Below, piece by piece: positions 1 to 64,000 of a DNA stretch of 64,000 nucleotides. Each line of letters starts with the position of its first letter. Position 1 is the first letter of the stretch. The DNA comes from Microcaldota archaeon. GTDB taxonomy: Archaea; Micrarchaeota; Micrarchaeia; Micrarchaeales; Micrarchaeaceae. Under the pieces are notes generated by a model. That model searched no databases. It was not told the origin of the DNA and saw only the letters and a list, made by a program, of their open reading frames with translations. The stretch spans positions 1 to 64,000 of the forward strand of contig JAJYYB010000017.1 in NCBI GenBank assembly GCA_021801355.1. Direction: 5' to 3'. Both the position numbers and the translations under genes were made by a program.

Positions 1-1
1 C

Positions 2-340
2 GACAAGAAATTCTTTCATGAACTATACGATGCCGTCAAAAGAGGTTTCAGGATAAACTATGCGGCGAAATTTCTTGCAGATGCGCAATACGACTCTACC
101 TACATATACCAGGATTTGCGCCATGACTGCGTTGCGCCTGTAATTGCAATAAATGGTAGGGGACACTACAAATCAACGACCCCGAAGGATCCAGAATACG
201 GGAAAAGATGGGCGATGGAGAGGATTTTCTCCAGATTAAAGGAGTTGTTTGGATTCACTAAAAACAGGTATGTGGGGATAGAACGAGTAGGTGTCCACAT
301 GTACGCATGTCTACTGGCGTATGTGGTAAAATACTCTTGA
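2..340 (+). mobile_element. DDE transposase, C-terminal part (5' end outside window)
   Basis: The frame is open from the left edge and ends at TGA 338-340, so only the last ~112 residues are present. They include an 'ADAQYDS' segment that resembles the region around the second catalytic Asp. They also include YGKRWAMERIFSRLK, an exact Y-(2)-R-(3)-E-(6)-K signature, the hallmark around the catalytic Glu of IS4/IS5-type DDE transposases. It would cut and join the ends of an insertion sequence. The visible part has no frameshift, so the element may be intact to the left. I could not identify a terminal inverted repeat in 341-430. It could be a full IS or a 3' remnant; the window cannot tell. Confidence 0.8.
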
Positions 341-441
341 ATACCTTCTGTGGGGGGGAGGGAATCTCAGTTAATATAAAAAAGGTGATTAGACCATGCC
401 GATATAAAAGTCAACAACCTACCCCCTAACTAAGCAATAAA

Positions 442-449
442 TTTATAAG
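442..449 (+). promoter_or_regulatory. TATA box for the surface protein at 491
   Basis: The element TTTATAAG lies about 45 nt upstream of the ATG at 491, in an AT-rich stretch following the transposase fragment. The spacing fits an archaeal TATA box with a short leader. This is inferred from sequence only. Confidence 0.45.
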
Positions 450-490
450 TTGTAGAGGAACAATATTACTGCCAAAAGCAGGCATATTTT

Positions 491-1246
491 ATGAGAGCGT
501 CAGTTTTCGTGTTCGCAATTTTTGCTCTTTCGGCCATTGTTGCGTCTTCCTCCGCTTCGTATACTGTGACCAATCTTAACGTTACCGTAAAGCTTAACAC
601 AAATACCAGCGCGCAGGTGAGCGAGCTTTTCACCATCTACGTAACCAACCAGTCACTGAGCCAGTATTCCTCAGATAGGCTTGCGCTCAATCTTACACTG
701 AGTAATTGGGGCCCTCTAATAGGCCCGCTCCTTGTGCCGCACATGCTGAACACCAAGAGCGGCATATACAACTTCAAACTGCTGCCTACTGCAGTGACTA
801 GCTATGGTAACGGTGGTTTGGCCTACATACTCATGACATACTCAGTCCTAAACGCTACGACAGTCAATGAAACGGCTCCGAGGAAATTCTCCTACACTTT
901 CAACCCTAATATTTTCAATTTCGCGCATGGCATAAGCGGGGAGGTGCTGACTGCCAACACTACGCTGAACATAGAGCCGCCTACCGGTTTCATAGTAACA
1001 AGCGTTTATCCGCTGCCTGACTCGCCTGTTTCTGGGTTCGCCAACAATTACGCTAACACAACAACGCTTTCGTGGTTCCAGCAGGAGCCGCTCTCAAAGT
1101 TCGTTCTTACCTACACTATAACCGAAAGCCTCCAGCAGGAAGTGATGAGCTTCTTCAGCTCGATATACCAGACCCTAGGTTTGTTCACTTACGTAATCAT
1201 AGCCCTAGCGATAATACTTTTCGTGCTATACTCCTATTTCAAGTGA
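491..1246 (+). CDS. Secreted, membrane-anchored protein of unknown function
   Basis: The product is 251 aa. An N-terminal hydrophobic signal peptide (about residues 3-20, ending in Ser/Ala-rich sequence) is followed by a beta-rich, Asn/Thr-rich ectodomain with many N-x-S/T sequons. A single transmembrane helix sits near the C-terminus (about residues 228-248), ending in Tyr-Phe-Lys. The topology is an extracellular domain tethered by a C-terminal anchor. I do not recognise the family. Its stop lies 7 nt before the pheS start, so it may be cotranscribed with pheS. The function is unknown; a cell-envelope role is inferred from topology alone. Confidence 0.7.
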   Translation: MRASVFVFAIFALSAIVASSSASYTVTNLNVTVKLNTNTSAQVSELFTIYVTNQSLSQYSSDRLALNLTLSNWGPLIGPLLVPHMLNTKSGIYNFKLLPTAVTSYGNGGLAYILMTYSVLNATTVNETAPRKFSYTFNPNIFNFAHGISGEVLTANTTLNIEPPTGFIVTSVYPLPDSPVSGFANNYANTTTLSWFQQEPLSKFVLTYTITESLQQEVMSFFSSIYQTLGLFTYVIIALAIILFVLYSYFK

Positions 1247-1253
1247 TAAACCG

Positions 1254-2735
1254 GTGCTTGGCTTGCATGTCTACGAGGAGAAACTGCTAAAGGCACTCAA
1301 AAGCAACGGCGTGCGCAAGCTGGATGAACTCGGTGCGCTTGGGATGGGCACTGATTCTATACTATGGGCGATAGAAAACCTGCTCAAGAGCGGCGCAATC
1401 AAAGTTGTTAAAAGCAAGTCATACGTGGCAACCATAACCCAAGAAGGGTCAAAGGATTTGACGCTGTTCCCAGAAGAGGAGCTCGTAAAATCGCTAATCA
1501 AGTCTGGCAAAAAGGCTGACATCTCATCGATAAAAAATAACATAGGGCTCATATGGGCTAAGAAAAACGGATGGGTTGAGGTAAACGGCAATTCCGTCTC
1601 GCTGACTCAGGCCGGAGAGGAGATAGCAAGCGGAGCAAAGGCATACTGGCAGAAAGATATCCTTAAGCTTATATCGAAGGACGACAAGGCGGTCTCAAAG
1701 CTTGCGGAATCCGGTGATGAACAACTGGACAACCTTGTAAGGAGGAAGCTCTTAAGCATAAAGGAGAAGGAGACAATAAGCGATGTATCAATAACAGAAA
1801 CAGGATTGAAAATGCTTGAATCTGAGGTCTCTGACGAAGGCAAGATTAGTTCAATGAGCAGGGAAGTGATAAGCGGCAGGAAGTGGGAAACGCAGAGATT
1901 CAAGGGCTACGATGTCGATGCAGCGGTCGAGCCCATATATCCAGCGCGCATGCATCCAATGCACGAGCTCGTAAACCAAATAAGGAAGATATGGCTCAAC
2001 ATGGGGTTTGTCGAGGTATCCGGGCCCATTATAGAATCCGCATTCTGGAACTTCGATGCCCTTTTCTCGCCGCAGGATCATCCGACAAGGGACATGCATG
2101 ACACATTCTTCCTCTCCAACCCGTCGCAGATAGACATAGATGACATAACGCTGCTCAACAAGGTGCGCTCGATGCACAAGAAGGGATGGGGCGAGCCATG
2201 GCGTGAAGGTCTGGCCAAGAAGGCCCTTTTGAGGACCCATACAACAAGCGTTTCTGCCCGTTACATAAAGAAATTCGCCAACGAGATAGAGAGCAGCTAT
2301 CCTATAAAGCTCTTCTCGATAGGGAAGGCCTTCAGGAACGAGAGTGTAGACTATAAGCACCTAGCCGAGCTCCACATGACAGATGGGATAATAATAGGGA
2401 ACAATCTGACGCTCGCTAATCTGATGTACATACTTGAAAGGTTCTATTCCAAGCTTGGCATAAAACCCATGTTCAAGCCGTCCTACTTCCCATTCGTAGA
2501 GCCCGGGGTGGAGGCATACTACTATGACGAGAGGCGCAAGACCTACATAGAGCTCTGCGGAGGCGGCATAATACGTAGGGAGATAGCGAAGGCTATGGGC
2601 ACGTCCAAAACGATATTGGCTTGGGGAATGGGGATAGACAGGATGATGTTCAACCTTCTGGATATAGACTCGCTTGCAGACCTATACAAGAACGATGTTG
2701 ACTGGCTACGTAATCGCGGCAATCTGAAGATATAG
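1254..2735 (+). CDS. pheS: Phenylalanyl-tRNA synthetase alpha subunit
   Basis: PheS is the catalytic subunit of the alpha2-beta2 enzyme that charges tRNA-Phe in the cytosol. The product is about 493 aa, normal for the archaeal/eukaryotic type. The N-terminal ~200 residues look like winged-helix tRNA-binding repeats, and the class II aminoacyl-tRNA synthetase core follows. Motif 2 is visible around residues 355-365 (GKAFRNE) and motif 3 around residues 455-465 (WGMGIDRMMF). The GTG start at 1254 is chosen because GTGAT at 1243-1247 gives an SD match 6 nt upstream, and there is no nearby in-frame ATG. The stop is followed directly by pheT, forming a pheST operon. Confidence 0.96.
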   Translation: MLGLHVYEEKLLKALKSNGVRKLDELGALGMGTDSILWAIENLLKSGAIKVVKSKSYVATITQEGSKDLTLFPEEELVKSLIKSGKKADISSIKNNIGLIWAKKNGWVEVNGNSVSLTQAGEEIASGAKAYWQKDILKLISKDDKAVSKLAESGDEQLDNLVRRKLLSIKEKETISDVSITETGLKMLESEVSDEGKISSMSREVISGRKWETQRFKGYDVDAAVEPIYPARMHPMHELVNQIRKIWLNMGFVEVSGPIIESAFWNFDALFSPQDHPTRDMHDTFFLSNPSQIDIDDITLLNKVRSMHKKGWGEPWREGLAKKALLRTHTTSVSARYIKKFANEIESSYPIKLFSIGKAFRNESVDYKHLAELHMTDGIIIGNNLTLANLMYILERFYSKLGIKPMFKPSYFPFVEPGVEAYYYDERRKTYIELCGGGIIRREIAKAMGTSKTILAWGMGIDRMMFNLLDIDSLADLYKNDVDWLRNRGNLKI

Positions 2736-2744
2736 TTGATGCTA

Positions 2745-4397
2745 ATGGCAGTTGTTACATTTTCACTGAAGGATCTGAAGGACAGCGGCATAAGCATAGA
2801 GGCGTTGAAAGACCTTGTGCCACGCATAGGGATGGAAATAGAAGCCGCATCGGAAGACGAGGTGGCTATAGATATAACGCCAAACAGACCTGATCTTCTT
2901 GATTTTACTGGTCTTATCCGCGCACTCAACTTTTTCTCTGAGAAGAAGGTTCCCAAGGAAAATGGTTATACTTTGAAGGATTCAAAAGCAGTCGAAATAA
3001 GTGTAACCAAAAATGTAAGTAAAATAAGGCCTTACATAGTAGGTCTTGTCGCGAGGAAAGTAGATTTGTCTGGTGACAAACTCAAATACCTGATAAATTT
3101 CACTGAAAAGCTTAGTGACACATATGGAAGGAAGCGCATGAAGTTCTCTACAGGCATATACAATCTCGATTTGATAAAAGGCAACCTCACTTATGACGCT
3201 GCCAAGGACAAGCCTTTCGCGCCTCTTGGCTTCCAAAATGAGATGGGTTTCTCAGAAATACTAGAGAAGCACCCCAAGGGAATAGCTTACGGCAGCATAG
3301 TAAAGGACTCAACTGGCAACATACCGTTTTTGAGCGACTCTGAAAAAGTCCTATCGATGATCCCGATAACCAATTCGGAATCAACAAAGGTAACAAACGC
3401 AACAAAGAACCTCTTCATAGACGTGACTGGCACATCCCTAGCATCGGTCCAGCAGGTAGCCAATTTATTGGCGTGTTCACTCCTCGATTCCGGCGCGGAG
3501 GTCAGCCAATGCATGATAAAATACGATGATAGCGAGATGCTCTCACCTCGGCTGGAAGCAAAAGAAGTGCAGGTAAAAGGTACTAAGATCTCAAAGACGC
3601 TCGGCATCGCGATAGACCTGGGGGATGCTATAACCATGGCAAACAAGATGGGCCATTCCGCCGCGCGATACGGGAATACGCTCCTTGTAAAAGTGCCACC
3701 ATACCGGCTTGACGTCCTGAACGATCAGGACATAATAGAGGATTTGGCCATCGGGTACGGCTATGACAATATTTCACCGCTTCCAATAATGGGTTTTTCG
3801 GACGGCCTTCCTGAGGAGCTCAGGGAGTTCACAGATTCGGTGGCTCTATTCATGGTAGGCAGCGGCTTTTCCGAGGCTCTTAACACCTATCTGACCAACG
3901 AGAGGATAAACTCCGAGAGCATGAGGAGGGCTTATAAGAAGGGCGAGACCGTCGGTATAGCATATGCTAAAACCGAGAACATAACCATGCTTAGGACAGA
4001 CATACTCCCCTGTCTGCTGAAAAGCCTTAGCTACTCCGCACATGAGAAGATGCCGCAGAAACTTTTCGAGATCGGGAGCGTATTCAGTATGGACAACTCA
4101 AAGCCTCTTGAGTCGCATCACCTGGCCTTCGTAAGCGAGCATTCCAAGGCGGACTTCTCCGAAGCGAAAAGTACAGTTCTTGCGATACTGAACAATCTCG
4201 GCATTAGGGACTTGGAGATAAAGAAATTCGATGACAAAGCTTTTATCGAAGGGAGGTGCGCGCAGGTGGCCTCAAAGGGCAGGCACGTGGCAGTCTTCGG
4301 CGAGCTCCATCCCGCTGTACTGTCAAACTTCAATCTAGAGGAGCCTACAATAGGGGCGGAGGTAACGCTTATAGACAGGATAACATATGGCGCCTGA
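2745..4397 (+). CDS. pheT: Phenylalanyl-tRNA synthetase beta subunit
   Basis: PheT is the structural and editing subunit that pairs with PheS. At about 550 aa it has the archaeal length, shorter than the bacterial beta subunit, with no obvious N-terminal EMAP-type domain. A conserved DITPNRPDLLD segment near residue 45 is typical of the family, and B3/4-like and B5-like regions follow. ATG 2745 gives MAVVTFSLKDL, which resembles archaeal PheT N-termini. In-frame TTG 2736 and ATG 2739 are alternatives. The gene starts within 10 nt of the pheS stop and is surely cotranscribed. It ends opposite a convergent HAD gene. Confidence 0.95.
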   Translation: MAVVTFSLKDLKDSGISIEALKDLVPRIGMEIEAASEDEVAIDITPNRPDLLDFTGLIRALNFFSEKKVPKENGYTLKDSKAVEISVTKNVSKIRPYIVGLVARKVDLSGDKLKYLINFTEKLSDTYGRKRMKFSTGIYNLDLIKGNLTYDAAKDKPFAPLGFQNEMGFSEILEKHPKGIAYGSIVKDSTGNIPFLSDSEKVLSMIPITNSESTKVTNATKNLFIDVTGTSLASVQQVANLLACSLLDSGAEVSQCMIKYDDSEMLSPRLEAKEVQVKGTKISKTLGIAIDLGDAITMANKMGHSAARYGNTLLVKVPPYRLDVLNDQDIIEDLAIGYGYDNISPLPIMGFSDGLPEELREFTDSVALFMVGSGFSEALNTYLTNERINSESMRRAYKKGETVGIAYAKTENITMLRTDILPCLLKSLSYSAHEKMPQKLFEIGSVFSMDNSKPLESHHLAFVSEHSKADFSEAKSTVLAILNNLGIRDLEIKKFDDKAFIEGRCAQVASKGRHVAVFGELHPAVLSNFNLEEPTIGAEVTLIDRITYGA

Positions 4398-4506
4398 GCT
4401 CCTGCCTCCCTCCTACATGAGCATAATTTGGGGCATTTGAGTTAGGTGTACTCAAAAAATGACGTTCCAGCCTATATCGTAATAACCGTTGCCTTGCTCT
4501 CATGAA

Positions 4507-5187
4507 TCAGCCAAGCTCTTTCATCAGTTCCTTCTTTTCGGTAAGCTTGTTTAGCACTATTTTTGCGCCTGCCTCTTTCAGCTGGTTCGCATTGAAACTG
4601 CCTGTTGCCACGCCTATCGGGATTAGCCCGGAGACTTTGGCTCCGGCTATGGCTCTAGGTGAGCTGCTCACCACAAATATCCTGTCCTTCGGTGCGCCTG
4701 CCTCGTTCGAAACGCCTTCTGCAGCTGCCTTTATTATGTCAGCCATGGTCTTGCCGGAGTCGCCGTAAAATCCGAACTTGAAAGCCCCGAAATCCAGCCC
4801 TGCCCTATCAAACATGTTTGTTACCATGCCCTTCGCAGCTCCTGTCACGATTCCTAAAGATACTTCATTCCTGCTGAGGTTCTTTATCAGATCCGCTGCA
4901 CCATCTAATGCAAGCATCCTGTCGTGCCCAGCGACGTTGTAGTAAGAGTATGGGAGCTCCTTTATTATCCTTTCAAGATGCTCGTTTATGTATTCTTTGT
5001 CTACATCGTTCTTGAGCAGTATGCCTTCGATAGCCTCCTGAAAGGCCATCCCATCGTAATCGCTTTCCTTTACATCTACAGAGAAGCCGTATATGCCCCT
5101 TATTGCCTCAGCAAGGAAAGCAGATTCATCTTTAACCTCCTTCACGAGCGTATTCTGGACATCAAATAATACGATTGGATTCGGCAT
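4507..5187 (-). CDS. HAD-superfamily protein, probably catalytically degenerate
   Basis: The 226-aa product has a HAD phosphatase layout: motif I at the N-terminus (FDVQNTL, Asp9), a cap region at about 25-105, motif II (LGIVTG, Thr115), a Lys near 146 and a C-terminal Rossmann half. The motif I general acid (Asp+2) is Gln11. Motif IV, normally GDxxxD, reads SSSPRA at 174-179, so the Mg2+-binding acids are absent. Loss of both suggests a binding or regulatory protein rather than a phosphatase. Some haloacid-dehalogenase relatives also lack Asp+2, so motif IV is the stronger argument. It converges with pheT. The promoter probably lies in 5188-5253, after the Tes companion gene on the same strand. 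Confidence 0.8.
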   Translation of the reverse strand: MPNPIVLFDVQNTLVKEVKDESAFLAEAIRGIYGFSVDVKESDYDGMAFQEAIEGILLKNDVDKEYINEHLERIIKELPYSYYNVAGHDRMLALDGAADLIKNLSRNEVSLGIVTGAAKGMVTNMFDRAGLDFGAFKFGFYGDSGKTMADIIKAAAEGVSNEAGAPKDRIFVVSSSPRAIAGAKVSGLIPIGVATGSFNANQLKEAGAKIVLNKLTEKKELMKELG

Positions 5188-5253
5188 GCATAATCACATG
5201 TGATGTTGCATCATAATTCGGATTATAAGATGACATCAAGACTAGGTGTACGC

Positions 5254-5952
5254 TCATATGCCATGGAACCAGAAACCCTTGTCGCTCTTTGCGCCCTTCT
5301 TCTTTCCGAAAATCTTTCCAAGGAGCGATGTCTTCTGCAGCTCTGGCGGAGGTGTCCAGCCCTCGACTATCTTGCTTGCAGCCTCTGGATGGTCTATGAG
5401 GTACTGCTGCTGGTACGCGCGGAATTTCTGCAGCTTCTCGACCTCGTTCTTCGCCTTGTTCGCCTCCCATTCAGGCTTCATCGCCTTCCACTCATCTTCG
5501 CTATAAGCGTATGGCGGATGCTCCCTTATTGTTGATGGCTGGTATGCATAAGAGTAAAAGTCATGGTAGTAATCGTAGTCTATGTCCTCGATGCCGTTCC
5601 TGTCGATGTGAACGCCCTGGCTGGCAAGTATTTCCACAAGCTCATCGAGGCTCATCTTCTCCTTGTTGTTGTCCGAGCTCTTCGGGTTGTAGAGCACAAT
5701 TATCCTGCCGCGCGTGAAGTCAACCCTCGCTTTAAGTATCGGATCAAGTAGCATCAACCTGTACTGCAGCCTCGCTGCGTGCGGTATATCTATCAGCTCC
5801 TTCCTGCTAACATTAGAAAACGTAGCCTTCTTTATTATCCTGTACGGGACCCTGAACTTCTTTCCGTCCTCCTCAACATACTGGTTGAATTCGGCATTCT
5901 CCTTCCGCACCTCGTCTTGGCTTACTGTAGATGTGAAATTACCATGATCCAT
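5254..5952 (-). CDS. Conserved-looking hypothetical protein cotranscribed with tes
   Basis: This 232-aa soluble protein starts 36 nt after the tes stop, with GGTG seven nt before its ATG, so it very likely shares the tes transcript. A central segment (about residues 70-115) has the rhythm of a small ferredoxin-like HMA domain ('ARVDFTRGRIIVLYNP' followed by a helix and 'LASQGV') but has no Cys-x-x-Cys metal site. A Tyr/Asp-rich stretch follows, then a charged helix, and a Lys-rich C-terminus. I do not recognise a named family. The operon suggests a helper role for the radical SAM enzyme, for example lipid presentation or cofactor assembly; this is inference. Confidence 0.75.
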   Translation of the reverse strand: MDHGNFTSTVSQDEVRKENAEFNQYVEEDGKKFRVPYRIIKKATFSNVSRKELIDIPHAARLQYRLMLLDPILKARVDFTRGRIIVLYNPKSSDNNKEKMSLDELVEILASQGVHIDRNGIEDIDYDYYHDFYSYAYQPSTIREHPPYAYSEDEWKAMKPEWEANKAKNEVEKLQKFRAYQQQYLIDHPEAASKIVEGWTPPPELQKTSLLGKIFGKKKGAKSDKGFWFHGI

Positions 5953-5987
5953 CCAAACGCACCGCTGATTTCAAAAGGCAGGTACGC

Positions 5988-7916
5988 TCATTGGCCTCCG
6001 CAGCCACATCCGCACGAGTCACCGGAAGCCTCGCTCTCCTTGTTTCCGCATCCGCATGACCCAGCTCCCTTGCCGCATCCGCATGAATCGCCCTCGATTG
6101 ACTCAGATTCAGCTACCGCTGCCTTCTTCACCTGGGCAGCGGCTGCTGCGGGCGCAAAGACTTCGTTGGTGAAGTTCTTGACGCCCTTGCCTCCGTTCAC
6201 AGGCATTCCAAAGTAATCAACCAGCGTTCCATAAGTCTTCTTGTAAAGGTCTGAGGCTTCGAGCTGCTTCACATCCCTTATGTACTTGTCCTTTCCATAG
6301 TCCCATGAAGAGTGCGTGCTCTGCCACTCGTTTGCAGGTATGCTGTACTGCTTCTGCACCTTATCCCTGTAGACTTCTGGGAAGACGTTGAATGTGCAGA
6401 ACGGCAGTACTTCGCCGTCAGGCATTGCGTAGTGTATGTCACACTTCTCAACCCTATGTATGTCGTAAGTGTATTCGTCCTGGAAGTGCATCATCCCCAG
6501 GAACAAGCTCTTCATCTGTAACTTGCCCATCGAGGCGAAGTCGCGCTTCAACAGAACTGACATCATCATCTTACTGAAGTTTACGCTCTTTGGCTGATGT
6601 TCAGCATCCACGAACTTCTTGAACTGTGCAAGTGTCTTGACAGCTATGGCCTTCCTCTGCAGCTTTCCCTTGCCTTCCATCTCGTTGACAGCCCTCTGCA
6701 GGTGCTCGACAAGTCCGTTTACGTCCACGAACCTTGTTATCGGTATTACCTTGTTGTCCGAGTCTAGGAATATGTAGGTTCCTGCGCCGCATGCGAAGTG
6801 TATTGACAGGTCGTACTTGTACTCCCCGCTGAGAGCCTCTATGAACCTGTTTATGCCTCCGACATAAGGCACCGAGAACCAGTCCTCCTTAGCTACAACG
6901 CCATTTGTCTGTTCCTCTATAAGTTTTATCGCGCCAGGTATGGTTATGCGCTGCTTCTCCCTTAGGCGCGTCGGCATTCTTCCGACCAGCGAGACTGGCT
7001 GGAAGTTCACCGCCCTTATGACATCAGTGTTATTCAGCGCGAAGTTTATCATGGCCCCGAGCTCGTGGTCGTTTATCGTCCTTATAACCGTCGGCACAAG
7101 CACCGCACTCATTCCTGCCTTCCTTATCGCGTCGAGCGTAAGCGGTACCTCCCAGTGGTTCTTCGGGTTTGCGCGCTTGCTGACCCCGTCGAAGCTCATG
7201 TAAAGCGTGCTTGTTCCTGCGTGCCTCACCTTGTAAGCAAGTTCCGGGTTCAGTCCTATGTTTATGCCTGTGGTGTTAAGCTGTATCTGGTCGAAGCCAG
7301 CCTCCTTCGCAGCCTGTATTATCTCAACTATGCGAGGGTGCATCGTTGGCTCCCCGCCAGTTATCTGCAGAGCATTGGCCGGAATCGGCTTCTGGCTCCT
7401 CAGGTTATTGAATATATGCTTCAATTCGTCGAGGCTCGGCTCGTATATCGGCTCTCCCTCCTTCGCGTAGAAGAAGCAGTACCAGCAGCTGAGGTGGCAC
7501 CTGTTCGTCACCACTACGTTAGCCAGCCCTGTGTGGGATTTGTGCCTTTCGCACATTCCGCAGTCGAATGGGCAGTTAGCCCCCTTGGTCTCGGTTATGT
7601 AGTTAGGGTTGTCGAATCCTCTTCCAAAATAATTGTAACGCCTCATTTTCATGTACATGTCATAGTCCTCCCAGTATTTTTCTATGGTCCACTGGTGCTC
7701 CGGGCAGTACTTCCTTATCATTACATTATCTCCGTCCTTATAGATTATCCCGTCGACTATAAGCTTGCATTCTGGGCATACGGTCTTAGTTGTCTCTATC
7801 ACCGGCATCTTTTGGATCTCGTCCATCATCCTGTGGTAAGGTGCCAAAACCTTGTTCGATTGCTCCTCTATCATAATCTGCACAGAGCCTGACTTATGAC
7901 TATCCTCGTTTGACAT
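5988..7916 (-). CDS. tes: Radical SAM tetraether lipid synthase (Tes/GDGT-MAS)-like enzyme with Cys-rich tail
   Basis: Tes couples the phytanyl chains of two archaeol lipids to give membrane-spanning tetraethers. The 642-aa product has the family layout: an N-terminal metal site with Cys47, Cys50, Cys71 and His74; a second Cys group at 115, 119 and 122 (NCPFDCGMCERH); the radical SAM triad CX3CX2C at 140/144/147 (CHLSCWYC); GGEP at 187-190; and further Cys in the C-terminal half that could hold another cluster. The last ~35 residues are an unusual Gly/Cys tail with three SCGCG-type blocks (7 Cys), separated from the core by an Ala/Glu linker. SD AGGTGT precedes the ATG. A lipid role is supported by homology to the MJ0619-type family; activity is not shown here. 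Confidence 0.87.
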   Translation of the reverse strand: MSNEDSHKSGSVQIMIEEQSNKVLAPYHRMMDEIQKMPVIETTKTVCPECKLIVDGIIYKDGDNVMIRKYCPEHQWTIEKYWEDYDMYMKMRRYNYFGRGFDNPNYITETKGANCPFDCGMCERHKSHTGLANVVVTNRCHLSCWYCFFYAKEGEPIYEPSLDELKHIFNNLRSQKPIPANALQITGGEPTMHPRIVEIIQAAKEAGFDQIQLNTTGINIGLNPELAYKVRHAGTSTLYMSFDGVSKRANPKNHWEVPLTLDAIRKAGMSAVLVPTVIRTINDHELGAMINFALNNTDVIRAVNFQPVSLVGRMPTRLREKQRITIPGAIKLIEEQTNGVVAKEDWFSVPYVGGINRFIEALSGEYKYDLSIHFACGAGTYIFLDSDNKVIPITRFVDVNGLVEHLQRAVNEMEGKGKLQRKAIAVKTLAQFKKFVDAEHQPKSVNFSKMMMSVLLKRDFASMGKLQMKSLFLGMMHFQDEYTYDIHRVEKCDIHYAMPDGEVLPFCTFNVFPEVYRDKVQKQYSIPANEWQSTHSSWDYGKDKYIRDVKQLEASDLYKKTYGTLVDYFGMPVNGGKGVKNFTNEVFAPAAAAAQVKKAAVAESESIEGDSCGCGKGAGSCGCGNKESEASGDSCGCGCGGQ

Positions 7917-7953
7917 ATCTACACCTAAATTTTAAAATTACTTAAGTTCAATG

Positions 7954-7961
7954 TATTTAAA
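7954..7961 (-). promoter_or_regulatory. TATA box of the tes operon
   Basis: TTTAAATA on the minus strand is centred about 41 nt upstream of the tes ATG at 7916. The 7917-8152 interval is otherwise non-coding and serves tes (minus) and speD (plus) divergently. It also contains a short ATTCT-TCG-AGAAT hairpin near 8002-8014. Confidence 0.5.
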
Positions 7962-8152
7962 GCTTCCCTTCGTACCCATGTAAGAAGATTCAAAATGTGC
8001 ATTCTTCGAGAATACTGCTTCAGAATCATGTAAAATTCGCGCCAAAACCTTAACTCAATCCAAGCAAACCACACTATCCGGCCGAAATAACAAACTCTTT
8101 ATTTTTTGTTGACTTATTATTGTGGGAAAATACAATCAAATCGCATGATAGT

Positions 8153-8578
8153 ATGCATGGCAATAGAGCATCGAACAAAGGAATCACTTCACATAAGCCA
8201 TCAAAGCGCTCGAGCAGTAAGGTTACAGGAAGGATAGTAGGAACTCACGTCTTCGGCAATCTTTACGATATAGACAAGAAGAAGTTGTCAGACAGCGCCT
8301 TGCTCTCTAAAGCCGTGATTAAGGCTGTTGAGATGGCAAATATGCGGCTTATTGAGCACAGGGCATGGTCTTTCGGCGGCGCCAAAGGGGGTGTATCGGT
8401 CATGGCACTAGTGAGCGAGAGTCATATCACACTTCATACTTGGAAGGAATACAAATATGCGACTGTTGACATATACACATGCGGAGCGCACAGCGATCCG
8501 GATGCCGCATTTAACTACCTGATTTCGGTACTCAGGCCAAAGAAGCACAAGATTTTCCGCGTTGACAGAAGCAGCTGA
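8153..8578 (+). CDS. speD: S-adenosylmethionine decarboxylase (pyruvoyl type)
   Basis: SpeD makes decarboxylated SAM, the aminopropyl donor for spermidine-type polyamines. The ~141-aa proenzyme carries the self-cleavage site in GGVS; the Ser becomes the pyruvoyl group. The family's [10 protein letters not shown] segment and the [10 protein letters not shown] segment, which includes the proton-donor Cys, are also present. A TTG 33 nt upstream is in frame. It lies only ~15 nt from the TATA-like TTTATTTTTT at 8097-8106, so it would fall upstream of transcription start; ATG 8153 is preferred. No aminopropyltransferase gene is seen in this window. The gene is divergent from tes. Confidence 0.93.
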
Positions 8579-8581
8579 TTC

Positions 8582-8692
8582 CTACTTGCAGACGCAACCG
8601 CATTCGCATCCGCACTCGTTCTTTGATTTTAGGCTCATGCAGCAATCGCAGTAGCACGCCTTCGGGTTCTTTGATTTTTTGTTCTTGGCCAT
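8582..8692 (-). CDS. 36-aa Cys-rich microprotein, metallothionein-like
   Basis: A short open frame runs from ATG (8692) to TAG (8582). It has a Lys-rich head (MAKNKKSKNPKA), then CYCDCC, a Lys/Ser spacer, and CGCECGCVCK at the end. It has nine Cys in 36 residues, arranged as Cys-x-Cys and Cys-Cys pairs, the pattern of metal-thiolate peptides. It ends 3 nt from the speD stop (convergent) and its start is 58 nt from the divergent gene at 8751. AT-rich TATA candidates lie in between. No homology is claimed. Its CGC motifs resemble the tail of Tes nearby. A chance ORF is possible but unlikely given the non-random Cys spacing. Confidence 0.65.
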   Translation of the reverse strand: MAKNKKSKNPKACYCDCCMSLKSKNECGCECGCVCK

Positions 8693-8750
8693 GTTCATCA
8701 ATATTTATTACCTATCTGGCATAACATATATACTAATTTGTGTGATTTCA

Positions 8751-9074
8751 ATGGCGGACGAACAAAAACAGCAGTTTAACGTGAATTTTGTTGATACGAA
8801 GCCAATCTTTGCTGACGAGGTGGCATTAGCTCTCAAGATAAAGGCCATGAAGAACGAAAAGGGTGCAGTGGAGAAGGAAGGCCAGATAACGATGATCTTC
8901 ATGGACATGATGAAGAGCCAGGCGATAGGCGAATTCGTTATAAACAAGAGCACAGCAAAGGCACTCCTGAAGGCGCTCTCCGAAACCGTAACGAACCTTG
9001 AGAAGCAACTCTCCGATAAATCAATGCCTCCACCTCCTACAATAAAGACTACTGCAGACACAAGCTACAGGTAA
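8751..9074 (+). CDS. DUF3467-like small protein
   Basis: This 107-aa soluble protein resembles the DUF3467 pattern. An N-terminal FVDT...FADEVAL segment is followed by 'GQITMIFMDMMKSQAIGEFVI', then a helix in which 'TAKALLKALSETVTNLEKQL' closes the domain. A Pro-rich tail follows. The function of the family is unknown. ATG 8751 is chosen because it follows a TATA-like ACATATATAC (about 8722-8731) at leaderless/short-leader distance and begins MADEQKQQ. A further upstream in-frame start would add an improbable hydrophobic stretch lying in the promoter. Confidence 0.75.
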   Translation: MADEQKQQFNVNFVDTKPIFADEVALALKIKAMKNEKGAVEKEGQITMIFMDMMKSQAIGEFVINKSTAKALLKALSETVTNLEKQLSDKSMPPPPTIKTTADTSYR

Positions 9075-9124
9075 TTGCAGTCCTACGCACATGTTAAATG
9101 GTCATAAAAAGTACTACAAAAACG

Positions 9125-9180
9125 GTGCAGATTAATGCACAAAATTCATGTGCATATCCTCTGTTTTTCTTTTTTCATTT
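9125..9180 (+). terminator. Hairpin plus T-rich terminator after the DUF3467-like gene
   Basis: GTGCA (9125-9129) pairs with TGCAC (9136-9140) around a 6-nt loop. About 20 nt later a T-rich tract (9161-9180) follows. Archaeal termination mainly needs the T tract; the hairpin may only help. Confidence 0.45.
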
Positions 9181-9223
9181 TGTCGTCGATAATTCCGCTA
9201 TTTTCCTTCGAAGAAGGATAGAA

Positions 9224-9236
9224 GGTATTAAATACC
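9224..9236 (+). promoter_or_regulatory. TATA box inside a 13-bp palindrome
   Basis: GGTATT-A-AATACC is a perfect interrupted palindrome that contains the TTAAATAC core promoter of the gene at 9270 (about 40 nt to the ATG). A CCTTC/GAAGG inverted repeat (9205-9217) lies just upstream. A repressor bound here would block TBP. GGTGA at 9259-9263 is the SD for ATG 9270. Confidence 0.45.
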
Positions 9237-9269
9237 TAATTCCTTATCAAATATATTGGTGAATTTGAG

Positions 9270-11984
9270 ATGGCAACAGGTCAGCCTGGCGGCATGGTAA
9301 CTCAGGTAGACACTTCAGAGAACGTTTTAGAGACGAAGATAAGGTCTTCAGCGGAACAGAAGAAGAAAGCGATAAGCATACTTGTAATTGGTGAGCTGGG
9401 TGCCGGTTCTGAGGAATTCAGCGAGGATTCTATAATAGGTCTTGCAGAGGAGCTTAGGCAGAGGAAGGCAAGGGGCGACAGTCCAGACATAGTCGTCATA
9501 AACAACGTGCTTCCGTTCATACCGAAGTTCAGCACTGCTTCAAACGATAACAAGCTTACCACACTTAAGGAAGGGATAGAAAACCTGTCCGATGCAAGCG
9601 CCATGATAAAGCCGCACATACAGAGGATAATGGACAACCTCTCGGAGAATTCCAAGGTCTTCTATACTTACGGCGAGGACGACTGGAAGAACATAGAGGG
9701 CATGAAGAAGGACTTGCGCTACGAGTACGCTTACCCATCAAAGAAGCTCGAGGAAACATACTACCTCTACCTGAAGGAGGTGATAGACAGGGAGGAGATA
9801 GCAAAGACTTCGAGCGTGGCCATACACAAGGCCGAGAAGGATCTGAAGGCCGCAAAGGCAAACAGCGGCAAGAACTCGCAGTCATACCAGAACAAGTTGA
9901 AGGTCCTTGAGGACAAGGAGCTTGATTTGGCGAGGACGAAGACCGAGATAAAGGAGCTGAAGGACATAATAATGCTTTTCAACGACCTGCAGACTATGCG
10001 TACTGCCAGCACCGATACCGAGGAGCTTAGCAAGATGGCAGCCGAGGCGAGGAGCGAATTGAAGGACATAAGGCAGTCAATGACATCGTTGCAGAAGGTC
10101 GGCAAGGATTCGGAGCCTGAGTTCGAGCTTCTCGACGCAAAGGCAAAGGCCATTTCAGTAAGGCTTAGGACGATTTCAAAGCGCCTGGGAGACGCCAGCG
10201 AAGTGGCACAGACCGAGGAGCGCAAGAAGAGGCCCGGTGCTCGCCTTGGCACTACGATACCAATGCCTCCAGAGGCGGCCAAGACGATAGACGAGCTTGG
10301 AGAGGCGCTTTACAGGCGCGCACTCGGAGATGCATTTGGCAGGAGGAACAAGGTAGAGATAATGCCGCTCAACGCAAACAGGATAACTGTTGCGAAGCAG
10401 GACGTATCGCTCAATCTGCTCATATCGCACAAGCTCGGCGGTTCTGCTGGCTTGGCAAAGCAGAGCAGCGGCGCGGTGGCGCAGATGGTAGGCAGGATGC
10501 TTGAGAACCTTCACTTCAATCCAAACATAGTAATCACAGCGCACAATGCCGCAACGGCATTCGGAATAAAGCCGCTTGAGCACAACTCCAAGAAAGTAAT
10601 GTATGTGCTCAACCAGGGACCGCTTTGGGACGTTGCGAAGGTATTCAACGAGGCAATAGCCGGCAGGAAGACCGAGAAGACATCTGCCGAGTCTCGCGGA
10701 AGCGTAGATTCCGGAGTAAGCATACTAACCTACGACAAGGACGGCCAGGTGACAAGGGAGGCGCTAACTCACATGTACCTATTGCGCAAGCGCGCAGAGA
10801 ACGATGAGAGGGAGGCGAAGCTCCTGCCCTCTTTGAAGAAGAGCTTGGGCAAGGTGTTGGCAGATGACTCCATAGATGTCACGAAGGCCGTGCTCAACGA
10901 GGGTATAGCCAAGGCGAAGAGGCCGTCCGAGCTCAATTCGCTCGACCTGAGCAGCATAACTAAGGAGGATCTGGCATCGCTTATAAAGTACAAGACCGGC
11001 ACGAAGGGCCTCGGCGAAACCGATGGCTTCAGGCTCGGAGTGTTCAGCGATGTCCATTATGGCAGCGACTGCGATGTCTCTCTGCTTGAGGGTGCCGTCA
11101 AGGACGCAATGGACAAGAAGATAAACCTCCTGGTACTAGATGGCGACATGATAGAGGGCGCGCTGGGCTACTTCAAGAGGGAGCTCAGGGAGAACAAGAG
11201 GCCTGAGATAGCAGACGCTTATAAGAAGTTCCTCGAGGCAAAGGGCCTGAGCAACGCCGCGATAGACAGGGAGATGGACAAGTTCTACCACGTCTATGTG
11301 AACAACCTATCAAGGAACACAGAGGAGCAGGCATACGGACTCATAAAGAGGATGGAGCCTCTGATACAGGACGTTATAAGCAGGGGCGGCTCGATAATAG
11401 TCGTGTCAGGTAATCACTACAACAAGACCGGGAGGGACAACGAGGTCGACGAGGCCGAGAGGCTGGCATCGGTGATAAAGCCTTACATAGATGGCATGAA
11501 GGCGAGCAACCCGGGCTCCGTACCAGATGATTGGGAGAGCCACATAAAGCTGATACACGGAGGCGAGACAGGGGCTGGCGAGATGTCAATAGGGAAGACG
11601 AACATATTCGCAGCGCACAAGCCGGTGAACGTGGACAGGCAATCCAACCACTCGGACATAGTTGTAGTCGGTCATGAGCATGATTACGAGGAAAGGCAGG
11701 TGGGCGATACATTCATACTGAAGATGTTCCACATGCAGAAGTCAGAGAGCTCGTACGTGCAGACGTTCGGTATACCCATAGGAAAGGGGCTTAACGGATG
11801 GGGCTACTTCGATGTAGAGAGGAACGATGAGGGGCGTGTCATAAAGGTCGTATCGCACCCGGTGCTCAGGGAGACCCTTATAAAGAAGGGCATGATACAG
11901 GACAACCCGCTCTACAACGAGTTCTGGGAGAAGTACAACAACGTATCGCTCACGGGGGACAAGAAGAAGTCAAAGAGTTCTTGA
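9270..11984 (+). CDS. Large protein with a C-terminal calcineurin-like phosphoesterase domain and a second, degenerate one
   Basis: The product is 904 aa. The C-terminal third carries all main metallophosphoesterase motifs: SDVHYG (Asp594, His596), LDGDMIE, GNHY (Asn715, His716) and GHEH (His802, His804), so it should bind two metals and cut a phosphoester. The N-terminal part starts with a similar beta strand (ISILVIGE, about residue 37), then TYGEDDW near 135 and ITAHNAATAF near 420. These fit a second phosphoesterase fold that has lost its metal ligands. A long charged coiled coil (about 165-335) splits it. The substrate is unknown; a DNA or nucleotide target is only a guess. No signal peptide was seen, so it is cytosolic. 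Confidence 0.82.
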   Translation: MATGQPGGMVTQVDTSENVLETKIRSSAEQKKKAISILVIGELGAGSEEFSEDSIIGLAEELRQRKARGDSPDIVVINNVLPFIPKFSTASNDNKLTTLKEGIENLSDASAMIKPHIQRIMDNLSENSKVFYTYGEDDWKNIEGMKKDLRYEYAYPSKKLEETYYLYLKEVIDREEIAKTSSVAIHKAEKDLKAAKANSGKNSQSYQNKLKVLEDKELDLARTKTEIKELKDIIMLFNDLQTMRTASTDTEELSKMAAEARSELKDIRQSMTSLQKVGKDSEPEFELLDAKAKAISVRLRTISKRLGDASEVAQTEERKKRPGARLGTTIPMPPEAAKTIDELGEALYRRALGDAFGRRNKVEIMPLNANRITVAKQDVSLNLLISHKLGGSAGLAKQSSGAVAQMVGRMLENLHFNPNIVITAHNAATAFGIKPLEHNSKKVMYVLNQGPLWDVAKVFNEAIAGRKTEKTSAESRGSVDSGVSILTYDKDGQVTREALTHMYLLRKRAENDEREAKLLPSLKKSLGKVLADDSIDVTKAVLNEGIAKAKRPSELNSLDLSSITKEDLASLIKYKTGTKGLGETDGFRLGVFSDVHYGSDCDVSLLEGAVKDAMDKKINLLVLDGDMIEGALGYFKRELRENKRPEIADAYKKFLEAKGLSNAAIDREMDKFYHVYVNNLSRNTEEQAYGLIKRMEPLIQDVISRGGSIIVVSGNHYNKTGRDNEVDEAERLASVIKPYIDGMKASNPGSVPDDWESHIKLIHGGETGAGEMSIGKTNIFAAHKPVNVDRQSNHSDIVVVGHEHDYEERQVGDTFILKMFHMQKSESSYVQTFGIPIGKGLNGWGYFDVERNDEGRVIKVVSHPVLRETLIKKGMIQDNPLYNEFWEKYNNVSLTGDKKKSKSS

Positions 11985-11991
11985 AGCTGAA

Positions 11992-12028
11992 GCCTGACCA
12001 AAGTCAGGCCCAGCCTGTTTTTGTTCTT
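11992..12028 (+). terminator. Hairpin terminator after the phosphoesterase gene
   Basis: GCCTGAC (11992-11998) and GTCAGGC (12003-12009) form a 7-bp stem with a CAAA loop. T-rich sequence at 12018-12028 follows. It sits 8 nt after the stop codon. Confidence 0.65.
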
Positions 12029-12054
12029 TTCCATACAAGTATTAGCGCGAGCGA

Positions 12055-12768
12055 ATGGCTGCAAGCAAAGCGAAGCGATTTGTCCACGAAATCGTATCAC
12101 ATCTGCCTATCCTAGCGTTTGCCATCGCGCTTCTGATAATAATATCAACGGATTTGACCCCCTTGTTCCAGGCCATGAGCCAGAAGCTCTTCATAGTCCT
12201 CACCTCGCCGTTCAACATATATATAGAGGGAGGAGGGATGGCCAACGTGGCTTGGACTGCACTTGCCGTAGCGATAGCCGAGATATACTTCAAGCTCACA
12301 GACAGGCCATTTGAGGTCACAGTCGCCATAATATCCGGAATAGTTGTTACGTACATATTCGCGTTCACCGGTTTATTTCTTAACATAGTGGCTTCAGGCA
12401 CGTCCATCGTCAGCTTCACCGCGCTGCTGTTCCTTGCCGTAAACGTGATAGGCGATATGCTGAACCTACCAAGGCAGATACTGCTAGGCAACGTCTCTAT
12501 AACCAAGACTGTGGTATTCATGTCCACATACGCATTCGGCGTAGTAGGGCTTTTCATATTCCTCATACCATCGCTAGGTGGCGACTACATATACGGCAAC
12601 CCTTCATGGAAGCTCCACCTGGTCGGAGGCGTGGCTGCCATAATGCTCACATTGATAGCGCTTTCAGTGAGGGACAAGCAGAAGGCTGAAAAAGAGAACA
12701 AAAAGCGCAAGGCCATGCATGATCAGTACGCTGCAGCAATAGACGCCATAGAGAACAATCCGGAATGA
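12055..12768 (+). CDS. Polytopic membrane protein of unknown function
   Basis: The 237-aa product has about six hydrophobic helices (roughly residues 15-40, 62-84, 88-115, 119-138, 154-178 and 185-205) and a charged, Lys/Glu-rich cytosolic C-terminus. No catalytic motif or transporter signature is recognised. The start is the first ATG after a terminator hairpin; no strong SD is visible, so a leaderless message is possible. The next gene (APC permease) has its own promoter, so these two are probably separate units. Confidence 0.7.
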   Translation: MAASKAKRFVHEIVSHLPILAFAIALLIIISTDLTPLFQAMSQKLFIVLTSPFNIYIEGGGMANVAWTALAVAIAEIYFKLTDRPFEVTVAIISGIVVTYIFAFTGLFLNIVASGTSIVSFTALLFLAVNVIGDMLNLPRQILLGNVSITKTVVFMSTYAFGVVGLFIFLIPSLGGDYIYGNPSWKLHLVGGVAAIMLTLIALSVRDKQKAEKENKKRKAMHDQYAAAIDAIENNPE

Positions 12769-12784
12769 TCAATCAAATCAGCGC

Positions 12785-12796
12785 GCACTATAGTGC
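12785..12796. promoter_or_regulatory. 12-bp palindrome upstream of the permease promoter
   Basis: GCACTA-TAGTGC is a perfect palindrome ending 16 bp before the TATA box TTTATTTAA (12813-12821) of the permease gene. The TATA centre is ~29 nt from ATG 12846, so the message is probably leaderless. This position suits an activator or repressor site. Confidence 0.4.
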
Positions 12797-12845
12797 AACC
12801 TAAGAAGAGCCCTTTATTTAATAGAGTTTCCATCCAAAATCTATC

Positions 12846-14201
12846 ATGCAACCCGCCCAAATGGAAAAAGGTACCGGCTTCGGCCTTTTAGAGGCCCTCC
12901 TCATAAGCCTAGGCGCCACTTTGCCGGCAGGATTCTTCCTAATGAGCGGCACCGCAATATCAAGGACAGGGACGCTGAGTCTCGTATCTGTCATAATAAC
13001 TTCTGTACTTGTTTGCATAAGCGGGCTCTGCTATTTCGAGCTGGCGAGATTCTCCGGCAAAGATGGCAGTGTCTACGAGTACACCAGGGAGACTTTCTCG
13101 CCTAATACCGGTTTCCCATGCGGCCTGCTATGGATTGGGGGCCTTCTCTCGTGTGCCGCCTCGGCAGCTGTCCTCATAGCGAGCTTTTACGGCTTCCACC
13201 CGACAAACGACGCGAGCGCAATAATCGGCTCAGCGATAATAATGCTAGCTGTAGCGTTCCTATCAATTAAGCCTAGGGCTTCCATAAAACTGTTGCTCAT
13301 CGCAACCACAGTCTCATTAATTTCACTTGCCATATTCCTTTCGCTCGGCGCTAAATTCATAAGCTACAGCGCGGCCCAGCAAGGCACCACGAGCGATATA
13401 CTTTTCAGTGCTGCAATAATGTTCTTCGCATTCCTTGGGTTTACCAGGCTCACCACTATATATAATGCTATAGACAGTCCTATACCGACGATAAAGAAAG
13501 CGATGTACCTTACGATAGGGATGTTCATCGTCTTCTACGTTATATTAACTTTCGTTATATCTGGTCTCTCCTCATATGTAAAGAGCTTCCCTAGCGCAGG
13601 CGTCCTTATAATAAACCCATTTTATCTAGAGGCCGAAGTGCTGGGCAGTGCCGCTTTGCACGGTCTTTTCACGCTACTTGCCACAATAGCTTTGCTGATA
13701 CTAATAATCGTGTGCATTCTCAGTGCATCAAGGACTGTTTTCTCAATGGGCGCTGACAATGAGCTACCAATTACGGGCAAGTTAAGCAAGAAAGGCGTGC
13801 CGATAAACTCATTGGCCCTGTGCTGCGTGATTCTGATAGGACTGACTTTTGTGGCAAAGTTCAGCACTCTCGTAGATACGATGAGCGCATCAATGCTGCT
13901 CGCTTTCGCAATATCCGACATCTCCGCGCTCAACCTGTGGCTCAAGGAGAGGAAGACGAAGCGAGCCAAAGGCTCGCTGCTTGAGAATAACCTGTTCCCT
14001 TTACTTCCGATAGTCGGCGCGCTAGGCAACATCGCCCTGTTCTTCAGCATAAGCACTACTGGGCTCACAATCTCACTCGCAATACTGCTTATAGGCGGAT
14101 TGTACTACACATACGGGAAGGTGCTCATAATGCCAAAGGGTGCAATCAAGGTGTTCAAGAAAAGCCCGAAGCGCAGCGCAATAAGGGCGTTCGAAAGATA
14201 A
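12846..14201 (+). CDS. APC-superfamily amino acid/polyamine permease
   Basis: The 451-aa membrane protein has about 12 hydrophobic helices. It begins with the APC-type first helix 'LLEALLISLGATLPAGFFLMSG', whose central unwound GAxxP-like region normally contacts the substrate amine/carboxylate. It probably imports an amino acid or polyamine by proton or exchange coupling in the cytoplasmic membrane. The substrate cannot be told from sequence. The C-terminus is basic. It is likely expressed from its own leaderless promoter, with a palindrome upstream. An amino acid source would suit the catabolic genes at 32-44 kb, but no linkage is shown. Confidence 0.85.
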   Translation: MQPAQMEKGTGFGLLEALLISLGATLPAGFFLMSGTAISRTGTLSLVSVIITSVLVCISGLCYFELARFSGKDGSVYEYTRETFSPNTGFPCGLLWIGGLLSCAASAAVLIASFYGFHPTNDASAIIGSAIIMLAVAFLSIKPRASIKLLLIATTVSLISLAIFLSLGAKFISYSAAQQGTTSDILFSAAIMFFAFLGFTRLTTIYNAIDSPIPTIKKAMYLTIGMFIVFYVILTFVISGLSSYVKSFPSAGVLIINPFYLEAEVLGSAALHGLFTLLATIALLILIIVCILSASRTVFSMGADNELPITGKLSKKGVPINSLALCCVILIGLTFVAKFSTLVDTMSASMLLAFAISDISALNLWLKERKTKRAKGSLLENNLFPLLPIVGALGNIALFFSISTTGLTISLAILLIGGLYYTYGKVLIMPKGAIKVFKKSPKRSAIRAFER

Positions 14202-14266
14202 ACCGCTTTTCGTCGCCGCGTAATCCTCACAATCACCTTTTTATCTCTTTTTATGGTTATATATAA

Positions 14267-15370
14267 ATGGCGACAGGTGGCGATATGACCGAGGAGTTGA
14301 ACCCAGACGACGAGGAGATCCTTAGATTTATAGAGAGTGCGAAGCCCAAGATTTACGTTATAGGTACCGGCGGCAGCGGAAGCAATACTGTGACCAGGCT
14401 GACTAGCATAGGCATACAGGGTGCCATAACAGTCGCCATGAACACCGATGCGCCACACCTAGTTAAGACGAAGGCGGAGCGAAAGCTTCTTCTGGGGAAG
14501 CGCGCTACCAAAGGGATGGGTGCCGGCAGCGACATGAAGCTCGGCGAAGAGGCGGCGCTTGAGAGCAAGGAGGAGATAAAGCACATGCTATCTGACGCCC
14601 AGCTCGTATTCATAACATGCGGCCTCGGAGGCGGCACAGGTACCGGCACAGTGAGCGTCATAGCCCATGAGGCAAAAGAGGCAGGCGCGCTCACTGTAGC
14701 AATAGTCACTCTTCCATTCTCAAGCGAAGGAAAGGCAAGGATGAGGACCGCACTTGAAGGCCTTAACAAGCTGCGCAAGGTAGCCGACACCGTAATAATA
14801 ATTCACAACGACAAGCTGCTCGCTGTCGCACCTGACCTGCCGCTCAACATGGCATTCAGGGTTTCGGACGAAGTGCTGGCCGGAGCTGCTAAGGGGATAG
14901 TCGAGATGGTAACTAAGCCTGGCATGGTAAACATAGACTTTGCAGACCTGCGCACCGTCCTGAAGGAGGGCGGCTACGCTGTCATAGGCTCTGGCGAGGG
15001 AATAAACTCTAACGATGGCACAAGCAGGTCGATAATAGCGCTCGAGAACGCGATAAAGAGCCCTATGCTTGACGCAGACTTGGGGTCCGCTAGGAAAGCC
15101 CTGGTCAACATAGTGGGCGGAGAGAGCCTAACCCTAAGGGAAGCTGAATCAGTATTCCAGGAGGTTTCAGGCAGGATAAACAAGGACGCGCTGCTCAAGT
15201 GGGGCGCGAGGATAGAGCCTGACATGCAGAAGGATTCGATAAAGGTAATAATAGTTGTCAGCGGAGTCGAATTCCCCGAGTACACAGAGTCTGGCATAAC
15301 CAAGAAGATAAAGGAGAATGAGAAGCTCGACCTGGACCAGATATTTGAGGAGGAGACGGTGGCTAAATGA
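14267..15370 (+). CDS. ftsZ: Cell division GTPase FtsZ
   Basis: FtsZ polymerises into the cytokinetic ring. The 367-aa product has the nucleotide-binding start ([11 protein letters not shown]), the tubulin signature GGGTGTG (residues 121-127) and the T7 loop [11 protein letters not shown] that completes the GTPase site of the next subunit. A short acidic C-terminal tail (DLDQIFEEE) follows. Two starts are possible. ATG 14267 would be leaderless from TTTTTATCTC at about 14236-14245. ATG 14285 has AGGTGG seven nt upstream and a nearer TATATA. The former is given. The stop codon abuts the convergent L24e stop with no gap. Confidence 0.95.
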
Positions 15371-15559
15371 TTACTTCTTTTGGCTGCTGCTCTTCGCCTT
15401 TTCTTTCAGTTCTTTTGTATTGAACTTCTTGTGCATTATGACGTCGTTCCTGTAGCAGCGTTTTGAGCAGTAGAACCTTATGTCCCCTGTCTTGTATACG
15501 AACATCATTCCTGTACCGAAAGGAATAGACTCAGTGCAATAAGAGCATTTGCGCGCCAT
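15371..15559 (-). CDS. rpl24e: Ribosomal protein L24e
   Basis: This is a 62-aa zinc-ribbon protein of the archaeal large subunit. Cys5 and Cys8 in KCSYC and the later pair in FYCSKRC form the expected CX2C...CX3C zinc site, followed by a basic tail. It is the last gene of the L7Ae-S28e-L24e cluster, a common archaeal order; the Ndk and IF-2 genes that often follow are absent here. The stop abuts ftsZ. Confidence 0.95.
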   Translation of the reverse strand: MARKCSYCTESIPFGTGMMFVYKTGDIRFYCSKRCYRNDVIMHKKFNTKELKEKAKSSSQKK

Positions 15560-15572
15560 CTGATCACGAAGC

Positions 15573-15806
15573 TTACTTTACCTTTATCTCTCTGGCTTCC
15601 CTGCTTGTGTCTGGCAGCCTGATTACGTCGCCGATCTTAGCCGGCCCGAGCATATTCCTCCTTATTATCCTTCCCTTGTCCTTGCCCTCAAGTATCCTGC
15701 ACGACACAAGGTATATCTCTCCCGAAATACCGGTCTTCACTTGCGTGTTGACCTCGACTATCTCGGCAAGGAACCCGGAGAATTGCCTTTGCTGCTCCTC
15801 TGTCAT
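15573..15806 (-). CDS. rps28e: Ribosomal protein S28e
   Basis: The 77-aa OB-fold protein belongs to the archaeal/eukaryotic small subunit, near the mRNA exit site. The ending (LPDTSREAREIKVK) matches the family's conserved C-terminal 'REAR' box, and the length is usual. It lies between L7Ae and L24e with 13-nt gaps on each side and is clearly cotranscribed. Confidence 0.95.
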   Translation of the reverse strand: MTEEQQRQFSGFLAEIVEVNTQVKTGISGEIYLVSCRILEGKDKGRIIRRNMLGPAKIGDVIRLPDTSREAREIKVK

Positions 15807-15819
15807 TAATTAACACCAA

Positions 15820-16248
15820 TCACTTCTTCGGCTTCTCTTGCTTGGCCTCCCTCTTTTCTTCCTTCGGTGCCGTCTGCGGCTTTGGTGCAACTCCGCTTAT
15901 CTTCGAGACTATGTCCCTTATCGCCCCATTGGCGCTTCCCTGATTCTCGACCGCTATGGCAGTGCACGGAACAGTCATCCCTATGGACTTACCTAGATCA
16001 AGCTTGCTCGGCACGAACGAATAAGCGATACCCTTCTGCTCGCACAGCATTGGTATGTGCATCACGACCTCTTCCGGGTCGACGTCACCCGCCACAACAA
16101 CGAATGATGCCAGTCCGCGCTCTATGCTCTTGGTGACCTCATTGGCCCCCTTCTTCACGGCGCCTGACTGCTTAGCCAGCTGCAATGCCTCGTACGTCTT
16201 TGCCACTACCTCAGTTGGCACCTCGAATTTTACATAAGATTTTGCCAT
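15820..16248 (-). CDS. rpl7ae: Ribosomal protein L7Ae
   Basis: L7Ae binds kink-turns in 23S rRNA and also in C/D and H/ACA guide RNPs and archaeal RNase P. The 142-aa product has the family core (KKGANEVTKSIERG, the VVAGDVDPEEVVMHIP box and the GKSIG region). ATG 16248 (MAKSYVKFEV) is preferred over GTG 16257 because GGTG lies 6-7 nt upstream of it. The C-terminal ~20 residues are a Lys/Glu-rich extension. It leads the three-gene operon. Confidence 0.95.
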   Translation of the reverse strand: MAKSYVKFEVPTEVVAKTYEALQLAKQSGAVKKGANEVTKSIERGLASFVVVAGDVDPEEVVMHIPMLCEQKGIAYSFVPSKLDLGKSIGMTVPCTAIAVENQGSANGAIRDIVSKISGVAPKPQTAPKEEKREAKQEKPKK

Positions 16249-16392
16249 ATTCAACACCGTCGGTTTTTACCTCATCCAGTATTTATCGCGAAATTTACTT
16301 GCACCGGAAAAGAAAGCAAAAATGCATTTTATATTTATAGCCAAACCTATTTAAGCCTTACACCAATTTCAGCTGCTATCAGATGACTTGCA

Positions 16393-18585
16393 TCACTCCA
16401 TGAACTGTTCCGGCTTCGGCGGCTCTGGCGGCTGCCCCTTCCTCTTCCTTATGTCGTAAACGACCTTTGCCTGCAGATCCTTCGGCAGCTGTTCGTACCC
16501 GGCGAATTCCTGGTACCATATGGCCCTTCCCTGGGTCGCGCTCCTAAGGTCGTTTGAGAAACCCTTTATGACTTCAGCTACAGGCAGCTTTACTTTTATC
16601 GTCATCTGTTCCCTGTCCTGCGTTATCTCGCCGAGCTGCCCTCTCTTGCTCTGCAGCATCGTTATCACGCCAGACATGTATTCCTGCGGTATCGAGATTG
16701 TGAAAGTCTGTTTCGGTTCGACGAGCACCACTCCGGCGGTAAGCATCGCGGCCCAGATGGCCCTCCTTATGGCGGGTATTATCTGCGCAGGTCCTCTGTG
16801 CACCGGATCCTCGTGTATTGTCGCATCGAGTATGCTTACTAGCACGCCAGTGCACTTCTCCCTGGCGAGAGGGCCGTCCTTTACTGCCTCCTCAAACCCG
16901 TCTATTAAAAGTTCCATTACCTCGTTAAGGTACTGCACTCCGTGGGTCGCATCGACCAACAGGCAGTGATTGGCTATGTCAACGGTTCCCTTGGCTACCG
17001 GCCTGTCAAGCCCCGCCTTTATCAGCAGCTCAACCCCTGCTTGGCCCTTGGGCTTGCCTTCCCTTATGGTGCCATCGTCAATGGCCTTTATCACTCCCTC
17101 CTTGAGCGGCTCGACTGTTATGTAAAACTTCGAGTGCTTGTTCGGAGACTTGCCCTCTATAGGCCCTGCTGCGTTCGCTATGGTCTCATGATAAACCACT
17201 ATCGGCTCGCTTGTCACTATCGGCACTTTGAACTCGTCCCTCAACTTGGTCTCTACTATCTCGAGATGCAGCTCTCCCATGCCGCTTACAAGGTGCTCAC
17301 CGGTCTCCTGGTTTATCTCAACCCTGAGCGTAGGATCCTGCTTCGCGAGTTCCTGCATCGCTGTTATAAGCTTTGTTGTATCCCTTGAGTCCTTTGGCTC
17401 TATCGCCTTTGTCACTACTGGCGGTGAATAGTGCTTTATCTGCTCGAACGGCTCTATTACATCCTCGCTGAGCGTATCGCCTATTGAAACATCGCGCATG
17501 CCTATGAGCGCAGCGATATTTCCTGCCGGTATGGCTTCCACAAGGACCTTCTCCGGTCCCATGTACACTCCTACCTGCTGCACTCTCTGCGGATCATTCT
17601 TGCCTGAAACATGAAACTCCATACCCCTCTTCACCACGCCGGAGAATATCCTGCCTGTGGCGACCTCACCGCTGTGCTGGTCGTATGTGAGGTTGAACAC
17701 CACTATATTGGTCTTCGCCTTCGCGTCGACTGAGGTCATGGCCTTGCCTTCATCGCTCTCAAGGTCTCCGTGCCATATCTGCGGTATCCTGTATACCTGA
17801 GCCTGCTTCGGCGTAGGCAAGTGGTCGACTATCATCTGCAGCACCGATTCGTCTATCGGCGCTATCTCCTGCAGCTTTGGTATGTCATTCTTCTCGGTAA
17901 GCTCGAAAATGTTCTTGAACGAAATCTTGTTCTTGTCTGCGAGAGGCTTTGATATCGCCCACTTCTCGTAAGCAGAGCCTATGCAAACGCTGCCGTCATT
18001 CACGCTGACCCTCCATTTGCCGACGAACTGCTCCGGGGCGTACTGGTCGATAAGCTTGTTTATGTTGTTTATCAGCTCGAGCAGCCTGTCGAACGTCTGC
18101 TGCGGCGTCAGCCTTAATTCCGTGAGCAGCCTGTCTACCTTGTTTATGAAAAGAACTGGCTTGGCGCGTTCCTTCATCGCCTGCCTCAAGACTGTCTCAG
18201 TCTGCGGCATCACTCCCTCTACCGGGTCAACGACCAGAACCACTCCGTCTACCGCTCTCATTGATCTTGTCACGTGGCCTCCGAAGTCGACGTGACCAGG
18301 CGTGTCTATCAGGTTGATTATGTAGTCCTTGCTGTTGTAAGTGAAACCCAGTGATATATCAGCAGATTTTATCGTTATCCTCCTGTCCTTCTCTATGGTC
18401 TCGAAGTTAGTATAAAGCGCATCTCCGGCCACTGCCTTGGAAATGAGTCCGGCTCTTGCGAGTAGCGAGTCCGTGAGCGTTGTCTTCCCGTGGTGCACGT
18501 GCGCTATGATGGCCACGTTCCTTATGGCCTCTAGGTCACTCATGATCTTGGATATCTCTTCAACTACGAATTCCTTCCTGGCCAT
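16393..18585 (-). CDS. fusA: Translation elongation factor EF-2
   Basis: EF-2 is the GTPase that drives ribosomal translocation. The 730-aa product has the full length for archaeal EF-2. GTPase motifs: P-loop AHVHHGKTT (residues 28-36), DTPGHVDF and NKVD. In the P-loop the residue that is almost always Asp (AHxDHGK) is His31. Domain IV has the diphthamide loop (IHEDPVHRGPAQ, modified His near residue 596). A near-perfect SD (GAGGTGAT) lies 5 nt before the ATG. It is the last gene of the L30e-S12-S7-EF-2 operon; no EF-1A gene follows in this window. Confidence 0.97.
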   Translation of the reverse strand: MARKEFVVEEISKIMSDLEAIRNVAIIAHVHHGKTTLTDSLLARAGLISKAVAGDALYTNFETIEKDRRITIKSADISLGFTYNSKDYIINLIDTPGHVDFGGHVTRSMRAVDGVVLVVDPVEGVMPQTETVLRQAMKERAKPVLFINKVDRLLTELRLTPQQTFDRLLELINNINKLIDQYAPEQFVGKWRVSVNDGSVCIGSAYEKWAISKPLADKNKISFKNIFELTEKNDIPKLQEIAPIDESVLQMIVDHLPTPKQAQVYRIPQIWHGDLESDEGKAMTSVDAKAKTNIVVFNLTYDQHSGEVATGRIFSGVVKRGMEFHVSGKNDPQRVQQVGVYMGPEKVLVEAIPAGNIAALIGMRDVSIGDTLSEDVIEPFEQIKHYSPPVVTKAIEPKDSRDTTKLITAMQELAKQDPTLRVEINQETGEHLVSGMGELHLEIVETKLRDEFKVPIVTSEPIVVYHETIANAAGPIEGKSPNKHSKFYITVEPLKEGVIKAIDDGTIREGKPKGQAGVELLIKAGLDRPVAKGTVDIANHCLLVDATHGVQYLNEVMELLIDGFEEAVKDGPLAREKCTGVLVSILDATIHEDPVHRGPAQIIPAIRRAIWAAMLTAGVVLVEPKQTFTISIPQEYMSGVITMLQSKRGQLGEITQDREQMTIKVKLPVAEVIKGFSNDLRSATQGRAIWYQEFAGYEQLPKDLQAKVVYDIRKRKGQPPEPPKPEQFME

Positions 18586-18597
18586 AAAATCACCTCA

Positions 18598-19353
18598 CTA
18601 CTTGGCGCTCCTGGCCATGCGCTCGACTTCGTTCTTCCTCTTTATGGCGTAGCTGTTAACATCGTTGTTAGCGGCCAGAATAAGCTCGGTTGCAAGTGCA
18701 TCAACAACGCTCTTCTTGTTTGCAAATGCGCCGATGACAGTGGCCATCGCCATGTTTCTAAGTGCTATGTCAAGCCTCCTGCTCGCGCTTATGTCCACCG
18801 CAACGTTGGATATTATGCCTCCGTACCTTACGCGCGTCGTGTCCTCGATAGGCGCGCTGTTCTCGAGCGCCATCACGAGCACCTGCAGCGGGTTCTTGCC
18901 AGTTTGCTTGCTTACCTTTTCAAACGCCTCCTCCATTATATGTATAGTCTTGAGCTTCTTTCCCTGGAGCCTGCCTTCGGTTCTTATGACCCTGCCACTT
19001 ATCTTGCCTCCCGTCCCTCCCCTCATGAGCGAGTTTTCGAGCCTTTCGACTATATTCACATTAGCCTTTGAGAATTTCTTCTGGCTGAATCGCCTGTAGC
19101 TCTGCGGATAAGCCTTCGGTGTTAGATTTATGTAGTTCTTGAGGCTCAGGTCAGCTACCTCGACATCGTATGGATACTTCTCGAAAAGCAGTATCTTATT
19201 GTACGCGAACTGCGCTGCTTCCTGCTGTGCCGATGCTGCCGGCTTCGCGCGCCTCTTTGGCGCTTTCTTGGCTTCAGCTTCCGCTTGCTGCTGCTTTTCC
19301 TCCGCAAGCTCCTGCTTTATTTCCGCCTTTATCTCCTTCTTATCTTCAGGCAT
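18598..19353 (-). CDS. rps7: Ribosomal protein S7 with long N-terminal extension
   Basis: S7 organises the head of the 30S subunit. The core (from about residue 60) is standard, including 'RRFSQKKF', 'ENSLMRGGTGGK' and the C-terminal AIKRKNEVERMARS. The product is 251 aa, longer than usual because the first ~48 residues form an Ala/Lys/Glu-rich, low-complexity extension that should be disordered or helical. It is followed by EF-2 after 12 nt and preceded by S12 after 6 nt. Confidence 0.95.
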   Translation of the reverse strand: MPEDKKEIKAEIKQELAEEKQQQAEAEAKKAPKRRAKPAASAQQEAAQFAYNKILLFEKYPYDVEVADLSLKNYINLTPKAYPQSYRRFSQKKFSKANVNIVERLENSLMRGGTGGKISGRVIRTEGRLQGKKLKTIHIMEEAFEKVSKQTGKNPLQVLVMALENSAPIEDTTRVRYGGIISNVAVDISASRRLDIALRNMAMATVIGAFANKKSVVDALATELILAANNDVNSYAIKRKNEVERMARSAK

Positions 19354-19359
19354 TGATCA

Positions 19360-19788
19360 TCATCTCTTTGGCTTCTCTTTCCTGCCCTTTATTATCTCGA
19401 CCATATTCGTGCCGTTTACCTCGGTAACCTTATACTTTAGACCGGGTATGCATCCCATCTGGCCTCTCTGCGAGCCTCCCATCCCTTCGATAGTCACTTC
19501 GTCGTGTTCGTCGATGAAATTGACCGCTCCGTCGCCCGGAACAAAAGCGCCGACTACCTTGCCGTTCTTTATCAACTGCACCCTAACGCACTTTATCTGC
19601 CCGGAGTGCGGTTGCTTCTGCTCCACCGCATATTTCTGGAGCACCAGCGCCCTCGCCCTCGGTACTGTTCCCACGGCGTCGTACTTCTGCTTTAGCTTGA
19701 GCTTTCTCCGCTTAAGCCATTTCTTGAGGAGCCTCTGGTGCTTCCTCTGGCGTACGAGTTTTCGAGCGGCAAATTCCCCGTTTGGCAT
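19360..19788 (-). CDS. rps12: Ribosomal protein S12
   Basis: S12 is the decoding-centre protein. The 142-aa archaeal form contains [30 protein letters not shown] and the C-terminal KGRKEKP. The segment usually reading QPNSAIRK is QPHSGQIK, a local variation in the decoding-site loop. The N-terminus starts directly at [11 protein letters not shown], without the few extra residues common elsewhere. It lies between L30e and S7; the NusA gene often found after L30e in archaea is missing here. Confidence 0.95.
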
Positions 19789-19807
19789 GTTATCCCTTCA
19801 AAATCAA

Positions 19808-20107
19808 TCATTTGTGAATGTTAAGTATCTCAGAGTTACCCGGCTCTATTATAGAGAGCGCTGCAACGGAGTAAGGCTTCCCGCAGACCGCTCCGAGCTG
19901 CATAGAGTCGCCATCGAACCTGACTACCTCAATCCCTGCTATCTTGGCTACGTGCAATATCTCCTGCAATCCATCCGGCTTGTTCTTCGACGTTATTATT
20001 ACCATCTTGGCCCAGTTCTGCCTTATCGAGTCCAGCACTCCGTTTACCCCCAGCGATGTCTTACCGCTGTCTACAGCTAAACGTATATTGCTAGCTAAGT
20101 CGGCCAT
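19808..20107 (-). CDS. rpl30e: Ribosomal protein L30e
   Basis: The 99-aa protein has the L7Ae/L30e RNA-binding fold: a GVNGVLDSI helix, the strand 'AKMVIITSKNKPD', and the conserved C-terminal 'LGAVCGKPYSVAALSI' box. It heads the operon with S12, S7 and EF-2. A TATA-like TTTTTATACC near 20156-20167 and a GTGAGAT SD before the ATG support the start. Confidence 0.93.
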   Translation of the reverse strand: MADLASNIRLAVDSGKTSLGVNGVLDSIRQNWAKMVIITSKNKPDGLQEILHVAKIAGIEVVRFDGDSMQLGAVCGKPYSVAALSIIEPGNSEILNIHK

Positions 20108-20268
20108 TATCTCACATAGAAATGATGACAGAATGCGCTATTAATTAGCAGGCAAAGGTATAAAAACAATGCTTAACAATCCAGTGCATTTTCACGTTTC
20201 TTTGCGGCCGAAGTGAATTAGTCGGGGCTTATCAAAAAGAAGATGCCGCGGCTAATTAGACCTATCAT

Positions 20269-20682
20269 TCATATGAGCTCATAATAAGATAATACATAAT
20301 AGGGTGCCAAAGACGCGAGGATGCCGCCAAGCCCTACCCAAACGGTCAAGATGGATATTATAGAAAACGTGAATATCCCAGCAGAGATTGTGACATGCAC
20401 GTCTGATCGTATATTGGAAAAGGATACTACGGTCAGGATAACCAATGCAAAAGAGTAAACCAAGAGGGCCGTAGGTGGAAATAACGCATACAATAAGCCG
20501 AAAAGGTAGAGCACTGCCAGTGTACCTATCCAGGCAAGTATGCACGCGGCCACGAAGGCAGCGCGCACAAGTGTGGTCGTAGAGTAGAGCGCCTCCCCCG
20601 ACTGGCCCCCGGAGCGTTGCTCTTCGAATCCCGCTGCCCTTCTAGCCTCAGAAATCTGGTCCTCTTTGTCTTCGTCAGCCAT
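20269..20682 (-). CDS. Small membrane protein of unknown function
   Basis: The 137-aa product has an acidic, charged N-terminus (MADEDKEDQ, about 40 residues) and four hydrophobic helices (roughly 43-70, 72-88, 92-115 and 117-134). ATG 20682 is preferred; a longer reading upstream would add 45 residues across an AT-rich promoter-like stretch. No family is recognised. It is transcribed alone towards the L30e operon. Confidence 0.65.
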   Translation of the reverse strand: MADEDKEDQISEARRAAGFEEQRSGGQSGEALYSTTTLVRAAFVAACILAWIGTLAVLYLFGLLYALFPPTALLVYSFALVILTVVSFSNIRSDVHVTISAGIFTFSIISILTVWVGLGGILASLAPYYVLSYYELI

Positions 20683-20885
20683 GATAAAATATATTCGTGA
20701 ATGCCTATAATTGTAACGTTGCGCAGCGCATCCCTTCATCTGGGTGCCGCTAACGCAACTAAAGTCGTCGATGCCCAAGCCGGATTTTATAGCGCCCAAA
20801 ATAGCGGTGGCATACAAAATCTTAAATAGCTTCGGATATAAGATTAGACTACTGACTAGTTATTGATATTAAGTACGTGCATAGC

Positions 20886-22325
20886 ATGAGCGAACAGTAT
20901 GATGTTATAGTGGCAGGAGCCGGAATGGCTGGCTCCCTGGCTGCCGGCATAGCCGCAAAGGGCGGCCTTAATGTCGCATTGCTTGACAGGAACACCGAAG
21001 AGCAGGTCGGGAAGAAGACCAACTGGGGTTGGGTTTGCGGCGATGCAGTTGCAAACGACCACCTCAAGTTCATAAAGGAGCAGACAGGGCTGACATTCTC
21101 TTATCCTGCGCTTGACCAGCACGTAGACGGCGTTTATGCCATATCCCCAGATTTGCAGAGCAAGTACATATTCGAGGGAGAGGGTTTCGTCCTCAACAGG
21201 CCTGAGTTCGAAAAGAAGCTATTGGATTTTGCAAAGAAGAGCGGAGTTAACTACATATCGCAGTTCGAGGTGGAAGGTCCGGTAATAGAGAATGATTTCG
21301 TAACTGGCGTTTTCGGCAAAAGCAGGACGATGGAGCACAAGGAACTCAAGGCCAAGGTGGTCATAGACGCCTTGGGCGTAGCCACTCAATTGCGCAGGAA
21401 GCTGCCGGAGAATCCGTATGTCGATAAGGACGTTGATGTTGACGATCTTGAATCGACCGGTAGGTACATTTACGATTTTGACATCGACCATGAAGACCCG
21501 ATGTACTTTGACAGGAACAATGCGCTCATACACCTGAACCAAGAGATAGCCCCGGGCGGCTACGGCTGGGTATTTCCGAAGAAGGGTCTCAGGGTAAACA
21601 TAGGCATAGGAGTGCAGAAGAGGAGCCTACAGATAAGGAACGAGAAGCTGGGCAAGAAGGACACGCTTCATTCATTGATGGATGAGTATGTGCGTGTAAA
21701 TCCTGTGATAAAGAATCCGAGGCTGTTCAATGCTGACAACAACGGGAAAGGATATTGGTCTGTGGCTGTGAGGCACCAGATGGAGAGCCTTGTCTACAAC
21801 GGCTACATGGGTGCAGGTGACAGCATGGCAATGCCGAATCCTATAAGTGCAGGCGGCATAGGCCCGTCTCTGGTTGCAGGTGTGCTTGCAGGCCAGAACG
21901 CGATAAGGGCCATAGGAAATAAGGATGTCAGCATAAGAGGTCTATGGCAGTACAACCTCGATTTCAACGAAAAGTACGGCAAGAAGACTGCCGGGCTGGA
22001 AACGTTCAGGATTTATCTGCAATCGCTAAACAACGACGTGCTGAATTACGGTATGAAGACTTTCCTGACTGCTGAAGAGGCCGAGCAGCTCAGCTATGGG
22101 CTGGTTCCGGAATTGCATCTCGCTACACAATTCAAGAAGTTCCTGAAGGGCGTCAGCAACATAAATGCATTCGCAAACCTAGTTTTTGCGGTTAGGAAGA
22201 TGAAGAAATTGAACGGGATTTACAACAAATACCCGACTTCGCCGGACAACTTCACCGAGTGGAGAGCGCTTGTCTCGAAGGAACTAGAGGACGTGAAGGA
22301 GCGCTTCAAACCGAATCCCATATGA
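20886..22325 (+). CDS. Geranylgeranyl reductase (digeranylgeranylglycerophospholipid reductase type)
   Basis: This flavoprotein saturates the isoprenoid chains of archaeal lipids. The ~479-aa product starts with an FAD-binding Rossmann motif (VIVAGAGMAGSLAA). It includes a Cys in the WGWVCGDAV segment that matches the active-site region of this family, a GGYGWVFPK box, and the late FAD-binding 'GDSMAMPNPISAGGIGPS'. ATG 20886 (MSEQYDV) is preferred over GTG 20877. A TTAAATA TATA box near 20822-20828 lies upstream. With tes (5988) and the phosphatidyltransferase (53582) it indicates that the organism makes or modifies its own ether lipids. Confidence 0.9.
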   Translation: MSEQYDVIVAGAGMAGSLAAGIAAKGGLNVALLDRNTEEQVGKKTNWGWVCGDAVANDHLKFIKEQTGLTFSYPALDQHVDGVYAISPDLQSKYIFEGEGFVLNRPEFEKKLLDFAKKSGVNYISQFEVEGPVIENDFVTGVFGKSRTMEHKELKAKVVIDALGVATQLRRKLPENPYVDKDVDVDDLESTGRYIYDFDIDHEDPMYFDRNNALIHLNQEIAPGGYGWVFPKKGLRVNIGIGVQKRSLQIRNEKLGKKDTLHSLMDEYVRVNPVIKNPRLFNADNNGKGYWSVAVRHQMESLVYNGYMGAGDSMAMPNPISAGGIGPSLVAGVLAGQNAIRAIGNKDVSIRGLWQYNLDFNEKYGKKTAGLETFRIYLQSLNNDVLNYGMKTFLTAEEAEQLSYGLVPELHLATQFKKFLKGVSNINAFANLVFAVRKMKKLNGIYNKYPTSPDNFTEWRALVSKELEDVKERFKPNPI

Positions 22326-22347
22326 CATGCTTTAGCTTGTGATTTTC

Positions 22348-22533
22348 ATGGAAAGTTATACGAAATTCGAAAAGGCAAGGATAATAGGCGCACGCGCACT
22401 GCAATTGGCGTACGGTGCGCCGCCATTGATAAAGGTGCCTGAAAAAATGGTAAACCCTATAGACCTTGCGGAGCTCGAATTCAATAATGGTATAATACCT
22501 ATAACGATAATAAGAAAAAAGCACAGCGCCTGA
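22348..22533 (+). CDS. rpoK: RNA polymerase subunit K (Rpb6 homologue)
   Basis: The 61-aa product has the universal omega/Rpb6 core: YTKFEKARIIGARALQL and MVNPIDLAELEF, ending in PITIIRK. It clamps the large RNAP subunits during assembly. ATG 22348 is chosen because GTGAT lies just upstream; the in-frame GTG 22339 is part of that SD. The gene follows geranylgeranyl reductase by 22 nt and is probably cotranscribed. Confidence 0.95.
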   Translation: MESYTKFEKARIIGARALQLAYGAPPLIKVPEKMVNPIDLAELEFNNGIIPITIIRKKHSA

Positions 22534-22557
22534 ATAGCCCTATGTCTATTTCTTGTG

Positions 22558-22773
22558 TCAGTCTTCAAACGGCACTGCCCGATATTCAAATCCCTTGCCC
22601 TTAGGCCCTTTCTTAAGGGTTCTTATGTGCTCCTCGGCATCGGCCTTGCTAGGGCATACGAAAGCCGATTCGTTGTTATACATCTTTCCCTTGAACATCA
22701 TCGGGTCTATCACTATAAGGTCGTTCCAAGTCTTGCTTCCCTTCTTCCTGAATTGCAGCTTGTAAAGGTCCAT
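22558..22773 (-). CDS. Small hypothetical protein
   Basis: This is a 71-aa basic protein (MDLYKLQFRKKGSKTWND...) with a predicted alpha/beta pattern and no membrane segment. It converges with rpoK. A good TATA element (GTTATATATCT, 22801-22811 on the minus strand) lies ~33 nt upstream of the ATG. An in-frame GTG 6 nt earlier is the alternative start. No family is recognised. Confidence 0.6.
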   Translation of the reverse strand: MDLYKLQFRKKGSKTWNDLIVIDPMMFKGKMYNNESAFVCPSKADAEEHIRTLKKGPKGKGFEYRAVPFED

Positions 22774-22922
22774 AACCACACAAGAACGATTTCGTTTTCC
22801 AGATATATAACTCTAACGCTTCTTTTTCCCATCGCATTTTTTTCAATTGTATCCCGCCACCCTCCTTGCAACAGTATAAAATTTAGCAAAGAATAAAAAC
22901 ACAGCCGCATATATGGTAAGCA

Positions 22923-23864
22923 ATGCCGCCCAAAAATCCTCCAGATATGCAACCGTATGTACCGACAGATCCTAGGTATGCGTTGCCCACTGATGAGACG
23001 CCTGAAGGGCCAAAGCCAGCAGACGCGCCAGAGCCACCAAAGATTGCAGAACCTGCTTTTCCAGAAGAGATCGCCAAACCGGTTAAGGAGAATAACCCTC
23101 CCAAACTAGTAGAGACGGGCCCGCCACCAAAATTCACGCTTTCTGTGGCTTTTTTTGCAGGCATCGAGGCAATTCTTCATCCAAGCAGGAATACGCGCAG
23201 GACTTTCGAAGAGAGGGAGGTTCTCACAAATTACTACAAAAGCTCTATTGTGCCAATCATAATTTTCTTTTGCCTGGGATTATATCTCCTGACCTCGCCT
23301 ACCTACGCGATAGGTATAAACACAGCAATTATAGTCAGTTCAGGGGCACAAGGGCTCCTCGGCTTCGCAGCTATAATTATAGTGAGCCTTCTTCTGCTTA
23401 ACCCGATAAGAATCGTTCTTGATTCGTACATAGTGGATTATTTCGGTAAAAAGGTAATCAAGGCATTCAAGCAGGATTACAAAAACACCATGTCCGCAAT
23501 GTTCTATAGCATAATGCCGCCTACTTTCCTATGTTGGATGCCGCTAATCGCAGTCGCTTTATACTATTGGCTGGTAATACCGGGCCTTCATCTGGGTTTC
23601 TCAACATATGCACTTCCGAAGTATGCTGCCTATGTGCCTACAATAATGGCGGCGGCTTTCTTCATAATATACGGTTGGTCACTCATAGTCTCAACTTTTG
23701 CGCTATCAAACCAGCAAAAGGTAAGTAAGCATCTTGCCTTTCTGGTGGTCTGCCTGTCAGGTGTTATCAGCCTTGCCGTGATATTAATATTCGGTCTGGC
23801 CGTTGGCTACGCATTGCACACAAACGCTCAGCAGATATCCTCATTCATCTATCAGTTCCTGTGA
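22923..23864 (+). CDS. Yip1-like polytopic membrane protein with Pro-rich N-terminus
   Basis: The 313-aa product has a ~70-residue Pro/Glu/Ala-rich cytosolic leader. A conserved-looking 'SVAFFAGIEAILHPSRNTRRTFE' amphipathic entry segment and about six transmembrane helices follow. This arrangement recalls YIP1-domain proteins, but I have only weak evidence. The stop TGA lies in GTGATAAA, which is also the SD for the next gene, so the two are translationally coupled. Confidence 0.7.
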   Translation: MPPKNPPDMQPYVPTDPRYALPTDETPEGPKPADAPEPPKIAEPAFPEEIAKPVKENNPPKLVETGPPPKFTLSVAFFAGIEAILHPSRNTRRTFEEREVLTNYYKSSIVPIIIFFCLGLYLLTSPTYAIGINTAIIVSSGAQGLLGFAAIIIVSLLLLNPIRIVLDSYIVDYFGKKVIKAFKQDYKNTMSAMFYSIMPPTFLCWMPLIAVALYYWLVIPGLHLGFSTYALPKYAAYVPTIMAAAFFIIYGWSLIVSTFALSNQQKVSKHLAFLVVCLSGVISLAVILIFGLAVGYALHTNAQQISSFIYQFL

Positions 23865-23868
23865 TAAA

Positions 23869-25509
23869 ATGGACAAAATAGTAATGACCATAGTATTCAT
23901 CTGCTTCATCCTCGTCACTTTGTATGACACGTACTACGCAGACTTGGCTCATCATGGGATTGCTTCCTACTCAAGCGCTTTTGATGCAGCCACATCACAG
24001 CTTGGTTCCCTGTCCAGTGCATCAAATTTCTCTTTGGTGTCTAATCTGCCTCCGATAAAGGATTCTCCCGATGTACCAAGCTTGGATCCAAGCATATTGA
24101 TACAGAACTCACGCAATCCGCCATCGGGATCGGGCCGGCAGCCTACTGCTACCAACGACAGTTACTCGAATGGTACAACCGCCTCAAGTTCAAAGTCTAA
24201 TGCCTTGAAGATCGGCTCGCCTTTCCAGCTGAGCCAGCTGGGCATACTCTCCGAAGGACCAACGGCTTCTATGCTGAATTCGTTAAGTTCGTTCTTCGTG
24301 TCGTTGGATCCGGTTATAGGCTCGATGTCGCAGTTACCAATCATAAACCCTTTCCTGAACGTCTCCGTTTCATCTGGCTATTGGGATCCGCTGGGCAGGG
24401 TCGCCGCACTATCGGCACTTGCTGAGTTCGCCCCATCGATAAATATGACTGACTTGACCGACTACATGAATCAGACGCAGATAGGCGCACTCCAAGGGAC
24501 CGCGCTTCCGTTCTCCGGAGTGCCTGATGTGCAATCGCTTTCAGAGATCTACTCGTCCTCGCAGCTCATAAATAATCTCAATACGATACTATCCGTAATG
24601 CAACAGTGCCAGGCATTTACGGGTGCAAATTCAAGCGGTTCAGCGGTTACGCTGCCTCTTTACGGCATCTCAGTACCGTACCCTAATCTGACAATAACAG
24701 GCGTGTCTCCGCAATTCATAGCAACGAACCATATAGGCGGTCCTGGTTACATAACCTACGCGACCAACTTCGATGAGCTGGTCCCTGCCTGGCTTTCATC
24801 GGCTTTCGAGTCTGATTCGCATGGCATTAATGCGCTACTTGACGGTACAAATGTAAAGTGCACCCAGTACTATACACAAAGCAACTATACTGTCTACAAT
24901 GTTACTCCAACTCAGCAAGCCTACATGTACGCTCTTTCGCAGTACGAGAGCGATGCTGTCTCACAGTTGGTATACAACGAGACGATAAAGCCCGAGATAA
25001 ACTTCATAGGCTATTCAGGGAACGAGACGCTAATAGACTTCAACAACCTAAATCTTTCGCAGCGTTCAACTCCAATAATAAAAATAGACAACAATGTCGT
25101 TGGCTACAGCAGGTATTTCAACTTTTTCCTGGTGCATCAGCCGCTATCCGAAGGCAACCATGAAATAAGCGCTTTTGTAGGTAATATAACAAGCACTGCA
25201 ACGCTTACTGTGGAACCTTACATCCCGTTCAGCTATGCCCTACTCAATGCATCCAACAGCACGCTATCATTATTCATGCCTGGCTCAACCAACTACCCGA
25301 AGATTACCCAATTTAACGGCTTTGAACTGCTAAACGCAACTGGCGCCGTGCTCGCAACATACAACAGCATAGCGGCCTCAAGTAACTACACTGATGTGAA
25401 CTTCACCCAGAAGACGTCGTGCCTCTCTGTCCGTGAGAGGGCTTACCAGATTGATTTCAGCACAGTATACGGCAACTCCAGCTACTTCTTCTATGCTGTG
25501 TGCAGTTGA
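23869..25509 (+). CDS. Secreted/membrane-anchored Ser-Thr-Asn-rich protein
   Basis: The 546-aa product has one N-terminal hydrophobic segment (about residues 3-22) serving as signal or anchor. A Ser/Pro-rich linker (about 60-125) and a long beta-rich ectodomain with many N-x-S/T sequons follow. There are scattered Cys, including near the C-terminus. No enzyme motif is seen. It is coupled to the upstream membrane protein by the overlapping GTGAT/stop. A surface or periplasm-like role is inferred from composition only. Confidence 0.7.
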   Translation: MDKIVMTIVFICFILVTLYDTYYADLAHHGIASYSSAFDAATSQLGSLSSASNFSLVSNLPPIKDSPDVPSLDPSILIQNSRNPPSGSGRQPTATNDSYSNGTTASSSKSNALKIGSPFQLSQLGILSEGPTASMLNSLSSFFVSLDPVIGSMSQLPIINPFLNVSVSSGYWDPLGRVAALSALAEFAPSINMTDLTDYMNQTQIGALQGTALPFSGVPDVQSLSEIYSSSQLINNLNTILSVMQQCQAFTGANSSGSAVTLPLYGISVPYPNLTITGVSPQFIATNHIGGPGYITYATNFDELVPAWLSSAFESDSHGINALLDGTNVKCTQYYTQSNYTVYNVTPTQQAYMYALSQYESDAVSQLVYNETIKPEINFIGYSGNETLIDFNNLNLSQRSTPIIKIDNNVVGYSRYFNFFLVHQPLSEGNHEISAFVGNITSTATLTVEPYIPFSYALLNASNSTLSLFMPGSTNYPKITQFNGFELLNATGAVLATYNSIAASSNYTDVNFTQKTSCLSVRERAYQIDFSTVYGNSSYFFYAVCS

Positions 25510-25521
25510 CCCATAACAGTA

Positions 25522-26286
25522 TCACACTCTCTTCATGTACCTATTCAATTTGCCTAAAGCATCGGCCTTTATCGTGTACACGTCGCCATTTTCATAGTCG
25601 AATACTTTGTTGTTAAGAAGCGGGTTTAGCATCTTGCCATCAATCTCATTGATCGGCTTGCCAATTATAAGATCGTTGAATGCAGGCGCGACCACGAGCT
25701 TGATCCCTGAATTGAATTTTTCATAGTACTTGCCCGCTACATCCTTGTCCAAAGGCGCCACGAGCCATGCCTTCTCAGTATAAGCCCCGCCATTCTTGTC
25801 AGTTATGCGTATTGCCACATGGTTGTGTGCGGTTATGATGTAATCCGCCATCATCGCCTCTTGGGTCGGCCACCTGTTGCCATGCAGCAACGCAAACCTG
25901 TCGAGGAGGAGCTCGTCAACCGTCTTGACGCCGATGATTTCGCCCAGATGTGCATCATGGTTGCCTAGGACTACGGTAACATCGTATCCGTCCAATGCGG
26001 CGAAGAAATGCCTTATCGAATCCGCATCTATGGCATCAGGATTCAGTATGGCGTCCTTGACGTCACCAAGCATTATTATGTTTTTGCAATCGAACCTCTC
26101 AGAAAGCGAATTTATCTTCTTGAGCATCGCATCAGATGCATTGTGTAGGTTTACGCCCTTTTCCCTGAGCTTCCTTTCAATCCCTATGTGAAGGTCGCCT
26201 ATCACTATGTAACTCCGCCCTCCGCTTGTTATCACGAGCGCAGCCTCATCAAATACGAATTTCACATCAGCGTCCAGCAAAAGCAC
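25522..26286 (-). CDS. Archaeal SbcD-related metallophosphoesterase
   Basis: The 254-aa protein has the complete calcineurin-like motif set: GDLHIG, LGDVKD, GNHDAH, a LLHGN histidine and AHNHVAI. This size and order fit the archaeal 'SbcD-related' phosphoesterase family. It is probably a metal-dependent nuclease or phosphodiesterase of unknown substrate. It is divergent from the site-2 protease gene. Unlike the 904-aa protein at 9270 it has a single, intact domain. Confidence 0.87.
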   Translation of the reverse strand: MLLLDADVKFVFDEAALVITSGGRSYIVIGDLHIGIERKLREKGVNLHNASDAMLKKINSLSERFDCKNIIMLGDVKDAILNPDAIDADSIRHFFAALDGYDVTVVLGNHDAHLGEIIGVKTVDELLLDRFALLHGNRWPTQEAMMADYIITAHNHVAIRITDKNGGAYTEKAWLVAPLDKDVAGKYYEKFNSGIKLVVAPAFNDLIIGKPINEIDGKMLNPLLNNKVFDYENGDVYTIKADALGKLNRYMKRV

Positions 26287-26377
26287 CTCTGTATAAGATT
26301 CAATCTATAGTCGGGCTCTAAAATAAATAAACCTAGGTAAAAAGGCTATTGGGTTGCAAAGACAAAAGGACACAGAC

Positions 26378-27472
26378 ATGGCCGGCTCATCACCAAGCAT
26401 AGGCAAGATATACGGTATAGACATACAAATACACTGGCTCCTGCTGTTGTTCCTGCTTTTCCTACTGGTTATAAGCGTACAGTTGTTCGTTCTGGTTGCG
26501 CTTTTCTACGCCTGTGTGCTTCTCCACGAAGTTGCCCATTCAATAACATCGATAAGAAATGGCGTAAAGGTCAAGCGGATAGAGGTAAACCTCCTCATGG
26601 GCGAATCTTTCATAGACATAGGGCGCCTCAAGCCAGTTCAAGAATTTTACGTGTCAATAGCAGGCCCTATAGCCAGCATACTCATGGGTCTAGCTTTCGG
26701 CTTCTTGGCTATATACGCACCGGTAGGCTTCATACGTCTACTTTTCCAGGAGCTGTTCATACTAAACCTCCTTGTCGGAGGCTTCAACCTACTGCCAGGA
26801 TTCCCATTGGATGGGGGCCGTGTTTTCAGGAGCTACCTGCAAGAGAGGATGGGAAAACTTCGCGCCACAAAAATAACTGTAAAATTAGGGAACGCAATTG
26901 CGGTGCTGCTTGTGATAGGCACAGTGGCATATGTTCTGCTTAACAGCTCCAACTCATTCCTTTACGACGAGCTCGTCGTGTTCTTCGACGCGATAATAGC
27001 GATGTTCATGTACAGCGGTGGCCAGGCGGAGCTGCAGGCCATATACCTAAAGAGGTACACATCACAGATAAGCGTGATGGACGCGATAAGCACTGACTTC
27101 ATAATCGAGAAGCCTAGCACCACGCTTTCGGAACTTTACAAGGATATCCTTTCTAAGCACACCTCAATAGCGATGTTCTTCGATGGTGGCGGCGTAAAAC
27201 TGGTGTCAAAACTTCCAAGCATGTCATGGAACAAGAACGACATAATAAACTCGGATCAACCTATATCAAGATTCGGTGCAGAGATACCTAATGTGCCTTA
27301 CAATGCGACCCTCGATAAGGGCATAGATGTAATGAGGTTCAACGATTCCAACGTAGCTGCCGTTACAAGGGGCAAATCAATAGTCGGGGTACTTCTCGAG
27401 CAGCACGTTGAATCAATAGTTGCGCTTCATATATCACATCACGGTAGCCACAAAGGCCAAGAGAAGGAATAA
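26378..27472 (+). CDS. Site-2-type intramembrane zinc protease (M50) with C-terminal CBS-like region
   Basis: This membrane protease cleaves transmembrane helices of its targets. The 364-aa product has HEVAH in a hydrophobic segment (two zinc His plus catalytic Glu, near residue 55) and the distal NLLPGFPLDGG motif that supplies the third zinc ligand (Asp). Four to six helices are followed by a soluble region (about 225 on) with the feel of a CBS pair (VMDAISTDFIIEKPS...). ATG 26378 is preferred over TTG 26354. The C-terminus is His-rich. The target is unknown. Confidence 0.87.
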   Translation: MAGSSPSIGKIYGIDIQIHWLLLLFLLFLLVISVQLFVLVALFYACVLLHEVAHSITSIRNGVKVKRIEVNLLMGESFIDIGRLKPVQEFYVSIAGPIASILMGLAFGFLAIYAPVGFIRLLFQELFILNLLVGGFNLLPGFPLDGGRVFRSYLQERMGKLRATKITVKLGNAIAVLLVIGTVAYVLLNSSNSFLYDELVVFFDAIIAMFMYSGGQAELQAIYLKRYTSQISVMDAISTDFIIEKPSTTLSELYKDILSKHTSIAMFFDGGGVKLVSKLPSMSWNKNDIINSDQPISRFGAEIPNVPYNATLDKGIDVMRFNDSNVAAVTRGKSIVGVLLEQHVESIVALHISHHGSHKGQEKE

Positions 27473-27513
27473 AAACAGCCACGTAGATAATTTATTGGCG
27501 CCAGGTCGGTATT

Positions 27514-30500
27514 ATGCTATACCTAGATAGATTGACCCTTCACAATTTCAAGTCATTCAAGCACGCTAACATAAGGTTCAGCAAGGGCTTCAATTGCATC
27601 CTGGGCCCTAATGGCTCGGGCAAGTCAAACATATGCGATTCACTTCTTTTCGTTTTAGGCGAGACTTCACTCAGGAGGATGCGCGTCACATCATCGCCGC
27701 AGCTCATAAACCTGTCGGCTAAAGCCAAGGAAACTGACGGCCTTAAGAGGGCATATGTGCAGGTCATCTTCGGCGGCGACACCCCGATAGAGATTACCAG
27801 GATAATAAGGTCCAACAACAAGGTGCTCTACAAGCTAAACGGCAAGCGCGCTACAAGGCAGGATGTAATCGATTTGCTATTGGCTTACAAGAGCGGCATA
27901 AGTGAGGTAAACACAATAACGCAAGGCGAGATACTGAGGCTTGTGGATCTCAAGCCCAAGGAGCGCAGGGAACTCATAGACGTGGCTTCCGGGATAAAGG
28001 AGTTCGAGGAAAAGAAGGACTCGGCAGTGAAGGAGCTAGATGCGGTACAGTTCAAGATAGGAGAGGTGCAGATACAGCTGAACGAGAGGAACGGCTACTT
28101 GGCCGACCTGGAAAGGCAGAAGAAGGAGGCAGAGCGCTCCATCGAACTATCGAGGAGGATAAAATCTGCCAGCTACACGATACTAAAGCTCAGGGAGAAG
28201 GAATACGAGGCCCAGTACGCAACTGCGACCTCGGGCTACGAGGAGAAGCAGCAGAAGAAGGTTGATCTTGAACTTAAGGAGCGCGAAATCGGACTAAAAG
28301 TAGAGTCGCTCTCCGGGGAGAAGAACGCACTGGTAAGGAAGATCGGCGAGAGCTCCATGGAGATGAGCTCTGTCAACCAGTTGCTTACTGAGGTCAATAA
28401 GCAGATAACGATAAAGGAGGCAAGGATAAATGACAGCAGCGAAGGCATAAAGAGGCACGAAGATAGGATGTCAAACCTCTCAAACGAGATAAAGGGAATA
28501 GAGGCGCGTAAGGCCGAGATATCATCTATGTTATCGCAGAAAAACGCAGAACTCGAGAAGAAGGGCGCGGAACTGAAGCGCTCCGACGCGGGCGAGGATA
28601 CGGACCTCAGGAAGGCTATAGAGGAATACGATGCGGCCCAGGCAAATATCAATGCGCTTAGGGGCGAATTACTTGGCGCCGCAGCTGAATACGACCAAGC
28701 GTCTTTCAATCTAAGCACAAATTCCGGCAAACTTGCCGATATAAACGAAGAAATAAAAAGGCTTGAGGTGAGAAACGGCGCCATCGATTCCGGCATTAAG
28801 GAAAAGCAGGCAAAAGCAAAGTACTTTGCAGATTCAATCAACGGTGCTAAGGACAGGTTGGCTTCTGCGCAGAAGCAGACTGAAGAGCTGAGGGCCAAGA
28901 TATCAAAGGCCGAGTCGGAAGGCCAGTCCCTAAGACAGGCGCTCGCTACCCAAGGCAGTTCTTCAGGGAGGATTTCCGATGCGCTAAAGAATGAACTCAA
29001 GTCAGGGTTTTACGGAAGGGCCTACGAGCTGTGCAGTTACAATGACAAGCACGCCATGGCCGTGCAGGCTTCTGTCGGCGGAAGGCTTAACTATTTCGTG
29101 GTCGACTCAATAGCTACCGCAGACAAGGCCATAAGCATACTGAAGTCGAAATCGCTAGGTCGTGCGTCATTCATCCCATTGGACGACGTCGTGATAAACA
29201 CAGAAAGGTCGAACTCCATGACGCCGCTGCTTGACTTCATAGAGTTTGACAAGAAATTCTCGAAGGCATTCGAGTACATATTCTCAAACACCTACCTGAT
29301 TGACGACGTAAAGCAGTCGAAGAAGATAGGCCTCGGAAAGTTCAGGCTCGTGACCCTTGAGGGCGAGCTGGTGGAGCCCTCAGGCCTGGTGACAGGCGGG
29401 ACCATGAAGCTTATGCAGTCCCCTGCCGTGATAGAGGCCAAGCTCAGGGCAATCGAAGGTGACGTTGCCGCAACGGCGCTGCTACTGAAGAAAATAGATT
29501 CTGAAATCGAGGCCGCGAAGAAGGAAATCGGCACAAACGAGACGATGGACTACGGCAACAACATCGAAATCAATATCCTGAAATCAGAGAAGGACGATAA
29601 CGCCAAGGCCCTTGCCAGAATCGGCGCCGAGGCGTCAAAGATAAGCGGCGATGTCTCAGTGCTGAATTCCTCCATGAACGCGTCAAAGAGGAGGAAGGAG
29701 GAACTTGAAGCGAAGCTCAAGGTCATTGAAGGGGAGGCTGCTCAATTGCATGACATGATAACAAAGACGCCAGGAGGCCAGGGCAAGCAGCGCAGCAAGT
29801 CCAACGCAGTTGACGTGAAGGTGCTGAGGGAGGCAGTGAACCAGCTAAACGCGGAGACGGCTTCGATGAAGACTGAAAGCTCTCTTCTTGATAAAAGGAA
29901 GAAGGAGCTCGAGGCGGAGATAGACGGGATAAAGAAGGACATCAAGACCTCAAAGGAGCTAATAGCGGAAACAAACCAGGAGCTGAAGAAGGACAAGGCC
30001 GCGCTCGATGAGCTCACCACAAAGATAAAGAGCCATGATTCCACGACTGCCGAATCCTATAAGCGGCAGACCGAGCTCGGCGAACAGATGCAGAAGCTGT
30101 CCACCGACAGGGGCAAGATACTGAGCGAGATAAAGTGGCTGTCAGACGGTGTAATAGAACTGAAGGCCCTGAAGCAGGATCTTCAGACCAGGCTTTCCGA
30201 CGTAAAGGCTGAGCTGGCAACTTTCCAGGACCCGAGTTCGATAGAGAGGATAGAGGCGAAGGCCGTGCAGGAGGTGCAGGTCATGCTTGCCGAGGCCAAG
30301 CACGCACAGGAGGCTCTTGGCAATGTCAACATGAAGGCGATAGACGACTATGCGGTGAAGAAGAAGGACGTCGAGGAAGCAAAGCAGCGACTGGATACCC
30401 TCCAGACAGAGAAGGACTCGATACTGAACATGATAAAGGAGATAGAGACGAAGAAGGCCAGGATATTCATGGAAACCTTCAATACCGTGAACGAGAACTT

Positions 30501-30918
30501 CAAGAAGCTGTACGGTTATGTTTCAAGCGATTCAGCGGCACTGGTGCTTGATGACCAGTCCGATCCGTTCAACTCGGGCCTGAGCATAAAGATAAGCTCA
30601 AAGGAAAGGAAGGCAAGGATTTACGAGACAATGGCCGGCGGCGAGAAATCAATGCTGATGCTGGCCCTGATATTCGCGATACAGACACTCAGGCCGATGG
30701 CCTTCTACGTATTCGATGAGATAGACGTCGCCCTGGACAAGGAGAACTCGAAAAAGCTGTCCAGCATGATACAGCAGATGGGTAAAAATTCACAGTTCGT
30801 GGTCGTCAGCCACAATGACACGCTCATAGCCGCCGCCGACACCGCCATAGGGGTGTCGATGCGGAACGGAACTTCTGGCGCAATAGGATTGCAGGTAGGC
30901 CATGCCAAGGGCCCATAG
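27514..30918 (+). CDS. smc: Chromosome segregation/condensation ATPase SMC
   Basis: The 1134-aa product has the full SMC layout: Walker A GPNGSGKS (residues 31-38), a long first coiled coil, a hinge at about 490-640 (with 'LVTGGTMKL' at its end), a second coiled coil, the ABC signature region AGGEKSM, and Walker B VFDEIDVALD near residue 1066. It compacts and resolves chromosomes as a dimer, normally with ScpA/ScpB, which are not in this window. Eleven nt separate it from the signal peptidase gene downstream, so they are probably cotranscribed. Confidence 0.96.
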   Translation: MLYLDRLTLHNFKSFKHANIRFSKGFNCILGPNGSGKSNICDSLLFVLGETSLRRMRVTSSPQLINLSAKAKETDGLKRAYVQVIFGGDTPIEITRIIRSNNKVLYKLNGKRATRQDVIDLLLAYKSGISEVNTITQGEILRLVDLKPKERRELIDVASGIKEFEEKKDSAVKELDAVQFKIGEVQIQLNERNGYLADLERQKKEAERSIELSRRIKSASYTILKLREKEYEAQYATATSGYEEKQQKKVDLELKEREIGLKVESLSGEKNALVRKIGESSMEMSSVNQLLTEVNKQITIKEARINDSSEGIKRHEDRMSNLSNEIKGIEARKAEISSMLSQKNAELEKKGAELKRSDAGEDTDLRKAIEEYDAAQANINALRGELLGAAAEYDQASFNLSTNSGKLADINEEIKRLEVRNGAIDSGIKEKQAKAKYFADSINGAKDRLASAQKQTEELRAKISKAESEGQSLRQALATQGSSSGRISDALKNELKSGFYGRAYELCSYNDKHAMAVQASVGGRLNYFVVDSIATADKAISILKSKSLGRASFIPLDDVVINTERSNSMTPLLDFIEFDKKFSKAFEYIFSNTYLIDDVKQSKKIGLGKFRLVTLEGELVEPSGLVTGGTMKLMQSPAVIEAKLRAIEGDVAATALLLKKIDSEIEAAKKEIGTNETMDYGNNIEINILKSEKDDNAKALARIGAEASKISGDVSVLNSSMNASKRRKEELEAKLKVIEGEAAQLHDMITKTPGGQGKQRSKSNAVDVKVLREAVNQLNAETASMKTESSLLDKRKKELEAEIDGIKKDIKTSKELIAETNQELKKDKAALDELTTKIKSHDSTTAESYKRQTELGEQMQKLSTDRGKILSEIKWLSDGVIELKALKQDLQTRLSDVKAELATFQDPSSIERIEAKAVQEVQVMLAEAKHAQEALGNVNMKAIDDYAVKKKDVEEAKQRLDTLQTEKDSILNMIKEIETKKARIFMETFNTVNENFKKLYGYVSSDSAALVLDDQSDPFNSGLSIKISSKERKARIYETMAGGEKSMLMLALIFAIQTLRPMAFYVFDEIDVALDKENSKKLSSMIQQMGKNSQFVVVSHNDTLIAAADTAIGVSMRNGTSGAIGLQVGHAKGP

Positions 30919-30928
30919 GTGCTAGCTG

Positions 30929-31954
30929 ATGTATAAGGTACAGAAGGACAAAACCAAGAAGACAAAGCAGCAGAAGGGCAAGAAGCCTAGCATAAACACT
31001 ACACCGCTTTATATAGCGCTAATAATATTGCTGGTCATATACGTGTTTGAGCAGGGCAACAGCTCCATAGCGCTGTTCTCTTCTGCAGGAGTTTTCCTGC
31101 TCATAATAGTCCTTCTTGTAACCGAAATAACCAATGGCGTCAGGGAAACTGGCTACGTCGGGAATGTCGTTGAAATACTCGCGGCCGTAGTGATAGTGGT
31201 GGTCATATGGTACGGCCTGCGTTTTATTCTAAATACGCCGAACCCATTGGATGTTGTGCCTAGCTGCAGCATGCTCCCTACGTTGCAGCGGGGAGACCTA
31301 ATAGCCCTGCAAGGGATAGGTTCATCGGTGAGTTCGATAGATGCTCCGGTGGTGAATGTCACCAAATCGGAAGCAGCCACGATCACAAGCGGCAATAACG
31401 AATCCCTCGAATGCGTGGCTTACAGGTATTCAGGAGACACGATATACTACTCGCAATATATGCAACCAGGATACAGTCTAGGTTTGTACAAGAGCACACC
31501 ATATGGCGGGGAGATAGTGCCGCCAGGCGCGCAAAGCAAAAACCTTGTACAGTATGCGTGCGGGATACAGCATGTCAGGTTCGACAATGGTACCATCCTA
31601 AGCGAGGCTTATACATCCTCAATCTCTATCCTCAACAAGACGATACATGGCGATGCTAACAACTCAATTATAGTTTACAAGACTGTGCCATCAGATTCAT
31701 TCTATCAGGAAGGCGACAGCTTCATAGTCCACAGGGTTTACGCTGTGCTGAACGCTAGCGGGGAGTACTACTTCCTTACGAAGGGTGACAACAATCCCGG
31801 CCTTGACATGCAGTATTCAAACTACCCTGCGAATACATCTCAAGTCCAAGGAAAGGTGCTGTTCAGTCTACCATATATTGGCTATCTAAAGCTAATACTT
31901 AGCAGTACGCCTACGCCACCGGCCGGTTGCAACTCGACCGTTGTTTCTGCCTAA
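30929..31954 (+). CDS. Signal peptidase I, archaeal/ER (S26B) type, with large insertion
   Basis: It removes signal peptides of secreted proteins at the membrane. The 341-aa product has a Lys-rich cytosolic head, two or three N-terminal transmembrane helices, the nucleophile box VVPSCSMLPTLQRGD (the second Ser before Met is catalytic), the His box (DSFIVHRVYAV) and the acidic box TKGDNNPG. The use of His instead of Lys marks the S26B group. About 150 residues lie between the Ser and His boxes, far more than usual, and carry N-glycosylation sequons and Cys, so they form an extra external lobe. The window encodes many exported proteins that could be its clients. Confidence 0.85.
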   Translation: MYKVQKDKTKKTKQQKGKKPSINTTPLYIALIILLVIYVFEQGNSSIALFSSAGVFLLIIVLLVTEITNGVRETGYVGNVVEILAAVVIVVVIWYGLRFILNTPNPLDVVPSCSMLPTLQRGDLIALQGIGSSVSSIDAPVVNVTKSEAATITSGNNESLECVAYRYSGDTIYYSQYMQPGYSLGLYKSTPYGGEIVPPGAQSKNLVQYACGIQHVRFDNGTILSEAYTSSISILNKTIHGDANNSIIVYKTVPSDSFYQEGDSFIVHRVYAVLNASGEYYFLTKGDNNPGLDMQYSNYPANTSQVQGKVLFSLPYIGYLKLILSSTPTPPAGCNSTVVSA

Positions 31955-32004
31955 GTGCTTGCCGTGACTGAATCCGAATCGAATGACAAGATTGGCTGAA
32001 AGAG

Positions 32005-32409
32005 ATGTCAGCAACTACCAACGTAATAGCCATCGCCGCAATTGTAATAGCGGTAGTCGCACTTTTTCTGGTCTTCGGTCATGTGATTGGCCAAAGCAAA
32101 TCGACCGTTGCAGGAGGCAAGACCCTATTTCAGCCACGCCCTCCTACTGGCATATCTGTGGTGTCGGGCAACATAATCTGGTATTACGACAACTCTACCT
32201 CGACCGTTGTGGTTCTTAACGCGACTCCTAACTGCACCATAGGGGTGACAAAGGGCCAGAGCATAAAGTTCAGCATGCAGCAGCCTTACGGGGTATTATA
32301 CAAGGGTGAGGCCGCGAACGGCGCAGCTTCAATACCTTACAATGGCCTTTACAAGGTTCCACTGACCGGTAACCTCTCTATAGTCAGGCTAATAACCAAC
32401 CCGACATGA
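32005..32409 (+). CDS. Small secreted/anchored protein
   Basis: The 134-aa product has an N-terminal hydrophobic helix (about residues 7-28) and a compact beta-rich external domain with several sequons and one Cys. It is positioned 50 nt after the signal peptidase gene on the same strand. No family is recognised. It could be a pilin-like or accessory surface protein, but the class III signal motif is absent. Confidence 0.6.
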   Translation: MSATTNVIAIAAIVIAVVALFLVFGHVIGQSKSTVAGGKTLFQPRPPTGISVVSGNIIWYYDNSTSTVVVLNATPNCTIGVTKGQSIKFSMQQPYGVLYKGEAANGAASIPYNGLYKVPLTGNLSIVRLITNPT

Positions 32410-32430
32410 AGAACTGCACACACTACAGAA

Positions 32431-34038
32431 TCAGGTCATAGGCGCGTTGCCTCCTGTTTCCATCATGTACTCCCTAGGTATCTTCTTCAATTCTGCGAAA
32501 GTCTCATGTATCGTGTTTATGAATTGCTCTACGTCCTTGTCTGTGTGCGCGTTGGAGAGAAGCAAACGCTCGTAGTTATCAGGATGCGTGTACATTCCCT
32601 TCTCGAGCAGCAGCTGGCTATGCCTTAGGTAAAGGTCCCAGTCTATTGCAAGCGCCTCTCTGTAATTGGTTATCTTCTTCTTCCTGGTGAAATAGTACTG
32701 CAGCATGCCGCAGACCGATTGCACGGTAACGGATATCTTCGCCTCCTTTGCTGCAGCCTCTATCCCCTTGTGCATCTTCTCGGTAAGCCTTCCCAGCCTC
32801 TCGTACATCTCCGTGCCTCCCTTTTGCAGGACCTTTAGGTTTGCAAGCGTCCCTGCCATAGATATGTTGTTTGCGAAATATGTACCTCCGAATGATATAC
32901 GCCCTGGGGCTATCAGATCCATATATTCTGCCTTGCCTGATACTGCAGACACGGGCACGCCACTACCAAGCGCCTTGGCCCAGCATGACAGGTCAGGTTC
33001 TACTCCATACAGCTGTTGCGCACCGCCTGGCGCCACCCTGAAACCGGTCAATACCTCATCGAATATGAGCAGAAGCTCGTTTTCGGTTGCAACCTGCCTC
33101 AATTTCTTCAGATAATCCTTCTCTGGCGGTATTATACCTGCGTTTGCCATAACAGGTTCTAATATTATGGCCGCCAGCCTGTTCTTGTACCTCTTGACTA
33201 TCTTCTCTACCGCAGGTATGGAGTTGAAAGGCGCCACCATGGTATAAGCAGTCACACCCTCTGGTATGCCTGCTGAGTTGGGCAGTGGTCTAGGATAAGC
33301 CTCAAGCCCTGCCACCATCGGCGGAGCCTCCGTGCTTATCAACGCGTAGTCGTGCTGGCCGTGATAGTGCCCTTCGAACTTAAGTATTACGTCCTTACCT
33401 GTCGCCGCCCTAGCTATCCTTATCGCGTTCATTGTCGCGTCCGATCCGTTTATGCAGAATGCCAGCCTTTCTGTGTTAGGAACCATTTTTTTGAAAGCCT
33501 TTGCAGCCTCGAGCTCAAGAGCCGTAGGTGCACCGTACTGCGTGCCATTCTCTGATATGTCCTGTATTGCCTTGACTATGTCAGGGTGGGCGTGGCCGTT
33601 TATCAGCACCCCGTAGGCCATGTTGAAGTCTATATACTCGTTATCATCCTCGTCCCATATATGCGATCCTATGCCCTTCTTTATGAAAGGAGGGCACGGG
33701 TCATAAGAGGCAACTCTGACCAGCGAGCTGGCACCGTTAGGTATGTACTTCTTCGCCTCTTCGAACAGCTTGGCCGACTTCTTCAGCTTCGGTATGAGCC
33801 TCTGCACGCTTATGGGCGGCGGCGGCGGCACTTCCTCCGCTTCTGCCTTTGGGGCATCCAGCGCAGGCTCCTCCTTACCCGTATCAGAGGTAAGCATCGG
33901 CTTCTGGGGCTCGGCCTCCTGCTTCTTGGGGCCCTCATCCGCCATTATGACGCGGATTCCCACATTGTTTTCATCTATTGAGCCCTGCATATTCAAATCA
34001 CTATAACTCTTATTCTGGTCATTAGGTTGTACGGACAT
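32431..34038 (-). CDS. Class III (GSA-like) PLP aminotransferase with disordered N-terminal extension
   Basis: The core (from about residue 80) resembles glutamate-1-semialdehyde 2,1-aminomutase and related class III enzymes: 'NGSDATMNAIRIARAATG', FDEVLTGFRVAPGG and the PLP-lysine in CWAKALGSG. The next 'GRISFGGTYFANN' segment fits. The first ~80 residues are Glu/Pro-rich low complexity, not seen in HemL. No tetrapyrrole genes are nearby; the neighbours are amine/aldehyde enzymes, so a catabolic transaminase role (for example putrescine- or omega-amino acid-type) is as likely. ATG 34038 follows a TATA (about 34074-34082). ATG 33945 is an alternative that removes 31 residues. Confidence 0.85.
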   Translation of the reverse strand: MSVQPNDQNKSYSDLNMQGSIDENNVGIRVIMADEGPKKQEAEPQKPMLTSDTGKEEPALDAPKAEAEEVPPPPPISVQRLIPKLKKSAKLFEEAKKYIPNGASSLVRVASYDPCPPFIKKGIGSHIWDEDDNEYIDFNMAYGVLINGHAHPDIVKAIQDISENGTQYGAPTALELEAAKAFKKMVPNTERLAFCINGSDATMNAIRIARAATGKDVILKFEGHYHGQHDYALISTEAPPMVAGLEAYPRPLPNSAGIPEGVTAYTMVAPFNSIPAVEKIVKRYKNRLAAIILEPVMANAGIIPPEKDYLKKLRQVATENELLLIFDEVLTGFRVAPGGAQQLYGVEPDLSCWAKALGSGVPVSAVSGKAEYMDLIAPGRISFGGTYFANNISMAGTLANLKVLQKGGTEMYERLGRLTEKMHKGIEAAAKEAKISVTVQSVCGMLQYYFTRKKKITNYREALAIDWDLYLRHSQLLLEKGMYTHPDNYERLLLSNAHTDKDVEQFINTIHETFAELKKIPREYMMETGGNAPMT

Positions 34039-34097
34039 AAAAAAAGCACCCGACAGTAGGGTGATGGTGATAAAGCTATATAAACCTATCTTGGCGG

Positions 34098-34148
34098 TTC
34101 AAAGCCCTTAAAAGGATTTTGGGGCATTCAAAGCACATAAAAGGATTT
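34098..34148 (+). repeat. Two direct repeats in the aminotransferase/saccharopine-DH intergenic region
   Basis: A 22-nt unit beginning TTCAAAGC and ending TAAAAGGATTT occurs at 34098-34119 and 34127-34148, with 20 of 22 bases identical and a 29-nt period. A partial third copy (AAGGATTTT) is at about 34179-34187. Each unit contains a TATA-like TAAAAGG. The rest of the 271-bp gap (34039-34309) holds the aminotransferase promoter (minus) and an inverted repeat CCTTGCG/CGCAAGG (34157-34163/34175-34181). Tandem promoters or a cooperative operator are the simplest readings. Confidence 0.6.
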
Positions 34149-34309
34149 CCTTTGTGCCTTGCGCAATCCCATGCCGCAAGGATTTTATTTGCTTTTCACG
34201 AATTATAGAATGGCAAGCTCAATCGCCTGCTGAATGGCACTCGGTTTTAAGTTGTGTAGGCGGTTTTTCCGCATTTTGCCTTAATATCTAGCATTTTGAT
34301 GGTGTAAAC

Positions 34310-35473
34310 GTGAAGATTGTCGTATTGGGGGGCTATGGCGAGATAGGCAGTTGCATATCCGCCGACCTGGCACAGACAGCCAAGGATATGGAGATTGTCG
34401 TGGCAGGCAGGGACGAGGCCAAGGCGGAGACCCTTGTCCGCACGCTAAAGGCCAAGAATGTCAGGTCTGCAGTGGCCGATGCAAGAGATATGGAAAGTGT
34501 CGAGAGAGTACTGAAGGGCGCAGACGTTGTGATAAACGCCACAAACTACTACATGAACATCGACATAATGAAGATAGCGCTTGACTGTAATGTCAATTAC
34601 ATGGACCTGGGCGGACTTTTCCACACCACTCTGGAGCAGTTCAAGCTGCACGACCAGTTCCGCAAGAAGGAACTGCTCGCGTTTCTAGGATGTGGTTCCA
34701 CTCCAGGGATAACTAACCTTCTGGCGCTTCATGGTGCAAACCAGCTTGACAGAGTGGAAGCGATACACATACAGTTCGGTGACAAGGATTACACGAAGTA
34801 CAACACGCCGTTCGTGGTTCCGTACTCGATGCACACAGTTTTTGATGAATTCAGTAAGAAGCCGGCCGTTTTCGAGAATGGCAAGACCAAGTTCGTGGAA
34901 CCGCTCTCAGGGGACATAAAGGTCTTGTTCCCTGATCCGGTAGGCGTGGTGACATGCAGATACTCGCTCCACTCAGAGGTAGCTACCCTCCCAGTGAGTT
35001 TCAAAAGCAAGGGCATCCGCGGCTGCACATTCAGGGGGGGATGGGACAATGATTTCATATATAAGACAAAGTTCCTGATAGACTCAGGATTCTCATCCTA
35101 CGAACCGATAATGGTGGACGGCGCCAAGGTGAACCCAAGGAACGTGGCAGTCGCCCTGCTCAACAGGTTCATACCTGGCAAGGACGTAAAGATCGATGAT
35201 CTGGAATACCTGAGGATTGCAGTCACAGGTAAGAAAAACGGAAAGAAGTTGACAATAGCGGAATACTGCAAGGCGGTAACGAACAAGAAACTAAACATAC
35301 CATCGGGGACGTGGGATACTGGAGTTCCAGCATCAATCATTGCACAGATGATAGCTAAGGGCGAGATAACCTCAAGAGGCGTCCTCCCACCAGAGAAGGT
35401 TAACATAGACCTTAATGATTTCTTTTCGGGACTGAAGAGGAGAAACATAGAAGTCTTTAGCAGTACAGAATGA
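34310..35473 (+). CDS. Saccharopine dehydrogenase-like / lysine dehydrogenase-like oxidoreductase
   Basis: The 387-aa product starts with a Rossmann NAD(P) site (VVLGGYGEIGSCIS) and has the family box YMDLGGLFHTT, then GCGSTPGITNLLA. It belongs to the saccharopine dehydrogenase/lysine-6-dehydrogenase/carboxynorspermidine dehydrogenase superfamily. Members join or oxidise amines through a Schiff base with NAD(P). Lysine, a polyamine precursor or another amine is plausible. The start is GTG 34310 with GGTG nine nt upstream. It is divergent from the aminotransferase. Confidence 0.82.
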   Translation: MKIVVLGGYGEIGSCISADLAQTAKDMEIVVAGRDEAKAETLVRTLKAKNVRSAVADARDMESVERVLKGADVVINATNYYMNIDIMKIALDCNVNYMDLGGLFHTTLEQFKLHDQFRKKELLAFLGCGSTPGITNLLALHGANQLDRVEAIHIQFGDKDYTKYNTPFVVPYSMHTVFDEFSKKPAVFENGKTKFVEPLSGDIKVLFPDPVGVVTCRYSLHSEVATLPVSFKSKGIRGCTFRGGWDNDFIYKTKFLIDSGFSSYEPIMVDGAKVNPRNVAVALLNRFIPGKDVKIDDLEYLRIAVTGKKNGKKLTIAEYCKAVTNKKLNIPSGTWDTGVPASIIAQMIAKGEITSRGVLPPEKVNIDLNDFFSGLKRRNIEVFSSTE

Positions 35474-35478
35474 AGTGT

Positions 35479-36381
35479 TCATTCTTCCTCAGGCATGAAT
35501 AGTTTTCCAATGCCGCCTAACCTGTCAGCTGCTATGCAAGCAGCTCCAACCGCAGGATTATTCTTTGCGATTTTCATATCGACGCCATGCTTCTTAAGCG
35601 CACCAGAGAAGGTTGCAGCATAAAGATGCGACTTGAACATCCCCCCAGTACAGTAAACCTTCCTTACGCCGACTTTCATCGCTATGTCATTTGCATATGA
35701 AGCCAGCCTGCCGCCTGCCTCCTTTATTATCCGTACGGCTTCCTCATCGCCTTCTTTCGCAGCCTTGTCCACCGCAATTGCCGCCTGCGCTATCCTGCCT
35801 ATGTTATGGCTCTCCTTGTACGCCCATATGACGAGCCCGTTCAGATCCTCCGCTCCGACCTCATCAAGCACCGCTTTAGTGAGCAAGGTATCCATGTAGC
35901 CTGCATTCATAGCTCTGCATACGCTTCTCAGCCCTTCCCGCCCTATCGCGTAGCCTGATCCATCATCGCTAAGCAGCCAGCCGCAACCAGACGCCCTGAA
36001 CCTGCGCTTGCCATCGGTGCCTATCACAGAGCTTCCGGTTCCCGCTACGGCTATGACTCCCTTGCCTCCTCTTGTCTCTGCATAAAGCTCAGCGAAGCTG
36101 TCCTGTTCAACTACGACTTTACGTGCAAGCCCAGCCACAGCAGGCATGACCTCATCGAAGTGCTCATCTGCGTCCATCCCGGCGAGCGCAACGCAAGCTA
36201 TATCCGCCTTGCGTATCCCTGCCTTGGAAACTGCCTCCCTTATGTTCGCGGCAGCCTTCCGCAGGCCCATATTATGATAGTTCGAGCTCCCTGAATAGCC
36301 CGAACCTATCAGCGTGCCATCGGGCTTGTAAGCCATGGCCCTTGTCCTTGTTCCGCCTCCGTTCACCCCTAATATTATCAT
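35479..36381 (-). CDS. BadF/BcrA-type kinase, probably N-acetylglucosamine or related sugar kinase
   Basis: The 300-aa ASKHA-fold kinase has phosphate-1 motif GVNGGGTRTRA, an ALAGMD region, adenosine/phosphate-2 box VAGTGSS and GWLLSDDGSGYAIGREGL, typical of N-acetylglucosamine kinases of the BadF/BadG family. It phosphorylates an amino sugar with ATP. It converges closely with the saccharopine-DH-like gene (5-nt gap) and is divergent from the sugar-isomerase-like cupin, suggesting a sugar-salvage or glycan-precursor pair. Confidence 0.82.
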   Translation of the reverse strand: MIILGVNGGGTRTRAMAYKPDGTLIGSGYSGSSNYHNMGLRKAAANIREAVSKAGIRKADIACVALAGMDADEHFDEVMPAVAGLARKVVVEQDSFAELYAETRGGKGVIAVAGTGSSVIGTDGKRRFRASGCGWLLSDDGSGYAIGREGLRSVCRAMNAGYMDTLLTKAVLDEVGAEDLNGLVIWAYKESHNIGRIAQAAIAVDKAAKEGDEEAVRIIKEAGGRLASYANDIAMKVGVRKVYCTGGMFKSHLYAATFSGALKKHGVDMKIAKNNPAVGAACIAADRLGGIGKLFMPEEE

Positions 36382-36456
36382 AATCCTAGTTTCTCAAGGC
36401 TCTAATTTATTAATTGTGCATCCGCTATTAAAACGGTCTAAAGGCGATATGGCTTT

Positions 36457-36463
36457 GGAGGTG
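36457..36463 (+). promoter_or_regulatory. Consensus ribosome-binding site deciding the cupin start
   Basis: GGAGGTG is a full match to the 16S anti-SD, with 6-nt spacing to ATG 36470. It is the clearest SD in the window and shows that this organism uses SD-led initiation for some genes. Confidence 0.8.
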
Positions 36464-36469
36464 TATTTG

Positions 36470-36811
36470 ATGGGCAAAGCGATAACAGATAGGAGGCCGT
36501 GGGGCTACTTCGAACGCTTCACCCTCAACGAGAGAACCACTGTGAAGCTCCTGCACGTCAAGGCCGGCAAGCGCCTTAGCTACCAGTACCACAAGAACCG
36601 ATCAGAGTTCTGGAAGGTGGTAAAGGGCGAGGTGCGTGCAGTGCTTAAAGGCAAGCCAATAAGGCTATCTGAGGGCGACTCGGTAAAGGTTCCGGCAAGG
36701 ACGCCACACAGAATAGAAGGCATAAAGGATGCCATTGTCCTAGAGATAGCCTACGGCAAGTTTGACGAGGAAGACATAGTAAGGATCGAGGACGACTACA
36801 ACAGGGCCTGA
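36470..36811 (+). CDS. Mannose-6-phosphate isomerase-type cupin
   Basis: The 113-aa single-domain cupin has the PMI type II C-terminal signature: RPWGYFE, SYQYHKNRSEFW (metal-binding His/His/Glu), PARTPHRIEG and the terminal EEDIVRIEDDY. It would interconvert mannose-6-P and fructose-6-P, or act on a sugar nucleotide. The start is set by a perfect GGAGGTG at 36457-36463, six nt before ATG 36470. Upstream in-frame ATGs overlap the divergent kinase promoter and are rejected. Confidence 0.85.
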   Translation: MGKAITDRRPWGYFERFTLNERTTVKLLHVKAGKRLSYQYHKNRSEFWKVVKGEVRAVLKGKPIRLSEGDSVKVPARTPHRIEGIKDAIVLEIAYGKFDEEDIVRIEDDYNRA

Positions 36812-36857
36812 AATAAACCCTATCATAACGTCAGGCGCGCAACATACCGCAAAACGT

Positions 36858-36867
36858 AAATATATAA
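36858..36867 (+). promoter_or_regulatory. TATA box pointing at a non-coding interval
   Basis: AAATATATAA is centred near 36862, which predicts transcription start at about 36887. No open frame begins there; the predicted start coincides with the 5' side of a 9-bp helix (36884-36892). It is the promoter candidate for the ncRNA entry below. Confidence 0.5.
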
Positions 36868-36883
36868 AATGCCAATTAATAAT

Positions 36884-36980
36884 CGGATAGCGTTTGTGCC
36901 CTGTACGCGCCGCTAACGCCACAATCGTGGTTGGTATATCATATCGTGTTGCGCTCCGTCTGGCACCCTAGCGCTATTCG
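36884..36980 (+). ncRNA. Candidate structured non-coding RNA (~97 nt)
   Basis: CGGATAGCG (36884-36892) pairs with CGCTATTCG (36972-36980) over 9 bp, including one G-U. After a small internal loop GTGCC (36896-36900) pairs with GGCAC (36962-36966). Further in, GCGC/GCGC (36907-36910/36951-36954) and the hairpin CCAC-AATC-GTGG (36919-36930) can form. All helices nest. A TATA box lies at the right distance. It lacks tRNA features (no TTCRA loop, no D arm) and I cannot match it to RNase P, SRP or 5S RNA. The rest of the 309-bp gap 36812-37120 holds another GGCGT/ACGCC hairpin (about 36996-37011) and the next gene's promoter. Confidence 0.5.
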
Positions 36981-37120
36981 TTTGTTAAGCCTTGAGGCGT
37001 GGCTCTACGCCACTCTGCCCCCCCGTGCATGTCAATAATTGATGGCCAGTCAGCTCAACCCGAATGCCATATATCACATTTAAATATCTTGGATGCGTAA
37101 TAAAGTATAGGTGTAGCACT

Positions 37121-37222
37121 ATGTGTGACTCATGTGGATGCAACGAAGCATCCGAGAAGACAGAAGTGAAAATGGAGGCCAAGGAGACAAAGAAGAGGTC
37201 AAAGCCAAAGCCCCAGAATTGA
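37121..37222 (+). CDS. 33-aa microprotein with N-terminal Cys motif
   Basis: A short frame runs from ATG 37121 to TGA 37222. The N-terminus MCDSCGCNE holds three Cys (positions 2, 5 and 7); the rest is Lys/Glu-rich and ends in Lys/Pro repeats. A TATA box (TTTAAATA at about 37079-37086) lies ~40 nt upstream, and a T-rich terminator begins at the stop, so it looks like an independent gene. The DSCGC sequence also occurs in the Tes tail. It may bind a metal or cluster, but no family is known to me. Confidence 0.6.
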   Translation: MCDSCGCNEASEKTEVKMEAKETKKRSKPKPQN

Positions 37223-37254
37223 TTTTTTAATTTTTTTATAATCTTTTTATTTTA
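37223..37254 (+). terminator. T-rich terminator after the 37121 microprotein
   Basis: Successive T runs (TTTTTT, TTTTTTT, TTTTT) follow the stop without a hairpin, the usual archaeal intrinsic signal. The tract overlaps the 3' end of the convergent aldehyde dehydrogenase gene. Confidence 0.6.
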
Positions 37255-38611
37255 TTACTACAGACTTTATATTCGCGAATTCCAGCAGCCCATAGCGTGA
37301 GAGTTCCCTGCCTACCCCGCTAGCTTTTACGCCGCCAAACGGGAAGCGAGGATCAGATACGACCATAGAATTAACATACACCATGCCGGCTTCAATCGCC
37401 CTGGCCACGCGCTCACCTCGTCCCGCGTCCTTCGTCCATACGCTCGCACCCAGCCCGAAGCTGCTGTTGTTGGCAAGTTTTATCGCCTCTATCTCATTCT
37501 TGACCACTATCACCGGTGCGACAGGACCGAAGACCTCCTCCTTGGCCACAGGCATGTTCGGTTTCACGTTTGTAAGGACCGTAGGCTCGTAGAAATAACC
37601 ATTAGTCTGCATCCTTTTCCCGCCGCAGGCTATCGTAGCTCCAACGTCCAATGACCTCTTTACCTGATCCTCCAGCGTCTCGAGCTGCTTTTTGTTGGCC
37701 ATAGGGCCTGTATCAGTTATCATGTCCATAGGGTCCCCGACCTTCTGCTTCTGCATGCACGCCACTAGGCTCCTTGTAAACTCATCCGCCACGCTTTTCA
37801 CTACTATAAACCTCTTTGCGGCTATGCAGCTCTGTCCGGAATTTACATTCCTGCTCTCTGCAGCCTTTTGCGCAGCTGCTTGGATGTCAGCATCTTCAAG
37901 CACTATAAAAGGGTCGGAGCCTCCGAGCTCGAGCACCACTTTCTTCACATTTTTTCCGGCCACTGCACCAACATCCATGCCAGCTTCAAGGCTGCCTGTC
38001 AGCGAGACTCCATCGATGAACTTGCTGCGTATAAGCCTTTTCACCTCGTCATGGTCCGTTATAACGGTCCTGAAAACGTTTGGTGGGAATCCGGCGGCCA
38101 CAAACGCGTTCTCTATGGCCATCGCGCTTATAGGTACGCTGTTGGAGTGCCGGAGTATCGAGACATTGCCTACAACAAGAGAGGGTATCGCGCATCTCAG
38201 TGCCTGCCAGAAAGGGAAATTCCAAGGCATTACGTTCAATATGACACCGAGAGGCTGCAGAGTTACGAAGCTCTTCTTAGCCTCTGCCTGCACAATCTCA
38301 TCGGCAAGCCATCTATCAGCGTTGTCGGCATAGACATCGGCGGTCCATGCGCACTTCTCTATCTCTGCAAGGGACTGCCTTATGGGCTTTCCCATCTCTA
38401 TCGTCATGGAGCGGGCATACTCTTCGCGTTTTGCCCTTAACGCTATGGCGAGCTTCTTCATGTATTCCGTTCTATCGGACAGCTCAAGGCCGCGCCATTC
38501 CTCGAATGCCTCCCTCGAAGCCCTGCAGACCCCGTCGATCTGCTCCTTGCTGAACGTATCAAACTCCTTGTTCACCTGTCCAGTTGCAGGATTGGTTGAG
38601 ATTACCTTCAT
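37247..38611 (-). CDS. Succinate-semialdehyde dehydrogenase-like ALDH
   Basis: The 454-aa NAD(P)-dependent aldehyde dehydrogenase has 'PLGVILNVMPWNFPFWQ', the catalytic Glu in LELGGSDPF, and the catalytic Cys in SGQSCIAAKRF. The length and 'NVNSGQSCIAAKRF' context fit the short SSADH group (Sad/YneI type), which oxidises succinate semialdehyde to succinate. ATG 38611 (MKVISTNPATG) is the sensible start. It lies 17 nt downstream of the second ALDH and is cotranscribed with it. It is probably the last step of a GABA pathway with the genes at 38629, 40776 and 42104. Confidence 0.86.
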   Translation of the reverse strand: MKVISTNPATGQVNKEFDTFSKEQIDGVCRASREAFEEWRGLELSDRTEYMKKLAIALRAKREEYARSMTIEMGKPIRQSLAEIEKCAWTADVYADNADRWLADEIVQAEAKKSFVTLQPLGVILNVMPWNFPFWQALRCAIPSLVVGNVSILRHSNSVPISAMAIENAFVAAGFPPNVFRTVITDHDEVKRLIRSKFIDGVSLTGSLEAGMDVGAVAGKNVKKVVLELGGSDPFIVLEDADIQAAAQKAAESRNVNSGQSCIAAKRFIVVKSVADEFTRSLVACMQKQKVGDPMDMITDTGPMANKKQLETLEDQVKRSLDVGATIACGGKRMQTNGYFYEPTVLTNVKPNMPVAKEEVFGPVAPVIVVKNEIEAIKLANNSSFGLGASVWTKDAGRGERVARAIEAGMVYVNSMVVSDPRFPFGGVKASGVGRELSRYGLLEFANIKSVVIK

Positions 38612-38628
38612 CACGTCAGCCCTTTCAT

Positions 38629-40125
38629 TTATTCTTTGTCGCCGTAAACCACGTAGTACCATGGTTTCCTAACAAGCCCTGTCTGATCCACATATATGTG
38701 CTTTACGTTGGTGAACTCCTCAAATGCGTACATGGATAGATCCTTCCCGAATCCGCTCTGCTTGTAACCGCCGTGCGGCATCTCAGACGCGAGCGCCCCG
38801 TGCTCGTTGATCCAAACAGTGCCGAACTTTAACCTCGATGCGACATTCATCGTCTTTGTTATGTCACTGCCCCATACTGAAGCCGCTAGTCCGTAGACTA
38901 CGTCATTTGCCTTCTCCACGGCCTCATCTACGGTCTTGTAGCTGAGAACGGATAGCAAAGGACCGAAAATCTCCTCTTGGCATATCCTCATTTTCTGGGT
39001 GACGTCTTTGAAAATTGTCGGTTCGAAATAGAAGCCCTTCTTCATTTTGGCAGGCCTCTTCCCGCCGAATACCAGCTTGGCCCCATCATCGATACCGGCT
39101 TTGACATACTCCTCTGTGCGGTCGCGCTGGCGCGCGGAAACCAATGGTCCCATGTCCGTCCTCTCCAGCATCGGGTCGCCTATCCTTATCTTGGCTACCT
39201 TCTTCACGAGCATGTCAACGAACTTGTTGTACATCTGTTCCTGCACATAGACTCTTGTAGTCGCCGTGCAGTCCTGTGCTGTGTTCCAGAATGCGCTTAC
39301 CACTGCTCCCTCAGTCGCTGCGTCGATGGATGCATCGGGCATGACCACAAGTGGCGCCTTGCCTCCGAGCTCAAGATGCACCCTCTTTATGTTGCTAGAA
39401 GCCATCTGCATTATCTTCTTGCCTGTCGAGACATCGCCTGTCAGGGCAACCATGTCGACCTTATGGCTTGTTGCCATCTCTGTGCCAACTGTGTCTCCTG
39501 GCCCTGTCACTACGTTGAGCACCCCATCCGGCAGCATTTTCTGTATCAGCTTGGCGAACTCAAGCAGCGTTATGGGCGTGTAGCTCGCAGGCTTTATCAC
39601 TACTGTATTCCCAGCCGCAAGCGCAGGGGCCAGCTTCCATATAGCTATGTACAGAGGGTAATTCCAAGGCACCACCGCGGCTACAACGCCCAGAGGCTCA
39701 CGCTTTATAATGTTTAATCCAAGTCCGGAGTAGTTGGCAGTAGCCTTACCATCCAGGTTCCTCGCAGCACCTGCGAAGAAGCGCAGGTTGTCCGCTATGA
39801 AAGGCATGTCTGAATCCCTGCTGTACTTTATGGTCTTGCCTACGTTCATGGACTCTAGCTTGGCGAACCTCAACATCTCCTTCTCGAATGCGTCAGACAT
39901 CCGCCAAAGTATCGCAGCCCTTTCTGCGGGAGTCTTTTCTGACCAGCTTCCATTGTCAAATGCAGTCCTGGCGGCATCGATGGCTGCGGCGACATCCTCG
40001 CGTCCGCCCTTCGCTACCTTGGCTATCACTTCCTCAGTTGCCGGGTTTATGACGTCAAAAGTTTCCTCTGACGATGAATCAACCCACTTGCCATCAATGA
40101 ACATCTTGTACGTTTTTGCTGCCAT
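38629..40125 (-). CDS. Gamma-aminobutyraldehyde dehydrogenase-like ALDH
   Basis: The 498-aa ALDH has the Rossmann/PWNYPLY region, catalytic Glu in LELGGKAP, and the catalytic Cys in NTAQDCTATTRVYVQ. That Cys context and the C-terminal 'GGYKQSGFGKDLSMYAFEEFTNVKHIYV' pattern resemble PatD-type 4-aminobutanal dehydrogenases, which make GABA. Betaine aldehyde or other amino-aldehyde substrates are alternatives. A divergent promoter region (40126-40237) serves it and the gene at 40238. It forms an operon with the SSADH-like gene. Confidence 0.84.
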   Translation of the reverse strand: MAAKTYKMFIDGKWVDSSSEETFDVINPATEEVIAKVAKGGREDVAAAIDAARTAFDNGSWSEKTPAERAAILWRMSDAFEKEMLRFAKLESMNVGKTIKYSRDSDMPFIADNLRFFAGAARNLDGKATANYSGLGLNIIKREPLGVVAAVVPWNYPLYIAIWKLAPALAAGNTVVIKPASYTPITLLEFAKLIQKMLPDGVLNVVTGPGDTVGTEMATSHKVDMVALTGDVSTGKKIMQMASSNIKRVHLELGGKAPLVVMPDASIDAATEGAVVSAFWNTAQDCTATTRVYVQEQMYNKFVDMLVKKVAKIRIGDPMLERTDMGPLVSARQRDRTEEYVKAGIDDGAKLVFGGKRPAKMKKGFYFEPTIFKDVTQKMRICQEEIFGPLLSVLSYKTVDEAVEKANDVVYGLAASVWGSDITKTMNVASRLKFGTVWINEHGALASEMPHGGYKQSGFGKDLSMYAFEEFTNVKHIYVDQTGLVRKPWYYVVYGDKE

Positions 40126-40237
40126 AGAATCAGTGTATATACCTAAGTTAAGCTATTTAAGATTTGGCGAATCCGTCATTTATGCGAAACACATATATAC
40201 CTGGAAAGAGAGAAATGAGTGTAAAAAGTTGAATGAC

Positions 40238-40744
40238 ATGGGAGACATAACTATAAGGCTGGACAAGTCAACCGAGACTTCTAAAGCTGACATTGCTACG
40301 GCAATAAACAGCGTAGAGACCGCGTACCTTGCAGTGCAGGCGCTTACATTAAACATCGTAAACAGGATAGAGCTTGGCGGAAACAGGCTTGACAGGGACG
40401 GCATAATAGTCGGCCTTCACGGGCTCAATAACGCAATAAATGTGCTCAATAAGTACGTATCGGACGTCCAGGACATAGCAGACAGGATGGACGGGCAGTC
40501 TTACGCCGAATACCAGTCAATAACCAATGCCATAAAGGCAAAGCTTAGCCTGATGAGGCGTTCTACCGAGCTTGGAATAGCCGAGTTGCCAGATTCAGAG
40601 GTGCAGCGCATATTGGAAACGAGCGAGCTTTTCACAGACCGCGAAAGATACATAGCCATCGTAGTGCTCTACAACGAGAGGCTGATGGAGCTCAGGGGGT
40701 CTCTCGTACAGATAAGCTCACTTGTAGGCACCCTAAGGAAATAA
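40238..40744 (+). CDS. Hypothetical helical protein
   Basis: The 168-aa soluble, mostly alpha-helical protein starts MGDITIRLDKSTETSK and has no membrane segment or recognised motif. A TATA element (ACATATATAC, about 40190-40199) stands ~43 nt before the ATG. An in-frame TTG at 40229 is an alternative start. It sits alone between two minus-strand catabolic genes, so it could be a local regulator or subunit, but nothing shows this. Confidence 0.65.
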   Translation: MGDITIRLDKSTETSKADIATAINSVETAYLAVQALTLNIVNRIELGGNRLDRDGIIVGLHGLNNAINVLNKYVSDVQDIADRMDGQSYAEYQSITNAIKAKLSLMRRSTELGIAELPDSEVQRILETSELFTDRERYIAIVVLYNERLMELRGSLVQISSLVGTLRK

Positions 40745-40775
40745 CCTGCGCTTTCGCCTGTCCAATCCAGGAATT

Positions 40776-42101
40776 TTAGAGCCTGTTTTCAGGGTCGTAA
40801 GCGTTTAGCAGCTCTATTGATTCATCTCCAGGCGAGCCAACGCTCAGCTCGCTGAGCACCTTGCCTCCGAGGAACCCGAGCGGAAGGCCGTGTCCTATAT
40901 AGCCAGCCGAATAAAACATGTTTGGATTGTTCTTGACATGGCCCAGAAACGGCATAGATATCATCCTCGCCCCGATTTGTCCTACCAGTGGTAGGTTGAG
41001 CCTTATATCTGCTATCCTGGAAATGGCCTTTATTCCCTCGTTTAATCCTGGCACATATCTGATCGGCGCAGCCATCCTCCCGCTCCATTCAAATTCGATT
41101 CCCTGCCCGGAGAGCGAAGGGAAGAGTTCGATCAGTCTTTCATGTATCTCCATTATGCGTTTCTGCTGCGGCATGTCGCCTTCCGCCTTGGATAGCGAGT
41201 CCCCGCCATCTATTATTACCCTGTTGTCCGCAGTTGTCCTTATGAAATTGTAGTCCCTGCCAAGATTCCACGCGAGCTTATCCCTAAATCCGAGCTTTTC
41301 CATCAAATCAGGATCAAGCCTCTCGGTTGCAAGTGCGTTTATGCGCACCGTAGCCATCCTTTTCTTAAGTATGCCGAGCTGCGGCGTGTAAGATTCAGTC
41401 GCCAATATGAGCTTATTTGCTTTTAGCCTCCCTTTGCCGGTGGTTATCGTAAAGCTTCCATCATCGTTTTCTATTTTGTTCACCTCGGTGCCCTGGAATA
41501 GGCGCTCGGCATGGCCTTTTATGGCGATTGCAAGCCCGTTAACGAAAGCCGCGGGATTCAGCTGAGCGCAATTTTTGTACTCGAGTGCGCCCACTACGCT
41601 TTTTCCAACGGCGACTTCGCCGCGTAGCCTGCCTTCTTCGATTATCTCTGTTTCGACCCCGCAGCGTCCAGCGGCCTTATGTTCGTAATCAAGCAGTCCA
41701 AGCTCCTTTCTATCCTCGACAAGGTCAAGGGCAGGCCCGCGCACAAAATCGCACTTTATCCCTTTCTTAGAACACAGGCTTGCAATCTCATCTATGGCGT
41801 TCCCTGAGACCCTCCATATGGTCTTGGTCCTATCCTCGCCGTACTTCTCGACAGACTGCCAGATGTCCTCCTGCTCTATCCCTGGCACGAGTCCGCCCAT
41901 CGAGTGCCCTGTTGCTCCGCTGCCTATCCTATCTTTTTCCAGAAGAACGAAGTCTGCCCCCGCCTCAGCAAGGTGGAACGCTGCGGATACGCCAGTTATC
42001 CCCCCTCCTATTACGGCTATATCCGCCTCCATGTCGCCATTTAACGTGCCGAAGGAGCCATAGTCATTATTTAGCCAGAACGGCCTCTTTATTATCCCCA
42101 T
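40776..42101 (-). CDS. DAO-family FAD amine oxidoreductase (PuuB-like)
   Basis: The 441-aa flavoprotein has an N-terminal lead (PFWLNNDYG), an FAD-binding site at IAVIGGGITGVSAAFHLAEAG, 'SGATGHSMGGLVPG' after it, and a C-terminal GHGLPLG-type FAD loop. The order matches the D-amino-acid/glycine oxidase family, in particular gamma-glutamylputrescine oxidase (PuuB)-like enzymes. It would oxidise a primary or secondary amine to an aldehyde. ATG 42101 follows the aminotransferase stop in TAGTGATG, whose GTGAT is the SD, so the two genes are translationally coupled. The true amine substrate is unknown. Confidence 0.82.
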   Translation of the reverse strand: MGIIKRPFWLNNDYGSFGTLNGDMEADIAVIGGGITGVSAAFHLAEAGADFVLLEKDRIGSGATGHSMGGLVPGIEQEDIWQSVEKYGEDRTKTIWRVSGNAIDEIASLCSKKGIKCDFVRGPALDLVEDRKELGLLDYEHKAAGRCGVETEIIEEGRLRGEVAVGKSVVGALEYKNCAQLNPAAFVNGLAIAIKGHAERLFQGTEVNKIENDDGSFTITTGKGRLKANKLILATESYTPQLGILKKRMATVRINALATERLDPDLMEKLGFRDKLAWNLGRDYNFIRTTADNRVIIDGGDSLSKAEGDMPQQKRIMEIHERLIELFPSLSGQGIEFEWSGRMAAPIRYVPGLNEGIKAISRIADIRLNLPLVGQIGARMISMPFLGHVKNNPNMFYSAGYIGHGLPLGFLGGKVLSELSVGSPGDESIELLNAYDPENRL

Positions 42102-42103
42102 CA

Positions 42104-43435
42104 CTATTTTCCTAGCATCCTGCTGTTGGCTTTCCTAACTACATCATCCAGGATGTCCAAGCCGGCATGTAAGCTTTTTTCGCTTATCGTAACCGGTGGT
42201 GCTATGCGTATTGTAGATTGGCCCGCCTCCAATAGCAGCAGGCCTTGATCGAATGCGGCATTCACTATCTCGCGCCGCTCAACCGCCGCCGGCTCCTTGG
42301 TCTTCTTATCCTTGACAAGCTCTATGGCAAGCATCAAGCCTATGCCCCGTGCGTCGCCTACGATCTCGTACTCATCCTGCATCTTTTTCAGTCTTTTGAG
42401 AGCCATGGCGCCCTTCGCCTTTATCTGCGATTCAAGCGCCTTTTTCTTGGCGCGCACTTCCTTAAGCTGCTCATACGCCCCTGCGATTACTGCAAGGTTG
42501 CCTCCGAATGTGTTTGAATGCGAACCCACTGGTATATCGCCCAACTTCGCATTCACTATTGTAACTCCAAGCGGTAGCCCAGCTCCGACAGCTTTCGCCA
42601 TCGTGTACATGTCTGCCTTTACGCCGAAATTGTCAAGCGAAAGGAATTTCCCGGTCCTCATGTATCCTGCCTGCACCTCATCGGCTACGAGCAGTATGCC
42701 GCTCTCATCAAGAAGCTTCTTCAGCTCCTTGAAGTAATCTACTGGAGGTACGATATAACCTCCTTCGCCTTGCACAGGCTCAGCGAAGAACGCAGCCACC
42801 TCCTTCGGACTTACCTCCTTTGAAAGCGGATACTTCTTTATATAGTCAACACAAGCCATGCCGCAGCCCGGATATTCCAGGCTGAAAGGGCATCTGTAAC
42901 AGTAAGGGAATGGCACATGTATCGTGCTCTGCGAAAAAGGCCCAAAGTACTCCCTTTGCACTATTTTGGAGTTTGTCAATCCGAGCGCACCCTTCGTCCT
43001 GCCATGGAAGGCGTTGTAAAATGCCATATTGTAGTACCTTTTCGTGAAAATATTCGAGAATTTTATTGCCGCTTCGATGGCTTCTGTTCCGGAATTAGAC
43101 AGGAAAACCCTCCATGACTCGTCCTGGGGGAACATCTTAACGAGAAGTTCGGCGAAGTCCAGCGGTAGCTCAGAATAGAATTCAAGTAGCGCATTATGCA
43201 TCAGCTTGTCTACCTGCTTCTTTATCGCGTTCCTGACCTTGGCATTGGAATTGACACCCATGTTGTAGACCCCGATGAAGCTGGAGAAGTCTATGAATTT
43301 TTTCCCCTGCACGTCATAGGCGAACTCGCCCTCTCCGTGATCAACAACGAAAGGATAAGGCACGCGCGGGAGCGATAGGAAGACCCTCCTATCTCTCTTC
43401 ATTATATCCTCCATCTTTTTTGCGATAGCTGCCAT
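42104..43435 (-). CDS. 4-aminobutyrate-type class III aminotransferase
   Basis: The 443-aa PLP enzyme has NSGTEAIEAAIKFS, 'NAFHGRTKGALGLT', the archaeal-type Cys-rich insert with YCYRCPF and PGCGMACVDYI, ADEVQAGYMRTG, and the PLP-Lys in MAKAVGAGLPLG. It best fits GABA aminotransferases; some archaeal relatives are broad amino-acid racemases, so that is the main alternative. It is translated just before the FAD oxidoreductase. SD GGAGAGGG is visible upstream of the ATG. Confidence 0.85.
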   Translation of the reverse strand: MAAIAKKMEDIMKRDRRVFLSLPRVPYPFVVDHGEGEFAYDVQGKKFIDFSSFIGVYNMGVNSNAKVRNAIKKQVDKLMHNALLEFYSELPLDFAELLVKMFPQDESWRVFLSNSGTEAIEAAIKFSNIFTKRYYNMAFYNAFHGRTKGALGLTNSKIVQREYFGPFSQSTIHVPFPYCYRCPFSLEYPGCGMACVDYIKKYPLSKEVSPKEVAAFFAEPVQGEGGYIVPPVDYFKELKKLLDESGILLVADEVQAGYMRTGKFLSLDNFGVKADMYTMAKAVGAGLPLGVTIVNAKLGDIPVGSHSNTFGGNLAVIAGAYEQLKEVRAKKKALESQIKAKGAMALKRLKKMQDEYEIVGDARGIGLMLAIELVKDKKTKEPAAVERREIVNAAFDQGLLLLEAGQSTIRIAPPVTISEKSLHAGLDILDDVVRKANSRMLGK

Positions 43436-43567
43436 GATACAACCCTCTCCTCGTTCCAGTATGAATTTCTTTTAAAGCTTTAAACCTAAAGTATCTCAAA
43501 TTATTATAATTATTGCACGTTTCTGTGCATTTAAGTGCGACTCGGAGTTATACTGGGATGCGCAGAC

Positions 43568-44128
43568 TCATGAGAAAAGCTTATCCTTGAAGGCACGAAG
43601 TTTCTTTTTGTCGTTTTTAATATCGGAGAAATACAGCGTCATATCCGCTCCCAATCTACCTTTTAAGTCCAGCAACTTCTCTACTGGTACCGTATAAGTA
43701 TTTATCCTCTCTCCCGCATCAAGATCCTGCTCTGCAACCTTTTTGCAGTCTTTTGCCAAGTACAAATAGATCACCCAATCGATTTGGCTTTTTGGCGTGC
43801 TGAACCTCTTAAGCAGCACCAGTTTCTTAGCTACAAGTCCAGTTTCTTCTAGAAGCTCCCTTTTTGCTGCATGGAGAGGCAGTTCGCCCTCATCGATTCT
43901 GCCTCCGACCATGCCATACCATGATCCAATGCCTGGCTGTTCCTCGTGCACTATCACCACCTTGTCATCTACAACCGGGATTATCTGCACGGTATACGCC
44001 CTTTTTATCGCTTCGAACGTTTCGTACGAGCCGTCGAACATCCTCTGGCGCCACTGGTATATGCTTACTGTCTGGCCCTTGAACGCAAGCTTCGCATTTT
44101 TTGGTATATTCCTAGCCAAGTCTCCCAC
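43568..44128 (-). CDS. Nudix hydrolase, ADP-ribose/NAD-type candidate
   Basis: The 186-aa protein has a perfect Nudix box in GGRIDEGELPLHAAKRELLE followed by ETGL (GX5EX7REUXEEXGU). It hydrolyses a nucleoside diphosphate linked to X; the length and flanks resemble ADP-ribose pyrophosphatases. It follows the NAD kinase gene by 9 nt on the same strand, so an NAD metabolite is a reasonable substrate (inference). Confidence 0.85.
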   Translation of the reverse strand: MGDLARNIPKNAKLAFKGQTVSIYQWRQRMFDGSYETFEAIKRAYTVQIIPVVDDKVVIVHEEQPGIGSWYGMVGGRIDEGELPLHAAKRELLEETGLVAKKLVLLKRFSTPKSQIDWVIYLYLAKDCKKVAEQDLDAGERINTYTVPVEKLLDLKGRLGADMTLYFSDIKNDKKKLRAFKDKLFS

Positions 44129-44137
44129 CTGAATCCT

Positions 44138-44926
44138 TCACAAAGGCCTCAACACGCTCAGTTTCTCATCGCCCATCCTGAAAGCCAGAGGCGTACCAAC
44201 CCGTATTCGCATGCCTTCCTTAACGCCGCTTATACCGTATAAGTACTGCTCAGCCCCGCGCTCGAAATTTACCGTGATTTTCGCATCAGGGCCTACATTC
44301 CTCCTTATCTCGTACTTAGTTGCCTCAGAGTTTATCGTGTCTACCACCTTCGTAGGCAAGATATGCGCAAATCCTAGCCCATTCGATATGCCGCGCGGTT
44401 TTCTTGCATTGAGTATGTCTACGTATGAATAGTACCCTGTGGAACCTATCGGCGTGGTTACTATAAAGCCATTTGATATGGCATAAGTATCGATTCTTTC
44501 TCCACCATCAATAATCAGCGCATGGTATCTTAGCGCCTGCTTAACTAATCCACGCTCAACGAAGAAATCACCTGCGGAGTAGTATTTCCTCCCATTATAA
44601 GCGAGTTCTAAGATAGGCTCTTTTACCAACCTGAAAGCCCCGTTTCCGATTTTTGTTAGTGCAGATCCAATTTGGTCAAAATTTACGCTTGCGGTCAAGC
44701 CATGTTTTATGCTTGCACCATTTATCACGTCACCCGTCTTCCTTACAAATAATATCGGTTTGGCCCTGCATCTTATCGCGTTATCAAAGAAAGTGCCATC
44801 CCCGCCTATGATGACCGTGTAATCGTATCCTGACCGCGCTATCCTTATCCCACGCTTAACGAAAAGCCTTTCAACCGAGCGAGGGCTTACCTTCACGCTC
44901 TGGCTGACTATCAGATTAACCTTCAT
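44138..44926 (-). CDS. NAD kinase
   Basis: It makes NADP+ from NAD+ with ATP. The 262-aa product has the GGDGT motif (VIIGGDGTFFDNA) and the conserved 'SNGFIVTTPIGSTGYYSY' loop. It is on the short side but complete, ending MGDEKLSVLRP. Its promoter is overlapped by an inverted repeat (44960-44986), and it leads a two-gene operon with the Nudix hydrolase. Confidence 0.9.
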   Translation of the reverse strand: MKVNLIVSQSVKVSPRSVERLFVKRGIRIARSGYDYTVIIGGDGTFFDNAIRCRAKPILFVRKTGDVINGASIKHGLTASVNFDQIGSALTKIGNGAFRLVKEPILELAYNGRKYYSAGDFFVERGLVKQALRYHALIIDGGERIDTYAISNGFIVTTPIGSTGYYSYVDILNARKPRGISNGLGFAHILPTKVVDTINSEATKYEIRRNVGPDAKITVNFERGAEQYLYGISGVKEGMRIRVGTPLAFRMGDEKLSVLRPL

Positions 44927-44959
44927 TGCCCCACTGCCACCAGCGAAAATCTATTTTAA

Positions 44960-44986
44960 GTCAGGCTTTATAAGATTATACCTGAC
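44960..44986 (-). promoter_or_regulatory. Inverted repeat around the NAD kinase TATA box
   Basis: GTCAGG (44960-44965) and CCTGAC (44981-44986) flank a 15-bp AT-rich centre holding CTTATAAAG on the minus strand. The TATA is ~45 nt from the NAD kinase ATG. A dimeric repressor here would exclude TBP. Confidence 0.5.
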
Positions 44987-45122
44987 CTACGTAAAGTGCG
45001 AATAACGCTCCTTAACGGGCAGGTTGTTTTGCATTTAACATGATAAACTGCACAATACGCATAAATACCAGGAAGGGCCGTATTCTAATCAGGCAAAATA
45101 AAGCCGATGACGTGGTGATGGT

Positions 45123-45530
45123 ATGGTGCTTCAAATAAGGCAGGCTAGAGACCAAATCGGATCTAAAACTAGCGCGATAGCTGCCCTTTCCGCGAGCGAA
45201 CACGGTAGGCTTGATCACGCCGAGCTTGATGCTTTAAGGGAAGAGGCTGCCAAATATTATCTTTACATGGAACGTGATGATAACGGCGATTATGCCGGAT
45301 GCATGTCGATAGACGGCATGTGCTTCAAGGTAAGCAGTATATACGTCATCGGTTTTAGCATGGCTCCTATCGGAGTTACGCTATACGAATACGAAAGGAT
45401 AAGCAGAAACGAATTCGCCAAGATGGCGCAAAGGATAATGGGCAGGGCAGGTTCTAAAGATACCATAATAGATGTGAAAGAAGAGGGCTCCAAAAATAGA
45501 ACACTTCAAAAACCCTCGATCAGGAAGTAA
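45123..45530 (+). CDS. Hypothetical protein
   Basis: The 135-aa soluble protein begins MVLQIRQARDQIGSK, with a helical N-terminal third and a central beta-rich part ('CMSIDGMCFKVSSIYVIGFS') containing two Cys. The C-terminus is basic. SD GGTGATGGT directly precedes the ATG. It is divergent from NAD kinase, followed by an unrelated PCNA gene. No family is recognised. Confidence 0.65.
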   Translation: MVLQIRQARDQIGSKTSAIAALSASEHGRLDHAELDALREEAAKYYLYMERDDNGDYAGCMSIDGMCFKVSSIYVIGFSMAPIGVTLYEYERISRNEFAKMAQRIMGRAGSKDTIIDVKEEGSKNRTLQKPSIRK

Positions 45531-45685
45531 CCAAATGGTCTACCGGTCCATTAATTTTTAGAACAAGGCGCACCGCAGGCAATCAATAAAGCCAAGAAAG
45601 GGCGTACCATGTGCATTCATGATACGCTTTTATTCCTTTACTTGGCAAATAAATTAGGGGGTATTGTCTACAATGTGGTGGTAAT

Positions 45686-46429
45686 GTGTTCGATATAAAA
45701 ATAGATGACGCGAGATATTGGAAAAATTGCGTGGACGCGATTGAAAGCCTTATCGATGAAGGCACTTTCAACATAACTAAGGAGGGCATGGCGCTCAAGG
45801 CTATGGACCCGAGCGGAATAAGCATGATATCATTCTTCATACCAAACAAGGCCTTCTCAAAGTACGAGCTTGACAAGCCCACAAGCGTAGGCATAAGCAT
45901 AGATAACCTGAGCAAGATGCTATCCAGTTCAAGGAACAACGAGCAGCTTGTCATGAAAGACGCGAATAACCGCCTTTCAATAGAGTTCGTTGGTCCGAAT
46001 AGCAAGAGGCGTTACAAACTGCCTATGATTGACGTTAAGAAAGATGCTGACAAGGAACCAAACATACAGTTCGAATCGTTCGTTGAGCTAAAGAGCGATT
46101 CTTTCAAGGAGATACTAAAGGATGCAGGGATGCTCTCATCCTACATAGGCTTCAGGACTGATAAGAATACCTTTATGGTTGTTGCAAAAGGGGATGCTGG
46201 GGAACTGGAGGAAGAGCACCTGAATAACGCTGACATGATAAAGAAACTGGACGTATCAAAGGCATCCAGCGCGAGTTTCAATCTCGAATACCTTGAGAGG
46301 ATAGTAAGCGCCTGCCCGTCCAACTCTAATGTGAGTCTCTCTATAAAGACCGAGGAGCCGATAAAGGTCGACTACAAGATAGGTGACGCCACGGTAGCCT
46401 ATTACCTGGCACCTTACATGGAAAGCTGA
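45686..46429 (+). CDS. pcn: DNA sliding clamp PCNA
   Basis: The 247-aa product has the usual archaeal length. Its start FDIKIDDARYWKNCVDAI, the 'MALKAMDPSGISMISFFIP' segment and the C-terminal YYLAPYMES are all family hallmarks. It forms a trimeric ring that tethers polymerases and nucleases to DNA. The GTG start at 45686 is supported by GGTGGTAAT just upstream. An interdomain connector is present around residues 117-130. Confidence 0.96.
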   Translation: MFDIKIDDARYWKNCVDAIESLIDEGTFNITKEGMALKAMDPSGISMISFFIPNKAFSKYELDKPTSVGISIDNLSKMLSSSRNNEQLVMKDANNRLSIEFVGPNSKRRYKLPMIDVKKDADKEPNIQFESFVELKSDSFKEILKDAGMLSSYIGFRTDKNTFMVVAKGDAGELEEEHLNNADMIKKLDVSKASSASFNLEYLERIVSACPSNSNVSLSIKTEEPIKVDYKIGDATVAYYLAPYMES

Positions 46430-46536
46430 CTATGTGGGCTTCTTTAGGATATTAGACGCTACTTGGCGGCGCAAAGCGATAGCTCCCGTTTCAAATAAAA
46501 TAAATAGATATAGCCCTCATTAATTATGATGGTCAC

Positions 46537-47058
46537 ATGAAACTTTTGCTTCTTTTGACACCTAAGGATTTCAGGGATGAATCAATCGCGACGATTAAGT
46601 TGTTTCTTGACAAATGGAACGTGCCTTACGAAATAGCAACTTATGGGTTGAAGGACTGCGTCGGATCTCACGGAGCTACCTACAAGCCAACAGTTGATGC
46701 TAACAAAGCATTAGTATCAGATTACGATGGCATAGTGATTATCGATGGTGAAGGGATTGAAGGGTTTAGGATGTACGAGTACAGGCCTTTGCTCGATCTA
46801 TTAATGAAATTCAATGCTAACAACAAGATAATAGGTGCCATCGGGAATTCTCAGAAAGTTCTGGCCCGCGCAAACATAATAAATGGCAAGAAAATTGCAA
46901 TCTTTAATGACGAAGAGACAAAAAGGCTCGTACTCCTGTTCCACGGCATCCCTTCAGAGAACGATTTCGAGCTTTCAGGCAACATACTTACAGTCAAGGA
47001 CTCTGCACTTATCCAGCAGGCAATTCAAGGCATACTATCCCAACTAGGCGTTTTCTGA
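46537..47058 (+). CDS. DJ-1/PfpI-fold protein lacking the nucleophile Cys
   Basis: The 173-aa product has the DJ-1/PfpI layout: MKLLLLLTPKDF start, a central 'DGIVIIDGEGI' and the elbow at 'IIGAIGNSQKVLARANIING'. In active members the elbow reads AICHG; here the Cys is replaced (AIGNS), so peptidase/deglycase chemistry is not expected. Overall length is normal. It precedes the RNase P gene by 9 nt and is probably cotranscribed with it. Confidence 0.72.
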   Translation: MKLLLLLTPKDFRDESIATIKLFLDKWNVPYEIATYGLKDCVGSHGATYKPTVDANKALVSDYDGIVIIDGEGIEGFRMYEYRPLLDLLMKFNANNKIIGAIGNSQKVLARANIINGKKIAIFNDEETKRLVLLFHGIPSENDFELSGNILTVKDSALIQQAIQGILSQLGVF

Positions 47059-47067
47059 ATGGTTTAA

Positions 47068-47385
47068 ATGGTAGAAAACAAGAGGGCGCTGATGAAAGAG
47101 ACCGCCACGGAGAGAATGACAACGCTATTTGAAAGAGCGAAGGCCTGCGCAAAGACCAATCCCGAACTGTCTACGAAGTATATCAAGCTTATCGAGAAAC
47201 TGAGTATGCATTACAAGGTTAAGGTTTCACCAGCCATAAAGAACTGGATTTGCAAGAAATGTCATGCCATAATGATGCCGGGCTTTAATTCAACCATAAG
47301 GATAGTCAGCTCAAGGGGATATGTAGCTTATAAGTGTTCAACCTGCGGCAAAGAGAAGCACATATTTTATTCAAGCAGCAAATGA
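47068..47385 (+). CDS. rnp4: RNase P protein component 4 (Rpp21/Rpr2)
   Basis: The 105-aa zinc-ribbon protein binds RNase P RNA and helps mature tRNA 5' ends. The helical N-terminus ('RMTTLFERAKACAKTNPELS') and the zinc site (WICKKCHAIM ... YKCSTCGK) match the Rpp21/SNM1/RPR2 family. It forms a likely operon with the DJ-1-like gene. Confidence 0.9.
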   Translation: MVENKRALMKETATERMTTLFERAKACAKTNPELSTKYIKLIEKLSMHYKVKVSPAIKNWICKKCHAIMMPGFNSTIRIVSSRGYVAYKCSTCGKEKHIFYSSSK

Positions 47386-47425
47386 CTTTTAAAATTCATG
47401 TTTCTGCTGTTTTTGTTTTACCTGG

Positions 47426-50400
47426 TTAATTAACTTTACCCATTCGCATCTTAGCGTTTAGACTGTTCCTCCAACCTAGAATCACAAGCCCGATAAAGAT
47501 TACAACTACAAGGATCGCACCTACGGACTCTAAGCTAATACCTCCGCAGTTTGAAACGTACGGATTCTGGGTCGTTTGTGTTGTATTATATTTTTGTGCG
47601 GCTTCCAGTGTCGTGCAACTGCCATTGCCGGTGCTATTGGTTTCATTTTGCTTGTTTGTTACGCTTGATTCTATCACAGTGGAAGTTATCGAAGTCGTAA
47701 TCAGCGTAGTTTTAGAGACATTCCTCTTGGCGCTATTCCCATTTGTAGTATTTTCAAAAAGCCCAATTATAGGGTCAGAAGTAGAATTGAATGATATCTC
47801 GCACGCGCCCTGGTTTATTATTAGGTCGTTAACCGGGTTCCAGCTTTCATTATGGAGTTCATACAGACCTAATCTTCTGTCGTTTAGGCTGCAGTTATAA
47901 AAGAAGCCGACCTCTAAGCTGAAATTTCCTTTTGAGGAAACGCTTTCTGATACCGAAACGATTTTTCTCATTCCTGCCAAATTCGGCGTAGAATTTGTAT
48001 CGTTAAGTATGTCGACTTGGGCATTTACGTAGAGCTTTATTTTTGGATTTATTATCAATAACGCATTTGAGTTTGTGAAATTTATGTAATAGTATTGGCC
48101 TTTGTTAAGGAGTAACGTGCCATTGAAACTGCTCAACGAACGATTCACAAGTTTTCTATTCGGCTCCAAGCCTGTGCTTCCGTTATCGTCATATATATAA
48201 ATTGATACAAGATGCGCTATTGGTTCCCACGAAATGTTAAGTAATTCGATATAGCAGTTTTTGAGTCCTTCGATTTGTTGTGGAATCAGAGGGTAGAGGG
48301 TATATCCTATTCCGTCTACCGTGACCCCCGTATCATTAGGTGCTATAAAGTTGTCACTGCCTATTATCTTGCTACTACATGTCGTTGCATTGAATGGCTT
48401 TAGCTGCTCTATATAGGATATCTCTGCGCCATTTATGGTTATATTTACTGGTGCAGGTGCAGCTCCTCCTCCACCGCCTCCCCCGCCACTAAATCCACCA
48501 CCGCCACCTCCTCCCCCTCCTCCACTCTGCCCTGTTTCTTGGCTTGAGAATAAGCCGACCACTGGATCTGCAGGTATGCTGAAGTTAAGTGTGCATGATG
48601 CAGAATTGGTTGTGAACGGCGTTATCTCTTCCCATAAGCCATCCCTCAATATATACGGTGCTACCCCCGGATCAGAGCACGGATATCCTATGGTGAGATT
48701 GCTTGAAATGCTGCCGGCTATGGCGTTGTATGAGAGGCTGACATTAATCAATACTATCTTGTTAAACGATGTCCCGCTATGTGATGGTAGCGATGAAAAT
48801 GCCTGTGTGACATTTGAAATCAGAACATTTATCGGTATGTCGAATAGTGAATTAGTGCTAATCAGTATAATCGCATTTGAGTCAGAAAAGATTACATTGC
48901 TTATCGTATTCGGTTCTATGGTCAAGCTGGTGTTAAGCGTAGGCAGTATCTCTGTTGTTACTTCGGACGAGTTGAATATGTACGGCACTCCTACTCCATT
49001 GTCGGTCCCGCTTGCCGTTACCAAGATGTTGCCTATGGAGTTCGGTATAAAGGAAAGCATAGCATTGCCTACGCCTGCCAAGATAGTGTTTGTGGCAACG
49101 ATGTTACCTCCAACCATCAAATTTACCGTGAATGGTCCAAATCCTGAATTCGCCGGTATCTCAACTTCATATAACGCAGTCTTATTAATGTCCAGTATGC
49201 TTGTTCCTATCTCGTGTAGCGCTATCGTAGGCGCATTTGCTATATCAACCGTATTTGGTGGAGAGTTAAACGTGTATTGACTGCTTGTTCCTGTGTCTAC
49301 AGCGGTTACGTTGAACGTTCCGTAAACTGATTTGGTTTTATAAGTGAGCAGCGCATTGCCTCCTACTACTCCAATGCTGTCTGTCGCTAATACGTTCCCA
49401 CTTGATACAAGATTAACTGTAAAAGGCCCTGTCCCTCCGTTTACTACCACGTTGTATGTCAATGTCTGCCCTACATCGAGCCTTGTTGTCAGCGCATTTA
49501 TCGATATAAAAGGATCTTTGTTTACGGCCATCCCTTTGGTCACGGTACTTAAATTGTATGCCGATGTGGTTCCTGTGTCTACCGCAACTGCTTTAAAATC
49601 AAATATGCCGGAATTGGAAGTAACGAATGAGATTGTATTGCTGCCTCCAGGACTGTCTATAATCGTATTCACCACCAATGAATTGCCAGTAGTGTTATAC
49701 AGCTTTGCTTCAAACGGTCCAACCCCGCCTGATACTCCAATCGTATAAGTTTCGGTCTGTCCTGCATCTAAAGTTGTATTGCTCTGTGAGAGCGTTAGCA
49801 CTGGTGTATTGCTTACTGCGAGTGAATTGGGCGGCGAGCTGAATACATACGCTGCGGTTGTGCCCAAATCTGTTCCAACTGCATAAAAAGTGTTAGTTGA
49901 TACGGCACTTAAATTGTACGAAAGCATGGCACTGCCTCCGGACGAAGCCACGGTATTTGTCGCAATCACATTCCCGTCCGAAAGTAAGTTTACCGTGAAT
50001 GGCCCTGTCCCACCAATCACAACTGCATTGTATACTACTGATTGACCGACGTCAAGTGTCGTGTTTATCGGCGATATAGAAACCACGGGAGCAGGATCTA
50101 TATTTACTGCATTAGGGATCGCATTAAACGAATATTGCGTAGTGGTTCCTAAGTCATTTACAATGACGCTGAACGTATTCGCCGTACTCGAAGCAGTCTT
50201 GTAGTAGAGCAGTGCGTTTCCTCCTGGTTCAGATACAGTATTTGTTGCGATTACGGTACCATTCAGAATCAGGTTAACTGTAAAAGGCCCCGTCCCTCCG
50301 TTTACTACCACGTTGTATGTCAATGTCTGCCCTACATCGAGCCTTGTTGTCAGCGCATTTATCGATATAAAAGGATCTTTGTTTACGGCCATCCCTTTGG

Positions 50401-52852
50401 TCACGGTACTTAAATTGTATGCCGATGTGGTTCCTGTGTCTACCGCAACTGCTTTAAAATCAAATATGCCGGAATTGGAAGTAACGAATGAGATTGTATT
50501 GCTGCCTCCAGGACTGTCTATAATCGTATTCACCACCAATGAATTGCCAGTAGTGTTATACAGCTTTGCTTCAAACGGTCCAACCCCGCCTGATACTCCA
50601 ATCGTATAAGTTTCGGTCTGTCCTGCATCTAAAGTTGTATTGCTCTGTGAGAGCGTTAGCACTGGTGTATTGCTTACTGCGAGTGAATTGGGCGGCGAGC
50701 TGAATACATACGCTGCGGTTGTGCCCAAATCTGTTCCAACTGCATAAAAAGTGTTAGTTGATACGGCACTTAAATTGTACGAAAGCATGGCACTGCCTCC
50801 GGACGAAGCCACGGTATTTGTCGCAATCACATTCCCGTCCGAAAGTAAGTTTACCGTGAATGGCCCTGTCCCACCAATCACAACTGCATTGTATACTACT
50901 GATTGACCGACGTCAAGTGTCGTGTTTATCGGCGATATAGAAACCACGGGAGCAGGATCTATATTTACTGCATTAGGGATCGCATTAAACGAATATTGCG
51001 TAGTGGTTCCTAAGTCATTTACAATGACGCTGAACGTATTCGCCGTACTCGAAGCAGTCTTGTAGTAGAGCAGTGCGTTTCCTCCTGGTTCAGATACAGT
51101 ATTTGTTGCGATTACAGTACCATTCAGAATCAGGTTAACTGTAAAAGGCCCTGTCCCACCGATCACAACTGCATTGTATGTTAATACTTGGCCAACATCG
51201 AGAACTGTATTTACGGTTGATACCGATGCTATCGGATCAGAACTTACCGTTATTGAATTCGTGGCGGAATTTAAAACATAATTTCCTAACCCCGAATCTG
51301 TTACAATTGCATTGAAAGAAAATACACCTACGTTAGAGGTAAAAAATGATATTGTATTGCTGCCTCCTGGGTTCTGCACAACCAAATTTCCAACTATCCT
51401 ACCTCCTGTGATATTATAAAATTGTACATAGAACGGTCCGACTCCTCCAGTCAACTGCACAGTATAAGTTTCACTCTGTCCTGCGTCCAGTGTTGAGTTG
51501 CTTGGTGAAACCATAACAGAGAATGGGAGCACTGTCACTGCAAGCGCATTAGATGTTTGCATTACTGCATTCTGCTTTAATGAAGCCGTATCTATAACAT
51601 TGAGCTTGAATTTGTAGCTGTCGAATGTGTTAGTGCTATTTGTTGTAAATATTGCGTTGGGCGATTGAGCTTTCCCTCCGGACGTCCCGATGCCCAAAAG
51701 AGCGTTAGCTTCCGACGCAGTCAGATCATTTGAATCTAGACCGGCAACCCACTGATAAGAATATGGTGCTGTGCCATTTGATATTGTAGAATTTATTACG
51801 AATTTCTGCCCCGCAGCTATATCATTCCCTGACTGTGATCTTAATTTTATCGTTAAAGGAAAGTTGCCAGTTACAAACTGATTTGCATCCACTCTTTCAC
51901 TGGTATTCGCATAATTAAACACGAAGAACGGAGAGTTGCTGGAAAAAGAGCAGTATTCACAAGATGCATTTACCGTGAAAGGAATTATAGTGTTACAAGT
52001 ACCATTAGGACAATATTCATCGATTGCTGGCGCACCTCCAGATAGCAGCAGCCCATTTGATATAAGCGTATAAATTACTGGCTGCTCCGTCCCAAAATAT
52101 GGGCTTGCGTGATACTGCTCGGTCATCAACCCAGTGAAAAATCCGTCATCTATGCCACCAAAGAAATAATTTCCCCCCGCTGCGCTATAATCAACGCTCG
52201 CCGAAGCGCTTGTATTCCAATCATAAGCGCTCATTACTACGTTCCCATCAGAGAAATTCAGAGAAAGTGCAACCTGATCTCCTGGGTTTATGGGCCCATT
52301 GAATGATTCTACTCCACCGCATCCACCTGAACATACAGGGAAAATCGATGAACGATTCAAGATATTGAAAACCTCGTAAGCCATTGAAAAGCCATGCGGC
52401 GCCCCTGGCCAGTCATAAAACAAGCCTACTTGGTACCAGTAAAATTTGTTGCTCATACCGTTCACAAGGTATGCGGGCCCGTACTGAAACGCCCCCGTCT
52501 GGTTTACTGCAGTGACATTATACGCTATACTGTTAAAGGCCTGGTCAAAGATTTCAAATAGCTGCTCATCGTATGATGGCGTGGGTTGCAATCCTGGTAC
52601 GAGTTCAGAACCGTTCTGTGCAAAGCTATACGGCGTTATCCGCAATCCTGGCGGATTTACGGACATGTTCCGATGCAGAATAATACTTGTATTTGCTACA
52701 TCGTGGTTGACAACAGTGGTAACTATACGAGCATGAGCCTTAGAGAAGCTCGCATACGACGTAGCAGGCCAAATCCCCACACCTATAACAAATAGCAAAA
52801 TCAAAGTGAAAAATAAGCGCCTTAAGACTGCTAGCTGCAGAAATCCATGCAT
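47426..52852 (-). CDS. Giant surface protein with Ig-like repeats (1808 aa)
   Basis: The product has an N-terminal signal (about residues 10-34) and a unique ~430-residue N-terminal domain. At least nine ~95-residue beta-sandwich repeats follow, each with an 'LDVGQ/LDAGQ' start and a 'GGxGPF' strand. Then come two related beta domains ending in 'DPVVGLF' and 'DPIIGLF', separated by a poly-Gly linker (about residues 1437-1462). Near the end is a Ser/Thr stretch and one C-terminal helix (about 1775-1797) before basic residues. It is probably an S-layer-like or adhesive protein anchored in the membrane. Residues ~567-853 and 854-1140 are encoded by an 861-bp tandem duplication. A palindrome lies just upstream of its start. 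Confidence 0.82.
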   Translation of the reverse strand: MHGFLQLAVLRRLFFTLILLFVIGVGIWPATSYASFSKAHARIVTTVVNHDVANTSIILHRNMSVNPPGLRITPYSFAQNGSELVPGLQPTPSYDEQLFEIFDQAFNSIAYNVTAVNQTGAFQYGPAYLVNGMSNKFYWYQVGLFYDWPGAPHGFSMAYEVFNILNRSSIFPVCSGGCGGVESFNGPINPGDQVALSLNFSDGNVVMSAYDWNTSASASVDYSAAGGNYFFGGIDDGFFTGLMTEQYHASPYFGTEQPVIYTLISNGLLLSGGAPAIDEYCPNGTCNTIIPFTVNASCEYCSFSSNSPFFVFNYANTSERVDANQFVTGNFPLTIKLRSQSGNDIAAGQKFVINSTISNGTAPYSYQWVAGLDSNDLTASEANALLGIGTSGGKAQSPNAIFTTNSTNTFDSYKFKLNVIDTASLKQNAVMQTSNALAVTVLPFSVMVSPSNSTLDAGQSETYTVQLTGGVGPFYVQFYNITGGRIVGNLVVQNPGGSNTISFFTSNVGVFSFNAIVTDSGLGNYVLNSATNSITVSSDPIASVSTVNTVLDVGQVLTYNAVVIGGTGPFTVNLILNGTVIATNTVSEPGGNALLYYKTASSTANTFSVIVNDLGTTTQYSFNAIPNAVNIDPAPVVSISPINTTLDVGQSVVYNAVVIGGTGPFTVNLLSDGNVIATNTVASSGGSAMLSYNLSAVSTNTFYAVGTDLGTTAAYVFSSPPNSLAVSNTPVLTLSQSNTTLDAGQTETYTIGVSGGVGPFEAKLYNTTGNSLVVNTIIDSPGGSNTISFVTSNSGIFDFKAVAVDTGTTSAYNLSTVTKGMAVNKDPFISINALTTRLDVGQTLTYNVVVNGGTGPFTVNLILNGTVIATNTVSEPGGNALLYYKTASSTANTFSVIVNDLGTTTQYSFNAIPNAVNIDPAPVVSISPINTTLDVGQSVVYNAVVIGGTGPFTVNLLSDGNVIATNTVASSGGSAMLSYNLSAVSTNTFYAVGTDLGTTAAYVFSSPPNSLAVSNTPVLTLSQSNTTLDAGQTETYTIGVSGGVGPFEAKLYNTTGNSLVVNTIIDSPGGSNTISFVTSNSGIFDFKAVAVDTGTTSAYNLSTVTKGMAVNKDPFISINALTTRLDVGQTLTYNVVVNGGTGPFTVNLVSSGNVLATDSIGVVGGNALLTYKTKSVYGTFNVTAVDTGTSSQYTFNSPPNTVDIANAPTIALHEIGTSILDINKTALYEVEIPANSGFGPFTVNLMVGGNIVATNTILAGVGNAMLSFIPNSIGNILVTASGTDNGVGVPYIFNSSEVTTEILPTLNTSLTIEPNTISNVIFSDSNAIILISTNSLFDIPINVLISNVTQAFSSLPSHSGTSFNKIVLINVSLSYNAIAGSISSNLTIGYPCSDPGVAPYILRDGLWEEITPFTTNSASCTLNFSIPADPVVGLFSSQETGQSGGGGGGGGGGFSGGGGGGGGAAPAPVNITINGAEISYIEQLKPFNATTCSSKIIGSDNFIAPNDTGVTVDGIGYTLYPLIPQQIEGLKNCYIELLNISWEPIAHLVSIYIYDDNGSTGLEPNRKLVNRSLSSFNGTLLLNKGQYYYINFTNSNALLIINPKIKLYVNAQVDILNDTNSTPNLAGMRKIVSVSESVSSKGNFSLEVGFFYNCSLNDRRLGLYELHNESWNPVNDLIINQGACEISFNSTSDPIIGLFENTTNGNSAKRNVSKTTLITTSITSTVIESSVTNKQNETNSTGNGSCTTLEAAQKYNTTQTTQNPYVSNCGGISLESVGAILVVVIFIGLVILGWRNSLNAKMRMGKVN
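49431..51152 (-). repeat. 861-bp tandem duplication within the giant surface gene
   Basis: Copies span about 49431-50291 and 50292-51152 (287 codons each, three Ig-like repeats per copy). Side-by-side reading shows almost complete identity (one difference noted near 50256 versus 51117, plus changes at the far ends). The exact phase keeps the reading frame. It is either a recent unequal recombination or an assembly effect. Confidence 0.88.
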
Positions 52853-52860
52853 AAAATCTT

Positions 52861-52876
52861 TTTACATTAATGTAAA
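52861..52876. promoter_or_regulatory. 16-bp perfect palindrome at the giant surface gene promoter
   Basis: TTTACATT-AATGTAAA lies 9-24 nt upstream of the ATG at 52852, between a TATA-like AATTTAAG (about 52882-52889, minus strand) and the start. It would overlap the transcription start site. It is a strong operator candidate for phase or level control of the surface protein. Confidence 0.5.
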
Positions 52877-52959
52877 CAACTTAAATTTTGTATCAAAAGC
52901 TACAAAATACGTCCTGTTTCACTTGGAAGGTCATTTTTCAAGCAATGCGGCGCTAGATA

Positions 52960-53067
52960 ATGGATTTTAGACCTTCTGAAGCGATTAGATTGCAAAAGCT
53001 TATAGAGATGAACACCGATACAAATAACACTGTTTTTGTAATGGTGCACAATAGGATGGGATCATAA
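52960..53067 (+). CDS. Possible 35-aa upstream ORF coupled to the thioesterase gene
   Basis: ATG 52960 opens a 35-codon frame (MDFRPSEAIRLQKLIEMN...) that ends in TAA overlapping the thioesterase ATG as TAATG. The arrangement allows translational coupling. A TATA-like CTTAAATTTT lies near 52880-52889. It may be noise: a second TATA-like site lies inside it (about 52998-53007), which could start the thioesterase message downstream. Confidence 0.3.
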   Translation: MDFRPSEAIRLQKLIEMNTDTNNTVFVMVHNRMGS

Positions 53068-53567
53068 TGGGAGGAAAATCGCCGCACGCATCGCATACAT
53101 CTCTGGAGAGGTTGGTCCTGCCAGGCGACACAAACACCTTCAATTCGCTTTATGGCGGCAGGCTCATGGAGTGGATAGATAATGCGGCAAGCATAGTAGC
53201 TTACAAGCATTCCAGGAGCCGCGTGGTAACAGGCAGCATAGATAGCCTATTCTTCCTCTCACCAATAAAGCTGGGTGACATAGTCAGCCTTGATGCAAAC
53301 ATAAACTACGTGACACCCAGTACCATGGAAATAGAAGTGGACGTATTCTCGCAGGAAAGCCTTACAGGGATAAAGAAGTTCACGACCAAGGCCTTCCTCA
53401 CTTACGTAGCGGTTGATGAGAATGGGAAGCCCAGCTCCGTGCCTGACCTTAAGCTCACCACAAAGGAGGAGAAGAGGCGCTTCACGGACGGCATGGAAAG
53501 GAGCAAGCTAAGGCTAAAAAGGCTGGCAGAAATCCGGGTCGAGGTAAAAAATTTTGAACCGAGATGA
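53067..53567 (+). CDS. Hotdog-fold acyl-CoA thioesterase
   Basis: The 166-aa product has the BFIT/YciA-type pattern: 'VLPGDTNTFNSLYGGRLMEWIDNAAS' with the catalytic Asn/Asp region, 'VTGSIDSLFFLSPIKLGDIV', then the strand-rich half. It hydrolyses acyl-CoA in the cytosol. It is the first of three close plus-strand genes (thioesterase, phosphatidyltransferase, small protein) and may serve lipid or CoA metabolism. Confidence 0.86.
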   Translation: MGGKSPHASHTSLERLVLPGDTNTFNSLYGGRLMEWIDNAASIVAYKHSRSRVVTGSIDSLFFLSPIKLGDIVSLDANINYVTPSTMEIEVDVFSQESLTGIKKFTTKAFLTYVAVDENGKPSSVPDLKLTTKEEKRRFTDGMERSKLRLKRLAEIRVEVKNFEPR

Positions 53568-53581
53568 GCAATGGTGCTTGA

Positions 53582-54181
53582 TTGAAATCCGCCGATGCAG
53601 TTGTATTGCTAAGGACATTCATGATATTCGCCGTAGCGTACCTAATTCTCGCAAAGTTCAATCCTATAATAACTATCATACTACTCATAGCAGCTCTTGT
53701 CCTTGACGCGGTGGATGGCTATTTCGCAAAATACGGGAAGGTAAACATCGAAACACTAAGGCTTTATATCAATCATGAACCACCGAAGCAAAAGATAAAG
53801 CCGACGCCTTACGGTGCCAGGCTTGATATAGCGGGAGACAGGGTTGTAGAGTATACGATGTGGATAGTCTTCACTATCGTCAACATAGTGCCGCTATTCG
53901 TCCTGCTGCTAATCGTTCTCAGGCACTCATTCGCAGACGCGCTCATGGGCTCACGTGGCACATCATCAAAGATGAAGACGAAATTCGCCCAGATCGTCTA
54001 CGCGTCAAACATAGGACGCGGTGGCATAAATGTCCTCAAAGCTGTGACTTACTGTTACCTGATACTGATGTACGTCTCAAATTATCCTGCTTTGCCTGGC
54101 TACATACTGGTAACCGCCCTTGTTGCCTATATAATGCTCAGGGGAATCGCAGAGATATACGACAGCATGAAATCTTTCTGA
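53582..54181 (+). CDS. CDP-alcohol phosphatidyltransferase with extended active-site loop
   Basis: The 199-aa membrane enzyme transfers a phospholipid group from a CDP-lipid to an alcohol such as inositol phosphate, glycerol phosphate or serine. It has D42-x2-D45-G46-x2-A49-K50 and then G78-x3-D82-x3-D86, so all four Asp are present. The gap between the two halves is ~27 residues instead of the usual 8-9, and Arg is Lys50. Four to six helices are predicted. The start is TTG 53582: an in-frame TGA lies right before it, and GGTG is 5 nt upstream. It probably makes a polar head group for ether lipids. Confidence 0.85.
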   Translation: MKSADAVVLLRTFMIFAVAYLILAKFNPIITIILLIAALVLDAVDGYFAKYGKVNIETLRLYINHEPPKQKIKPTPYGARLDIAGDRVVEYTMWIVFTIVNIVPLFVLLLIVLRHSFADALMGSRGTSSKMKTKFAQIVYASNIGRGGINVLKAVTYCYLILMYVSNYPALPGYILVTALVAYIMLRGIAEIYDSMKSF

Positions 54182-54193
54182 GCGGTGCATGGT

Positions 54194-54469
54194 ATGCATT
54201 TCCAAATAAGTGAAAACGCCAAGGAGATAATAAAGAGCGGCGGCATAAGGGTCAGGGTGAAGAGGGCAGGAATGTTCCAATTCCAGGAGTTCAAGATAAA
54301 GCGCATTTCCATCGGGAGCAGTGCATCATTCGTAGAGCTGTGGCTCGATAACGTCATAGACCTAAGCGAACTGGTCAGGCTGTCAAATGAGCTCGGACTT
54401 CCTATGGAAACACAGAACGGCAGGGTGTTCCCGAACGGCCTTGGCGCCAAGGATTTCATAGGCCTTTAG
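54194..54469 (+). CDS. Small hypothetical protein
   Basis: The 91-aa protein starts MHFQISENAKEII and has an alpha/beta pattern with a Lys/Arg-rich middle. ATG 54194 is preferred to GTG 54185 because GGTGC lies upstream. It follows the phosphatidyltransferase by 12 nt and is probably cotranscribed. No family is recognised. Confidence 0.6.
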   Translation: MHFQISENAKEIIKSGGIRVRVKRAGMFQFQEFKIKRISIGSSASFVELWLDNVIDLSELVRLSNELGLPMETQNGRVFPNGLGAKDFIGL

Positions 54470-54474
54470 CCGAA

Positions 54475-56172
54475 TCACGTGATGAAGTTAGTCACGTTAA
54501 GCGTTCCGACAGCTATTTTTGCGTTTCCATCGATTGTGTAGTTCAGCACAAGAGTATAACTCGTCTGTGCGCTCAGCAAAGGTATGGCTAGGTTGTCGCA
54601 TGTCACGTTTAACCTCACGCTACCGTTAACGGCTATTGTATCGTTAAAAGTGCTGTTGGTCCTTACCGCACCAGGTATGAAGCACGAAAGCTTTTGCGCC
54701 CTAATAGCAGCCCCAAGCCTGTCCGTCACATTTATGGCACCTGAATCATTGTAGGCGCTGAAATTGGCTACGACACAAGGAAGCGACTTGTTGCTGAGGC
54801 TGCATGTATTGGTCACTGCGGATCTCCATGGCTGGTACTTCTGGCTTATGTTAAGCGCGTTCATCAATGCTGCTGCATTACCGTAGGCAGCCGTTATGTC
54901 CGTCTTGTTTACGAGCGAATAGATGCCGAGCGTGTAGTTCTTGCCCATCCCGAGTGAGTTTATAAGCGAATAGCTACCGGCAAGGCTGCCATTGCTTGGT
55001 ATGATATACATAGAGCAAATCTCCGTATTGTTTATGTCTGTTATTATCCCATAGCATGTATAGTTGCTGCTGCTCTTGTTCGACTGCATCGATTTCGATA
55101 TGTAGGTCGTGAACAGCCCATACGTATTTGCGAATATGTTATCGGCTTCTACGCCAGAGAGGTTCGCCTTCAGCAGGTGCCCCGCAAGCGTTGAATTCAC
55201 ATATTGGAACTTTCCCTGCGCATTAGACAATACTGTGTTGTTCTTCAGGAACTTTATAAAGTAAGTGCTTTCATTAGGCGCATAAGTGCGCGCAGCTATG
55301 CCCGCGCAGTTGCCTCGTGTGCTGGCATTGTTGAACTCTATCATCTTTGTCCAACCGTACGAGTAGTAAACGCATAAGCTTGTCTGGTTGTTCATCTTGA
55401 ATATGGTTAGCGCTGTTCCATTATCCAAAAGGCTGCTGGAGGCGAAATGGAAACTCCCAATTAGCGCGTCAATAGGTGCGGGCGTTACTGTTCCCTGCAG
55501 CCAAGCCACATAAGCCGACGTGCCGTTTGCATAGCTCACATATGCGCCGTTGCTGTTCTTTATGTAACCGTACAGGTCATCCAGAGTGGTGCTTATCGCC
55601 TTCCCTCCGAATCCGAATATGTTGCTGTACAACGACAGGTTGTATGCATTGTTGATGAACCAGATGGCGTTCAGTCCTGGTCCGGTAAGCGAAAACGTCT
55701 GCGTTGAATCTATTCCGTTGTTTGGCAGCGATGTGTAAACGTCGGGTTTCTCTGCACCATTGACATTAACATCTAATGAACTCTGCGCATTGCTCCTATT
55801 AGCTATGTTGAGCACGTGTGCAGGATCAGCTATAGCCTGGAAATCATAAGTTCCGTTTGCCTGGTAAGTGTAATTGGCTTCTATCGATGCCGACTCGCCG
55901 GCCGGTATGGTCACGGTATACTCGTGAAGCTGGTTGTTGTCCAGGTAAAGCACCACGAGCATGTCATTCACTTCATTGCTTCCATGGTTGCTTACCTTTA
56001 CGGTGAGATTGCTAGTTTGGAATGGATATACTGTGCCTATTGTGTTAGACTGGATTGTAACGCCTACGCTGTAAGCGGCCCGTGGTACGAGCGCAGAGTA
56101 AGCAATCACCGCTATTGCAAAGACTACAAAAAACAGCCCTATCAATATCAGGCTCTCCCTTGTAAATTTCAT
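54475..56172 (-). CDS. Membrane-anchored protein with CARDB-like N-terminal domain
   Basis: The 565-aa product has an N-terminal anchor (about residues 8-28). A CARDB-type adhesion/Ig-like domain (about 35-135: 'FQTSNLTVKVSNHGSNEVND' followed by 'GESASIEANYTYQANGTYDF') follows, then a long Asn/Ser-rich ectodomain with Cys pairs. A role in surface assembly or adhesion is likely. It starts 5 nt after the stop of a winged-helix gene and is surely in its operon. Confidence 0.72.
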   Translation of the reverse strand: MKFTRESLILIGLFFVVFAIAVIAYSALVPRAAYSVGVTIQSNTIGTVYPFQTSNLTVKVSNHGSNEVNDMLVVLYLDNNQLHEYTVTIPAGESASIEANYTYQANGTYDFQAIADPAHVLNIANRSNAQSSLDVNVNGAEKPDVYTSLPNNGIDSTQTFSLTGPGLNAIWFINNAYNLSLYSNIFGFGGKAISTTLDDLYGYIKNSNGAYVSYANGTSAYVAWLQGTVTPAPIDALIGSFHFASSSLLDNGTALTIFKMNNQTSLCVYYSYGWTKMIEFNNASTRGNCAGIAARTYAPNESTYFIKFLKNNTVLSNAQGKFQYVNSTLAGHLLKANLSGVEADNIFANTYGLFTTYISKSMQSNKSSSNYTCYGIITDINNTEICSMYIIPSNGSLAGSYSLINSLGMGKNYTLGIYSLVNKTDITAAYGNAAALMNALNISQKYQPWRSAVTNTCSLSNKSLPCVVANFSAYNDSGAINVTDRLGAAIRAQKLSCFIPGAVRTNSTFNDTIAVNGSVRLNVTCDNLAIPLLSAQTSYTLVLNYTIDGNAKIAVGTLNVTNFIT

Positions 56173-56176
56173 ACAT

Positions 56177-56635
56177 TCACCTGTTCTTAAGCTCCTTCAC
56201 GGCAGCAGCTATCTTGTCCTTTATAGGGTTTATCTCGGAATCGAAATAGTTGTTTATCCAAGCTGTCTCGTCATACTTGTCGCCGCTCGACGGTTCGAGG
56301 AAATAGTACCTGCCCTTGGAATTGTTGACTATGTTAGCCTTCTTCAGCTGCAGAAGGTGGTATCTGAGAGTCTTCTCGTTCATTGGCTCCCATGAAGTAG
56401 TGATGTAAGCGCTGATCTCCTCAACTGACGGATCCTTCTTCTCCGTGAACTGGAAGTGCAGCATCGCGTCGAGCACTGCGACAGCGCTAAGCCTTGATTC
56501 TCCTGGGTTTATTATCCCGAGAGACAGTGCCAGCCACCTGACCATGGAGCGCCTCGTCTCGCTTACGTCGGGGGTCATCCTAAGGTTCCTAAGCGTTATC
56601 TCGCGCTCTATAAGCTTTGATTCGTTAAGCTCCAT
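56177..56635 (-). CDS. Winged-helix DNA-binding protein
   Basis: The 152-aa product has a helix-turn-helix core at about 70-115 (VEEISAYI ... LRYHLLQLKKANIVNNSKGRYYF), the recognition helix plus wing pattern of winged-helix regulators, and long flanking helices. It is the first gene of a two-gene unit with the CARDB-like surface protein, so it may control that protein or sense its state. The divergent gene at 56720 shares the promoter region. Confidence 0.75.
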   Translation of the reverse strand: MELNESKLIEREITLRNLRMTPDVSETRRSMVRWLALSLGIINPGESRLSAVAVLDAMLHFQFTEKKDPSVEEISAYITTSWEPMNEKTLRYHLLQLKKANIVNNSKGRYYFLEPSSGDKYDETAWINNYFDSEINPIKDKIAAAVKELKNR

Positions 56636-56719
56636 CTAAGCGCCTCCTGAAGCAGGTATTATGTTCTAACCGCAAAAATATATATCCTTTCATGTAGTAA
56701 TGTGAGATAGGCGACCATT

Positions 56720-57100
56720 ATGTCTAGTGTAAACGTAGATGTCATATTCGAACCGAGCGAACTCAAGGCTTATTCAAGGAACGAGGCTGTCATGAAGCTC
56801 ATCATAAAGAACGCGGATGCAAGCCGCTACTTCTGGTGCGAGGCCGACGTTGCAGTGAACTCACCGCTTTCGCTGGCCCCTGATACAGAATTGGGGTTGG
56901 GCAAGATGCGCATAGGGATACTCAAGCCAGGTGCAGCGATAGAGAAGAGCATAAAGGTATTCACGCGGCCTAACAACTTCCCTGATGAATACGGGATGAA
57001 GGTGACCGTATTCCTCTACGATGAGGGCGGAGTCATAGCCGAGCGGGATGACAAGATGATAACAATACCGTGCATCGAGCAGAAGGTATCACAGGCCTGA
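56720..57100 (+). CDS. Hypothetical beta-sandwich protein
   Basis: The 126-aa soluble product starts MSSVNVDVIFEPSELKAYSRNEAVMKLIIKN-like, with alternating strands and a 'LKPGAAIEKSIKVFTRP' segment, resembling a single Ig/CARDB-type domain without a signal peptide. It is divergent from the winged-helix gene, with TATA-like ATATATATCC between them. It has two Cys. The function is unknown; cytosolic location is inferred. Confidence 0.62.
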   Translation: MSSVNVDVIFEPSELKAYSRNEAVMKLIIKNADASRYFWCEADVAVNSPLSLAPDTELGLGKMRIGILKPGAAIEKSIKVFTRPNNFPDEYGMKVTVFLYDEGGVIAERDDKMITIPCIEQKVSQA

Positions 57101-57122
57101 CTGCCACTTGACTGCGTAAAAC

Positions 57123-57214
57123 CAATGCATTTCACCAGCGAGATAAAAATGAGAACGAAAAAGACTACCTCCACAGATTTTTGGCGATCAAACAACAGGC
57201 GCCTAAATGCATTG
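57123..57214. repeat. Inverted repeat in a 263-bp non-coding gap
   Basis: CAATGCATTT (57123-57132) and AAATGCATTG (57205-57214) are 10-nt arms with 72 nt between. AAAAAT/ATTTTT pairs inside. Further along, CATGTC/GACATG (57231-57236/57246-57251) forms another hairpin. The gap lies between convergent genes (57100 and 57364). It could be a 3' structured region or an RNA from a minus-strand TATA at about 57312-57321. Confidence 0.4.
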
Positions 57215-57329
57215 TGATCATGGTAATTGTCATGTCTTCTCTGCTGACATGCTATTGCTCTGTTCCGCTCTTCTGCTCTAGTAATTTATCTCCCGCGTAA
57301 GCCAGCTACCGCATATATAAGAAAAATGT

Positions 57330-57351
57330 GGTCTGGTAATAAAGCCAGACC
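57330..57351 (-). terminator. Hairpin terminator of the pyrophosphatase gene
   Basis: On the minus strand GGTCTGG (57351-57345) and CCAGACC (57336-57330) form a 7-bp stem with an 8-nt loop, followed by ACATTTTTCTT. It starts 12 nt after the stop. Confidence 0.65.
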
Positions 57352-57363
57352 GCAATGCTGCAG

Positions 57364-59388
57364 TTACAAGACCGATAGGTGCAACATCAATGGCGCAGAT
57401 AGCCCTATCAGGAGCGGTGCTATAAGCAAGGACACCATGTTGATGACCTTTATCAGTGGGTTTAGCCCCGGTCCTGCGGTATCCTTGAATGGATCGCCTA
57501 CGGTGTCACCGACTACTGCTGCCTTATGCGTGTCAGAGCCCTTGCCACCAAAGTGCCCCTCCTCTACATATTTCTTCGCGTTGTCCCATCCGGCCCCTCC
57601 TGTAGTCATCATCAAGGCCAGAACAAGCCCAGAGATTATCACGCCTGCGAGCATCCCGCCCAAGCCTTGGACTCCAAGGAAGAAACCTACAAAAATTGGC
57701 GAGAGTATGCCCAGCAGAGCGGGCGCGACCAACGACCTGATTGCTGCCTGTGTCGTTATGTCAACGGCTCTTGCATAATCTGGCTTTGCCTTGCCCTGCA
57801 TCAGGCCCTTTATCGAATGGAACTGCCTCCTTACCTCCTCGACTATCTTGGCAGCGGCTGAACCAACGGCCCTCATCGTTATAGCAGAGAACACGTAAGG
57901 TATCATGGCTCCTATGAAAAGCCCGGTTATGACGAACGGGTTCAGTATGGAGAGCGTGGTTATCTGCGCCTCATTCGCAAATGCTACGAAGAGCGACAGC
58001 GCCGCAAGAGCAGCGGCGCCTATTGCGAAACCCTTTGTAACCGCCTTGGTTGTGTTGCCAACCGCGTCCAGTGGATCAGTTACGGTGGCCCTTATTTTGG
58101 CTGACATTCCGCTCATCTCCGCTATGCCTCCGGCATTGTCAGTTATCGGCCCATAGCTGTCGACTGAAACTATTATTCCGGTAAGCGATAGCATAGACAT
58201 CGAGGCGAGCGCTATGCCAAATGCTCCATCACCATACACGAAGTACGAGAATATCACTGCAGCTACTATAGTTATCACAGGAAATGCTGTAGCCCTCATC
58301 CCGTTCGCAATACCATATATTATGTTGGTCCCTGCACCTGACTTCGATGCTATTGCGATCTCGCGCACAGCGGCCGTGTTCTTGTTGGTGTAGTGCCCTG
58401 TTATATAAGCTATAACTATGGCAACGAGTATTCCTGCTATTAGCGGTGGGAAGTACTGCAACTCACCAAGAAGGCCTGTTAATATAAGGAATCCTATCGC
58501 TGAAAGCAACGATGAAACAAGTATCGACTTGTTAAGCGCACTCCATATCCTGTTCTTGTTGTTGGTCTTCACGAAGTAAGTCCCTATTATCGATGCAATT
58601 ATAGCAACAGCGCCCACAAGCAAAGGCAGTATAAGTGCACTGCTTGATAAACCTGCATAAGTAGCCAGCAGCATCGAGGCCAGCACTGTTATCACATATG
58701 ATTCATAAAGGTCAGCGGCCATGCCCGCGCAGTCGCCAACATTATCACCTACATTGTCTGCTATCGTGGCCGGGTTCCTAACATCGTCCTCTGGCAGGTT
58801 GAGTTCCGTCTTTCCTACTAAATCCGCCCCTACATCTGCACCCTTTGTGTATATGCCGCCTCCAACCCTTGCGAAAAGGCTGACGAGGCTTGCGCCGAAT
58901 CCGAAGCCTATAAGTTCGATAGGGCTATTCACTAGAAGATACATGACTGAGAAGCCAAGGAGCGCGAGCCCTACGACACTCATGCCCGTTACGGTGCCTC
59001 CTATGAATGATATGCGCAGCGCCTCCTGCAAGCCCTTTTCAGCCGCCTTGGCTGTCCTGAGGTTGGCCCTCACCGATATCTGCATGCCTATGTAACCTGC
59101 CAGCGCGGAAAGCCCTGCGCCTACAGTGAACGCTATTGGGGTTATCCAATTGAACGAGCTTGGCAGATAGTAAGCGAGCAGGCCGAATACTATGACAATG
59201 GCAAGCCAGAATATGAAGACCGTCTTGTACTGTCTCTTGAGGAACGCATTGGCGCCTTCCTGTATAGCGGCTGCCACCTCGTTCATCTTCGGCGTACCTT
59301 TGGGCTGCTCAAGAATTATCTTTGTGCTAACAAGCGCGTACAAAAGCGCCAGTACTGAAGCCCCTATCGATATCCATACTAGATCCAT
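57364..59388 (-). CDS. hppA: Membrane-bound proton-pumping pyrophosphatase
   Basis: It hydrolyses PPi and pumps H+ across the cytoplasmic membrane. The 674-aa product has ~16 helices and the diagnostic 'GADVGADLVGKTELNLPEDD' and 'DNVGDNVGDCAGMAADLYES' motifs. The later 'GNTTKAVTKG' segment has Lys where K+-dependent forms have Ala, and Thr three residues on, so this is probably the K+-independent H+ pump. TATA CTTATATAA lies ~40 nt upstream. The product should recycle PPi from the aminoacyl-tRNA, DNA and lipid syntheses encoded in this window. Confidence 0.95.
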   Translation of the reverse strand: MDLVWISIGASVLALLYALVSTKIILEQPKGTPKMNEVAAAIQEGANAFLKRQYKTVFIFWLAIVIVFGLLAYYLPSSFNWITPIAFTVGAGLSALAGYIGMQISVRANLRTAKAAEKGLQEALRISFIGGTVTGMSVVGLALLGFSVMYLLVNSPIELIGFGFGASLVSLFARVGGGIYTKGADVGADLVGKTELNLPEDDVRNPATIADNVGDNVGDCAGMAADLYESYVITVLASMLLATYAGLSSSALILPLLVGAVAIIASIIGTYFVKTNNKNRIWSALNKSILVSSLLSAIGFLILTGLLGELQYFPPLIAGILVAIVIAYITGHYTNKNTAAVREIAIASKSGAGTNIIYGIANGMRATAFPVITIVAAVIFSYFVYGDGAFGIALASMSMLSLTGIIVSVDSYGPITDNAGGIAEMSGMSAKIRATVTDPLDAVGNTTKAVTKGFAIGAAALAALSLFVAFANEAQITTLSILNPFVITGLFIGAMIPYVFSAITMRAVGSAAAKIVEEVRRQFHSIKGLMQGKAKPDYARAVDITTQAAIRSLVAPALLGILSPIFVGFFLGVQGLGGMLAGVIISGLVLALMMTTGGAGWDNAKKYVEEGHFGGKGSDTHKAAVVGDTVGDPFKDTAGPGLNPLIKVINMVSLLIAPLLIGLSAPLMLHLSVL

Positions 59389-59515
59389 AGAATCCCTTAC
59401 AAACTCATACAGAAATGGATTATATAAGAAATAGATGATTTAAATCCCTTTCTTTTCAGGTAAATTTTATTATGTAGAATGTAAAGAAAGCCCCCCGTTT
59501 TGTACGCCAGCCGTT

Positions 59516-60592
59516 TCAATTCGGTATTACAGCAACATTGAAGCCCCCGCTGTCCACCCCTGCAAAAGTTATGTTCTTGACTTCGTAGTCTGACATGTTG
59601 ACCACAGAAATCGAGTTGCCATGCTGCCCAGTCTCTACAACCAAAGCCCGTGAGCCATCCGGAGTGACGGCAACGCCCAGTCCGCCATTGTATCCGCCAC
59701 CTAAAGATATATTGCGTATTATGACGTATGTTGTAGCGTTTATGATCGATAAGGTATTCTTACCTGACCCTGCCCACATGACCAAAAGCCGTGTACCGTC
59801 CGGGGTTATAGCTATGGTCTTTGCGATTCCGCCGCCACGTATGTACTTGCCCCCGAAGCTTATGTTGCGTACCGCGTAATTTGATGTATTTATTACAGAA
59901 ATGGCATTACCATCGCTTCCCGTTTGCGCTATGTAAGCATATGCGCCATCAGGGTTGATGACTATGCCGTAGCCTCCTGCGTTCGGACCGAAAACTATGG
60001 TATGTATTATCCTGTAATCTGTTGTGTTAATTACGGCGGTTGAATTCTCCCCCGATCCGGTCTGCGTAACCCAGGCATCTGCCCCATTTGGCGTAATCGC
60101 TATATAACCGCCTCCGGAACCTTCGAATGTTATGTTGTGCAATATAGCGTAGCTTGAAGTGTTAATAATAGTGATGTTATCATTGACCCTGCCAGTGCCT
60201 ACGACCCACGCTTCGGCGCCGTTTGGCGTTATCGCGATGCCTGTTCCTCCACTGTACCTGCCAGAGAAACTTATGTTGTCCATTGTCGCATAAGTTTTGG
60301 CATTTATCACTGAAAGCCTATCCTCATTCGAACCGGTCTGGGTTATGTAAACCGCAGTGCCGTTCGGTGATGCCGCTATGTTGCCTCCTGCACCATAGGT
60401 GGTGCCAAAGCTGAGGTTTTTGATTATCGCGGCACTCGTAGTATTTATTACAGAAGTGACGTTCTCCCCCGATCCGGTCTGCGTAATCCAGGCGTAATAA
60501 GATATCGCACCTGGATGCGGTAGCAGCAGCGCAGCACCTAAGGCCAACACAACGACAAGAGCAACGACCAAAAGAATAATCCTATTTACCAT
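59516..60592 (-). CDS. YVTN-type beta-propeller surface protein
   Basis: The 358-aa product has an N-terminal anchor (about residues 3-25) and about seven ~45-residue repeats. Each repeat has 'ITPNGxxAxVxxTGS' and 'VINTTxYxxxxNISF', as in archaeal YVTN/beta-propeller surface proteins. It presumably forms one propeller outside the cell, and N-x-S/T sequons are frequent. SD GAGGTGG precedes the ATG. It follows the pilin-like gene by 28 nt and is likely cotranscribed. Confidence 0.85.
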   Translation of the reverse strand: MVNRIILLVVALVVVLALGAALLLPHPGAISYYAWITQTGSGENVTSVINTTSAAIIKNLSFGTTYGAGGNIAASPNGTAVYITQTGSNEDRLSVINAKTYATMDNISFSGRYSGGTGIAITPNGAEAWVVGTGRVNDNITIINTSSYAILHNITFEGSGGGYIAITPNGADAWVTQTGSGENSTAVINTTDYRIIHTIVFGPNAGGYGIVINPDGAYAYIAQTGSDGNAISVINTSNYAVRNISFGGKYIRGGGIAKTIAITPDGTRLLVMWAGSGKNTLSIINATTYVIIRNISLGGGYNGGLGVAVTPDGSRALVVETGQHGNSISVVNMSDYEVKNITFAGVDSGGFNVAVIPN

Positions 60593-60620
60593 AAAGCCAC
60601 CTCTTACAACAAAGCATTGC

Positions 60621-62003
60621 TCACGGAGTTACCGGCGGCGTTGACCATTGATAACTTATAACTTGCCCATTGCCTCCACTACCGCCTGATCCGCGGTTGC
60701 ACTCATTACCTCCTCCCATGCCAGAGCCGCCGGAGTAGCTTATCCCCGAAGTGCTGCCTACGCTTGTGCCATAAGCCAACAAGGCAGCCCCACCTCCGGA
60801 ACCTGCCTGCCCGCTGTTCCCGCTTTGGCTTATCCCAGTGATAAATATAGTCCCAGGTATTATAGATTTCGCCTGGATGTATACGCCATAAACACTTGCG
60901 CTAGCTCCCTCGCCGCTCCCTCCGCTCGAAAGCAGCGTCTGGATGTCTGCAAGGATGTTGCTGCCAAATGCCGATAGATTAGCTGAGACTGCTGTCGACG
61001 AAGGCGTAGAAGGCGTGCTTCCCGAACCCCCGCTACCTCCGCCTGCTGAACCACCTGTTCCGCCAGGCACCAGGGTGGCGTAACCTGCAACGCCGCTTGT
61101 GCTTCCGCAGTTAGATGACCCGCCGCCGTATCCTCCAGACCCACCTCCAGAGCCTGCCCAAGAGCTTGTAAACGCCATTGCGCTTCCGTAGCTCCCGCCT
61201 TGTATGGTTCCAGCATTCGAGAATACCTTACCTGCTACTAAAGAAGCGCCGTTTGTCGTCACCGTTACTCCGCTTTCTATGAATATGCTATTCGATGCAA
61301 GCACGCTGCTTGTCAATGTTGTGGCGCTTGAGAATACTACATCCCCTGTATAAGTCCCGCTAGTAGGATTGAAAGTCTGCTGTATGGTGCTTGTCGAAGA
61401 GGTAGATGTTGACGTAGATGAAGTGCTAGATACGGAAGTGCTTGTAGTAGACGAAGTCGTGGTTACTGTAGTGCTGGTCGTGTACGGTGTATTCGCCTTG
61501 AATATGTCCTCTGTGACCTGACCGACAACAGTGTGCTGCACGTCTGTTTGCAAGTTGGTATAGTTTATTATGACGTAGCCGTGGAAGACGGAGCTAGACT
61601 GAGTCGTATAAATTGTCCCGTTGGAATAGCAGTGCAGTGCAGTAGTGGCGTTGCCCCCTATAGATATATTTCCGTTCACATCCAGAGTCACAGGTGGATG
61701 TAAGCTAATCATATGATTGGTCGTGTCATTTGTGTTGCATCCTATGGCAGTTATGTTTATGCGGGTGGCAGTGGCCTGCTGCATGTTTATCACAAGACCT
61801 CCATCAGCGTACATTTCGCTGTTTAAGCAGCCGAACTCTGATGAGAAAAGGCATTCGTTCTGCGGCTGTGTTCTTGTGAAAACCCCAAAGGAATAAAGTA
61901 CGACTACTATGACTGCTACCACGAGTATGGCCCATCCGTATGTCACAAGGTATTCCATTGCTGCCTGTGCTTTGCGCGATGCCGCATTCCGCAAGTTCTC
62001 CAT
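60621..62003 (-). CDS. Type-IV-pilin-like protein with Thr/Ser linker and Gly-rich domain
   Basis: The 460-aa product begins with a class III signal peptide-like segment: basic residues, then QAAMEYLVTYGWAIL and a hydrophobic helix to about residue 43. The signal would be cut by a prepilin peptidase, and the helix would form a pilus core. A Cys-containing beta domain (about 48-165), a Ser/Thr tract (about 172-205) and a Gly/Ser-rich C-terminal domain with many 'GGSGG' runs follow. It is probably a pilus tip or surface fibre protein. The Gly-rich domain is far larger than in simple pilins. Confidence 0.8.
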   Translation of the reverse strand: MENLRNAASRKAQAAMEYLVTYGWAILVVAVIVVVLYSFGVFTRTQPQNECLFSSEFGCLNSEMYADGGLVINMQQATATRINITAIGCNTNDTTNHMISLHPPVTLDVNGNISIGGNATTALHCYSNGTIYTTQSSSVFHGYVIINYTNLQTDVQHTVVGQVTEDIFKANTPYTTSTTVTTTSSTTSTSVSSTSSTSTSTSSTSTIQQTFNPTSGTYTGDVVFSSATTLTSSVLASNSIFIESGVTVTTNGASLVAGKVFSNAGTIQGGSYGSAMAFTSSWAGSGGGSGGYGGGSSNCGSTSGVAGYATLVPGGTGGSAGGGSGGSGSTPSTPSSTAVSANLSAFGSNILADIQTLLSSGGSGEGASASVYGVYIQAKSIIPGTIFITGISQSGNSGQAGSGGGAALLAYGTSVGSTSGISYSGGSGMGGGNECNRGSGGSGGNGQVISYQWSTPPVTP

Positions 62004-62082
62004 ATAGTTTAATAAGAGGTCAAAAAAGGCTTTTATGCCTTTCCCGCGGTAGCCGCGTTTCTATAGGCTTAAATTATAGTGA

Positions 62083-64000
62083 TCAGTGTGCGCTTCCGAA
62101 CGTCACCGTTGGCATCACTCCATCCGGCGGATACGCCCTGGCCCTAGTCCAGTAGATCCAGAAAACCTCGCCGTTGAAACCTGTGCCGTACAGCAAGTAG
62201 TTCTCAGCCTGCGCAGTTGAAATCGCGGCGCTACCTATCTGAGTATAATTAAAAAGCACGGTAGCAGATGTAGACGTCGGGTTTTCCAAGCTGAATACCC
62301 CGATCTGGCTCGATGGGTATGTAAGCGAGGTTGTCGCACCGTCCGAATACAAATCCGCACTGGATCCTGCATTGTTTATCTCAAGTCCCATATAATTCGA
62401 TGATCCTGCAAGGGCATTCGTATGGTTGTATATGCCGAACTCATGCTGGTTATAGGCTGAACTTACGTTCTGGTATGTCTCTATGACAACGGGTTGCGTG
62501 GTCATTGCAGAGGTAGTCGAAGTCGCTATGCCTTCCCAGTACTGTGTGCTGGTGGATGTGAACTTTATCGATGCAGCGTTGAACGTAAGCGTGCCCTGTG
62601 CCCCATTGTTAAAGTTTGTCCATCCGCTCGGCAGAGCGTTAAGACCGCCCCAGCGCTGGTAATACAGGAACACCGTGTTACCGTTGTCATACTGGCCGTA
62701 GCTTGTCTGTGCGCATCCGGAGCAGTACATCTGCGGTGCATATCCTGTGTAGCCGTTTACTATCGGAGAGTTGCTTGGCATGAAGTTCATGTATATTACG
62801 CCGTTAGATGCAGCGGCTATGGAATTGGTCAGCTGGATCCACAACAAAGTGTGCGTCGATGATGCCGTGGCGTTTGATTCTATCCAGGCATACAACGGCA
62901 CGTTGCCCGCTACATCAGCTGGCTGGCCGTAAGTGAACTCCAAATTGCTGAGGTTTGCGGCAAAATCATTGTACGAGGCGCTGTCCAGTACCACCATCTG
63001 CTGGAACGTAGATGCCGTGGACTGCGGTATGACGAGTGAGCCAGCTGTTGCTGTAGGCATCACTCCATTCGGCGGATACGCCCTTATCCTAGACCAATAT
63101 ATAGAGAGCGTTTGAGTTCCTCCGGAACCTTGCCAAACCCCAACGGTAAGGTAACCTGTAGAGGATATGCCCTCGTTCTGCGTCACCTTGCCTCCATTAT
63201 AGTTAAGCGTCCCCGAATCCGAGCTTGAAGATATGAAGCTCTGCGTGTAAACGTTGTTAGAGTTCGGTATTGGTACGCTAGTGTTTACTGCGTAGTCCGC
63301 ACCTGTGGTGGCGGAGAGCTGTTCTGAAATGTAAAATGTGCTTCCACTGTTCGGGTTACCGCTACCTACGCCTGCGATATCCGCTTGACCTGTTTCATCT
63401 GCTGTAGCGAAACCGGACATTGCAGCGCCATTTAGCCCGGAGCCGTAAGGATTACCATACCAATCATATATTACGGAAGGCGTCTCTGTCAAAGCGTAAT
63501 CTATATGATAAGCTGAGTTGCTACCACCTGTATAAGTCAATGTCAGGTTTTTGGCGTTGTACGATATCGTACCGCTTCCCGATCCGCCCGTAGACCATCC
63601 GCTCGGGAGCGATGAGAGCCCTCCCCACCTCTGGTAGAATGCGGTAAATACGGTATTGCCGTTATCATACTCTGCATAGGTTGGGCTGAGTTGCGGTGCT
63701 TCGCCTGCATAATCACCATCGTACGTTGTGCCTACGCTTAAGAAGGTCATGTTTAACGTAGTGGTTCCTGATTGTATGCCGCCAGGTGCCAATATCCAGA
63801 ACGTAGCTTTAGATGAAGATGAGTTGCACCCTGATTCGCACCAACTGTGCAGTTCGGTCTTGCCCTCGTAGAACCTTATGTTGCCCAGCCCTGCAGATTC
63901 ATTGCTGCTGTATAAAGTCGGGGTTATGTTTATAATCTGCTGGAAATTGCCAACAGTGGCGCCATTCCCGTTGGTTATCGTTATCGGCACATACGTGCTG
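62083..64000 (-). CDS. Surface protein with two DUF2341/lectin-like units (5' end outside window)
   Basis: The frame stays open to the right edge, so the N-terminus is missing; at least 639 residues are present. Two copies of a ~300-residue module are visible. Each starts with a DUF2341-like strand set, includes YQRWGGL and LPSGW, and ends with RAYPPNGVMPT or RAYPPDGVMPT. The middle part of each copy looks like a concanavalin-type beta sandwich. It is an exported carbohydrate- or protein-binding surface protein, next to the pilin-like gene. Substrate binding is inferred from fold only. Confidence 0.78.
   Translation of the reverse strand, partial: STYVPITITNGNGATVGNFQQIINITPTLYSSNESAGLGNIRFYEGKTELHSWCESGCNSSSSKATFWILAPGGIQSGTTTLNMTFLSVGTTYDGDYAGEAPQLSPTYAEYDNGNTVFTAFYQRWGGLSSLPSGWSTGGSGSGTISYNAKNLTLTYTGGSNSAYHIDYALTETPSVIYDWYGNPYGSGLNGAAMSGFATADETGQADIAGVGSGNPNSGSTFYISEQLSATTGADYAVNTSVPIPNSNNVYTQSFISSSSDSGTLNYNGGKVTQNEGISSTGYLTVGVWQGSGGTQTLSIYWSRIRAYPPNGVMPTATAGSLVIPQSTASTFQQMVVLDSASYNDFAANLSNLEFTYGQPADVAGNVPLYAWIESNATASSTHTLLWIQLTNSIAAASNGVIYMNFMPSNSPIVNGYTGYAPQMYCSGCAQTSYGQYDNGNTVFLYYQRWGGLNALPSGWTNFNNGAQGTLTFNAASIKFTSTSTQYWEGIATSTTSAMTTQPVVIETYQNVSSAYNQHEFGIYNHTNALAGSSNYMGLEINNAGSSADLYSDGATTSLTYPSSQIGVFSLENPTSTSATVLFNYTQIGSAAISTAQAENYLLYGTGFNGEVFWIYWTRARAYPPDGVMPTVTFGSAH

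Follow-up and report, generated by a model that had tools for sequence, protein, structure and literature searches.

Tetraether lipid synthase (Tes) is a radical SAM enzyme that makes the membrane-spanning lipids underlying archaeal membranes and palaeotemperature proxies. Its described representative is MJ0619, also called GDGT-MAS or Tes (PDB 7TOL and 7TOM, NCBIfam NF045702), which has no Cys-rich tail. According to PMC9433317, which also gives the metal-ligand motifs of MJ0619, Tes links one sp3 carbon to another, and the intermediate has a carbon of the substrate attached to a sulfur from one [Fe4S4] cluster. Lipoyl synthase uses up its auxiliary cluster at each turnover and depends on a carrier such as NfuA or NFU1 to restore it (PMC9585516). 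Keyword searches of papers on Tes or the related Gms returned no passage on a Cys-rich tail.

Here we describe a micrarchaeal Tes that has in common with MJ0619 its core, its fold and all of its metal ligands, including a labile Met, and that adds an extension at residues 537–588, a module of repeated CGC motifs at the C terminus and a conserved neighbouring gene, here called gene X.

The synthase and its C-terminal additions

The window, that is, the whole 64-kb stretch of DNA analysed, carries the following Tes features.

5988–7916, minus strand: tetraether lipid synthase (Tes, radical SAM) with a Cys-rich C-terminal module, 642 amino acids; ORF with matches to NF045702, PF04055, PF23545, 7tol and 7tom
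6309–7793, minus strand: Tes catalytic core, residues 42–536, from the 7tol alignment
6153–6308, minus strand: Micrarchaeales-specific extension, residues 537–588, containing YFGMPVNGGKGVKNF and kept with or without the tail
5991–6086, minus strand: Cys-rich module, residues 611–642, three CGC blocks with 7 Cys, predicted to be disordered; from the ORF, alignments and pLDDT

Tes is encoded by one minus-strand ORF with an ATG start, opposite a plus strand that is interrupted by stops. The ORF scores 660.5 bits against NF045702 (cut-off 450), covering positions 2–485 of the 486 in the model, and its sole Pfam matches at E 0.001 are Radical_SAM (PF04055) and Zn_ribbon_HMPTM (PF23545). Residues 42–536 align with PDB 7tol (E 3e-124), and Foldseek relates the protein to 7tom (E 3.5e-54). 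These matches bear out the Tes-like identity given in the initial annotation, which had also noted a Cys-Gly-Cys tail.

All of the 15 MJ0619 metal ligands are present and are invariant across 44 archaeal Tes (that of the window and 43 from other archaea). The published motifs can be read as a rubredoxin site of the CX2CX20CX2H type (C47/C50/C71/H74), a Cys3His N cluster (C115/C119/C122/H125), the CX3CX2C radical SAM cluster (C140/C144/C147) and a C-terminal auxiliary cluster (C376/C492/C507 with M476), in which M476 aligns with the labile Met439 of MJ0619. Judged by these ligands and matches, the ORF is a bona fide tetraether synthase. The initial annotation was right to call the radical SAM core complete, but it placed the end of the core too far along, near residue 608: homology to MJ0619 stops at 536, the extension runs to about 588, and confidence in the AlphaFold2 model collapses after about 570. 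That model, built with 44 sequences, has a mean pLDDT of 82.8, is confident to about residue 570 and falls below 50 at residues 574–593 and 602–642.

The last 32 residues, 611–642 (SCGCGKGAGSCGCGNKESEASGDSCGCGCGGQ), hold the three expected blocks, SCGCG, SCGCG and SCGCGCG, with seven Cys (C612, C614, C621, C623, C635, C637 and C639) in 28 residues. Words that encode CGCG occur four times in the window against 0.58 expected, and all four lie inside the tail. A genome-wide search for further tails of this type, suggested by the initial annotation, yielded only isolated CGCG words, mostly in short or shadow frames. Four genomes of the same genus yielded a Tes, and each retains the reading frame, the Cys positions and the blocks, as do many other genera. 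A PDB search with the tail matched no protein, and Pfam gave no match of Tes to a metallothionein model and no NifU-like domain; the Cys of the tail are arranged as CxC, not CxxC.

Across 48 such modules, Cys number 4–10 (mean 7.1) over a mean length of 29 residues, the middle residue of CxC is Gly in 133 of 164 cases, and gaps between blocks span 2–21 residues. Hydrophobic or Pro residues average 0.4 per module, linkers are Gly/Ser/acidic and in some cases His-rich, and 12 of the 48 have at least three His within the adjoining 30 residues. Metallothioneins are CxC-rich small metal buffers, and the tail is likewise short, predicted to be disordered, rich in CxC pairs at about one Cys in every four residues, and poor in hydrophobic residues. 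It differs in being fused to an enzyme, and its metal binding is putative. Codons within the modules vary (Cys is TGC 305 times and TGT 35 times, and all four Gly codons are used) and linkers differ, whereas the Cys and the CGC pattern are retained, which indicates selection on the protein.

Distribution of the module

Tails were read from the DNA of draft genomes, with states at contig ends excluded. Tes was detected in 58 of 60 relatives, a count that includes a few fragments or only-distant radical SAM matches. Among 120 genomes of the order, the module is C-terminal in 74, N-terminal in 10 and absent in 36. The N-terminal form is found in one genus of the window's own family (g4) and one of the sister family (g38), which are separate on the tree; a single g4 genome (G167) has the C-terminal form, and one Tes (G040) has Cys clusters at both ends. 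The relocation in two genera of two families, together with the case with both ends occupied, suggests that what is kept is a function of the module itself and not of its position. When 295 genomes from across the phylum were searched with a profile of the tail, 41 matches reached E ≤0.01, and 40 of them are in Tes (39 long frames and one fragment at a contig end, in G294); the other is a free 82-residue ORF (G144). Among larger proteins of these genomes, the profile matches Tes only.

We recovered 80 Tes loci, 79 of them readable, from other archaea (Aenigmarchaeota, Archaeoglobi, Hadarchaea, Nitrososphaeria, Bathyarchaeia, Thermoplasmata, Thermoproteota and others). No multi-block CGC module was seen in any of the 79, and the C-terminal extension carries one or two CxC in nine. 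The expectation that described Tes proteins lack such a tail thus holds for 7TOL and for multi-block modules, but minimal single-CGC C termini do occur in some Nitrososphaeria, Bathyarchaeia and Pelearchaeum. In Ca. Pelearchaeum maunauluense (ending EEGGCGCGH) and archaeon HR02 (ending GSGCGCSH), a CGC likewise sits at the C terminus of Tes, as one block against three or more and with no gene X match beside the locus. Most Nitrososphaeria Tes keep one Cys in the C-terminal extension. The module is also absent from all nine Tes of other families of the same class. Two side observations come from these loci. In Nitrososphaeria (L253–L298), a conserved Cys in the extension (MGCA or AAGCAKS) lies where a few relatives have GCGC. 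Tes ORFs of Hydrothermarchaeota, Pyrohabitans and Thermoplasmata records (L252, L256, L258, L293, L299 and L300) have about 570–605 extra residues ahead of the core start and possibly contain inteins.

Read against the order, the phylum and the other archaeal Tes, this distribution identifies the tail as a selected, lineage-specific addition. On the same counts, the module arose as an innovation at the level of the order, and it may have grown out of an older Cys at the C terminus. The alignments place the tail in frame and show it in close relatives; Tes proteins in general do not carry it. It belongs to the order, but it is not universal there, with about 30% of genomes lacking it and two genera carrying it at the N terminus. 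As Tes without the module occurs in that 30% and in all other archaea sampled, the tail appears dispensable for catalysis in general. A tail that is Gly/Ser-rich, disordered, variable in length and missing from many genera could also be a repeat expansion tolerated at a disordered end, drifting almost neutrally as low-complexity sequence. We consider this very improbable given that the tail is kept in about 70% of the order, that its Cys survive changes of codon and linker, that the module stands at the opposite end in two genera, and that among larger proteins it is nearly limited to one enzyme.

CGC motifs can be redox-active, and a single C-terminal CGC or Cys is kept in some other archaeal Tes; both would suit a thiol redox relay in which CGC pairs pass electrons or reduce disulfides near the clusters. 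Such a relay seems quite improbable here, with pair number and spacing left free (4–10 Cys, gaps of 2–21), unlike in known relays, and with no thioredoxin-type partner seen adjoining Tes.

Gene X and free-standing CGC proteins

Directly downstream of Tes lies a gene that is conserved with it.

5254–5952, minus strand: gene X, 232 amino acids, no Cys, predicted HMA-like fold; adjoins Tes across the order
5779–5790, minus strand: D55-x-x-H58 of gene X, aligned to the HMA CxxC metal site
5257–5277, minus strand: C-terminal KGFWFHG motif of gene X, which co-varies with the Tes C-terminal tail

Gene X starts 35 bases downstream of Tes on the same strand, and it stands beside Tes in 134 of 140 stretches from the order, nearly always downstream and in the same orientation. 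None of nine Tes stretches from families elsewhere in the class contains it; weak matches lie near Tes in two further DPANN-like records (L239 and L245). A profile of gene X finds the CopA HMA domains from B. subtilis (1p6t, E 1.5e-5), which represent the CopA-type copper transporters and chaperones; there is no Pfam HMA match, and a single-sequence model is poor. Gene X differs from HMA domains in having no Cys in the window's genus, a long helical region, a C-terminal FWFHG and, in place of the MxCxxC metal site, which is absent, an invariant D-x-x-H whose D55 and H58 align with both Cys of the CxxC site (GMTCAAC in 1p6t).

In genomes of the order the KGFWFHG motif is essentially a single-copy feature, located beside Tes, with a second match in two genomes and a match in one genome without a full Tes. 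We rejected the idea that FWFHG is a general C-terminal tag because of this essentially single occurrence. Of the 74 genomes whose tail is C-terminal, 72 have the motif, against 6 of the 36 that lack a module (Fisher p 1e-18, not corrected for kinship), with two g43 genomes scored positive from a separate motif search and G238 excluded. On the tree, only four well-supported independent pairs bear on the association, with the motif changing in the same direction in 1.8 of them on average and in the opposite direction in none; here, and in the comparison of tail and standalone proteins, independent events are few and the tests are descriptive only. Adjacency across the order and the company that FWFHG keeps with the tail suggest that Tes and gene X probably work together, and the tail and FWFHG may be parts of one function.

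The same co-variation with an aromatic C-terminal motif would fit a docking or anchoring role, with Tes held to the membrane, to X or to a second Tes by modified Cys, by disulfides between chains or by Zn shared between partners; that the module works from either end and that Tes substrates are membrane lipids point the same way. The module nevertheless has no hydrophobic or basic membrane-binding residues, and its acidic and His-rich surroundings would be unusual in an acylated anchor, which leaves us regarding anchoring as rather unlikely.

The first profile searches suggested that the module is strictly exclusive to Tes. We dropped this idea when looser CGC pattern searches, covering 164 genomes of the order, revealed small CGC-repeat proteins: a zinc-knuckle and CGC group, a helical ELRAFIKGYMMGQ family, DUF5320-like proteins and Lys/Cys microproteins. 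As such repeats also occur in small proteins of tailed genomes, the CGC motif is not exclusive to Tes. Proteins with a zinc knuckle followed by CGCGGxCGCGG (L195–L202 and L138) are limited to exactly nine genomes, spread over five genera (g5, g11, g16, g19 and g21), and a wide gap separates them from the next matches, most of these being Tes tails or unrelated zinc ribbons. Tes is tail-less in all five genera, including the positive g5 genome (G264). By genus, the standalone protein is present in 5 of 20 tail-less and in 0 of 24 tailed genera, an exclusion that holds only at genus level; before g5 was added, the test stood at 4 of 20 (p 0.036) and was not significant with kinship considered. 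The pattern is suggestive of the module acting in trans.

Several further observations concern small proteins. The zinc-knuckle and CGC gene lies near an MTA-phosphorylase-like gene in two genera (g11 and g21). Candidate tail-less zinc-knuckle forms in tailed genera were discarded, as the weak profile matches resembled zinc ribbons of the ribosomal S27ae type. The free CGC ORF of G144 (L101, about position 1784, plus strand) lies near pheT and resembles the N-terminal Tes module of its genus; no full Tes was found in this draft genome. The small helical ELRAFIKGYMMGQ proteins, with C termini rich in CGC or CNC (L190, L191, L186, L193, L194, L179 and L182), belong to no Pfam family and occur in both tailed and tail-less genomes. 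Two small ORFs lie in the window itself.

8582–8698, minus strand: Cys-rich Lys/Cys microprotein, putative ORF, 38 amino acids with 9 Cys; resembles CxC microproteins of other genera
37064–37222, plus strand: small ORF with MCDSCGCNEAS, not Cys-rich overall

These are the first and probably the second of two microproteins in which motifs similar to the tail had been reported; of the two, the first is Cys-rich and the second is not. The ORF at 8582–8698 resembles MAKKMKKTKTGKHEDECCMNCCSCCGC of G049 and MAKKSTKRSSKKMEEECCMNCC of G153, and it has no clear homologue within its genus, with similar microproteins elsewhere in the order.

The free Cys-rich small proteins of the order, one of which (DUF5320-like) scores weakly as a metallothionein, together with the metallothionein-like composition of the module, would be in keeping with a tail that soaks up excess Cu, Zn or Cd and so shields Tes or the cell, delivering nothing to Tes. 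We think this unlikely, since among larger proteins the tail profile matches Tes alone, and a sponge would need neither fusion to Tes, nor relocation with Tes, nor tracking of the gene X C terminus.

A proposed role in metallocofactor supply

Among the roles that have been put forward for the tail, metal donation or cluster loading is favoured on the basis of composition, His-rich neighbours and co-variation with a putative HMA-fold partner. We hypothesize that an ancestor within the micrarchaeal order added a flexible metallothionein-like module to Tes, whose thiolates would bind metal, as Fe or a labile Fe–S cluster and possibly as Zn. So tethered, the module would act as a local, high-concentration supply to build, repair or protect the four Tes metallocofactors. 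Its likeliest client would be the auxiliary cluster, as this cluster forms a carbon–sulfur bond with the substrate during the reaction. The gene X protein, with its D-x-x-H and FWFHG, would probably contribute to this process too, perhaps by docking or by passing on metal, and in lineages without the module small CGC proteins may do the same job in trans.

A store accounts for the position at either end, the disorder, the variable spacing and the likeness in composition to metallothioneins better than a fixed catalytic element would. We place the reading of the tail as a tethered metallothionein-like store of metal or clusters for Tes slightly short of an even chance, and the version in which it repairs clusters would be about half as probable as that. 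Taken whole, a dedicated tethered system for Tes maturation and repair, in which the tail holds iron or a labile cluster and, with gene X, reloads the cluster that forms the C–C bond, and in which other genera keep the CGC protein as a separate molecule, is unlikely. The comparison with NfuA/NFU1 and lipoyl synthase is one of analogy, in that a thiol carrier would serve a radical SAM enzyme with a chemically active auxiliary cluster; the tail differs in having no NifU domain or CxxC pair and in being tethered to Tes. To our knowledge, Tes does not lose cluster sulfur to its product at each turnover, unlike lipoyl synthase, so the need for repair in Tes is drawn from analogy only.

Earlier work suspected that Tes in DPANN genomes comes from hosts (PMC8941075); according to the same work, Methanococcus maripaludis lacks tes. 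In Ca. Micrarchaeum harzensis, a relative in culture, lipid pathways are incomplete and the lipids, dominated by GDGT, are the same as those of the host (PMC8975820). Presence of Tes across the order, with additions specific to the order, argues that the enzyme is native to this lineage. The findings touch on the question of whether the lipid chemistry of DPANN archaea is their own, and a conserved thiol module on Tes, accompanied by a co-varying HMA-like partner, offers a testable handle on how a radical SAM enzyme may be supplied with its cofactors.
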